NCBI GenBank assembly: GCA_014380065.1
Contig: JACMKO010000341.1
Location: 1 to 40,086 of the forward strand
Source: Leptolyngbya sp. ES-bin-22
GTDB lineage: Bacteria; Cyanobacteriota; Cyanobacteriia; Leptolyngbyales; Leptolyngbyaceae
DNA: 40,086 nt
Reading direction: 5' to 3'
Shown here: positions 1 through 40,086 of the stretch, piece after piece
Position numbering within the stretch: position 1 is the first letter of the stretch
How the letters are laid out: each line of letters starts with the position of its first letter
Position numbers and translations under genes: made by a program
Notes under the pieces: generated by a model
Database searches by the model: none
The model's input: the letters and a program-made list of their open reading frames with translations, nothing else
Told to the model about the DNA's origin: nothing

Positions 1-467
1 GCCAATTCTGTGTAGCGTTTGTACTGCGTCTGCTACAGCTTCAAGTCTGCCTGCTTATGCAGCAAATCAGCTTCATAGCTTTTGAGCGTGGCTCTGGCAT
101 TGGCGCTGTTGGCGATCGCCGATTCCACCGTCGCAACAGCGCTACCCACCGTCGCCTCTTGCTTCCGGGGATCAATCAACAAAATGGGTGTGCCAGCAGC
201 GACGGTATCGCCCGCCTTCACCGAAATCTGCGTCACCTGCCCTTCCACACGCGGCTTCAGGCTGACCGATCGCCGCGATACCAGGTTTGCCACATAGTCA
301 GCGCTATCGTTCACGGTGGCTGATTCGATCGCGACAACTTTAACTTTTGTCGGCGGCGGCTTGTTCGCATTTGCTGCCTGTTCACCCTTGCTGCAAGACC
401 CCAGCAAGCTCAGCGCTAACGCTGAGAGAACGAGTTGCTTTGCCAGTAACGTTCCTTTCATTGCCAT
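1..467 (-). pseudogene. RND efflux periplasmic adaptor (HlyD/AcrA family), N-terminal part with in-frame stop
   Basis: This is the N-terminal part of a membrane-fusion protein that links an inner-membrane RND pump to an outer-membrane channel. From the Met at 467 it reads a lipoprotein signal (MAMKGTLLAK, hydrophobic run, lipobox LLGSC). It then shows a barrel-sandwich/biotinyl-lipoyl-like segment (VSLKPRVEGQVTQISVKAGDTV) and the start of the alpha-helical hairpin. The ORF track begins at 557, but the first 30 residues do not look like a signal peptide, so 467 is preferred. A TAG at 33-35 ends the frame after DLKL, yet the same frame continues beyond it with QTQYKRYTELA, which looks like ordinary helical-hairpin sequence of this family. 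The gene therefore carries a nonsense mutation, a read-through stop or a sequencing error. It is cut by the window edge. The divergent PadR gene is its likely regulator. Confidence 0.8.
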
Positions 468-845
468 GCTATGCCCAAATAATGATTGCATCCATCTCCC
501 AGGACTCCAGCCCAGATGCCAATGAGTGAACCGATCCGGTGATCTCATCAGCGTCACAGCCTTGTCAAAAACAAGGCTCTGGGCGATCCCACAATGCCGT
601 TTAGCGCGATGTCATCCATAACCAAGTCACAGGCTCAACCTCAGAGACTCCATCGCTACAGGGTTTCTAACGGTCGCGTGCTCACCATAGTGGGGGCTTA
701 GTCTTCACTCATCACACATCAGGCATACTTCAGGCAGAAAGCATGATCCCCAAGGGGGAAAATATACATAGAAAACGAAGCATAGGACAAATCATAGATA
801 AAATAGAAAAAAAACACAACGGTTTAGTATATCGGATTGATATAA
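468..845. promoter_or_regulatory. Divergent intergenic region between efflux adaptor and padR, with candidate operator
   Basis: This 378-base region separates two divergent genes. It is AT-rich towards padR. The inverted repeat TATATC-GGATT-GATATA at 828-844 abuts the padR start codon. PadR-family repressors usually bind AT-rich dyads near their own promoters, so this is a plausible autoregulatory operator that could also control the adaptor gene. No clear Shine-Dalgarno sequence precedes padR because the dyad occupies that position. The family behaviour is known. The operator role is inferred. Confidence 0.4.
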
Positions 846-1406
846 ATGCTCGAATTAGCCGCTCTCGGTCTACTGCAACGCGAACCTTTGCACGGCTATC
901 GCCTCAAGCAACAGCTTGAACTCCTTATGAGTAGTTGCATCAGTGTCAATTACGGCACCATTTACCCCCTGCTCAAGCGTCTAGAAAAGCGAGAGGAGAT
1001 CGCTGTACTCACTGAGTCAGCGGGCGAGAGCGGTTCGCAGCGCAAAATTTACAGCATCACGCCCGAAGGTCAAAAGTTCTGGCGGCAACAGATGTTGGCA
1101 TATCCTCACGAAAGCTGGGTCAACGCTCGCTCTCGCTTCCTGATCAAATTTCTCTTTTTCAGCTATTTAGAATCAGCGGAGCGCATCAAACTACTCCAAT
1201 ACCGCCTGATGGTTTGCCAACTCCGCCTGGGAAACCGTGAAATGCAGCCACTTTCATCTGACCCTTACGACACAAGGCTTTGGGCGTATTGCGGCGCAGA
1301 CTTGCAGCGCGAAATCCAGTGGCTTGAGGAACAACTGTCGTACGAACAAACAGCACCGCCGCTTACAAAGACCACACCTCTGCAACTATTTTCGATCGGT
1401 GATTGA
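846..1406 (+). CDS. PadR family transcriptional regulator
   Basis: This is a 186-residue DNA-binding regulator of the PadR type. The N-terminal winged helix covers roughly residues 1-80 and shows the family pattern MLELAALGLL, HGYRLKQQLE, NYGTIYPLLKRLEK and RKIYSITPEG. A helical C-terminal part (about 95-175) would mediate dimerisation, as in the PadR_C/Vir_reg group. PadR proteins commonly repress neighbouring efflux or detoxification genes and are released by small aromatic or drug-like ligands. The divergent RND adaptor gene fits that role, but the ligand cannot be read from the sequence. A 19-bp tandem duplication covers the stop codon, so the extreme C-terminus may vary between strains. 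Confidence 0.88.
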   Translation: MLELAALGLLQREPLHGYRLKQQLELLMSSCISVNYGTIYPLLKRLEKREEIAVLTESAGESGSQRKIYSITPEGQKFWRQQMLAYPHESWVNARSRFLIKFLFFSYLESAERIKLLQYRLMVCQLRLGNREMQPLSSDPYDTRLWAYCGADLQREIQWLEEQLSYEQTAPPLTKTTPLQLFSIGD

Positions 1407-1426
1407 GATTTCGATCGGTGATTGAG
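1390..1426 (+). repeat. 19-bp tandem duplication over the padR stop codon
   Basis: TTTCGATCGGTGATTGAG occurs at 1390-1407 and again at 1409-1426, separated by one base. The first copy contains the padR stop codon. The second copy lies outside the gene. Confidence 0.85.
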
Positions 1427-1497
1427 GCGATTTCTGAGCAGAATCCTGCTGTGCGCTGCTGATCTGGGGATGAGGGCACATCAGTTGGAAAATCGGC

Positions 1498-1722
1498 TCA
1501 AATTTCAGTTCGTAATGCCGTCAGCGTCCATTTCTTGTAGCGTTGGCGATTGAGGCAGCCGCGACTATAGGTGACTTCTTGCCCAGCACTAGAGGTAAAC
1601 TGTACGCACCATTCGCGCTGGCTATGCTGCCAGTAGCCGATCGCTGTCCCAGCCGACAGCACTCCCAGTCCAGCCGCAATGAGGATGAGCTTCTTTTTCA
1701 CGTTAGACGTTTTCATTGCCAC
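1498..1722 (-). CDS. Small hypothetical protein with N-terminal membrane segment
   Basis: This is a 74-residue ORF (72 if it starts at the second Met). It has a short basic N-terminus (MAMKTSNVKKK) and one hydrophobic stretch at about residues 11-30 (LILIAAGLGVLSAGTAIGY). A polar remainder contains two cysteines (WCVQF, RGCLN) that could form a disulfide outside the cytoplasm. I do not recognise a family. The signal-anchor-like start, cysteine pair and isolated position make it more credible than a random ORF, but the short length limits confidence. The overlapping plus-strand ORF has no recognisable features. Confidence 0.5.
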   Translation of the reverse strand: MAMKTSNVKKKLILIAAGLGVLSAGTAIGYWQHSQREWCVQFTSSAGQEVTYSRGCLNRQRYKKWTLTALRTEI

Positions 1723-1808
1723 AGAGCACCCAGCTTTAACGACGGCTTTTACCCAATTTAAGCTAAAAAATTAGCAGCAAACCAATCCAGTGTTTCTTAG
1801 AGAATAGT

Positions 1809-2060
1809 ATGGCTCAAGCTTCTGGCTTTCCCTGGTATTTTGCGATCGACGATCGCCCCGTCAAAGTCGTCGCCACGCCCAATGGCGGCATGGATGTGCT
1901 GATTGCTAATCTGGCAACGGGAAAGCTTGAGCGCGACATGCAATACCTCGCCGATTGTTTTGAGCCAGGGAAGAATGTCCAGCGCCTTTCAGAAGCGGAG
2001 TTCAATACTCGTTTGGCAGCCTTAAAGGCATCGTTGCGCGATCGGCAAGCTGATGCCTGA
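1809..2060 (+). CDS. Conserved hypothetical protein (small, soluble)
   Basis: This is an 83-residue ORF starting MAQASGFPWYFAIDDRPVKV. The composition is ordinary for a soluble globular protein. It has an aromatic N-terminus, a beta-rich first half (VKVVATPNGGMDVLIAN) and a helical, charged C-terminus (LSEAEFNTRLAALKASLRDRQ). No signal peptide or membrane segment is visible. It resembles small cyanobacterial proteins of unknown function, but no domain can be named. It sits upstream of sirB on the same strand with a gap of about 90 bases, so co-transcription is possible. Its role cannot be inferred. Confidence 0.65.
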   Translation: MAQASGFPWYFAIDDRPVKVVATPNGGMDVLIANLATGKLERDMQYLADCFEPGKNVQRLSEAEFNTRLAALKASLRDRQADA

Positions 2061-2151
2061 AGGCGTGTGTTGGGTTTACAGCTCGATCACATCTGTAGCT
2101 AACGATAGAATCTAACTAGCGTATGAAAAAACTAGCGAACCTCTCTATCTC

Positions 2152-3024
2152 TTGTCTTACCCATCTGCTTATTTACTCCTTTCTCACGGTAGCCGCGATC
2201 TACGTCCTCAAGCGGCGATGGATGCACTCGCTGAACGCTTTGCTCAAAAAATCCGACACGCTGGCTTGGAGTCTCTAGCAACGGCTGGAATGGATGGCAC
2301 GATCGTCAAAGACTCTACCGCCGAAGATTCTGTATCGCCTCCTCCTCGTCCAAGCGTGACAACTGAGCGTGAGCAACCGCTAGTAAGCACCGCCTACCTA
2401 GAATGTCACCCGCTGCTTCTGCATCAACAAATTGAGCAGTTTAGTGACACGCTAATGTCATCCTTCGCCCTAGAAAGCCCTGGTAGTGCCAAGCCACGTA
2501 AACTCGCCATCCTGCCGCTTTTTTTGCTGCCCGGTGTACATGTGATGGAAGATATTCCACACGAGATCGCGTTGGCACAACAGGCATTAGGAGAGGCGAT
2601 CGAGCTTGACCTCCGTCCCGCGATCGGCTCTCATCCAGGGTTGCATCGGTTAGTAACCGAATGCATGGCAACGCAACCCGTCGAAGCGTGGATCTTGCTG
2701 GCTCACGGAAGCCGCCGCTCCAATGCTCATAAACCTGTAGAAGATCTGGCAGAGCGCTTAGGTGCGATGTTCGCTTATTGGTCTGTACCGCCTAGTCTTG
2801 AGTCCCGTTTGCTAGAACTGTCACAGCTTGGCATTCGGAGCGTTGGCATTCTGCCTTACTTCCTGTTTGCAGGCGGGATTACCGACGCGATCGCCCAAAC
2901 CGTCGAAACCTTTGCCCAGCAATTCCCCACACTCAAACTACACCTCGCACCCCCACTCTCAGCAAGTTCAGAACTAACAGATCTACTGGTAGATTTGGCA
3001 CAGGATGAAGGTGACGGTCAGTAG
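2152..3024 (+). CDS. sirB: Sirohydrochlorin ferrochelatase / cobaltochelatase (CbiX/SirB type)
   Basis: This chelatase would insert Fe2+ (or Co2+) into sirohydrochlorin to make siroheme for nitrite and sulfite reductases. The 290-residue protein contains two CbiX half-domains. The first begins with LLLSHGSRD (His12) and the second with ILLAHGSRR (His near 185). Each matches the family metal-site histidine pattern. AILPLFLLPGVHVMEDIP and VGILPYFLFAGGITDAI are the matching second motifs. The start is a TTG at 2152. An in-frame stop lies at 2113 and no ATG or GTG falls between them, so TTG is the only credible start. An insert with charged sequence at about 45-80 (KDSTAEDSVSPPPRP) separates strands of the first half-domain and looks like a flexible loop. 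cobA, the preceding pathway step, follows 64 bases downstream. Confidence 0.87.
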   Translation: MSYPSAYLLLSHGSRDLRPQAAMDALAERFAQKIRHAGLESLATAGMDGTIVKDSTAEDSVSPPPRPSVTTEREQPLVSTAYLECHPLLLHQQIEQFSDTLMSSFALESPGSAKPRKLAILPLFLLPGVHVMEDIPHEIALAQQALGEAIELDLRPAIGSHPGLHRLVTECMATQPVEAWILLAHGSRRSNAHKPVEDLAERLGAMFAYWSVPPSLESRLLELSQLGIRSVGILPYFLFAGGITDAIAQTVETFAQQFPTLKLHLAPPLSASSELTDLLVDLAQDEGDGQ

Positions 3025-3088
3025 ACAGTAGTCAAAATTAACTCAAAATCGTCTTTACACCTCATGCCGCTCCCCTCACTCCTTCCCT

Positions 3089-3874
3089 ATGCAATACACA
3101 GGCAAAGTCTATCTAGTCGGCGCGGGTCCTGGCGATCCAGGGTTGATGACGCTGAAGGGTAAGACGCTGCTGGAATGCGCCGATGTTGTGGTTTACGATG
3201 CGCTGGTGAGTCCGCAAGTACTGGCGATGATTACTCCAGGGGCAGAGCAAATTAATGCGGGTAAGCGTCGGGGCAAGCACTCGCTGATGCAGACGGACAT
3301 TACGCAACTGCTGGTGGAGAAGGCGAGAGAGGCAGCGATCGTAGTGCGGCTGAAAGGCGGCGATCCCTTTATGTTTGGGCGCGGCGGTGAGGAGATGGAA
3401 GATCTGGTAAAGGCGGGCATTGCAGTAGAAGTGGTGCCAGGTATTACGTCAGGCATTGCGGCTCCGGCGTATGCTGGCATTCCACTGACGCACCGTTCGT
3501 ATAGTTCTTCAGTGACCTTTGTTACCGGGCATGAGGGCGCGGGAAAATATCGTCCGGCAGTGAACTGGCAAGCGATCGCGCAAGGCTCCGAAACGATCGT
3601 CGTTTACATGGGCATTCACAACCTGCCGTACATTACCGAACAGCTTCAGCTTGCGGGATTAAGCGCGCATACACTGGTTGCGCTCGTGCGTTGGGGCACA
3701 CGACCCGAACAGGAAGCGTTGATCGGGTCATTAGGGACGATCGTGCAGCAGGTAGAAGCCACAAACTTTGAAGCTCCCGCGATCGCGGTGATTGGTCCGG
3801 TCGTCAACCTGCACGATCTTCTATCGGGTTGCCGTCCTGCGTCGATCGCATCCGAAAACTACTCCGGCAAATAA
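3089..3874 (+). CDS. cobA: Uroporphyrinogen-III C-methyltransferase (SUMT)
   Basis: This enzyme transfers two methyl groups from S-adenosylmethionine to uroporphyrinogen III, giving precorrin-2, the branch-point precursor of siroheme and cobalamin. The 261-residue length is normal for a stand-alone SUMT without the CysG dehydrogenase/chelatase domain. Visible family motifs are KVYLVGAGPGDPGLMTLKG at the N-terminus, VVVYDALVSP, VVRLKGGDPFMFGRGGEE (SAM site), VVPGITSGIAAPAYAGIPLTHR and VTFVTGHE. It follows sirB in the same orientation, so the two probably form a siroheme operon. The precorrin-2 dehydrogenase is not in the window. Its last 16 bases overlap the convergent DUF29 gene. Confidence 0.95.
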   Translation: MQYTGKVYLVGAGPGDPGLMTLKGKTLLECADVVVYDALVSPQVLAMITPGAEQINAGKRRGKHSLMQTDITQLLVEKAREAAIVVRLKGGDPFMFGRGGEEMEDLVKAGIAVEVVPGITSGIAAPAYAGIPLTHRSYSSSVTFVTGHEGAGKYRPAVNWQAIAQGSETIVVYMGIHNLPYITEQLQLAGLSAHTLVALVRWGTRPEQEALIGSLGTIVQQVEATNFEAPAIAVIGPVVNLHDLLSGCRPASIASENYSGK

Positions 3875-4323
3875 TCCTCATTTAGCGTCTGTTCTGAAGT
3901 AAAAGGTGAGTCGGGAGGGAACGTTTCGATCGGCAACCCTGTTTCCGCCGCAGCAAGTTTTCGTGCTTGCTGATAACTCTTGTTAAACGTTTGCGCGAAG
4001 TGAGATCTGAGGCTAGGGCTATCGCCAAAGTCTTTAGACAGACGGCTACGGTGTTCTAAAAGCGTGAAGCGCCAGCTATTAGAACGTCTTTTGGGTTGAT
4101 ATTGATACTTCAGCAGGTGCATCAAAACGACTTCAAGGTTGCTTTCAACCGCTTGTTTTGCACTTCGGCTCATGCCCTCAATTTCTTCCAGAAGATTTTC
4201 AATGTCCAGCTTGGCTAACTCGCCGTTACGTAACAGTCTTGCTGTTTCTTCTAGCCAAAGGTAGAAGTCATGATCGTAAAGCTGAGCGGCAGGAACAGAC
4301 GTTTGTGGATGCTGAATAGTCAT
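3859..4323 (-). CDS. DUF29 family protein
   Basis: This 154-residue protein has the features of the DUF29 family, which is greatly expanded in cyanobacteria and has no known biochemical function. The N-terminal YDHDFYLWLEETARLLRNGEL followed by LDIENLLEEIEGMSRSAKQ is characteristic. The middle segment VVLMHLLKYQYQP and the later SWRFTLLEHRSRL also match. It is all-helical and soluble by appearance, with no signal peptide. The C-terminus overlaps the end of cobA tail to tail by 16 bases, so either gene could affect the other by antisense transcription. No toxin motif is visible. Confidence 0.85.
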   Translation of the reverse strand: MTIQHPQTSVPAAQLYDHDFYLWLEETARLLRNGELAKLDIENLLEEIEGMSRSAKQAVESNLEVVLMHLLKYQYQPKRRSNSWRFTLLEHRSRLSKDFGDSPSLRSHFAQTFNKSYQQARKLAAAETGLPIETFPPDSPFTSEQTLNEDYLPE

Positions 4324-4518
4324 CGCAATTACCTAGCATTGGTAAATAACGTTGTTCGCAGTCTAACATGAGCCGTTTTAGGGCTGTTGGCGGATGCGTT
4401 AGGGTTAGAGTAGGCGATCGCCGCAACCGTTTCAGCACATGAGCAGCAGCAAAGCTCAAATCATGTCGGTCTGCTGATTGAAACAATCAAAATTAATCGT
4501 TCCAAGTAAGGTTAGCCA

Positions 4519-5484
4519 TTGTCCTCACACATTGAATTACAGATTGAAGCGTTAAGTGCTGCTGAGGGGCTACACGAACGTCTCGATCGATACCTTTCTG
4601 AAGCACTGCCTGCTATCTCGCGATCGCGGGCTCAGAAGCTCGTTGAACAAGGGCAGGTAGAGGTGAATGGACAGATTTGCACCTCTAAGAAACTGATGGT
4701 ACAGGTGGGCGATCGCATTCACATCACCATTCCTGATGCCAAACCGCTCGCTCTTCAGGCAGAAGCGATTCCCCTGGAGATCCTCTACGAAGATGATCAT
4801 CTACTGATCATCAACAAGCCAGTGGGATTGGTGGTACATCCGGCTCCAGGGCATGAAGGCGGTACGCTGGTCAATGCGCTGCTGGCACACTGCGACAAGC
4901 TAGCGGGTATTGGCGGCGTACAGCGTCCGGGGATTGTACATCGGTTGGACAAGGACACCAGCGGCGCGATCGCGGTTGCTAAGACCGATCAGGCGCACCA
5001 GCATTTACAAGCACAACTGAAGGCAAAAACAGCGCGACGAGATTATCTGGCAGTCATTTACGGTGCGCCTGCTGCTGTCAGTGGCACGATCGACCTGCCG
5101 ATTGGTCGCCATTTAATCGATCGCAAAAAGATGGCAATCATCCCTGAAGAGAAAGGCGGTCGCCGTGCTGTGACCCATTGGCAAGTCAGAGAGCGGATGG
5201 GTAACTACACCTTGATACAGTTTGCGCTTGAAACTGGACGGACACACCAAATTCGCGTGCACAGTGCCAGGATGGGGCATCCGATCGTGGGTGATACGGT
5301 CTATGGTGCCGGACGAGCGATCGGGGTCAAGCTGACGGGGCAAGCACTTCACGCCTGGCGACTACAGTTGGAGCATCCCGTGTTGGGCACGACGATCGCC
5401 GTCATTGCACCCATACCCGCAACCTTCACAACTCTGGTTGAAACGTTGCGCCGACGCAATGCTGCAACAATTTCAAGAACTTGA
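4519..5484 (+). CDS. rluD: RluA-family ribosomal large subunit pseudouridine synthase (RluD-like)
   Basis: This enzyme isomerises specific uridines in 23S rRNA to pseudouridine. The RluD subgroup acts on helix 69. The 321 residues show an N-terminal S4 RNA-binding domain (about 15-75: ERLDRYLSEALPAISRSRAQKLVEQGQVEVNG). The catalytic domain follows, with ILYEDDHLLIINKPVGLVVHP, the signature GIVHRLDKDTSG (catalytic Asp) and TGRTHQIRVHSA. The start is a TTG at 4519. A stop lies two codons upstream in frame and AAGTAAGG sits about seven bases before it. The next in-frame Met would remove the S4 domain. Substrate position is assigned by family only. The gene stands alone upstream of the cpc leader. 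Confidence 0.92.
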   Translation: MSSHIELQIEALSAAEGLHERLDRYLSEALPAISRSRAQKLVEQGQVEVNGQICTSKKLMVQVGDRIHITIPDAKPLALQAEAIPLEILYEDDHLLIINKPVGLVVHPAPGHEGGTLVNALLAHCDKLAGIGGVQRPGIVHRLDKDTSGAIAVAKTDQAHQHLQAQLKAKTARRDYLAVIYGAPAAVSGTIDLPIGRHLIDRKKMAIIPEEKGGRRAVTHWQVRERMGNYTLIQFALETGRTHQIRVHSARMGHPIVGDTVYGAGRAIGVKLTGQALHAWRLQLEHPVLGTTIAVIAPIPATFTTLVETLRRRNAATISRT

Positions 5485-6580
<1,096 letters not shown>

Positions 6581-6682
6581 TTCCTCTGATACGTGTGCTG
6601 GTGCTGTTACAGCATCTTCACTCACGGTTACATACTTCTTTCCGATTCTTTGCAAGACACATCAAAGGGAGATACCTAAATC

Positions 6683-7171
6683 ATGAAGACCCCGATTACT
6701 GAAGCGATCGCTGCTGCTGATACCCAAGGTCGTTTCCTTGGCAACACCGAATTACAAGCTGTTAACGGTCGCTTTGAGCGCGCTGCTGCCAGCTTGGAAG
6801 CCGCACGTGCGTTGACCAACAACGCTCAGAAGCTCATTGACGGTGCTGCTAATGCGGTGTACCAAAAGTTCCCATACACCACCCAAACTCAGGGCGCTAA
6901 CTTTGCTGCGGATTCCCGTGGTAAGTCCAAGTGTGCTCGTGACATCGGCTACTACCTGCGGATGGTGACCTACAGCCTCGTTGCTGGTGGCACCGGACCG
7001 ATGGATGAGTACCTGATTGCTGGTTTGGATGAAATCAACCGCACCTTCGACCTGTCTCCTAGCTGGTACGTGGAAGCTCTGAAGAGCATCAAAGCGAACC
7101 ACGGTCTGTCTGGTCAAGCAGCCAACGAAGCCAACACCTACATCGACTACGCGATCAACGCTCTCAGCTAG
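6683..7171 (+). CDS. cpcA: Phycocyanin alpha subunit
   Basis: This is the alpha chain of C-phycocyanin, forming the alpha-beta monomer and then discs with CpcB. Its 162 residues match the family exactly. The single bilin cysteine is Cys84 in [18 protein letters not shown], the target of the CpcE/CpcF lyase encoded further along the operon. Other conserved parts are [27 protein letters not shown] and the C-terminal [11 protein letters not shown]. The ribosome site GGGAGA lies ahead of the ATG. A strong terminator-like hairpin begins 11 bases after the stop codon. This fits the known pattern in which cpcBA transcripts far outnumber the linker-containing transcripts. Confidence 0.97.
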
Positions 7172-7182
7172 TTGACCGTGTC

Positions 7183-7252
7183 GCCCGGAAAGGTATGCAA
7201 GTGCTGGCAGTAATGGCTAGTGAATGTTTACCTTTCCGGGCATTCCTTTTTT
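7183..7252 (+). terminator. Attenuator/terminator after cpcA
   Basis: A perfect 13-bp inverted repeat, GCCCGGAAAGGTA (7183-7195) and TACCTTTCCGGGC (7229-7241), is followed by a T-run (7246-7252). It has the form of a rho-independent terminator but sits inside the operon, between cpcA and the first linker gene. Partial read-through would set the ratio of phycocyanin to linker mRNA. Confidence 0.85.
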
Positions 7253-7310
7253 GGGGCTATGGTACGGCGTTTTTCGTGAACACTTTTAAAGATGTTATGG
7301 GGAATGGGCT

Positions 7311-8150
7311 ATGGCAGGCTTAATTGCAGCGGATCGTTTGGGGATTCGAGCCTTTGAGGAATCAGGGCAGGTGGAACTCCGCGCTAACCGGACGGAAGCG
7401 GATACGCAAGGGGTGATCTGGGCAGCTTATCGTCAGGTGCTTGGGAACGATCATTTGATGGCAAGTGAACGGTTGACCAGCGCTGAGTCGCTTTTGCGTC
7501 AAGGGCAATTGACGGTACGAGATTTTATTCGCTCGATCGCGCTTTCAGAACTGTATCAACGCAAATTTTTTCAATCCAACTCTCAAACTCGCTTCATTGA
7601 GTTGAACTATAAGCATTTATTGGGTCGTGTTCCCTACGACGAAGCTGAGATCAGCGATCACGTTGACCTCTACAACACACGGGGATACGAAGCTGAAATT
7701 AATTCTTATCTCGACTCGGCTGAATATCAGGCAAATTTTGGCGACTCCGTGGTGCCCTACTATCGGGGGTTTGAATTTTATACAGGTGCTAGAACCGTAG
7801 GGTTTAATCGCATGTTTCGGCTGTATCGCGGCTATGCCAACAGCGATCGTGCTCAGTACGGCAACACTCGCGCCCGTCTCACACAGGAATTGGCAAAGAA
7901 TCTGCCGGGTCCAATCAATCCGCCCTCTAGCGTTCGTCTTTCGTCTACGAACGAGTCGAGCCTGGTTGGTGCGGCTGGTGGCGATCGACAGCAGCTTTAT
8001 CGAGTGCGCGTGGTGCAGGGCGCTTCTGCACGTGCCCCTCAAGTGCGCTTGAGCAACACAGAGTTTCTCGTCCCTTACGAGCAGCTTTCGACCAAATTGC
8101 AGCAGATTAGCCGTACGGGTGGCAAGATTGCCAGCATTACACCTGCTTAA
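7311..8150 (+). CDS. cpcC: Phycocyanin rod linker polypeptide (first copy)
   Basis: This is a phycobilisome rod linker that threads phycocyanin hexamers into rods and tunes their spectra. It has 279 residues in two domains. An N-terminal PBS-linker domain (about 18-150) contains [29 protein letters not shown], the [20 protein letters not shown] core and the [10 protein letters not shown] end. A C-terminal CpcD-like domain (about 225-277) contains [10 protein letters not shown] and [23 protein letters not shown]. It begins 58 bases after the attenuator T-run and has only a weak ribosome site, consistent with lower expression than cpcBA. A second, clearly related linker follows directly, so the pair presumably arose by tandem duplication. 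Position within the rod cannot be assigned from sequence alone. Confidence 0.93.
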
Positions 8151-8231
8151 ATCGCGAGAAGTTGCTAATGGTTGGCGAACGACTGACTAATCATTGGCAA
8201 CCAACAACTTTAACAACAAGGAGCACTCCAC

Positions 8232-9092
8232 GTGGCAATTACCACAGCAGCATCCCGTTTAGGGACATCCGCTTTTAGTGACACCAATCGCATTGAACTA
8301 CGTCAACATGCGTCCAGAGAAGAGATTGCAAACGTCATTCGTGCCGTCTATCGCCAGCTCTTGGGCAATGACTACCTCATGGCATCGGAACGTCTGACCA
8401 GCGCTGAATCGCTTTTACGCGATGGCAGTCTCTCGGTGCGCGAGTTTGTCCGTGCGGTTGCTAAATCAGAGCTGTATAAGTCCAAATTTTTCTATAACAG
8501 CTTTCTAACGCGGCTAATTGAGCTGAACTACAAGCATCTGCTGGGTCGCGCTCCCTATGATGAGTCGGAAGTGATTGCTCATCTGGATCTCTATCAAGCG
8601 AAGGGCTATGACGTTGAAATCGATTCCTACATCGATTCGGCAGAATACCAAGAAAACTTTGGCGAAAACGTCGTTCCTTACTACCGTGGGTTTCAGTTTC
8701 ACACGGGAGCCAGAACGGTTGGTTTTACAAACCTCTTCAAGCTCTACCGGGGTTATGCCAATAGCGATCGTGCTCAAGCTGGTAGCAACTCGTCGCGTCT
8801 CGCGCGCAATCTGGCACGCAACAGCGCGTCTACCATTTTAGGACCATCTGGCAACAGCGGTTGGTCGCACTACAGCGCGTCAGATGATGTGGCACCGAAT
8901 AAGTGTCTGGGTGGTTCCTTTGGCGAAAGCGGTCGCGTCTATCGGATTGAAGTCGCTGGAGTGCGCGGTTCTGGCTATCCCAGTGTCCGTCGCAGCAGCA
9001 CTGCCTTCCTCGTGCCCTATGAACAGCTTTCAAGCAAAATGCAGCAGATTCAGCGCACGGGTGCGCGGATTGTCAGCATTAACCCAGCGTAG
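8232..9092 (+). CDS. cpcC: Phycocyanin rod linker polypeptide (second copy)
   Basis: This is the second rod linker, 286 residues, with the same PBS-linker plus CpcD-like architecture. Shared motifs with the first copy include [38 protein letters not shown] and [19 protein letters not shown]. The C-terminal domain carries [11 protein letters not shown] and [23 protein letters not shown]. The segment between the domains (about 200-225) differs strongly from the first copy and is Ser/Asn-rich. The start is GTG at 8232, preceded by AAGGAG, which supports this choice. Two CpcC-type linkers would allow rods with more than two hexamers or with different rod types. Confidence 0.93.
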
Positions 9093-9109
9093 ATACAGTT
9101 CTAAGTGAT

Positions 9110-9147
9110 GAGTTTTGAGTTGCAAATTTCGTCCGCACTCAAAACTC
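9110..9147. repeat. Heptamer-type inverted repeat between cpcC and cpcD
   Basis: GAGTTTTGAGT (9110-9120) and ACTCAAAACTC (9137-9147) form a perfect 11-bp stem around a 16-base loop. Degenerate copies continue to about 9166. It is built from the ACTCAAA heptamer and has no terminal T-run, so it is an interspersed repeat rather than a standard terminator. Confidence 0.75.
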
Positions 9148-9187
9148 AACATTCAAAATTCAAAAACCCATTAGGAGATACGACACG

Positions 9188-9463
9188 ATGTTTGGTCAAA
9201 CCACGAGCGGTAGTGCAGCAAACTCTCTGTCTGGTAGCCGCGTGTTCCGTTATGAAGTCGTGGGGCTAAAGCAAAACGACGAAGCGGATAAACAAAGCTA
9301 CCCCATTCGTCAGAGCGGCAGCGTCTTTATGACCGTGCCTTACAGCCGCATGAATGAAGAAATGCAGCGAATCACGCGACTGGGCGGCAAGATCGTCAGC
9401 ATTCAGCCACTGACCGTTGATGCTCCTGTCCATGCCGAAAAGGCTACGAAGTCAAAGTCCTAA
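9188..9463 (+). CDS. cpcD: Phycobilisome small rod-capping linker
   Basis: This small linker closes the core-distal end of phycocyanin rods and controls rod length. It has 91 residues and is made almost entirely of one CpcD domain: [41 protein letters not shown] and [13 protein letters not shown]. The ATG follows AGGAGATACGACACG, a good ribosome site. Its core is nearly identical to the N-terminal domain of PetH encoded at 27.9 kb. The C-terminal tail (APVHAEKATKSKS) is polar and probably disordered. The stop lies 11 bases before cpcE. Confidence 0.95.
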   Translation: MFGQTTSGSAANSLSGSRVFRYEVVGLKQNDEADKQSYPIRQSGSVFMTVPYSRMNEEMQRITRLGGKIVSIQPLTVDAPVHAEKATKSKS

Positions 9464-9474
9464 GTGGTCGCCTC

Positions 9475-10338
9475 ATGCTTGATTCGATCGCACCGTCCCT
9501 AGAACCTTCGCTATCTGCACCTCCCGGCAGTGATGTTTGGACTGTGGAGCAAGCCATTGCGAAGCTGAGTCATAAGGATACGGGGCTTCGCTACTATGCT
9601 GCCTGGTGGTTGGGTAAGGTTCTAGGAACTGCGGGTACTGACGCTGAGCATCATGCCGCCGCTGTCGATGCCTTGATGCTGGCTTTGCAGGATGAAGCCG
9701 ATCGCACGGAGTTGGGTGGATATCCTCTGCGACGAAATGCGGCTAGAGCGCTAGGCAAATTAGCCGATCGTCGGGCAGTGCCAAGCTTAATGGTCTGCTT
9801 AGACTGTGATGACTTCTATGTCCGCGAAGCCGCTGCCCAGGCGCTGGGATCGTTGGGCGATCGCACCTGCATTCCTGCTCTCATTCGCCTTTTAGACGGT
9901 GGTGTTGCAGCCGCCCAACTTGTGCCAGGACGACCCCATCTGACGCAGCCTTACGAAGCAGTGATTGAAGCGCTGGGGGCACTTGCTGCGATCGAAACCA
10001 CCGACCTGATTCGTCCGTTTGTGGAGCATCCAGTGGCGCGAGTGCAGTATGCCGCCACGCGAGCCATGTATCAGTTGACTCAAAATCCAGCGTATGGTGA
10101 GCGGCTGGTACATGCGCTGCAAGGTAGCGATATTCAGCTTCGCCGCACAGCACTCTCCGATCTTGGTGCCATTGGCTATGCGCCAGCGGCTGAGGCGATC
10201 GCGTCCTCTGCCGCCGAAAATAGCTTTAAGCTCTTTGCACTCAAAGGGCTTTTAGAACACCAACTGCGCTTGGAGACGACTGAGGCGTTGGATGAGCGAT
10301 CGCTGCAAATCATGACACTGATGGACAGCCTTTTATGA
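9475..10338 (+). CDS. cpcE: Phycocyanobilin lyase, CpcE subunit
   Basis: CpcE with CpcF forms the heterodimeric lyase that attaches phycocyanobilin to Cys84 of CpcA. The 287 residues form HEAT-like PBS-lyase repeats. Examples are AIAKLSHKDTGLRYYAAWWLGKVLG, YPLRRNAARALGKLADRRAVPSL and DCDDFYVREAAAQALGSLGD. More divergent repeats follow to about residue 245. The segment around 140-165 (PHLTQPYEAVIEAL) is typical of CpcE. It starts 11 bases after cpcD and is followed by cpcF after 91 bases. The operon position matches cpcE of other cyanobacteria. Confidence 0.94.
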   Translation: MLDSIAPSLEPSLSAPPGSDVWTVEQAIAKLSHKDTGLRYYAAWWLGKVLGTAGTDAEHHAAAVDALMLALQDEADRTELGGYPLRRNAARALGKLADRRAVPSLMVCLDCDDFYVREAAAQALGSLGDRTCIPALIRLLDGGVAAAQLVPGRPHLTQPYEAVIEALGALAAIETTDLIRPFVEHPVARVQYAATRAMYQLTQNPAYGERLVHALQGSDIQLRRTALSDLGAIGYAPAAEAIASSAAENSFKLFALKGLLEHQLRLETTEALDERSLQIMTLMDSLL

Positions 10339-10429
10339 GGTTTAGGAAGACGGAATATGACTTCTCCCATCCTCTACAAAAAATCTCGAAAGGCAACCTG
10401 TTGAACGCTATTCCTCTCGCCGCTTAACC

Positions 10430-11098
10430 GTGACTGATTCTTCTCTCTCCGCCTTAATTCATGCGATCGATCAAGCAGACTCGCCCGTGCGCTTGATGAC
10501 AGCGGTTCGTGCGCTGGCAGACGCTCGTCTGGAAGAGGGTATCCCGGCGTTGATTCAGGCATTGGGCTACAACAACCCCGGCGCTGCCGTCATGGCAGTC
10601 AATGGCTTGGTGCAGTTGAGTGAGGTTGCTGTACAGCCCTTGCTAGAGCAGCTTGATGGTTACAACTATGGCGCTAGAGCCTATGCCATTCGCGCACTGG
10701 CAGCGATCGCCGATCCGCGTGCCCTGGATGCCCTGCTTGATGCGGCTGTCAATGATTTTGCGCCGAGCGTCAGGCGTGCTGCCATCAAAGGGATCGGCTC
10801 GCTTCACTGGCAGTTGTTAGCGGAGGACGACCGCGCAATCGCCCAAACCCACGTACTAGAGACATTACTGCTCGTTTCTAGTGACCCAGACTGGGCAAAT
10901 CGGTACGCTGCCGTGGTCGGTCTGCAAGCCTTAGCGGTTGCTCTAGCGAAGACGGCGATCGATACGTCCCACGTCTCTCAGCTTTCCACGCGTCTAGCAG
11001 CACTGGCGCAAACTGACCCCGATCCAGCGACCAAAGCACGCGCCCGTATGGCGCAACAGCACCTCCGACAGCTCAGTCAGCCACTGCTGGTCGCCTAA
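10430..11098 (+). CDS. cpcF: Phycocyanobilin lyase, CpcF subunit
   Basis: This is the partner of CpcE in the alpha-phycocyanin bilin lyase. Its 222 residues are near the usual size of CpcF. HEAT-like repeats are visible as ADARLEEGIPALIQALGYNNPGAAVMAVNGL, YNYGARAYAIRALAAIADPRAL and DFAPSVRRAAIKGIGSL. The later DPDWANRYAAVVGLQAL is also a CpcF-type motif. The start is GTG at 10430 (MTDSSLSALIHAIDQADSP), which gives the complete first helix. No strong ribosome site is seen. cpcG1 follows after 41 bases. Confidence 0.93.
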   Translation: MTDSSLSALIHAIDQADSPVRLMTAVRALADARLEEGIPALIQALGYNNPGAAVMAVNGLVQLSEVAVQPLLEQLDGYNYGARAYAIRALAAIADPRALDALLDAAVNDFAPSVRRAAIKGIGSLHWQLLAEDDRAIAQTHVLETLLLVSSDPDWANRYAAVVGLQALAVALAKTAIDTSHVSQLSTRLAALAQTDPDPATKARARMAQQHLRQLSQPLLVA

Positions 11099-11139
11099 CA
11101 TTCACCCGCTTCCGTTTTTCCTCTACACCCGTAACTACT

Positions 11140-11979
11140 ATGGCTCTTCCCCTGCTTGACGTGAAACCCAAAACGCAGAACCAGCGTGTTGATGGCTATG
11201 ATGTGCCCGATGAAGACGATCCCCAGCTTTATCGGCTGCGCGATGCGATCTCTGACGCTGATGTGGATGCGATCGTTTGGGCAGCATACCGTCAAATTTT
11301 TAGCGAACACCTGATTCTGGAAAGCTATCGTCAGCCGTTCCTCGAATCGCAGCTACGAAACCGAGCCATTTCAGTACGCGAACTCATCCGAGGTTTGGGT
11401 AAGTCAGAGGTTTACCGTGAGCTGGTCGGCGAAACCAATTCCAATTACCGTCTGGTGGACATCACCTTTAAGCGGCTTCTTGGTCGCGCGTCTTACAGCA
11501 AAGATGAGCAAATTGCTCAGTCGATCGTCATTGCAACTCGTGGGCTGCATGGCTTCATCGACAGCATCGTGGATGGTGACGAATATCAGCAGAACTTTGG
11601 CGACGATATCGTGCCCTATCAACGTCGCCGTTTGGAAGGACGACCGTTTAACCTGGTGAATCCTCGCTACAGCGAATACTGGCGCGGTCGGTTGCTCGAT
11701 CGGGAACTGGCGGGTCGCACGTACTATCAGGTGCGCACCTATCAGTCGGGTGCACTGGACAAGAAGGTGGTTCGTCAGGCAATCCCAGCCGGATTTCTGA
11801 GCATGGCACAATCCATGCTGATACCGCAGGTTAACTACCAGCGCGATGTTGCCCGCGCAACGTCTAGTGCCATCAAAGTGCCTGAAAGCAGCCGTTCTGC
11901 TGAGTCAGCAAGACCCACGGTTAACCGCACAGCAGTCGCGTTGCCCTACCGCTACTTGTTCAGCGATCCAAAAGTCTGA
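11140..11979 (+). CDS. cpcG: Phycobilisome rod-core linker (first copy)
   Basis: CpcG attaches phycocyanin rods to the allophycocyanin core. The 279-residue protein starts MALPLLDVKPKTQNQRVDGY, the family N-terminus. It carries one PBS-linker domain (about 25-190) with VWAAYRQIFSEHLIL, ESQLRNRAISVRELIRGLGKSEVYR and RLVDITFKRLLGR. It ends that domain with DDIVPYQRRRLEGRPFNLVNPRY. The C-terminal 80 residues are polar. They have no hydrophobic anchor, so this is a core-binding CpcG and not a membrane CpcL. It is the longest of three tandem copies. Different CpcG copies usually fit different core docking sites. Confidence 0.94.
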   Translation: MALPLLDVKPKTQNQRVDGYDVPDEDDPQLYRLRDAISDADVDAIVWAAYRQIFSEHLILESYRQPFLESQLRNRAISVRELIRGLGKSEVYRELVGETNSNYRLVDITFKRLLGRASYSKDEQIAQSIVIATRGLHGFIDSIVDGDEYQQNFGDDIVPYQRRRLEGRPFNLVNPRYSEYWRGRLLDRELAGRTYYQVRTYQSGALDKKVVRQAIPAGFLSMAQSMLIPQVNYQRDVARATSSAIKVPESSRSAESARPTVNRTAVALPYRYLFSDPKV

Positions 11980-11993
11980 TTGGTTGTTGGTTT

Positions 11994-12041
11994 TTAGTTG
12001 TTAGTTGTTAGTGTTTCTAAAAACTAACAACTAACAACTAA
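11994..12041. repeat. Heptamer (TTAGTTG) inverted repeat between cpcG1 and cpcG2
   Basis: TTAGTTGTTAGTTGTTAGT (11994-12012) pairs perfectly over 19 bases with ACTAACAACTAACAACTAA (12023-12041) around a 10-base loop. Both arms are short arrays of one 7-base unit. No T-run follows. In RNA it would form a stable AU-rich hairpin 14 bases after the cpcG1 stop. Confidence 0.85.
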
Positions 12042-12069
12042 GTTCGCCCTTTCATCCCCTTTATTACTT

Positions 12070-12813
12070 ATGACCATTCCACTCCTAACCTATAAACCTG
12101 CATCGCAGAACCAGCGTGTTGCTGGCTACGAGGTGCCTGGTGAAGACACGCCCTACCTTTACCGTTTGGAAGACACGCCGGATCAAGCGTCCGTTGAAGC
12201 CTTGATCTGGGCAGCGTACCGTCAAGTGTTTAGCGAACATGTGATTCTCAGAAGCAGCCGTCAGGTCACTCTAGAATCACAGCTCAAAAATCGTGCGATT
12301 AGCGTGCGCGATTTTGTGCGTGGCTTGGCGAAGTCCGATGTGTACCGTCAACTGGTGGTAGAGACAAACTCAAACTACCGCATCGTTGAACTCAGCCTAA
12401 AGCGGCTCTTGGGTCGTGCGCCCTACAACAAAGACGAAGAGATTGCCTGGTCAATCAAAATTGCCACATTAGGCTGGCAGCAGTTTGTTGATACGCTGCT
12501 AGACAGTGGGGAATATACGCAAGCGTTCGGTGACAACACCGTACCGTATCAGCGTCGTCGCTATAAAGATCGTCCGTTTAATCTAGTCACGCCACGCTAT
12601 GGCGACTACTGGCGCGACAAGCTAGAAGACGAGCGCTACAAGTGGGGTGCTGTGAGCAATTTTCTCGACATGGCGCGATCGCTCAAAATCACGCCAAACA
12701 AAGTTGCAGCCGTACAAACTGCTAAGATCAAGATTCCAGACATGACCCGCAGCGCTTCATCACAGGGCGTTCTCGTGTCAATCAGCACGACCTCTGGATT
12801 CCCACTGCGCTAG
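12070..12813 (+). CDS. cpcG: Phycobilisome rod-core linker (second copy)
   Basis: This is the second tandem CpcG, 247 residues. It starts [26 protein letters not shown] and carries the same PBS-linker domain: [42 protein letters not shown] and [18 protein letters not shown]. The domain ends [27 protein letters not shown]. The C-terminal tail ([13 protein letters not shown]) is short and polar with no membrane segment. It is closer to the third copy than to the first in the ...[11 protein letters not shown] region. It follows the TTAGTTG hairpin and precedes the third copy by 52 bases. Confidence 0.94.
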
Positions 12814-12865
12814 CGTCGCCGTTAGCAAACTGTTTTGACCACCTAACACATAGGGAGACTCTGGC

Positions 12866-13627
12866 ATGGCACTGCCCTTGCTCGATTACAAACCAACGAC
12901 TCAAAATCATCGCGTTCGCAGCTTTGGAGCGGCGGATCTCAACGAAGATACCCCTTATATCTATCGCCTGGAAGACACGAATTCTAACGAAGAAATTGAA
13001 GCGCTGATCTGGGCAGCGTATCGTCAGGTGTTTAGTGAGCACGAGACGCTTCGGTTCAACCGCCAGACCACGCTGGAGAGCCGCCTCAAGAACCGCTCTC
13101 TCACCGTGCGCGACTTTATGCGCGAACTGGCAAAATCCGAGCGGTTTTACCGGATGGTCGTCGAGGTCAACAATAACTATCGCCTCGTTGAAATTGTGCT
13201 CAAGCGCTTTTTGGGACGCGATTCTTACAACAAGGACGAAGAGATTGCCTGGTCGATCGTCATTGCAACAAAAGGCTTTAACGGGTTCATTGACACCTTG
13301 CTAGATAGTGAAGCATACACCGAAGCCTTTGGTGACTATATACTTCCCTACCAGCGTAAACGCATGGAAAGCCGCCCCTTCAACCTGGTGACTCCACGCT
13401 ACGGCGAAGAGCATCGCGAAAGCTACGGCATTACTCAGTACGACTGGCGCTTTACTCTGGAGAAGTACTACACCAAAAAATTCCAGGATCGCAAGTTGCC
13501 CGAAGGCGATCCGCGTCGCTTTATCTCAGTCGCAGCCGCGATCGCGCCCAAAGGCAACTACGCTCAACGCATCAGTGCCTCTGACATCGATTACATGAGC
13601 AAAGTGCCTGTGCGTGGCAGACGGTAG
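12866..13627 (+). CDS. cpcG: Phycobilisome rod-core linker (third copy)
   Basis: This is the third tandem CpcG, 253 residues, starting [21 protein letters not shown] with the ribosome site AGGGAGA upstream. PBS-linker motifs include [61 protein letters not shown] and [22 protein letters not shown] distinct C-terminal half follows ([28 protein letters not shown]), which is the tail form common in the canonical single-copy rod-core linkers. No hydrophobic anchor is present. It is the last recognisable gene of the operon. Confidence 0.94.
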
Positions 13628-13809
13628 TGAAAAGGATGAAGGCTAAAGGATAAAGGATAAATTCAATTCGTTGTCCCTTTGCCTATTGGTAGCTTGCATA
13701 AGCTGGGTCTGGTTTTCGTTAGTTAATGGTTCGTTGGGAACGGTCTCGGTTTCCTCTGAATGATTGCTAGCGGTGATCAGACCCAGTTCGCGTTTCAGCC
13801 GTGCTTACG
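13628..13809. repeat. End of the cpc operon with AAGGATAA-type repeat
   Basis: An AAGGATGAAGGCTAAAGGATAAAGGATAAA array lies at about 13633-13662. It is the same sequence family as the inverted repeat between scpB and the ABC gene. A distant dyad, CTGGGTCTG and CAGACCCAG, lies at about 13703-13711 and 13779-13787, but no T-run follows. No convincing terminator separates the cpc operon from the convergent tocopherol cyclase gene. Confidence 0.5.
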
Positions 13810-14934
<1,125 letters not shown>

Positions 14935-14955
14935 TTAGAGGATAAACGCTGTTGA

Positions 14956-15306
14956 TTAATCGTGCTGGTCTGAGGGTAGTGAAAGAGAGCCTGCTAACAA
15001 ATCTTCCATCTCCATGCGCTGCTCCATTTGGCGAAGGAAGTAGCCCGTCATCATTGCCGATGCTAGCAGCCCAGCCAAGTTGTCACGATCGGTCGTAATT
15101 TTGACGTTGAAGTCTTCGGATGGCAACAGACCGACCAACCCCTGTACGTTGTGTGAAATGATTTGCTTTACGTCAGGCGTTACCAGTTTAACAACCTGAG
15201 CAAGGATTTCAGGCGGCTGGTGCTGAAGATATTTCAGCAATTCGTTCGACTCGTGTTCCTCAACGTCGGCACCGAGAAAATTCGCGCTATTGGGGTTAAA
15301 GACCAT
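14956..15306 (-). CDS. DUF760 family protein
   Basis: This is a 116-residue soluble protein of the DUF760 type, found in cyanobacteria and plastids and without a firmly established function. Visible features are NELLKYLQHQPPEILAQVVKLVTPDVKQIISHNVQGLVGLLP, the strand segment DFNVKITTDRDNLAGLLASAMMTGYFLRQMEQRMEME, and an acidic-polar tail. The arrangement of helix-rich N-terminal half, LLPSEDF turn and NLAGLLASAMMTGYFLR helix is the family hallmark as I recall it. It lies just upstream of tocopherol cyclase on the same strand and may be co-transcribed with it. No functional link is known to me. Confidence 0.8.
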   Translation of the reverse strand: MVFNPNSANFLGADVEEHESNELLKYLQHQPPEILAQVVKLVTPDVKQIISHNVQGLVGLLPSEDFNVKITTDRDNLAGLLASAMMTGYFLRQMEQRMEMEDLLAGSLSLPSDQHD

Positions 15307-15617
15307 GTGCTAGCTTGATATCCGTTTCGCCTATTCTGACACTTCTTACCGTAACTGCAACCCGTACCTTTAGGGTGAGACAACTCGAAGATTACTCATT
15401 GATCAGAAGAATTACGGTCAGTGCGTAGAAGCAGGCGTAAGCGATCGTTTAAGCCTGAGAGGATGTTTGAACAGCTAATTGCGTCATTCACCCCTGATTA
15501 AACACAGCCCCACTGGGCAACGCCCCTCAAAGGACTCCAAGCCCGATCGAGCAAACATTTAACCCGTTGCAATGGGTTCGTGCCGCTAACCAGCTTACCA
15601 ATCACGGGCAGAATGGC
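15307..15617. other. Intergenic stretch without a recognised feature
   Basis: This is 311 bases between DUF760 and scpB. CCCGTTGCAATGGG (about 15560) is a short dyad. I see no ORF of note, no tRNA, no known small RNA motif and no clear terminator. Confidence 0.5.
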
Positions 15618-16115
15618 TCAAGGCTTTGACTTCATGTGTTGATCAAACTCCTGCGGCAGTTGGTGCATTTGAAAGTATTGATGAAACTTATTTGTGACTT
15701 GTAACCAGTAGGAGCGACCATCGGACTGTCTACGTTTGCGGACGAAACCCAGTTCGACAAGCTCTGGAACGTGCTGATACGTGCCAGAGCCGCGCAACTC
15801 AACCAACTCCGTTTGCGAGATGGGACCACGGAGGGCGATCGCCGCTAGCGTTCGCAGCGCACCCAATCCTAAATCGGCAGGCACTAGCGTCTGTACGAGA
15901 TGGTGAAACGTTTCGCGTAGCTGTAGCGTGTAGCCGTTAGGTGTTTCCGTCACTTCTAACGCACTGTCACGGTGGGCATATTCCGTGATTAGTTCAATCA
16001 AGCCTTCCTCAGCCGCTTCACGATCGCACTCGGCAAACTCCGCAATTTCCGCCACCGTGAGCGGCTGCGCTTTCAAATACAAAATAGCTTCGATTTTACT
16101 AGCAAGGCGAGGCAT
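15618..16115 (-). CDS. scpB: Segregation and condensation protein B
   Basis: ScpB is a winged-helix partner of SMC and ScpA in chromosome condensation and segregation. The 165-residue protein begins MPRLASKIEAILYLKAQPLTVAEIAEF, the family start. It has GYTLQLRETFHHLV in the first winged helix. It then shows LRTLAAIALRGPISQTELVELRGSGTYQHVPELVELGFV, the ScpB signature region. Some ScpB homologues read RG(V/S)... at this point, and the GSGTYQH variant here is typical of cyanobacterial copies as far as I recall. The protein is slightly short, with no long acidic tail. scpA is not in the window. Confidence 0.9.
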   Translation of the reverse strand: MPRLASKIEAILYLKAQPLTVAEIAEFAECDREAAEEGLIELITEYAHRDSALEVTETPNGYTLQLRETFHHLVQTLVPADLGLGALRTLAAIALRGPISQTELVELRGSGTYQHVPELVELGFVRKRRQSDGRSYWLQVTNKFHQYFQMHQLPQEFDQHMKSKP

Positions 16116-16135
16116 GGAGGAAAAGGGGAAGAGGA

Positions 16136-16239
16136 AAGGCTAAAGGATGAAGGATAAAGGCTAAATGTTTGAAATTAAATAGTCTGGCTAATGGGTGTAA
16201 GGGCTATTGTCCATTTTTTATCCTTCATCCTTTAGCCTT
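16136..16239. repeat. 23-bp perfect inverted repeat between scpB and the ABC ATPase gene
   Basis: AAGGCTAAAGGATGAAGGATAAA (16136-16158) is exactly complementary to TTTATCCTTCATCCTTTAGCCTT (16217-16239), with a 58-base loop. The arms belong to the AAGGATAA/AAGGCTAA family also found at 13.63 kb. There is no T-run. The element lies between two genes on the same strand. Confidence 0.85.
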
Positions 16240-16256
16240 CATACTTTCTCCATCCC

Positions 16257-17108
16257 TTAATCCAAATTTCGTCCCGTTAGCTCTACAAAAATATCTTCCA
16301 GATTCGACGGTCTTACCATCATGCCAGTTTTGTCGGTTTGCTGGTTGAGATAAGTATTCGCATCGTCAACAGTCGGAAAGAATTTGTAATCCCAGCGATC
16401 GTCAGTTTGCTTCATCACCAACCCTTCACCATGTTTCTGCCGAAAGTCTTGAAGCGTGCCAAGTTCAATCAATTTACCAGCATCCATAATGCCAATGCGA
16501 TCGCAAAGGTACTCCACCTCATCCATGTAGTGAGTGGTAAGCAGAATGGTCATGCCCTGTTTGTTCAGGTCGCGGATAATTTCCCAGAGGCGGCGACGGG
16601 TTTGAGGATCAAGCCCAACCGTGGGTTCATCTAAAAACAAAATGTCGGGTTGGTGTAGCAGAGCGCGAGCAATCTGCAAACGGCGCTTCGTACCGCCCGA
16701 AAGGGTTTTAGCGAGGTCATCACGACGATCGCTCAGTCCCACGTATTCCAGCCAGCGATCGATGTCTTTCTGGCGCTGGGGCTTGGGAATATGGTGGAGC
16801 CGCCCGTGGAATTCCATGTTCTCCCACACGGACAGATCACTATCAACGCTGATCTGTTGCAGGACAACACCAATCTGCTGCTTGACCTGCGATCGCTGCC
16901 GCACCACGTCAAAGCCTGCCACCTGAATGTGTCCTTCCGAAGGCTTGGTCAGCGTCGTCAGCATCCGAATCGTGGTAGATTTACCTGCGCCGTTGGGTCC
17001 TAGCAAGCCAAACATCTCGCCTGCCTGAAGCTCAAAGGAAAGATCATTGACGACAGGTGCTTTGTCAAAAACCTTATAAACGTTTTGCAGTGAAACAGCA
17101 GGAGGCAT
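16257..17108 (-). CDS. ABC transporter ATP-binding protein (DrrA/CcmA-like)
   Basis: This is the ATPase subunit of an ABC-2 type exporter. Its 283 residues contain Walker A (GPNGAGKST, about 37-45), the Q-loop region (IGVVLQQISVDSDLSVWENM), the ABC signature LSGGTKRRLQIARAL and Walker B ILFLDEPTVGLDP. The switch His lies in TTHYMDEVEYLCDRIGIMDAGK. The C-terminus (VRPSNLEDIFVELTGRNLD) is the DrrA-type tail that contacts the permease. In cyanobacteria such subunits pair with a separate ABC-2 permease, and none is adjacent here. The substrate cannot be inferred. The upstream region carries ACTCAAA-like heptamer remnants (17112-17145). Confidence 0.92.
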   Translation of the reverse strand: MPPAVSLQNVYKVFDKAPVVNDLSFELQAGEMFGLLGPNGAGKSTTIRMLTTLTKPSEGHIQVAGFDVVRQRSQVKQQIGVVLQQISVDSDLSVWENMEFHGRLHHIPKPQRQKDIDRWLEYVGLSDRRDDLAKTLSGGTKRRLQIARALLHQPDILFLDEPTVGLDPQTRRRLWEIIRDLNKQGMTILLTTHYMDEVEYLCDRIGIMDAGKLIELGTLQDFRQKHGEGLVMKQTDDRWDYKFFPTVDDANTYLNQQTDKTGMMVRPSNLEDIFVELTGRNLD

Positions 17109-17439
17109 GGGAAAGTTTTGAGTGATGAGTGTTGAGTTGTAAGAGAAGAGTGAGAGCTAAACAGTTGTTAGTTTTAAAGCCTCTCCTTCGGAACGCTTCA
17201 CGAACAACATGGCTAATTGCTTTGCACTCGCTTCGCGTTTCTGAATGCCGCAGGCTTTACGCCAGGGTTGTTACTTAGGATCGTGGATTAAATAGAACCG
17301 ACAATTTTTTTTGCAGGTAGGGGCGCGCGGCAGTACGCCCCTACAATAACTACCGGAGTTGCTAGATGCTTGTTCCTTAGTAATACCTTTGCCAGATCTG
17401 TATTGCTTTCTGCCTTTTGCCTTCTGCCTCCACTTCTGT
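17109..17439. repeat. Intergenic stretch with two interspersed repeats
   Basis: Next to the ABC gene is a degenerate heptamer run (TTTTGAGTGATGAGTGTTGAGTTGTAAG, about 17114-17141). At 17317-17344 the dyad GTAGGGGCG-N10-CGCCCCTAC forms a 9-bp perfect stem and resembles a small interspersed palindrome common in cyanobacterial genomes. No gene is seen. Confidence 0.6.
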
Positions 17440-18186
17440 CTACTTGCGACTTGATACTGAGGTCAGTGCTCGTTCGCTTGCTCTTGGCATAGGCTGATAG
17501 CGGCGTTTCCAGATCTCCAGGCTGAGAATGCAGGCAACAAGCCAGACGATGCCCGCAGAGTAGCCAGCGACAATATCGGTGGGCCAATGCACGCCGAAGT
17601 AGAGGCGGCTAAACCCAATGGCACATACCAGGAGAACGGTAACTGTGGCGATCGTAATGCGCCAGCGTGGCAGATGGGTCGCCAACAAATAGCCAATGAT
17701 GCCAAAAACTACAACAGACATCATGGCATGACCGCTAGGAAAACTGTAGAAGTTAACGTCAACGGTGCGTTGCCATAGTTCTGGGCGGGAGCGGGCGAAT
17801 AGTTCTTTCAGCACTGTATTAAGCCCCAAGGCTCCGATAGCGGCGATCGAGAGCGTCACTGTTTCAGCTCGTTGCTTGCGCCAGAGCAGAAAAGCCGCCA
17901 GTAGCAAACTTGCTACGAGTAAGACGGAAGGGTTTCCAATATTGGTAATCACGACCATGACGCGATCGAGCAAGGGTGTGTGCCATTGGCGAATCGTCAG
18001 TAAGATGCGGGTGTCGATCGATTGTGTTTCCCGTTCCAGAACTTCCTCTGCGATTTCGTAAAAGCCCCACAGAGCAAATGCAGCAATCAGCAGACCAATA
18101 AAGCGAACAGTGGTCAACAACGGCAGGATTCGCGGTCCAACACGCTCTCTCCAGACGCGAAGAATCCTCCGACTGAGGTCATACAT
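17440..18186 (-). CDS. PAP2-superfamily membrane phosphatase
   Basis: This is a membrane-bound phosphatase of the PAP2/undecaprenyl-diphosphate phosphatase (PgpB-like) superfamily. The 248 residues hold about five to six hydrophobic segments and the three catalytic motifs in order: KELFARSRPELW (K-x6-RP), FPSGHAM (PSGH) and SRLYFGVHWPTDIVAGY (SR-x5-H-x3-D). Catalysis would take place at the outer face of the membrane. Possible substrates are phosphatidic acid, phosphatidylglycerol phosphate or undecaprenyl diphosphate, and the sequence does not decide. The tail RASERALTSVSS is polar. It stands alone on the minus strand. Confidence 0.92.
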   Translation of the reverse strand: MYDLSRRILRVWRERVGPRILPLLTTVRFIGLLIAAFALWGFYEIAEEVLERETQSIDTRILLTIRQWHTPLLDRVMVVITNIGNPSVLLVASLLLAAFLLWRKQRAETVTLSIAAIGALGLNTVLKELFARSRPELWQRTVDVNFYSFPSGHAMMSVVVFGIIGYLLATHLPRWRITIATVTVLLVCAIGFSRLYFGVHWPTDIVAGYSAGIVWLVACILSLEIWKRRYQPMPRASERALTSVSSRK

Positions 18187-18377
18187 TTGGGTTCAAGGCG
18201 AAGCTAGACATTTTTATAGACAAGCAGTTCGTAGGCAAGGCATTTCATAGACAGCGGACGCTGCTATCAGTCTACCGAGTTGGAGTTTGAAATGCATGAA
18301 AGATCAACAAACGATGATGATGCGCCTCTGGGTATGTCTAAGGTATGGATGTCTGTCATCTCGTAAGGCTCAGCCAA

Positions 18378-18608
18378 TCAAGGTAAGGTTTCCCACGCTG
18401 TCACAATAATTTCGCTTAGCCACTGCCGCTGGCGGGAATCAAGCAGGGCATCATCCATAAGCACCTCTGCTGTCAGGTCTTCGAGTGACTGACCATTGGA
18501 ACGGGCTACATCTACAACCCCGACGATCGCGGCGGCAATCAACTCCTCATCGACAAACTTCTGTCGGAGTCCACCTTCTAGGGTGTGCGCTGGCATAGGA
18601 TAGTTCAT
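18378..18608 (-). CDS. Small conserved hypothetical protein
   Basis: This is a 76-residue acidic ORF: MNYPMPAHTLEGGLRQKFVDEELIAAAIVGVVDVARSNGQSLEDL..., ending AWETLP. It is predicted to be mostly helical and soluble, with no signal peptide. The pattern of a helix (IAAAIVGVVDVARSNG), an acidic turn and a second helix (SRQRQWLSEIIVTAWETL) looks like a genuine small protein. I think similar proteins occur in cyanobacteria, but I cannot name a family. No obvious partner gene is adjacent. Confidence 0.65.
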   Translation of the reverse strand: MNYPMPAHTLEGGLRQKFVDEELIAAAIVGVVDVARSNGQSLEDLTAEVLMDDALLDSRQRQWLSEIIVTAWETLP

Positions 18609-18765
18609 AACGGATGCTAACAGGGGGATGAATTCAGGTCGTCCTGAGAGATTTATGAGAGACTTGTAAAGTTTATGTAAGTCAAACTGTGGTTGGAGTT
18701 TAACGCATTTTCAACCGTGCTCAACCCGTCTTTCTTAGTAGTTCATTAAAGTTTGGCTCCCCTAA

Positions 18766-20988
18766 ATGAAGGAAGTTCTTTATCTCGAAGTCCCTACCCC
18801 AGAGGTAGAGGCTGTCAGAACCTGGCTACAGCGGGAGTTTAAACCCCGAACAGGCACAAAAGTCGTTGCTAGCAGTGGCATTCGTCTCACGTTCTCCTCA
18901 ACTACACCGCCAGAAGCACACATGCCGGAAACGCAGGTGGAAGTCGCCACACTTGCTCTGTTTGTCTGGTCATTGCAGCGGACGACCTATCTCAAAGTCT
19001 TTCGCTGGACGCAGCAGCCCGCGCCCCAAGAAAAAAGCGTGTTGAAGGAGTTGACGCACGCTCTACGCGATCGCTTTCCCAATCAGTATCCTCAGCCACC
19101 CGCGATCGACCTCTCTCGCCAATCGATTTTCGATGCGCTTGTGGAACGGTATCCGCTGACCGTAAAGTACTTCCAGAAAATGCCGAATGGCGAATATGAC
19201 CTTACCCGCGTTTACTGGTGGGAACAGCGCTGGCGTGAAGGTGTGGAGAATCCGAAAAAGCCTCGACAAGTGGTGTTTGCGGGAGGAGAGGGGAAAGGGG
19301 AGAGGGGAGAGGAGTCAGAAAGGCATGGAGACAAGGAAAAACTATCACCAACAACTAACAACCAAAAACTAGCAACTGGCACCCCTTCACCGCTTCACCG
19401 CTTCACCCCTCACCCCTCACCCCTCACTCCTCACTCTTCACCGTCCTACGACCTGATCTACCTCGGTGGCGCGCTGGGCGTTATCCATGCGGCAGTGATG
19501 GCGAAGCTAGGCTATCGAGTGCTGCTGGTGGAGCGGTTGCCGTTTGGCAAAATGAACCGGGAATGGAATATTTCGCGGAGCGAGTTCCAGAGCCTCATTA
19601 ACCTGGGGTTGTTTACGCCCAGCGAGTTTGAGAGCGTGATTGCTAGAGAATATGTAGACGGATTTCACAAGTTTTTTGATGCCAATAATCCACCAGCGTC
19701 AAAAGCACCCGTGCTGCATACGCCAACGGTGCTGAACGTCGGGCTGGATGCGGAAAAGCTGCTGCGCGTTTGCGGCGAGAAACTGCGGAGCTACGGTGGA
19801 GAGATTTGGGACGAAACGGAATTTATCCGCGTTGAGGTCGATCGCGCTCAGGTCATGGTGCAAGCGAAGCATCTCCCCACGGGTGCTATGCGATCGGTGA
19901 CTGGACGAGTGTTGGTAGATGCGATGGGTACAGCCTCCCCGATCGCGTGGCAGCTCAATGGGGGGCGTGCGTTTGATAGCGTCTGCCCAACGGTTGGAGC
20001 GGTAGTTGCTAGCGGGTTTGAACCAGGCGTGTGGGATGCTCGCTACGGGGATGTGCTCAACAGTCATGGGGATATTTCACGGGGACGACAGCTTATTTGG
20101 GAGCTGTTTCCTGCTGATGGTGAAGAGCTAACCTTTTACCTGTTCCACTACCATCAGGTGCATCCTGACAATCCGGGGTCGCTGCTGGAAATGTACGAAG
20201 ACTTTTTTACAATACTGCCAGAGTACCGTCACTGTGACATGGATCAACTGGTCTGGAAGAAGCCTACGTTTGGCTACATTCCAGGGCACTTTACGACGGG
20301 TCGAGGCGATCGTCAGGTGGCGTTCGATCGCCTCATTGCGTTAGGCGATGCTGCGTCACTGCAATCACCGCTGATTTTCACCGGGTTCGGTTCGCTGGTG
20401 CGCAATCTACCCCGGCTAACCCATCTGCTCGATACGGCTCTCAAGCATGACTTGCTCAGCGCCAAGCATTTGAACCAGATTCGGGCGTACCAAAGTAATG
20501 TCGCGGTTACCTGGTTATTTTCTAAAGGCATGATGGTACCGACCGGGCAGAACCTGCCGCCTGAGCGCGTCAATGCGATGCTCAATACCTTTTTTGGCAT
20601 TCTGGGAGATCAGCCTCCTGCGATCGCGGAAGCCTTCATTAAAGATCGCGTTGACTGGCTAACGTTTAACCGTATGGCACTGACTGCCGCCTGGAAAAAT
20701 CCGAAGCTTTTGCTCTGGATCTGGGAGATGGCAGGAGCGGTAGACTTTGGACGTTGGCTCGGCAGCTACCTCGACTTTTCCATTAGCGCTTTTGTGAGCA
20801 GTTTGATTCGCGGCTGGTTTCCTGCACTTTTACGACAAGTTCAGCCCTGGTTGGAGCCAAGATTTCCCGGCTTTTGGCTGTGGCTTTTGGCGCAAAGCTA
20901 TCTGTTTACTGATGGTGTTGGGCGACCCCAGGCAGCACAGCCTCGCTCTACCGCAACCATTGAGGAGCAAACTCATGCGTCGGTTTAA
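18766..20988 (+). CDS. cruA: FAD-dependent lycopene cyclase, CruA/CruP family
   Basis: This is a flavoprotein of the CruA/CruP group, which cyclises lycopene in green sulfur bacteria and many cyanobacteria. The N-terminal ~170 residues are a family-specific extension. The FAD fold then begins with YDLIYLGGALGVIHAAVMAKLGYRVLLVER. Diagnostic segments are MNREWNISRSEFQSL, LVDAMGTASPIAWQL, IALGDAASLQSPLIFTGFGSLVRNLPRL and a hydrophobic C-terminus. The SPLIFTGFGSLVRNL form suggests CruA more than CruP, with moderate certainty. At 740 residues it is longer than expected because residues about 172-227 are low-complexity peptide encoded by interspersed repeats (separate entry). These sit exactly between the extension and the Rossmann fold. 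The frame is intact. Confidence 0.82.
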   Translation: MKEVLYLEVPTPEVEAVRTWLQREFKPRTGTKVVASSGIRLTFSSTTPPEAHMPETQVEVATLALFVWSLQRTTYLKVFRWTQQPAPQEKSVLKELTHALRDRFPNQYPQPPAIDLSRQSIFDALVERYPLTVKYFQKMPNGEYDLTRVYWWEQRWREGVENPKKPRQVVFAGGEGKGERGEESERHGDKEKLSPTTNNQKLATGTPSPLHRFTPHPSPLTPHSSPSYDLIYLGGALGVIHAAVMAKLGYRVLLVERLPFGKMNREWNISRSEFQSLINLGLFTPSEFESVIAREYVDGFHKFFDANNPPASKAPVLHTPTVLNVGLDAEKLLRVCGEKLRSYGGEIWDETEFIRVEVDRAQVMVQAKHLPTGAMRSVTGRVLVDAMGTASPIAWQLNGGRAFDSVCPTVGAVVASGFEPGVWDARYGDVLNSHGDISRGRQLIWELFPADGEELTFYLFHYHQVHPDNPGSLLEMYEDFFTILPEYRHCDMDQLVWKKPTFGYIPGHFTTGRGDRQVAFDRLIALGDAASLQSPLIFTGFGSLVRNLPRLTHLLDTALKHDLLSAKHLNQIRAYQSNVAVTWLFSKGMMVPTGQNLPPERVNAMLNTFFGILGDQPPAIAEAFIKDRVDWLTFNRMALTAAWKNPKLLLWIWEMAGAVDFGRWLGSYLDFSISAFVSSLIRGWFPALLRQVQPWLEPRFPGFWLWLLAQSYLFTDGVGRPQAAQPRSTATIEEQTHASV
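19279..19446 (+). repeat. Composite heptamer repeat inserted in frame in the cruA-like gene
   Basis: Three repeat styles follow one another: GGAGAGG units (19283-19312), a CAACTAA-like run (ACCAACAACTAACAACC, about 19347-19363), and CACCGCTT then CACCCCT units (about 19387-19435). All three match families found between genes elsewhere in the window. Translated, they give Gly/Glu/Arg-rich, then Thr/Asn/Gln-rich, then Pro/Ser/Thr/His-rich peptide. Confidence 0.85.
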
Positions 20989-21013
20989 TGGCTTATTGTC
21001 CTTAGAACTTATG

Positions 21014-21109
21014 TATAGCCATAGACAGCTTGGTTGGGACGGGGTGCAGGGGTGGAACCCCTGGCTGGGGGCAACGCCCCCACCCCCCTTTTAGTCCCAA
21101 TGTCCTAAC
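21014..21109 (+). repeat. Interspersed repeat, copy 1 (inverted partner at 23.3 kb)
   Basis: It starts TATAGCCATAGACAG, passes GGGACGGGGTGCAGGGGTGGAACCCC and GGGGGCAACGCCCCC (two small hairpins), and ends GTCCCAATGTCCTAAC. The reverse complement of 23314-23390 matches it along its length with small gaps. Confidence 0.8.
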
Positions 21110-21130
21110 TTTTGTGGCGACAGCTATATT

Positions 21131-21218
21131 TTGCCAAAACCTCGGATGCCAAAACCTTGGAGGTTTAAGCACCAAGATTGGTCATGAGGTTCAATTTTGG
21201 TCAAAACCTCGGAGGTTT
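21131..21218. repeat. AAACCTC/GAGGTTT palindromic repeats
   Basis: Three related units occur: CCAAAACCTCGGATG (about 21134), CCAAAACCTTGGAGGTTT (about 21150) and CAAAACCTCGGAGGTTT (21202-21218). The last contains the 7-bp dyad AAACCTC-G-GAGGTTT. They fill the gap between the two convergent genes and may help end transcription, but no T-run is present. Confidence 0.6.
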
Positions 21219-21307
21219 GCGTACGTCCAGATCCTATTGACCTTCGATCGCAACCGTTCGGCTTAACTGAACATAGAAAAGCTTTCTGGTGAACACAGAA
21301 AAGCGTC

Positions 21308-23248
21308 CTAGCGTCTAGGAAACGTTGGTAGGTCTACAGCCGCCAATGAAGCTAGCTTTTTGGTTGAGCGCAGGGGATAGACGATCGGAGACGGCACTGC
21401 GGTTGAAAACGGCGCTGACGGGCATTCAGGCTGACTTGAGCCATTGATATGTTGCCTCATTGAGGACTGAAGACTTCCAGCGCTGAGGGCAAGGAGCTTT
21501 GAGGGGGCTTGAGGAGTGCTTTCGACAGCAGCGCGCTCAATCATCGGCGCTTGCGGCGTTTTGTTTGTATTGACCAGACGATCGCGCCATGTCCAAGCGG
21601 TGAGCGGTGCTGTTGGATCGGTTGCCACCTTCAAAGGAGCCGCTTCTACTGCTGTTGTTACTTCATGCGGTGCCGTAAAGAGGGGTGGAATGCCTGCACT
21701 GTCTGTAGTGGCTTGAACGGCATTAACAGGGGTATCAGGACAGGTATCAGCATCTACAGCAGCAACTAAACTGATGCTGGCAACAGTCGGTAGTGGAGCG
21801 ATTAACGTTTCCAGGTCACGCCAAAGCGGGTCGGTAGAGCGATCGTTAGGCAGCGTTGAGATAGAGAGGTTGGCGATCGCGCTTGCATCAGACGGCAGCC
21901 CATTAAACGACTCTTGCTGGTCTGTTCCAACGCTTTCTGGCAATGTCTTTAACAAATCTGACTCTCGGCTGGAAGGCTCTACAGGTGGAACCGTGCCGAT
22001 ACTGGCACTCTCTACCGCTAGGAAAGGACTTAGATCAACAATCGCCTCTGACTGCAATCCATCCGCCCGTACGGCATCGGTCGTCGTGTAGACCAGACGC
22101 TCAGCGGTATCAGGAAAGATGAGCTGCATCAAATGGGTGACAAACTGCGGATCGTCGGAGTCGAGAAGCGCCGATGGATCAGCCGTCGCGTTCCCTTGAC
22201 CATCAGCATTAAAGGGCGCGTCCAGCCCCGCTACCAAAGCAGCATTTTCTTGAAGCAAGTCAGTTTCGTCACCCGGCGCTGGCATACCCTGCTTTAGCAG
22301 TTTGAACAGCGGTTTCGGTCGCTCCAGTTGATCCGCCGCAGTCTGCGATGCTTGTGAAGGAGAAGACCACGGCATCACGGGTTGATTTTTAGGCTTTAGT
22401 AAAGCGGACAGAGCGTCTGGAGGTGTAGAACCGTCAGTAAGAGCCTCGTCAGGTATGACCTGATTTTCATAAACGGTCGGCATCTCAAGGCATTTTTCCA
22501 GTGCCACTTTGAATTGAAGCGTCTGCTGCTGCTGGCGGTGCAGGCGAAGCCGGAGATCTCGGCAGGTGCTCTCTGCTTGCAGCACTTGTTGCACCTGTTC
22601 GTTGTGGTGCTGCTGGGTCAAAGCGCAATCCCGCTCTAGCTGGGCAATGCGCTCCTGGCTGCTTTCCAACTGCGCAGTTAGCGTTTCGACCAAAATTTGC
22701 TGGCGTTGAGCGGTCTGGTGCGATCGCTCCAATGCCTGCACAAGCTGCTGTAGACGATCGTGCGCTGACTGAAGGGGTTTAGACTGTTCTAGCATCGGTA
22801 TAGTTGATGCAACCGCTTCATCCATTGCCGCCTCAGGCTGAGAGAGGGTGCAGGCTGCTTCCAACTGCTGTTCAATTTGCTGCACCAGGTCTTGCTCCAC
22901 TTGCGCTAGGTGATCGCGCAGTGCGGCATTCTCGTCCTGTAACTGCTGTAATTGCGTTACTGTGCCAGATGGTTGAAACGGAATCGCTGCCACATAGGTG
23001 GTCGCCAGATCGATTTCTGCGTTGCTGTAGTGAATGACTCCTGGCTCGATCGCGCTGCCTAACACTTCCGTCTGCTTGTGTGGTACGGCATCAACGCTGA
23101 TTGCACCAGGGAAATCAACAGTTTGCCACCCGTCATCAGGGGTTGGGTGCAGCCTCACAGGGTCGGCTGAATGAACCGCAGTGACGTGTTCCGATGGCTC
23201 TGTTACGGTGGGCACTGGTTGATCGTTTGGGCTATCAGCTTCACTCAT
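21308..23248 (-). CDS. Large coiled-coil protein of unknown function
   Basis: This is a 646-residue soluble protein with no signal peptide or membrane segment. Residues 1-95 are low in hydrophobics and acidic. Residues about 96-265 are strongly heptad-like and Gln-rich (LQQLQDENAALRDHLAQVEQDL, QILVETLTAQLESSQERIAQLERD, LRLRLHRQQQQTLQFKVALEKCLEMP), so a long coiled coil is expected. The rest is Pro/Ser/Thr/Asp-rich and probably disordered, with a short conserved-looking patch PKPLFKLLKQGMPAP near 318. The QTLQFKVALEKCLEMP end of the coil looks like a motif I associate with cyanobacterial hypothetical proteins. I cannot assign a function. A scaffold or cell-structure role is one possibility. 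Confidence 0.75.
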   Translation of the reverse strand: MSEADSPNDQPVPTVTEPSEHVTAVHSADPVRLHPTPDDGWQTVDFPGAISVDAVPHKQTEVLGSAIEPGVIHYSNAEIDLATTYVAAIPFQPSGTVTQLQQLQDENAALRDHLAQVEQDLVQQIEQQLEAACTLSQPEAAMDEAVASTIPMLEQSKPLQSAHDRLQQLVQALERSHQTAQRQQILVETLTAQLESSQERIAQLERDCALTQQHHNEQVQQVLQAESTCRDLRLRLHRQQQQTLQFKVALEKCLEMPTVYENQVIPDEALTDGSTPPDALSALLKPKNQPVMPWSSPSQASQTAADQLERPKPLFKLLKQGMPAPGDETDLLQENAALVAGLDAPFNADGQGNATADPSALLDSDDPQFVTHLMQLIFPDTAERLVYTTTDAVRADGLQSEAIVDLSPFLAVESASIGTVPPVEPSSRESDLLKTLPESVGTDQQESFNGLPSDASAIANLSISTLPNDRSTDPLWRDLETLIAPLPTVASISLVAAVDADTCPDTPVNAVQATTDSAGIPPLFTAPHEVTTAVEAAPLKVATDPTAPLTAWTWRDRLVNTNKTPQAPMIERAAVESTPQAPSKLLALSAGSLQSSMRQHINGSSQPECPSAPFSTAVPSPIVYPLRSTKKLASLAAVDLPTFPRR

Positions 23249-23888
23249 GGCTTTTATCCTGAAGTTGGCTCATCCTGGAGGCGGAAATCTCTGATATAGC
23301 GATCGTCACAACGTTTGGGACATGGGGATCAAAGGGGGTGTGGGGGTTCACCCCTGCACCTCGTCCTAACCCGTCAGTCTATTGCTATAGATCATTGCTG
23401 CAACGCTAGTTATTATATATTCGACATTCAAAGTTGAGCGATCGTTTTACTTACTTTGCTACGTCTAGATCGAACAGAGATTGAACAGGCGGGACTCGAC
23501 CACAAGGTTTCAATGCCAATCGATTCAGGCTTCGCACCATAAACTGCTTAAGTTCGATGTTTTTAATCGTTTTTTAATAGAACTACAAGTCAATGAATGT
23601 CATCAAGCTGCTTTTTACGGTCAGATAGCGCTGACTGAGTTGGGAATGAATGGGGTCTACTCTGCAATCCGGCTGCTAACACCTTGGGCATCTCACTACG
23701 ACTGGGGGGTTGAGCAACTGGATCTTTGCTTCGACATGGCACATGCGTGAGTATGAAATTTCCATGAAGGCTTGGTTTTGCCCCGTGTGTTGGCAGAGAC
23801 TTTAGGAGTGGAGAACTTGCTGTAACAATTTATAGAGGAGCGATCGCCGGGCTCTTTTGAGCGCAGAAAGGCTATCAAGCTAAGACTC
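23249..23888. other. Intergenic stretch of 640 bases
   Basis: The first part holds repeat copy 2 (23314-23390). The rest is AT-rich with no convincing gene. The 89-residue ORF at 23481-23750 has no recognisable motif, signal or good ribosome site and is not annotated. Promoters for the flanking divergent genes presumably lie here, but none is clear by eye. Confidence 0.5.
23314..23390 (-). repeat. Interspersed repeat, copy 2 (inverted relative to copy 1)
   Basis: GGGGGTTCACCCCTGCACCTCGTCCTAACC and CTATTGCTATAG are the reverse complement, with scattered changes, of the same motifs in copy 1 at 21014-21109. The two copies face each other across the coiled-coil gene. Copy 2 lacks the GGGGGCAACGCCCCC hairpin. 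Confidence 0.75.
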
Positions 23889-24776
23889 ATGATGGATTCA
23901 CTGAATCACCTTCAACTCAATCGCCTTCAAAAACCGACTTTTTGGCTGCTTGGCACGGCTACCGCCATGATGGTGCTCCATCTGACGTTGCTCAGCCGCA
24001 GCGGTGATGCCGAACTATCGCAGGAATTGTTCGCAACGTACGTTCTGCTGTGGTTTGCGGTCGGTTCTTTCGTTTGGGAGCGGCGACACACATTAGCGCT
24101 TCAGAGTGGCTCAACTGCTACCACGATCGGTGGCGGTTTGCTGTTGGGTCTCCTGCTGCTCAGTTCAGCGTTGCCGACATCGGGTTCCTTTTTGAGAGGC
24201 TTTCCCTTTGTGATGATTCTGGGAATGGGGTTATTAGCGTCTGGTAGTCGTGGGCTAGCTCAATATTGGAAAGAGCTGCTCATCTTTGGACTGTTGATGC
24301 TGAACCCACTGTTCAAGCTGGGGCTGGACTTGATCAACTTACCCAAAGTGACGGCTCAGGCTGCCGCGTTTATGCTCTGGTATACCGGCTTTGACGTGCG
24401 TCTTGATGGGCTGTCGCTGCTGCTGCCAACTGGACGCGTCGATGTCTATGGAGCCTGTTCGGGGGTCAGCAGCATGTTGCAAATGCTGTACATCTCCGTG
24501 CTGTTCGTGCTGATGTTCTCGCTGCCCGTGGTGCAACAACTGCTGTCTGTGTCCTTGGCAGTCCTCATTGGCTTTTTGGTCAACGCAGCGCGAGTGGCTT
24601 TAATGGCAGTGCTGGTGGCGTTCTCACAAAAAAATGCGTTTGAGTATTGGCACACGGGTGATGGTTCGCTGATTTTCGCCGCGATCGCCGTGGGGCTGTT
24701 TGGGCTTTTCTGTTGGCTTGCCTTCCTGCGGACAGCTCCATCCCTTTCAGATGCAGGAACCTCATCGCATGGCTAA
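23889..24776 (+). CDS. Cyanoexosortase (exosortase/archaeosortase family)
   Basis: This is a multi-pass membrane cysteine transpeptidase-like enzyme that processes proteins with C-terminal PEP-CTERM-type anchors during export, often with exopolysaccharide production. The 295 residues contain about eight hydrophobic segments. The catalytic triad of the family is visible: Cys190 in VYGACSGVSSM, Arg235 in VNAARVALM and His255 in YWHTGDGSLIF. The next gene overlaps by 8 bases and encodes the usual associated protein, which points to the cyanoexosortase A type. No PEP-CTERM substrate gene is present in the window. Two ATG codons stand in tandem at the start, and the first is used here. Confidence 0.9.
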   Translation: MMDSLNHLQLNRLQKPTFWLLGTATAMMVLHLTLLSRSGDAELSQELFATYVLLWFAVGSFVWERRHTLALQSGSTATTIGGGLLLGLLLLSSALPTSGSFLRGFPFVMILGMGLLASGSRGLAQYWKELLIFGLLMLNPLFKLGLDLINLPKVTAQAAAFMLWYTGFDVRLDGLSLLLPTGRVDVYGACSGVSSMLQMLYISVLFVLMFSLPVVQQLLSVSLAVLIGFLVNAARVALMAVLVAFSQKNAFEYWHTGDGSLIFAAIAVGLFGLFCWLAFLRTAPSLSDAGTSSHG

Positions 24777-25431
24777 TGCGTGGCAACCCGCCCGGCTGTC
24801 GCTGCTGGTGTTGGCGTTTAGTGGTGCCCTGTTCGTTTTGGGTAAGGCGATCGTGACCCCTAAAGCGGCAACAACGCAGCCAGCTTATCGTCTGCCGGCA
24901 ACGGTGCCTTTGACCGACTGGCAAACCGTTTCTAGTGCTGCGCTACAGCCGATTCCAGAGGCGATCGCGAGTCAGCAGTATGAGTATCGCCAGCAGCAGT
25001 CTCTCAACGTGCAGTTGCGCTACATGATAGGCGATGGCGATGTGAACCGCTTCCTGTTTGTGCACACACCGATTCGGCAGGACAACAACCGTCTTGTGTT
25101 GAAATATCAGCCTAAAATTGGCTTTTATGGCGTGTTGCCGTATCAAAAGCGAGCCTATCTGAGTGCTTGCATCAGTCCACGTGGCGAAAGCACCGTCACC
25201 GCACAGCAGTTTGTGCAAAATCTTCGCACTCACGACCTCATACCCAGCCGTGTTTTACCCTGGCTTCTTGGGCAGCAGCCATTACTCGATCGCCGCTGTT
25301 TGTGGACTTTGATGTCGATACCCGTAGCTGCGAACGCTGACTCAACAACGTTAGGCAACGCGTATAAAACCCTGGAAGTTGCCTGGTTCTCCTGGTACCG
25401 CTGGTGGCAGCCCAACTTTCCACCCACCTAA
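24769..25431 (+). CDS. Cyanoexosortase-associated protein (EpsI-like)
   Basis: This protein is encoded directly after the exosortase and is typical of cyanoexosortase A systems. The ORF track starts at 24700, deep inside the upstream gene. The Met at 24769 gives a clean N-terminal membrane anchor (MANAWQPARLSLLVLAFSGALFVLGKAIV) and an 8-base overlap, implying translational coupling. From it the protein has 220 residues. The remainder is extracytoplasmic by appearance: LTDWQTVSSAALQPI, then beta-rich sequence with LNVQLRYMIGDGDVNRFLFVHTP, and CISPRGESTVTAQQFVQN. The C-terminus is AWFSWYRWWQPNFPPT. This layout resembles EpsI-type proteins. Its biochemical action is unknown. Confidence 0.82.
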   Translation: MANAWQPARLSLLVLAFSGALFVLGKAIVTPKAATTQPAYRLPATVPLTDWQTVSSAALQPIPEAIASQQYEYRQQQSLNVQLRYMIGDGDVNRFLFVHTPIRQDNNRLVLKYQPKIGFYGVLPYQKRAYLSACISPRGESTVTAQQFVQNLRTHDLIPSRVLPWLLGQQPLLDRRCLWTLMSIPVAANADSTTLGNAYKTLEVAWFSWYRWWQPNFPPT

Positions 25432-25565
25432 TGCCCTGCCAGCCTTTAACCGTAACGCCTGCGTGTAGGGTAAAGAAAGCAACCGCAACAGTTGCTTTGC
25501 GGAGCGCCCCCGTTCGTTGGTGTACTGTCAACTTGCCCCTATCGTGTTGAAGGAAACCCGGCTCT

Positions 25566-26240
25566 ATGACTGAATCAACGACTGAAAATCGATCCATACA
25601 CAGATTCCGTTGGATTGGCTACGGACTGCTTGGCTATGCATTGATGGATCTAATCCAGGTGTTATATCCACCGAAATTTTTTAATCCGGCCTGGGAAGTG
25701 CAAGCCATCGGCAGCCTGGTCGAGCGGGTGATCGTACCGTTACTGGGTATGGCGCTTGTCTTTTTTGGCGAGTTTTACGATCGCAATCGGCTCGAAAAGA
25801 TTCTTCTCAAAGTGCTGTCGTGGCTTTGCTTAGTGCTGGCGATCGTCTGTTTGCTGGTCATCCCGCTGGGTGTGTTTGGGACTGCCCGTCTCGACTTCCA
25901 AAATGACCAGCAGATCAATCGGCAGGCAGAACAACAGCTCTCTCAGTTCAACAAGCTCGAAAGCCAACTGAGTCAAAGTAGCATCAATGACATTCAAGCT
26001 CTGGCAGCAAAATCAGGCATTCCGATCGACCCAACCAAGGAACCACAGGCGCTGAAAGCCGAAATTCTGTCACGGTTAACGGCTGTCCGCTCCAAAGTTC
26101 AGTCTCAGATTGAAGAGAATCGCAAGACGCAGAAGCAGACGCTCTTTAAAAATTCGATCAAATGGAATTTGGGTGCCTTGCTTGCCAGCAGCCTCTTTTT
26201 TATTCTTTGGAAAAGTAGTGATTGGGCACGCGCACGGTAG
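25566..26240 (+). CDS. HpsJ-like membrane protein
   Basis: This is a 224-residue inner-membrane protein resembling HpsJ of the hormogonium polysaccharide locus of filamentous cyanobacteria. It has three N-terminal hydrophobic segments (WIGYGLLGYALMDLIQVLYPP, ERVIVPLLGMALVFFGEFYDR, LKVLSWLCLVLAIVCLLVIPLGVFG). A predicted coiled-coil or helical domain (about 115-195: QINRQAEQQLSQFNKLESQLSQ) follows. A last membrane span lies near the C-terminus (WNLGALLASSLFFILW). The motif FFNPAWEVQAIGSLVERVIVPLLG is the best match to HpsJ. The position after the exosortase pair supports a role in surface polysaccharide or export. Assignment is by recollection of the family pattern. Confidence 0.72.
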   Translation: MTESTTENRSIHRFRWIGYGLLGYALMDLIQVLYPPKFFNPAWEVQAIGSLVERVIVPLLGMALVFFGEFYDRNRLEKILLKVLSWLCLVLAIVCLLVIPLGVFGTARLDFQNDQQINRQAEQQLSQFNKLESQLSQSSINDIQALAAKSGIPIDPTKEPQALKAEILSRLTAVRSKVQSQIEENRKTQKQTLFKNSIKWNLGALLASSLFFILWKSSDWARAR

Positions 26241-26275
26241 GCTCCAGAGGTTTTCTCAACACCACTAGCTCAATA

Positions 26276-26304
26276 AAAAAGGGACGTTCATGCGTCCCTT
26301 TTTT
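26276..26304. terminator. Bidirectional terminator between the HpsJ-like gene and prk
   Basis: AAAAAGGGACG (26276-26286), a 6-base loop TTCATG, and CGTCCCTTTTT (26293-26303) form a perfect stem. It is flanked by A-runs on the left and a T-run on the right, so it can serve both convergent genes. Confidence 0.9.
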
Positions 26305-26323
26305 GCTCTTATCCGTGAAGGCG

Positions 26324-27328
26324 TTACACTCTGGCTGCGATTTTGGCTTCCTTCGCCGTTAGTCGTTCGTAGGTCGCACGCATTTTCAAGCCCGTCAAAA
26401 CTTGAAACAAGCCAGTACCGTTGGTAGAGCCAGGATACTCGCGGTGATGCAGCAACAGCTCAGTTAGTTCACCGCTGTACTTGGCAGAGGTTTTGCTGAG
26501 GTGTTGCTCAATGTAGACCACCTCTTCGAGCTTGTCGAATTGCCCATCCACTTCTAGCACCGAGACGCTGTGACCATAATAGGTATCAGGTCCGTAATGC
26601 ATCCGAATGCCGGGGTACGAGCAGGTGAGCTTACGTCCGCAAGGAATCCAGTCGATCGTGGAACCTTCGTCAAACAAATAAGCAGGTTCAAAGCCTTCCA
26701 CACCGTCGCGCTGGATCATCTGAACGCGCAGCACCTTTCGTTCCTTGTCGCCTTTAATCAACTCAGTCGGCAGCACCTGAATGACGACATCCGCAAATTC
26801 CTTTTGCGGATCAATATACGCTTTGAAATCAGGACGACGGGCGTTGATAGCTGCTAAGACATCGTCATAGGTATGCCCCCGCTCAGACATGTCGCGCTGA
26901 ATCTTCCAGGCAATCTTCACTTCGTCACTGATATCAAGGTAGACGCTAAAGTCTAACAAGCTGCGCACCCGTTCGTCGTACAGGGGATGCAAGCCTTCAA
27001 TCACCACAATATGATTGGGCGCGATCCCTTCAGGCGGGTCAATCATGCCCGTTTCATGATTGTAAATGGGCTTGTTGATGGCTTCGCCATATTTCAGCGC
27101 TTTAATCTGCTCGTACATCAGATCAAAGTTGTTTGCTCTCGGATCGAGGGCAGTGATACCTGTTTCTTTGCGCTGCTTCCGGTCCAGACTGTGGTAGTCG
27201 TCCAGGCAGATTACCGTTACGAAATCTTCCCCAAACAAATCGGTGAGTCGGCGCAGAAAGGTGGATTTACCGCACCCGGAGTCTCCGGCAACGCCGATCA
27301 GAACCACGCGGTCTGGCTTACTGGTCAT
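26324..27328 (-). CDS. prk: Phosphoribulokinase
   Basis: PRK phosphorylates ribulose 5-phosphate with ATP to give ribulose 1,5-bisphosphate, the CO2 acceptor of the Calvin cycle. The 334 residues match the cyanobacterial enzyme. The P-loop is GVAGDSGCGKSTF, with Cys19 inside it and Cys41 in VTVICLDDYHSLDR. These two form the thioredoxin-controlled disulfide and the CP12/GAPDH complex contact. Further motifs are PIYNHETGMIDPPE, IVVIEGLHPLYDERV and KIAWKIQRDMSERGHTYDDV. The start has the ribosome site GAGGAAA. It is transcribed divergently from petH, and the terminator at 26.28 kb ends it. Confidence 0.98.
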   Translation of the reverse strand: MTSKPDRVVLIGVAGDSGCGKSTFLRRLTDLFGEDFVTVICLDDYHSLDRKQRKETGITALDPRANNFDLMYEQIKALKYGEAINKPIYNHETGMIDPPEGIAPNHIVVIEGLHPLYDERVRSLLDFSVYLDISDEVKIAWKIQRDMSERGHTYDDVLAAINARRPDFKAYIDPQKEFADVVIQVLPTELIKGDKERKVLRVQMIQRDGVEGFEPAYLFDEGSTIDWIPCGRKLTCSYPGIRMHYGPDTYYGHSVSVLEVDGQFDKLEEVVYIEQHLSKTSAKYSGELTELLLHHREYPGSTNGTGLFQVLTGLKMRATYERLTAKEAKIAARV

Positions 27329-29180
<1,852 letters not shown>

Positions 29181-29243
29181 TTGGCTTGCACTTGTTTGCT
29201 AGTCGCACTCGTTTGCTAGTCGCGATGCGCCAACCGAGTCAAG

Positions 29244-29279
29244 AAACCAGGCAGACCCTTCAGGTTGCCTGGTTTTTTT
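29244..29279 (+). terminator. Terminator after petH
   Basis: AAACCAGGCA (29244-29253) pairs with TGCCTGGTTT (29266-29275), with a 12-base loop and a run of seven T. It lies 64 bases after the petH stop. Confidence 0.9.
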
Positions 29280-29508
29280 AAGGTTCAAGGAGGATATGCA
29301 AAACGTTTCGATCTTTGTGGTCTTGGCGCGATCGCGGCTCCACAGGTGACAGCTCTGGCTTTGCTTGCCCCCGGCTTGAACCAAGATTGCAACGTTTTAG
29401 GCATGACTCAAGCACAACCGACGCAAGACCCTTGAGCCAGCCGTTTCAATCGCTTTGGGATGCAGTGGAGCCTGCCTTTACATTGTCCTAACCCAACCTT
29501 TAGTGGCT

Positions 29509-30357
29509 CTAACTGGTGCGTGCTAACAAAACGGGACAGTTAGCGTAAACTCGTACATAGTCAGAGAGCGATGAACCCAACAATCGATCGAGGTCTGGCA
29601 GACCTTTAGCGATCGTGGGGCGGCGTTCAGGGGAGCCCAGCACCAGCAAGCCAATGTTTAGCTCATCTGCTAAGCGGCAAAGTTCCTCAGCCGGTTTGCC
29701 CACGCACGACAGGCAACGATACGCGATACCCAGCTTTTTGGCTTCTGCCACAGCGGTTGCAAAGATTGGGTCATGCTCAGATGCCTCGCCGCTGGCACAG
29801 TATGATTTGCCGCTCAGATCGGGAGCAATGTGCGTGAGGATTAGTTCTCCACCTTTGAGGTCGCGTAGCAAGAACAGCGCTAGTTTGAGGCTTTGGCTTG
29901 CGGCTGCCGATCGATCGAGCGCCACCATGATGCGATTGATTTTTTTGATGTAGATGTCATCTTTCACCAACAGCATCGGGTGGGATGAAAGTTGGAAGAC
30001 ATACTGACTAACTGAATTTTCTAGAATGGAAACTAGACGCTTTAAGCCTCTAGAACCCATGATGATTAAGTCTGCATCAATCTCGTCGGCGACTCGGCAA
30101 ACAATATCTTTGGGATCGCCTTCGCGCAACACTCCAGAGACGCGCGCTGGGTCAAGCTTTAACGCTTGAATGGCATGCGCTAAAATGTCGCTGCCTTTCT
30201 CACGCTGCTGGTCCATTTCGGCAGCCGTAATCTGAGGCGGGATGACGTGTAGAACCGTCACAGACGCTCGTTGCATGGAAGGACTTTCTGCTAGAGCTTT
30301 GAACATTTCCTCAGACTGTCCGGTGCCCGAGTCAGCCAGAAGAATTTTTTCGATCAT
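29509..30357 (-). CDS. Tandem-domain universal stress protein
   Basis: This is a cytoplasmic protein with two UspA domains, about 282 residues from the Met at 30357 (MIEKILLADSGTGQSEEMF). The ORF track start at 30396 adds 13 basic residues that do not fit the family, and GAGG lies ahead of the chosen start. The first domain carries IMGSRGLKRLVSILENSVSQYV (ATP-binding G-type motif). The second begins KINRIMVALDRSAAASQSLKLAL and ends VLGSPERRPTIAKGLPDLDRLLGSSLSDYV. The second motif is looser, so nucleotide binding there is uncertain. Proteins of this family respond to stress, but a specific role is not predictable. A 518-base gap with no seen feature lies upstream. Confidence 0.9.
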   Translation of the reverse strand: MIEKILLADSGTGQSEEMFKALAESPSMQRASVTVLHVIPPQITAAEMDQQREKGSDILAHAIQALKLDPARVSGVLREGDPKDIVCRVADEIDADLIIMGSRGLKRLVSILENSVSQYVFQLSSHPMLLVKDDIYIKKINRIMVALDRSAAASQSLKLALFLLRDLKGGELILTHIAPDLSGKSYCASGEASEHDPIFATAVAEAKKLGIAYRCLSCVGKPAEELCRLADELNIGLLVLGSPERRPTIAKGLPDLDRLLGSSLSDYVRVYANCPVLLARTS

Positions 30358-30875
30358 GGATTTGCCTCGCGCTTTTCGTTGAAAATTTCCGCTCAAAACA
30401 ACGCAGACCTTATCTTCAGGTATGGGCGACTGGCAGCGTGCACGACTGCGATCGCGTCGCTGTCAAGGCATCAGAGCTAGACTGAAGGTGAGGCACTTAG
30501 AACGTCATCAGAGTGTTGCTTGGATCACTCGTTGTAATCAGAATTCTACCTTTAACATTCGGTAAACTGACGCACTTCGTTACTCATTGTTGCGTTGACA
30601 AGTATGAAACGATAGCAAGCATTCTTTGCGACCTTTTCAGCCGCTTAGCGGCAACTTGAAGGACACATTTTTGTCATCTTTTGCAGAACGTCAGTTTGCT
30701 CTCAGCTTGCGTGACAGACCGATCTAGGGCTTCGCTTTATCCTCATTAACGCCGTTGTGATGGGGCTGATTACCTTTAGGAGCAAAGAAATTGCTTGGGT
30801 TGACTAACGTAAACGAGCGGGTAAAGAGTGATCTAAAATAAGACAAAAATCTAGATCTCTAGAACACTTGACTGT
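30358..30875. other. Intergenic stretch without a recognised gene
   Basis: This is 518 bases between divergent genes (universal stress protein and thioesterase). It has no ORF of note, no repeat of the heptamer type and no RNA gene I can recognise. AT-rich sequence at about 30830-30860 may hold the thioesterase promoter. Confidence 0.45.
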
Positions 30876-31367
30876 ATGACGCACGACCAGACAGACCAAC
30901 GCCAACTAACGCCCACCGGAGCCATTCAAGAGCCATTACAGGTGTCTCCCGGAAACTGGTTTGAGTATGCGGTCAGGGCGCAACCCCACCATACGGACTA
31001 CGCAGGCATCGTCTGGCATGGCTCCTACATTGCCTGGATGGAAGAAGCCAGAGTCGAGTGTTTGCGCTCCATTGGCATTGAGTTTGCCGATCTGGTGGCG
31101 TTGGGCTGCGACCTGCCTGTTGTTGAACTTTCCATTCGCTATCATCAGCCGATCCAAATGGGTATGTCAGCCGTTGTTCGCACCCGTATGGCAGACATGG
31201 AAGGAGTCCGTGTGAATTGGGATTATCAGATTCAATCAACCGACGGGCAAGACCTGTTTGCCACAGCGCGTGTGGCGCTAGTCGCGGTCGATCGTGAAAA
31301 GGGTAAGGTGATGCGCCAGCTACCAGCCGCCGTCAAAGAAGCGTTAGTGAAGCTAGCGGCGCATTGA
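30876..31367 (+). CDS. Acyl-CoA thioesterase, 4HBT hot-dog family
   Basis: This enzyme would hydrolyse an acyl- or aryl-CoA thioester. Its 163 residues show the 4-hydroxybenzoyl-CoA thioesterase/YbgC pattern. The conserved Asp41 lies in HHTDYAGIVWHGSYIAWMEEARVECLRSIG, followed by the hot-dog strands (VVELSIRYHQPIQMGMSAVVRTRM, RVNWDYQIQSTDGQDLFATARVALVAVD). The N-terminal 25 residues are polar and not part of the fold. In cyanobacteria one member of this family acts on DHNA-CoA in phylloquinone synthesis. This sequence does not clearly match that one from memory, so the substrate is left open. It converges with dxr, with 12 bases between the stops. Confidence 0.87.
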   Translation: MTHDQTDQRQLTPTGAIQEPLQVSPGNWFEYAVRAQPHHTDYAGIVWHGSYIAWMEEARVECLRSIGIEFADLVALGCDLPVVELSIRYHQPIQMGMSAVVRTRMADMEGVRVNWDYQIQSTDGQDLFATARVALVAVDREKGKVMRQLPAAVKEALVKLAAH

Positions 31368-31379
31368 GTCGTGGTGCCG

Positions 31380-32567
31380 CTAGCGGCTCGAAATCATTGG
31401 GGTTGGCAGTTGACTAACCGTTAGCATCTCTTGTCTTGCCCAGCGGTCTGCTGCAATGATATCGTCCAGGCTTGGATCGGGGCGGTTGTGATTTTGGTAG
31501 CGATCGCACACTCGCTCAATGAAGCGCGGCATATCCAGAAATTGAATCTTCTCGTCCAGAAACAGCGCCACTGCCTGCTCATTCGCAGCATTTAACACAG
31601 CAGGCATACAGCCTCCAGCCCGTCCGGCTGCGTAAGCTAGCTGCATACAGGGATATTTTTGGTGATCGGGTTCACGGAATGTCAGGGTGCCAATCTTGAC
31701 AAGGTCGAGCGGTTCCCAGTTTGTGGCAAGGCGTTCTGGGTAGGACAGTGCATAGAGGAGCGGTAAGCGCATATCTGCCCAGCCTAGCTGCGCCAGTACA
31801 GACGTATCCTGAAGTTCGATCAGTGAATGAATAATGCTTTGGGGATGGATGACGATCGCGATCTGGTCGTAAGCGACTCCAAACAAGTAATGCGCTTCGA
31901 TGACCTCTAGTCCTTTGTTCATCAAAGTGGCGGAATCGATCGTAATTTTCCGACCCATCGACCAGTTGGGATGCTTGAGGGCATCGGCAACCGTGACGTG
32001 TGCTAGCTGTTCGACGGATAAATCACGGAAAGAGCCACCAGAGGCGGTGAGGAGGATACGTCGCAGCCCACCTTCCGGTACGCCCTGAAGACATTGAAAG
32101 ATTGCGGAATGCTCAGAATCCGCAGGCAGAAGCTTCACGCCGTGTTTCTGGACGAGTGGCAGCACCACTGGCGCGCCAGCAATCAGCGTTTCTTTGTTTG
32201 CCAGCGCAATATCTTTGCCCGCTTCGATCGCAGCAATCGTCGGCAGCAGCCCCGCACAGCCCACAATGCCCGTAACGACCACATCAGCCTCGCTCCAACG
32301 AGCAACTTCAACCACGCCCGCTTCACCCGCTAGTAAGGTGGGCTGTGGGTCGAGATCGGCGATCGCCGCTTTGAGCGCTGGCAGCAGCTCGGTTTCACAG
32401 ATTGCTACGATCGCGGGACAAAATTGACGAATTTGCTCTGCCAGGAGGGTAACGTTGCGCCCTGCGGCTAAGCCAACGACCCGAAACTGGTCTGGATGCT
32501 GAGCAACAATATCGAGCGTTTGAGTACCGATGGAGCCAGTTGAGCCAAGAAGGGAAATTGCTTTCAC
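31380..32567 (-). CDS. dxr: 1-deoxy-D-xylulose 5-phosphate reductoisomerase
   Basis: DXR makes 2-C-methyl-D-erythritol 4-phosphate from DXP with NADPH, the committed step of the MEP isoprenoid pathway that supplies carotenoids, phytyl chains and quinones. The 395 residues are of usual length. The NADPH site is [19 protein letters not shown]. The metal and substrate residues lie in [61 protein letters not shown] and [13 protein letters not shown]. The C-terminal helices include [12 protein letters not shown]. It stands on the minus strand with atpC upstream behind a terminator. Confidence 0.97.
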
Positions 32568-32723
32568 GATCGCTGAAGTCCAGTCACGCCTCCACTATCT
32601 TACGCTTGCCGCATGTGCAACTTTGAAGAAATTCTTCAGCAGGCACAGTGAACGCTAGAGGGCGGCACCGATGAAAGTCAGGATTCAAGCGCCCTCCACT
32701 TCTATAATCACCTTCCCAGAACG

Positions 32724-32759
32724 AAAAAGCGATCGCCCCCTGAAAAGGAGCGATCGCCT
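32724..32759 (-). terminator. Terminator after atpC built from two HIP1 elements
   Basis: On the minus strand GCGATCGCTCC pairs with GGGGCGATCGC (one T-G wobble), followed by TTTTT. Both arms contain the HIP1 octamer. It lies 44 bases after the atpC stop, a suitable place to end the atpD-atpC transcript. Confidence 0.75.
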
Positions 32760-32802
32760 CTGAATCGTTCAAAAGATCGATGCCTTCTACATAATCACGA
32801 CA

Positions 32803-33213
32803 TTAAGCAGTGCCGCCTGCGGCTTGAAGTCTAGCACGCGCACGTTTGTACGCCTGAGTTGCTTGAATGCGCTCTGAACGATCGTCGCTTTGCAACGACT
32901 GATTGTATTTTGCTTCTGCTTCGGTAAAGACGGCTTGCGCTTTTGCTTTGTCAATGGTGTCGCCACGTTCGGCTGAGTTGACCAGAACGATGACTTCATT
33001 ACTTTCGACTTCGGCAAACCCACCCAGCAGGGCGATCGGCACCCAGGTTTTATCAGACCGGACGCGCATTACGCCTATATCTAAAGCTGTTAGCAAGGGT
33101 GCATGTCCCGTGAGAATGCCCAGTTGCCCAGTCGTACTGGGAAGAATCACTTCTTCCGCTTCTGCATCCCAGACTGTTTTGTCTGGTGCCACCACGCGAA
33201 CGGTCAATACCAT
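32803..33213 (-). CDS. atpC: ATP synthase epsilon subunit
   Basis: This subunit of the F1 head couples to gamma and inhibits ATP hydrolysis. The 136 residues show the beta-sandwich ([73 protein letters not shown]). A C-terminal helical hairpin follows, with [17 protein letters not shown] and [20 protein letters not shown]. It follows atpD by 94 bases, as in the atpB-atpE (beta-epsilon) operon of cyanobacteria and chloroplasts. The spacer carries a heptamer hairpin. The rest of the ATP synthase genes are not here, which is the usual cyanobacterial split. Confidence 0.97.
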
Positions 33214-33240
33214 AAAATGCTCCGCTAGCTTTGAGTGCTA

Positions 33241-33289
33241 AGTTTTGAGTTTTGAGTTTTAAGCGGTTTGCAACTCAAAACTCAAAACT
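33241..33289. repeat. ACTCAAA heptamer inverted repeat between atpD and atpC
   Basis: AGTTTTGAGTTTTGAGTT (33241-33258) and AACTCAAAACTCAAAACT (33272-33289) form an 18-bp perfect stem with a 13-base loop. It is the same unit as the array inside egtB. It has no T-run and lies within a probable two-gene operon. Confidence 0.85.
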
Positions 33290-33307
33290 TCTAACTCTTA
33301 ACTTCTT

Positions 33308-35150
<1,843 letters not shown>

Positions 35151-35558
35151 ATGCAGGTATTTGTTTTACTATTCAACGCGGGCACGGAAAACGAAGGCAT
35201 TCATTCGATTCAGATTGGCGATCGCAACCTTGTGCTGCTCTTTGAGCAAGAAGACGATGCGACTCGCTACTCACTCTTGTTGGAAGCGCAGGATTTTCCA
35301 GTGCCGACGATCGAAGTGATGGAACAAGCCGAAATTGAGGCGTTCTGTGAGGGTGCTGGCTATGAGGGGCAGTTTGTGCCTGCTGGCTTTGTACCGAAGA
35401 CAGCGGCTGATCGTCTGTTGTTAGCACCGCCCGAAACCAATCTGGAAGCAACAGACTGGCAAGTAGACGCTCAGCCGGAAACATCAGCAGAAGCAGCCGA
35501 GTCGGAGTCAGACGAGGAGTTGGAGCGCATGCGCCGCAAGCTAGAAGGGCTTTTGTAA
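35151..35558 (+). CDS. DUF3110 family protein
   Basis: This is a 135-residue acidic protein of the DUF3110 type, found in cyanobacteria and plants with no established function. The conserved first part reads MQVFVLLFNAGTENEGIHSIQIGDRNLVLLFEQEDDATRYSLLLEAQDFPVPTIE (quoted in parts: VFVLLFNAGTENEGIHS, LLFEQEDDATRYSLLLEAQ). EIEAFCEGAGYEGQFVP follows. The last 45 residues are Glu/Ala/Ser-rich and probably disordered, ending in a short helix (ELERMRRKLEGLL). It is followed on the same strand by murQ after 78 bases, and a shared transcript is possible. Confidence 0.82.
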   Translation: MQVFVLLFNAGTENEGIHSIQIGDRNLVLLFEQEDDATRYSLLLEAQDFPVPTIEVMEQAEIEAFCEGAGYEGQFVPAGFVPKTAADRLLLAPPETNLEATDWQVDAQPETSAEAAESESDEELERMRRKLEGLL

Positions 35559-35636
35559 AAGGCTCAGTGATCAAAGCTAAGGGCTTCATGCAGCGTTCCT
35601 TTGATCCCTCATCCCTTATCCTTTCTTCTCACCTTT

Positions 35637-36563
35637 ATGCCAAATCTAGACGAACGTGGGCATCTGCTGACCGAGCAGGCAAACCCGAACAGCCAGAATT
35701 TAGACCAGTTGACAACGCTGAAGTTGGTTGATCTGTTTAACCAGGAAGATGCTCAGACGATCGCCGCGATCGCACAAGCACGGCAACCGTTAGCACGGGC
35801 GATCGACCGCACGGTAAACGCACTACGGCAAGGCGGGCGGCTATTCTACATTGGAGCCGGGACGAGTGGACGCTTGGGGGTACTGGATGCAGCAGAATGT
35901 CCACCTACGTTTTGTTCTGACCCAGAACAGGTGCAGGGCATTCTTGCTGGGGGAGCGGAAGCATTAGTCCGCAGTTCCGAAGGACTGGAAGATCGGGCGG
36001 ATGATGGCGCAGCGGCAATCCACGATCGACATATCACCGCGCTAGATGTCGTCGTTGGCATTACCGCAGGGGGCACTACGCCGTATGTCCACGGAGCGTT
36101 GCAAGCAGCCCGTCAACAGGGCGCAACGACTATTTTCATCGCCTGTGTCCCCACTGAACAGGTAAGCGCTGCGGTGGACTTGGATATTCGCCTGCTAGTG
36201 GGTCCCGAAGTGCTGGCAGGATCAACGCGCTTAAAGGCAGGTACAGCGACCAAACTCGCGCTTAATATTTTGTCTACCGGGGTGATGGTGCAGTTGGGTA
36301 AGGTCTATGGCAACCGTATGGTAGATGTTGCTGTGACAAACAACAAGCTGCACGATCGCGCCCTCCGCATTTTGCAAGACCTGACCGCTTTGAACCGCGA
36401 AGATGCCAGAGCGCTATTGGAACAAAGCGATCGCAAAGTAAAGCTGGCGCTGTTGATGCATTGGACGGGCTTGGGGAAAGAGGAGGGCGATCGGCTCTTA
36501 GCAAAGCATCAGGGGCATTTGAGAAAGGCAACGACAGCATCTAATGAGTCACGCTTTAGCTGA
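35637..36563 (+). CDS. murQ: N-acetylmuramic acid 6-phosphate etherase
   Basis: MurQ removes the lactyl ether from MurNAc 6-phosphate to give GlcNAc 6-phosphate during peptidoglycan recycling. The ATG at 35637 (MPNLDERGHLLTEQANPNSQNLDQL) gives 308 residues, the normal size. The ORF track start at 35601 adds sequence that is not conserved. Family motifs are EDAQTIAAIAQA, RQGGRLFYIGAGTSGRLGVLDAAECPPTF (SIS domain), AGGAEALVRSSEGLEDR and VVGITAGGTTPYVHGAL. The segment GTATKLALNILSTGVMVQLGKVYGNRMVDV is near the active site. No sugar kinase or transporter gene is next to it. Confidence 0.95.
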   Translation: MPNLDERGHLLTEQANPNSQNLDQLTTLKLVDLFNQEDAQTIAAIAQARQPLARAIDRTVNALRQGGRLFYIGAGTSGRLGVLDAAECPPTFCSDPEQVQGILAGGAEALVRSSEGLEDRADDGAAAIHDRHITALDVVVGITAGGTTPYVHGALQAARQQGATTIFIACVPTEQVSAAVDLDIRLLVGPEVLAGSTRLKAGTATKLALNILSTGVMVQLGKVYGNRMVDVAVTNNKLHDRALRILQDLTALNREDARALLEQSDRKVKLALLMHWTGLGKEEGDRLLAKHQGHLRKATTASNESRFS

Positions 36564-37142
36564 GCGTCCAGTCACTTCAGCCTAAGATCAGCGATCAACT
36601 CGGCAATAGTGAGTCTGACAGGATGGTGATCGTGCTTCGACTCCGCTCAGCAAACAGTCACTCGTGGGTTGAGCGAAGCCGAAACCCACTTACAAAGTCG
36701 GGGCTTTCATTAGCGGGCTAATAAGGAGATTTCTAGGAAACAAAAGACCCACTGTCTATGCCCTACGGGCAGGCTACGCCAACGACTTCGCTTAGCCAGC
36801 TTGCACCCTGAGCGGAGTCGAAGGGTAAAATCTTTTCTGGAAATCGCCTAAGTAAAGTATCGTGCTTCTTTGCCGAAAGCGAGAGGGCTTGAGGGCATCT
36901 TTGGCTGTACGATTTGATTTTTGTTTGCGTAGAAAGATCTTGTTTTCGCTTTGCCGCTAAGATGAACCTACAATGAACCTACACAGCAATCAGTAATCCT
37001 CTGTTGACGATTCGGGTCTTCTCGTTTCAGGCAATGCCGAAAGGTCAAGCCGAGGCGGTAAGGCAGCAAGTGAGCACCAGCTAAGTGAACACCAGCAGCA
37101 GCTATGTTGCTTCCACAACAGAGTAATTAAGGTCAATTGCGG
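36564..37142. repeat. Intergenic stretch with several small palindromes
   Basis: This 579-base stretch holds CTTCGACTCCGCTCAG (36635-36650) and its exact reverse complement CTGAGCGGAGTCGAAG (36809-36824), the second within ACCCT...AGGGT. Between them lie GTGGGTT-N12-AACCCAC (36664-36689) and GCCCTACGGGC followed by AGGCTACGCC (about 36760). These are interspersed repeat types widespread in cyanobacteria. The segment 36840-37142 shows no recognised feature. Confidence 0.65.
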
Positions 37143-37457
37143 ATGACAAAACTCTCAGAAAAATTGCTTGAAGCCGTGCACTGGAAGTCTCTGAAATTGG
37201 ACTTCAGTCCTAAATGTGGTGAATGCTACGCCACGCACCAAGGCTCATTGAACGTGAATGCCTTTGAGATCAAGTGCTATAAGTCTTCTGACGGTATGGC
37301 TGCGCTTGACGTTGAAGATATTGAGCGGTTCTTTCGAGGATGTCCTAACTGCAATGCTCCCAGTGAGTGTCGCCACTGCAATCAAATTACGGACGCACCC
37401 GATCGCCAAAGAACCGCAGTGATGTTGGAAGCAGAGCACCAACCAGTCACTGAGTAG
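37143..37457 (+). CDS. Small cysteine-rich hypothetical protein
   Basis: This is a 104-residue ORF from the ATG at 37143 (MTKLSEKLLEAVHWKSLKL). The TTG at 37137 in the track is less likely. Cysteines are arranged as CGECYATH (CxxC) near residue 26 and as CPNCNAPSECRHCN near residue 76, giving a possible zinc- or iron-binding site with two CxxC pairs. The middle (NVNAFEIKCYKSSDGMAALDVEDIERFFRG) is ordinary globular sequence. No signal peptide is seen. I do not recognise a family, and the neighbours do not indicate a role. Confidence 0.65.
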   Translation: MTKLSEKLLEAVHWKSLKLDFSPKCGECYATHQGSLNVNAFEIKCYKSSDGMAALDVEDIERFFRGCPNCNAPSECRHCNQITDAPDRQRTAVMLEAEHQPVTE

Positions 37458-37570
37458 ACACTGCTGGGTACCCCTTATTGACCGCCAAAGCGTTTGAACG
37501 TGAAAGCGTTTGAGCGGACTGTGAGAACACTGCTTTAGCAGATCTATCGTGTGGGATTAATCGAGACGGC

Positions 37571-38521
37571 ATGACTATCAGTGTGGTGACAGGGGCAGCG
37601 GGTTTCATCGGTTCTCACTTGGCAGATGCCCTACTTAAGCGGGGCGATCGTGTGATTGGCGTTGACCACATTAATGACTATTACGATCCGCTCCTCAAGC
37701 GTAAAAACATTGCCCATTTGATCAGGCATCCAGGCTTCCAATTAGTCGAAGCAGACATACAGCAGGTGGATTGGTCTAGCCTACTGGCGAATGTGGATGT
37801 GGTGTATCACCAGGCTGCACAAGCGGGCGTTCGTGCTAGTTGGGGCAGCAGTTTTCACACCTACACTGAGCGCAATATCAATGCAACTCAAGCGCTTCTA
37901 GAAGCCGCAAAAGACGCAAAGCAATTAAAACGTCTGGTTTTTGCGTCCTCATCCTCGGTGTATGGCGATGCCGAAACGTTACCCACCCATGAGTTGATTT
38001 GCCCACAGCCAGTTTCACCATACGGCATTACCAAACTAGCAGCGGAACGTCTGTGTTTGCTCTACCATCGCAACTTTGGCGTGCCGACTGCGATTCTGCG
38101 CTATTTTACGGTTTACGGTCCTCGCCAGCGACCCGATATGGCGTTTCACAAGTTCTTTAAAGCCGTCTTAGAGGAACAGGCGATCGCGGTTTATGGCGAC
38201 GGGCGGCAAACACGCGACTTTACCTTTGTCAGCGATGCCGTAGCGGCAAATCTGGCAGCGGCAAACGCTTCAGACGCGATCGGTGAAGTGTTCAACATTG
38301 GCGGCGGTAGCCGTGTTGCCTTAACTGAAATCCTGGCAACGATCGAGCAAATTGTGGGTGAACCGCTCCGCCGCGACATGATGGCAGCGGCGATCGGTGA
38401 TGCCCGTCATACGGCTGCCGATGTCTCAAAAGCGCAGAAAATCCTGGCTTACAAACCACAAGTAACGCTGACCGAGGGTTTAACAAAAGAATGGGAGTGG
38501 GTTAAGTCCTTATATACCTGA
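37571..38521 (+). CDS. NAD-dependent sugar-nucleotide epimerase (UDP-glucuronate 4-epimerase/GalE-like SDR)
   Basis: This is an extended short-chain dehydrogenase/reductase acting on a nucleotide sugar. Its 316 residues show the NAD site VVTGAAGFIGSHLADALLKRGD, then GVDHINDYYDPLLKR and YHQAAQAGVRASWG. The catalytic SSSSVYG and YGITKLAAE (Tyr-x3-Lys) follow. LRYFTVYGPRQRPDMAFHKF and VYGDGRQTRDFTFV come next. DHINDYYDPLLKRKN and QAGVRASWG are typical of UDP-glucuronate 4-epimerases, but substrate specificity in this group is hard to judge. It would serve cell-envelope or exopolysaccharide synthesis. It is not obviously in an operon. Confidence 0.9.
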   Translation: MTISVVTGAAGFIGSHLADALLKRGDRVIGVDHINDYYDPLLKRKNIAHLIRHPGFQLVEADIQQVDWSSLLANVDVVYHQAAQAGVRASWGSSFHTYTERNINATQALLEAAKDAKQLKRLVFASSSSVYGDAETLPTHELICPQPVSPYGITKLAAERLCLLYHRNFGVPTAILRYFTVYGPRQRPDMAFHKFFKAVLEEQAIAVYGDGRQTRDFTFVSDAVAANLAAANASDAIGEVFNIGGGSRVALTEILATIEQIVGEPLRRDMMAAAIGDARHTAADVSKAQKILAYKPQVTLTEGLTKEWEWVKSLYT

Positions 38522-38624
38522 TTTATACAGCAGCATTCAGGAGGCAGAAGCCACGATGGGATCAGGCTACAAGCCGTTCAAACTTAAACGTGTACTTCAT
38601 TAAGCAGGAGATCGCACCCTTAAG

Positions 38625-39413
38625 ATGTGTCGCTTATTAGGTTACCTTGGCTCAACAGTTCAAGTCGATCGCCTGTTGCTTAAGCCTGAACATTCGCTCA
38701 TCGAGCAAAGCTATCAACCCCGCGAAATGACGGCTGGGCTGCTGAATGCCGATGGGTTTGGCATGGGTTGGTATCATCCACAGCGGGAGGTCGAACCCTT
38801 TACCTACAAAAACACGCTGCCGATCTGGAGCGATGTAAATCTGGCGAGCCTCAGTCGCTATATCGAATCGGGTTGCATCCTCGCCAATGTCCGCAGCGCG
38901 ACACCCGGTCAGGCGATCGATCTAAGCAATTGCCAACCCTTTCAGCATGGTCTCATTTTAGGCATTCATAATGGTTACGTTGAAAACTTCCGGCAAACGC
39001 TGTATCGTCCTATTCGCGACCGCCTGAGCGATGTCGCCTATCAGTCGATCGGCGGCAGCACCGATTCAGAGCATATTTTCGCCTTACTGGTTGATGCGCT
39101 AGAAACCACGCCAACCTTGCCCTTAGTAGATGCTTTGCACAAAACGTTGACCACACTATCCCACTTAGGGCAGCAGTATCAAGCCGAGTTTTCTGCCAAT
39201 CTAATCATTAGCGATGGGCAGCAACTGGTGGCATCGCGTTATGCAAATCGTTCCCCAATGCCATCGCTCTACTGGTTGCGCGACGATCCACTTTTTCCGC
39301 AAGCGGTGCTGATTGCCTCTGAGCCGTTGTTCGCTGGCAACTGGACTGCTTGCCCTGAACATAGCCTCCTTACGGTGACTCATGACCTCGATATCCAAAG
39401 CCATTCAATCTGA
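38625..39413 (+). CDS. egtC: Ergothioneine biosynthesis class II glutamine amidotransferase (EgtC-like)
   Basis: EgtC cleaves the gamma-glutamyl bond in an intermediate of ergothioneine synthesis. In many bacteria its gene accompanies egtB. The 262-residue protein starts MCRLLGYLG, with catalytic Cys2 of the Ntn-hydrolase fold. ADGFGMGWYHPQREVEPFTYKNTLPIWSD, CILANVRSATPGQAIDLSNCQPF and GLILGIHNGYVENF are GATase-2 family motifs, followed by STDSEHIFALLVD. The context with egtB is the main reason for the name rather than a general amidotransferase. The 32-base overlap with the next start codon suggests translational coupling. Confidence 0.88.
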   Translation: MCRLLGYLGSTVQVDRLLLKPEHSLIEQSYQPREMTAGLLNADGFGMGWYHPQREVEPFTYKNTLPIWSDVNLASLSRYIESGCILANVRSATPGQAIDLSNCQPFQHGLILGIHNGYVENFRQTLYRPIRDRLSDVAYQSIGGSTDSEHIFALLVDALETTPTLPLVDALHKTLTTLSHLGQQYQAEFSANLIISDGQQLVASRYANRSPMPSLYWLRDDPLFPQAVLIASEPLFAGNWTACPEHSLLTVTHDLDIQSHSI

Positions 39414-40086
39414 TGTTCTAGCCAACGCCGATCGCCTCAATGGACGATCGCACCCACTGTCAGACGCTCTGCCAACGCTTAGACAACAAATCAAGCAAGG
39501 TATGGAAGCCTGTCGCAACAGTACATTGGCGCTGTTTAACACGGTCGATTACGAGACATTCTGCCAGCAAGCCCATCCAGATTTCAGCCCGATCGGCTGG
39601 CACCTGGGACATATCGCTTACACAGAGTCACTCTGGCTGCTAGAGCATTCCGCTGGACTTCCACCTCAATTTCCTCCGTACCGTCGCCTGTTTGCAGCCG
39701 ATAGTCTACCGAAAACAGAGCGCGTCTACCTGCCCGACTTAGCTGAAGTACAGGCGTATCTACAAACCGTCCGCAATGCCGTGTTTGCCTATCTGGAAAC
39801 GGCACCCCTTGATAAACAAGAACGTCTCTGGCGCTGGTTGCTACAACATGAAAGCCAGCACGGGGAGACGATCGCGCTGGTGTTGGAGTTAATTAGGAGT
39901 CACGAGTCAGTAGTCAGTGGTCACGAGTCACAAGTCACGAGTCAGGATCAACTCAAAACTCAAAACTCAAAACTCAAAACTCAAAACTCAAAACTCAAAA
40001 CTCAAAACTCAAAACTCAAAACTCTTCCCCCCTCCCCCCTCCCCCCTTCCCCCTTCCCTGCTCTGCATTCCCGCAGGCTCCTTCGA
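39382..40086 (+). CDS. egtB: Ergothioneine biosynthesis protein EgtB-like, N-terminal part (cut by window end)
   Basis: This frame is not in the ORF track because it has no stop before the window end. The ATG at 39382 overlaps egtC by 32 bases in another frame. It reads MTSISKAIQSDVLANADRLN, then a DinB_2-type domain with CRNSTLALFNTVDYETFCQQAHPDFSPIGWHLGHIAYTESLWLL and RLWRWLLQHESQHGETIALVLELI. GWHLGHIAYTE and HESQHGE supply the iron-ligand histidines expected of EgtB (sulfoxide synthase joining hercynine to a thiol). After LELIR the protein should lead to its FGE-sulfatase domain. Instead the frame runs through repeat-coded peptide (LKTQNSK repeats, then Pro/Ser). The catalytic C-terminal domain lies beyond the window. 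Confidence 0.8.
   Translation, partial: MTSISKAIQSDVLANADRLNGRSHPLSDALPTLRQQIKQGMEACRNSTLALFNTVDYETFCQQAHPDFSPIGWHLGHIAYTESLWLLEHSAGLPPQFPPYRRLFAADSLPKTERVYLPDLAEVQAYLQTVRNAVFAYLETAPLDKQERLWRWLLQHESQHGETIALVLELIRSHESVVSGHESQVTSQDQLKTQNSKLKTQNSKLKTQNSKLKTLPPSPLPPSPFPALHSRRLLR
39898..40060 (+). repeat. Triple heptamer array inside egtB
   Basis: Seven degenerate AGTCACG units (39898-39946) are followed by ATCA. Ten exact ACTCAAA units (39951-40020) come next, then about five TCCCCCC-like units (40026-40060). All three blocks have a 7-base period. The array is open on the coding strand. The reverse orientation of ACTCAAA would give a TGA every 21 bases. Confidence 0.9.

Follow-up and report, generated by a model that had tools for sequence, protein, structure and literature searches.

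How does a tandem repeat come to lie, with the reading frame intact, inside a conserved enzyme? The question is raised by a 40,086-nucleotide stretch of DNA from Leptolyngbya sp. ES-bin-22 (contig JACMKO010000341.1; hereafter the window), where a preliminary description had pointed to about 168 bases of heptamer units at positions 19279-19446, placed exactly between the N-terminal part and the FAD fold of a CruA-like gene with the frame kept. Cyanobacterial heptamer repeats are already known, the short tandemly repeated repetitive (STRR) sequences having reportedly been described by Mazel in 1990, and so are repeat elements in frame in conserved genes of Rickettsia. Selfish repeats that lie in frame within conserved genes have their best-known examples in that obligate intracellular organism with its reduced genome; similar behaviour in large-genome, free-living cyanobacteria provides a natural experiment on the origin and tolerance of new protein segments, made visible by recurrent sites and by turnover between near-identical proteins.

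The CruA-like protein and its linker

The gene (18766-20988, forward strand) encodes a CruA-like FAD protein of 740 residues, which aligns end to end over the full ORF with cyanobacterial homologues 62-87% identical to it. A homologue match was found in 93 of 97 relatives searched, filamentous and other cyanobacteria alike; the nearest named homologues are those of Stenomitos rutilans, S. frigidus, Tildeniella nuda and Leptolyngbya FACHB-321, which places the window genome among Stenomitos and its relatives. One of the homologue matches (G090:C1:3331283-3332791) has an internal TGA. A shorter paralogue of ~510-600 residues (32-37% identity) aligns to the FAD part alone, from about residue 215. 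Similarity over the full length to a ~700-residue cyanobacterial protein, accompanied by a shorter paralogue, is the pattern of the CruA/CruP family, and we infer CruA to be the long form and CruP the short one. Profile searches of the protein against Pfam and NCBIfam matched no model; the CruA-like label therefore stands apart from any curated model, and lycopene cyclase activity is a predicted function of this protein.

The protein comprises an N-domain (residues 1-171), the repeat linker (residues 172-227) and a FAD-binding fold from residue 228. In the AlphaFold2 model (mean pLDDT 70.9 overall) residues 1-171 and the region from 227 onwards are for the most part folded, and the best Foldseek matches of this model, to geranylgeranyl reductase and to FAD-dependent halogenases and monooxygenases, are consistent with a CruA-like family. 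Residues 175-223 of the linker have pLDDT values below 50, as expected for disorder, which bears out the earlier suggestion that the insert falls in a linker; the model indicates that this interdomain linker is probably disordered and permissive.

The 168-base segment (forward strand) encodes a 56-residue linker that joins the N-domain to the FAD fold, with exact boundaries at the conserved sequences PRQVVF on the N-terminal side and YDLIYLGGALG on the C-terminal side, and it is open in one frame. Both the heptamer composition and the precise, frame-preserving position described earlier were thus confirmed. Tandem Repeats Finder (TRF) resolved three arrays on the forward strand: a purine arm of GGAGAGG (x4.0, 19285-19312), an A-rich middle made of a degenerate CAACTAA-type double heptamer (AAAAACTAACAACC x2.9, 19337-19376), stop-free in the reading frame on translation, and a pyrimidine arm of CACCCCT (x8.6, 19380-19442), in part the 8-mer CACCGCTT. 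The arrays cover ~130 of the 168 bases, with 19313-19336 lying outside them. The best lag of the linker is 7, with a top 21-nt stretch matching at 20 of 21 positions, and the lag-7 match exceeded that of every one of 200 shuffles (p = 0.005, the smallest value attainable with this number). By TRF and by lag-7 matching, the linker therefore consists of tandem 7-nt units, as do STRRs.

Dispersed relatives within each genome

A search of the window genome with its linker gave 51 matches, one of them the linker itself; like those of STRRs, the linker units thus occur in many dispersed copies within one genome. Corresponding searches of a genome with its own linker gave 63 matches in Nostoc mirabile, 76 in Microseira wollei and 61 in S. 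frigidus. When genomes were compared with one another, the Microseira linker had 58 matches at home (itself included) versus 0-1 in each of five others; the S. frigidus linker matches repeats of relatives too, chiefly via its A-rich middle.

Two linkers correspond to whole elements. That of Microseira is a member of a hairpin family of ~85 nt, of which 12 copies were aligned. Seven of these lie within ORFs (CruA-like, CarB, GltB, LpxB near the N terminus, LpxC, a CBS/poly(A)-polymerase protein and a histidine kinase), and six of the seven share both strand and reading frame, the other frames often containing stops. The linker of Nostoc NMS2 is a dispersed element of ~130 nt with a conserved core and ~40 scored genomic copies (40 scored out of 303 first-look candidates), 84-94% identical over ~104-137 nt and mostly outside long ORFs. 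The Desmonostoc muscorum genome has ~24 copies related to this element elsewhere, yet its CruA linker is different. Inspection by eye of 21 aligned NMS2 copies revealed no fixed ends and no target-site duplications, the embedding in arrays hiding the ends; the repeat elements as a whole likewise showed neither a target-site duplication nor a transposase or fixed element end, so that active movement is a possibility at most. The proposal that a repeat family entered a coding gene is thus upheld in part: the dispersed matches and the whole-element linkers of Microseira and NMS2 speak for it, while replacement by recombination among dispersed repeats would account for the data as well as transposition. 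One of the Microseira copies of the 85-nt element sits 63 nt upstream of a bacterial small SRP RNA gene (L163; 1501-1585 and 1648-1744).

Occupancy and turnover of the CruA site

Among cyanobacterial homologues we compared 94 distinct linkers, which range from 30 to 168 nt and are all in frame in a single ORF; their lengths differ by multiples of three by construction, as intact ORFs alone were sampled, and the number of homologue loci discarded for a broken frame was 0. Strong 7-nt arrays are present in about a quarter to a third of the 94, others have 8- or 9-nt arrays, and the remainder are either shorter and repeat-free or too degenerate for an array to be called. The units are strain-specific, including GCGGTCA, AATCCCC, CTATCCC, AGGGAGC, GCAGGGGA, ATCCCCCTC and more. 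Where a gap was expected in homologues for residues 172-227, many relatives have a repeat-free linker of just 10-14 residues. The nearest relatives, within the Stenomitos genus, offer no clean empty site: its seven genomes all carry a long linker with differing content, which looks degenerate and partly born of slippage. Together with the different repeats of other cyanobacteria, this contradicts a single insertion in this lineage.

On a CruA tree computed without the linker, at least 18 switches between array and no array are required. The arrays are also concentrated at this site: 27 of the 85 found in 616 kb around cruA (80 genomes) sit in the linker, which makes up ~1% of that DNA. For 111 pairs with cores at least 93% identical, the median identity of the linker is 0.54 versus 0.93 for the next 300 nt, and the CruA cores of Nostoc NMS2 and D. 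muscorum are 99.2% identical with 3% of linker 8-mers shared. By these sequence comparisons the CruA linker is a hypervariable pad, repeatedly occupied and rewritten across cyanobacteria. In several Nostoc genomes (L091, L097, L099, L105, L114 and L120; positions ~900-1200), a gene located upstream of cruA also contains heptamer arrays, with differing units at nearly the same position, ~220 residues into the ORF.

In-frame arrays in other genes

In-frame repeats of this kind are not confined to the CruA-like gene. Fourteen of the 29 best linker matches in the window genome, in ~12 genes, lie in frame in ORFs of at least 200 residues with at least 40 residues on either side of the insert; over four genomes, the best copies in frame within ORFs of at least 200 residues number 14 of 29, 5 of 11, 5 of 11 and 7 of 9. 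Carriers in the window genome named by Pfam are Mfd, an N-acetylmuramoyl-alanine amidase, a WD40-repeat kinase, an ABC transporter ATPase and an AMP-binding enzyme; another, named from PDB similarity, is a copper-type P-ATPase.

A further carrier beside these ~12 genes, and the second array-bearing coding gene in the window, is a tocopherol cyclase (PF14249, E = 2.6e-161; 13810-14931, reverse strand), which has a GGAGAGG-type array in frame at 14599-14634 (reverse strand). S. frigidus (L169) has another heptamer unit at this site. Repeats resembling those of the linker had been described between genes nearby, and this is correct for the CAACTAA/TTAGTTG arrays at 11983-12041, which are intergenic and belong to the unit family of the linker middle, but not for the GGAGAGG array within the tocopherol cyclase. 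Near the window end, TRF found a composite (39897-40058, forward strand) of a GAGTCAC array, AACTCAA x10.7 and a TCCCCCC array; it lies outside the listed long ORFs and has the purine-middle-pyrimidine order of the linker.

In solved homologues, the positions of the CarB and Mfd inserts correspond to short loops, and that of the GltB insert to an already variable loop. Within the Stenomitos genus, GGAGAGG-type purine arms together with pyrimidine arms occupy the Mfd site in at least three members, and shorter modules of the AAAGGAT..ATCCTTT type do so in three.

A census on one 720-kb contig of a sister genome gave 88 arrays of period 7, compared with 0-8 for each other period from 5 to 11. 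In-frame positions in long ORFs account for 21 of the 88, whereas 54% of random 35-nt pieces are spanned by such ORFs; coding copies are therefore depleted yet common. A single ORF of 977 residues in this genome (G002:C9, ~268975-271190) contains six separate in-frame heptamer arrays.

Origin of the linker

Taken together, these results lead us to propose, with a probability of roughly 0.8, that the linker is a copy of a dispersed heptamer-composite repeat of the host, lying in frame in a permissive linker, and that this pad has been rewritten many times. Its location and frame, its dispersed relatives and the recurrence of arrays at the same site are direct observations. So are the turnover between near-identical proteins, the whole-element copies in two species and the involvement of other genes. 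In the proposed mechanism, composites of a purine array, an A/T-rich middle and a pyrimidine array would spread within each genome, their arrays lengthening and shortening through slippage and whole modules being swapped for other members of the genome's own repeat repertoire. Most copies would end up between genes. Some would land in, or be converted into, permissive coding sites and be kept if in frame, surviving only where a stop-free frame coincides with a surface loop or domain boundary. Spread may have occurred by transposition or by recombination and gene conversion, which fit the data equally well, as neither element ends nor target duplications turned up to distinguish them, and out-of-frame copies would presumably be removed by selection. 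Since the frame is strictly kept, the linker is probably translated; repeat DNA has apparently been turned into protein in cyanobacteria.

Slippage might have acted alone, heptamer arrays arising de novo in an old low-complexity hinge without exchange with repeats elsewhere. Tandem arrays do grow and contract, and the linker is unconstrained and predicted to be disordered, as such an origin would have it. Linkers nevertheless match dozens of dispersed copies with the same units in their own genomes, near-identical proteins have unrelated linkers, and the module at the Mfd site is of the GGAGAGG..CACCCCT kind in some species and of the AAAGGAT..ATCCTTT kind in others. Two linkers are full-length copies of dispersed elements of 85 and ~130 nt with conserved cores, for which slippage alone is insufficient, and we consider this origin unlikely. 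An intron- or intein-like intervening sequence, removed from the RNA or the protein, would be compatible with the preserved reading frame, and removal from the RNA had been raised in the preliminary description, but it deserves scarcely any credence: no Rfam intron family reaches cut-off here, the content differs wholly between strains in a manner unlike a self-splicing element, and inteins are far longer than the 168-base insert.

The arms of the window linker are 71-83% complementary (fold z = -3.05), and a selected RNA structure must also be weighed: pairing of the purine arm with the pyrimidine arm in the mRNA could create a hairpin that makes translation pause between the two domains. The purine-then-pyrimidine order of the linkers fits such a hairpin, and 17 of 43 long linkers fold at z < -2, compared with 1 and 1 in the flanking controls. 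The pairing, however, is in general not specific: the 3' arm of a linker pairs with its partner no better than foreign arms do (median rank 0.48; rank ≤0.05 in 9 of 59), and the arms are wholly absent in many homologues. Despite the good folding of many linkers, the test for arm co-variation was negative in general, and a conserved hairpin was rejected. Rfam searches over the gene returned chance microRNA matches far under cut-off, with none at gathering level over the linker. The polarity also occurs outside genes: of neighbouring purine and pyrimidine arrays (150-200 nt apart at most), the purine array leads in 43 cases and the pyrimidine array in 0, genic and intergenic, in overlapping strain sets whose cases are not all independent. 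As intergenic composites share this order, a protein-level constraint on polarity was ruled out, and the polarity is a property of the element and not of cruA. We regard a selected hairpin as improbable, and prefer the copied and rewritten repeat as the origin of the linker.

Comparison with known repeat systems

The Rickettsia palindromic elements (Ogata et al., 2000, 2002), as related in PMC10969869, are inverted-repeat-like sequences of ~100-150 bp that lie in frame in unrelated conserved genes, the added peptide being tolerated at permissive sites. The Microseira family likewise occurs in frame in several unrelated conserved genes, and the Microseira and NMS2 elements are palindromic DNA, whereas most Stenomitos copies are not clean palindromes. 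The CruA linkers of NMS2 and D. muscorum, and the Mfd site within the Stenomitos genus, display presence/absence polymorphism among close relatives, as the Rickettsia elements do. The cyanobacterial elements differ in their tandem 7-, 8- and 9-nt units, their purine-middle-pyrimidine order, their genome-specific sequence and the rewriting of the same site, and they occur in another phylum; the likeness drawn here is one of behaviour.

With STRRs the linker repeats share dispersed heptamers that are mostly intergenic. The usual, if not strict, location of STRRs is outside protein-coding genes, and the window linker lies inside the CruA-like ORF; the linker repeats go beyond STRRs in that they form composite modules, kept in frame, which recur at particular sites of conserved proteins and turn over among close relatives. 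In Nostoc PCC 7120, 68% of GGGGA(C/T)T heptamers are intergenic and about one third intragenic (Rehm et al.; PMC4692102), so that intragenic copies had already been noted statistically. STRRs are also reported from within the RNase P RNA gene (Vioque, 1997). TAACTGA repeats of cyanobacteria and Beggiatoaceae, which in the genome analysed there lie mostly ahead of start codons, are heptamers too, of a different unit, and it was suggested that they might be tolerated between modular protein parts (MacGregor, 2015; PMC4679880).

Our search of the open-access literature found no account of in-frame heptamer composites in cyanobacterial proteins; older key papers lie outside it, and a prior description is possible. 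We are evenly divided on the broader proposal that these repeats represent a phylum-wide, unrecognised class of protein-coding elements: fixed-polarity heptamer composites that spread within genomes, are tolerated in frame at fixed, permissive positions of dozens to more than 100 conserved genes and continually rewrite linkers. Such a class would be a counterpart, independent in origin, to the palindromic elements of Rickettsia. Repeat-derived linkers are present in cyanobacterial annotations, alignments and structure models, which call for caution in this respect, and the repeat-bearing sites flag positions at which enzymes accept long insertions.

Short dispersed, possibly mobile repeats are said to nest in cyanobacterial heptamer arrays (Elhai and colleagues, 2008). 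The window linker has no non-tandem core and is in this respect unlike them. Three other heptamer linkers (L139, L105 and L061) appear to hold similar pieces: non-tandem and palindromic (e.g. GGGAGGGTTTCCCTCC), they are nested in frame within the arrays. The Mfd inserts of L175 and L177 also contain nested non-tandem palindromic pieces, with the frame kept.
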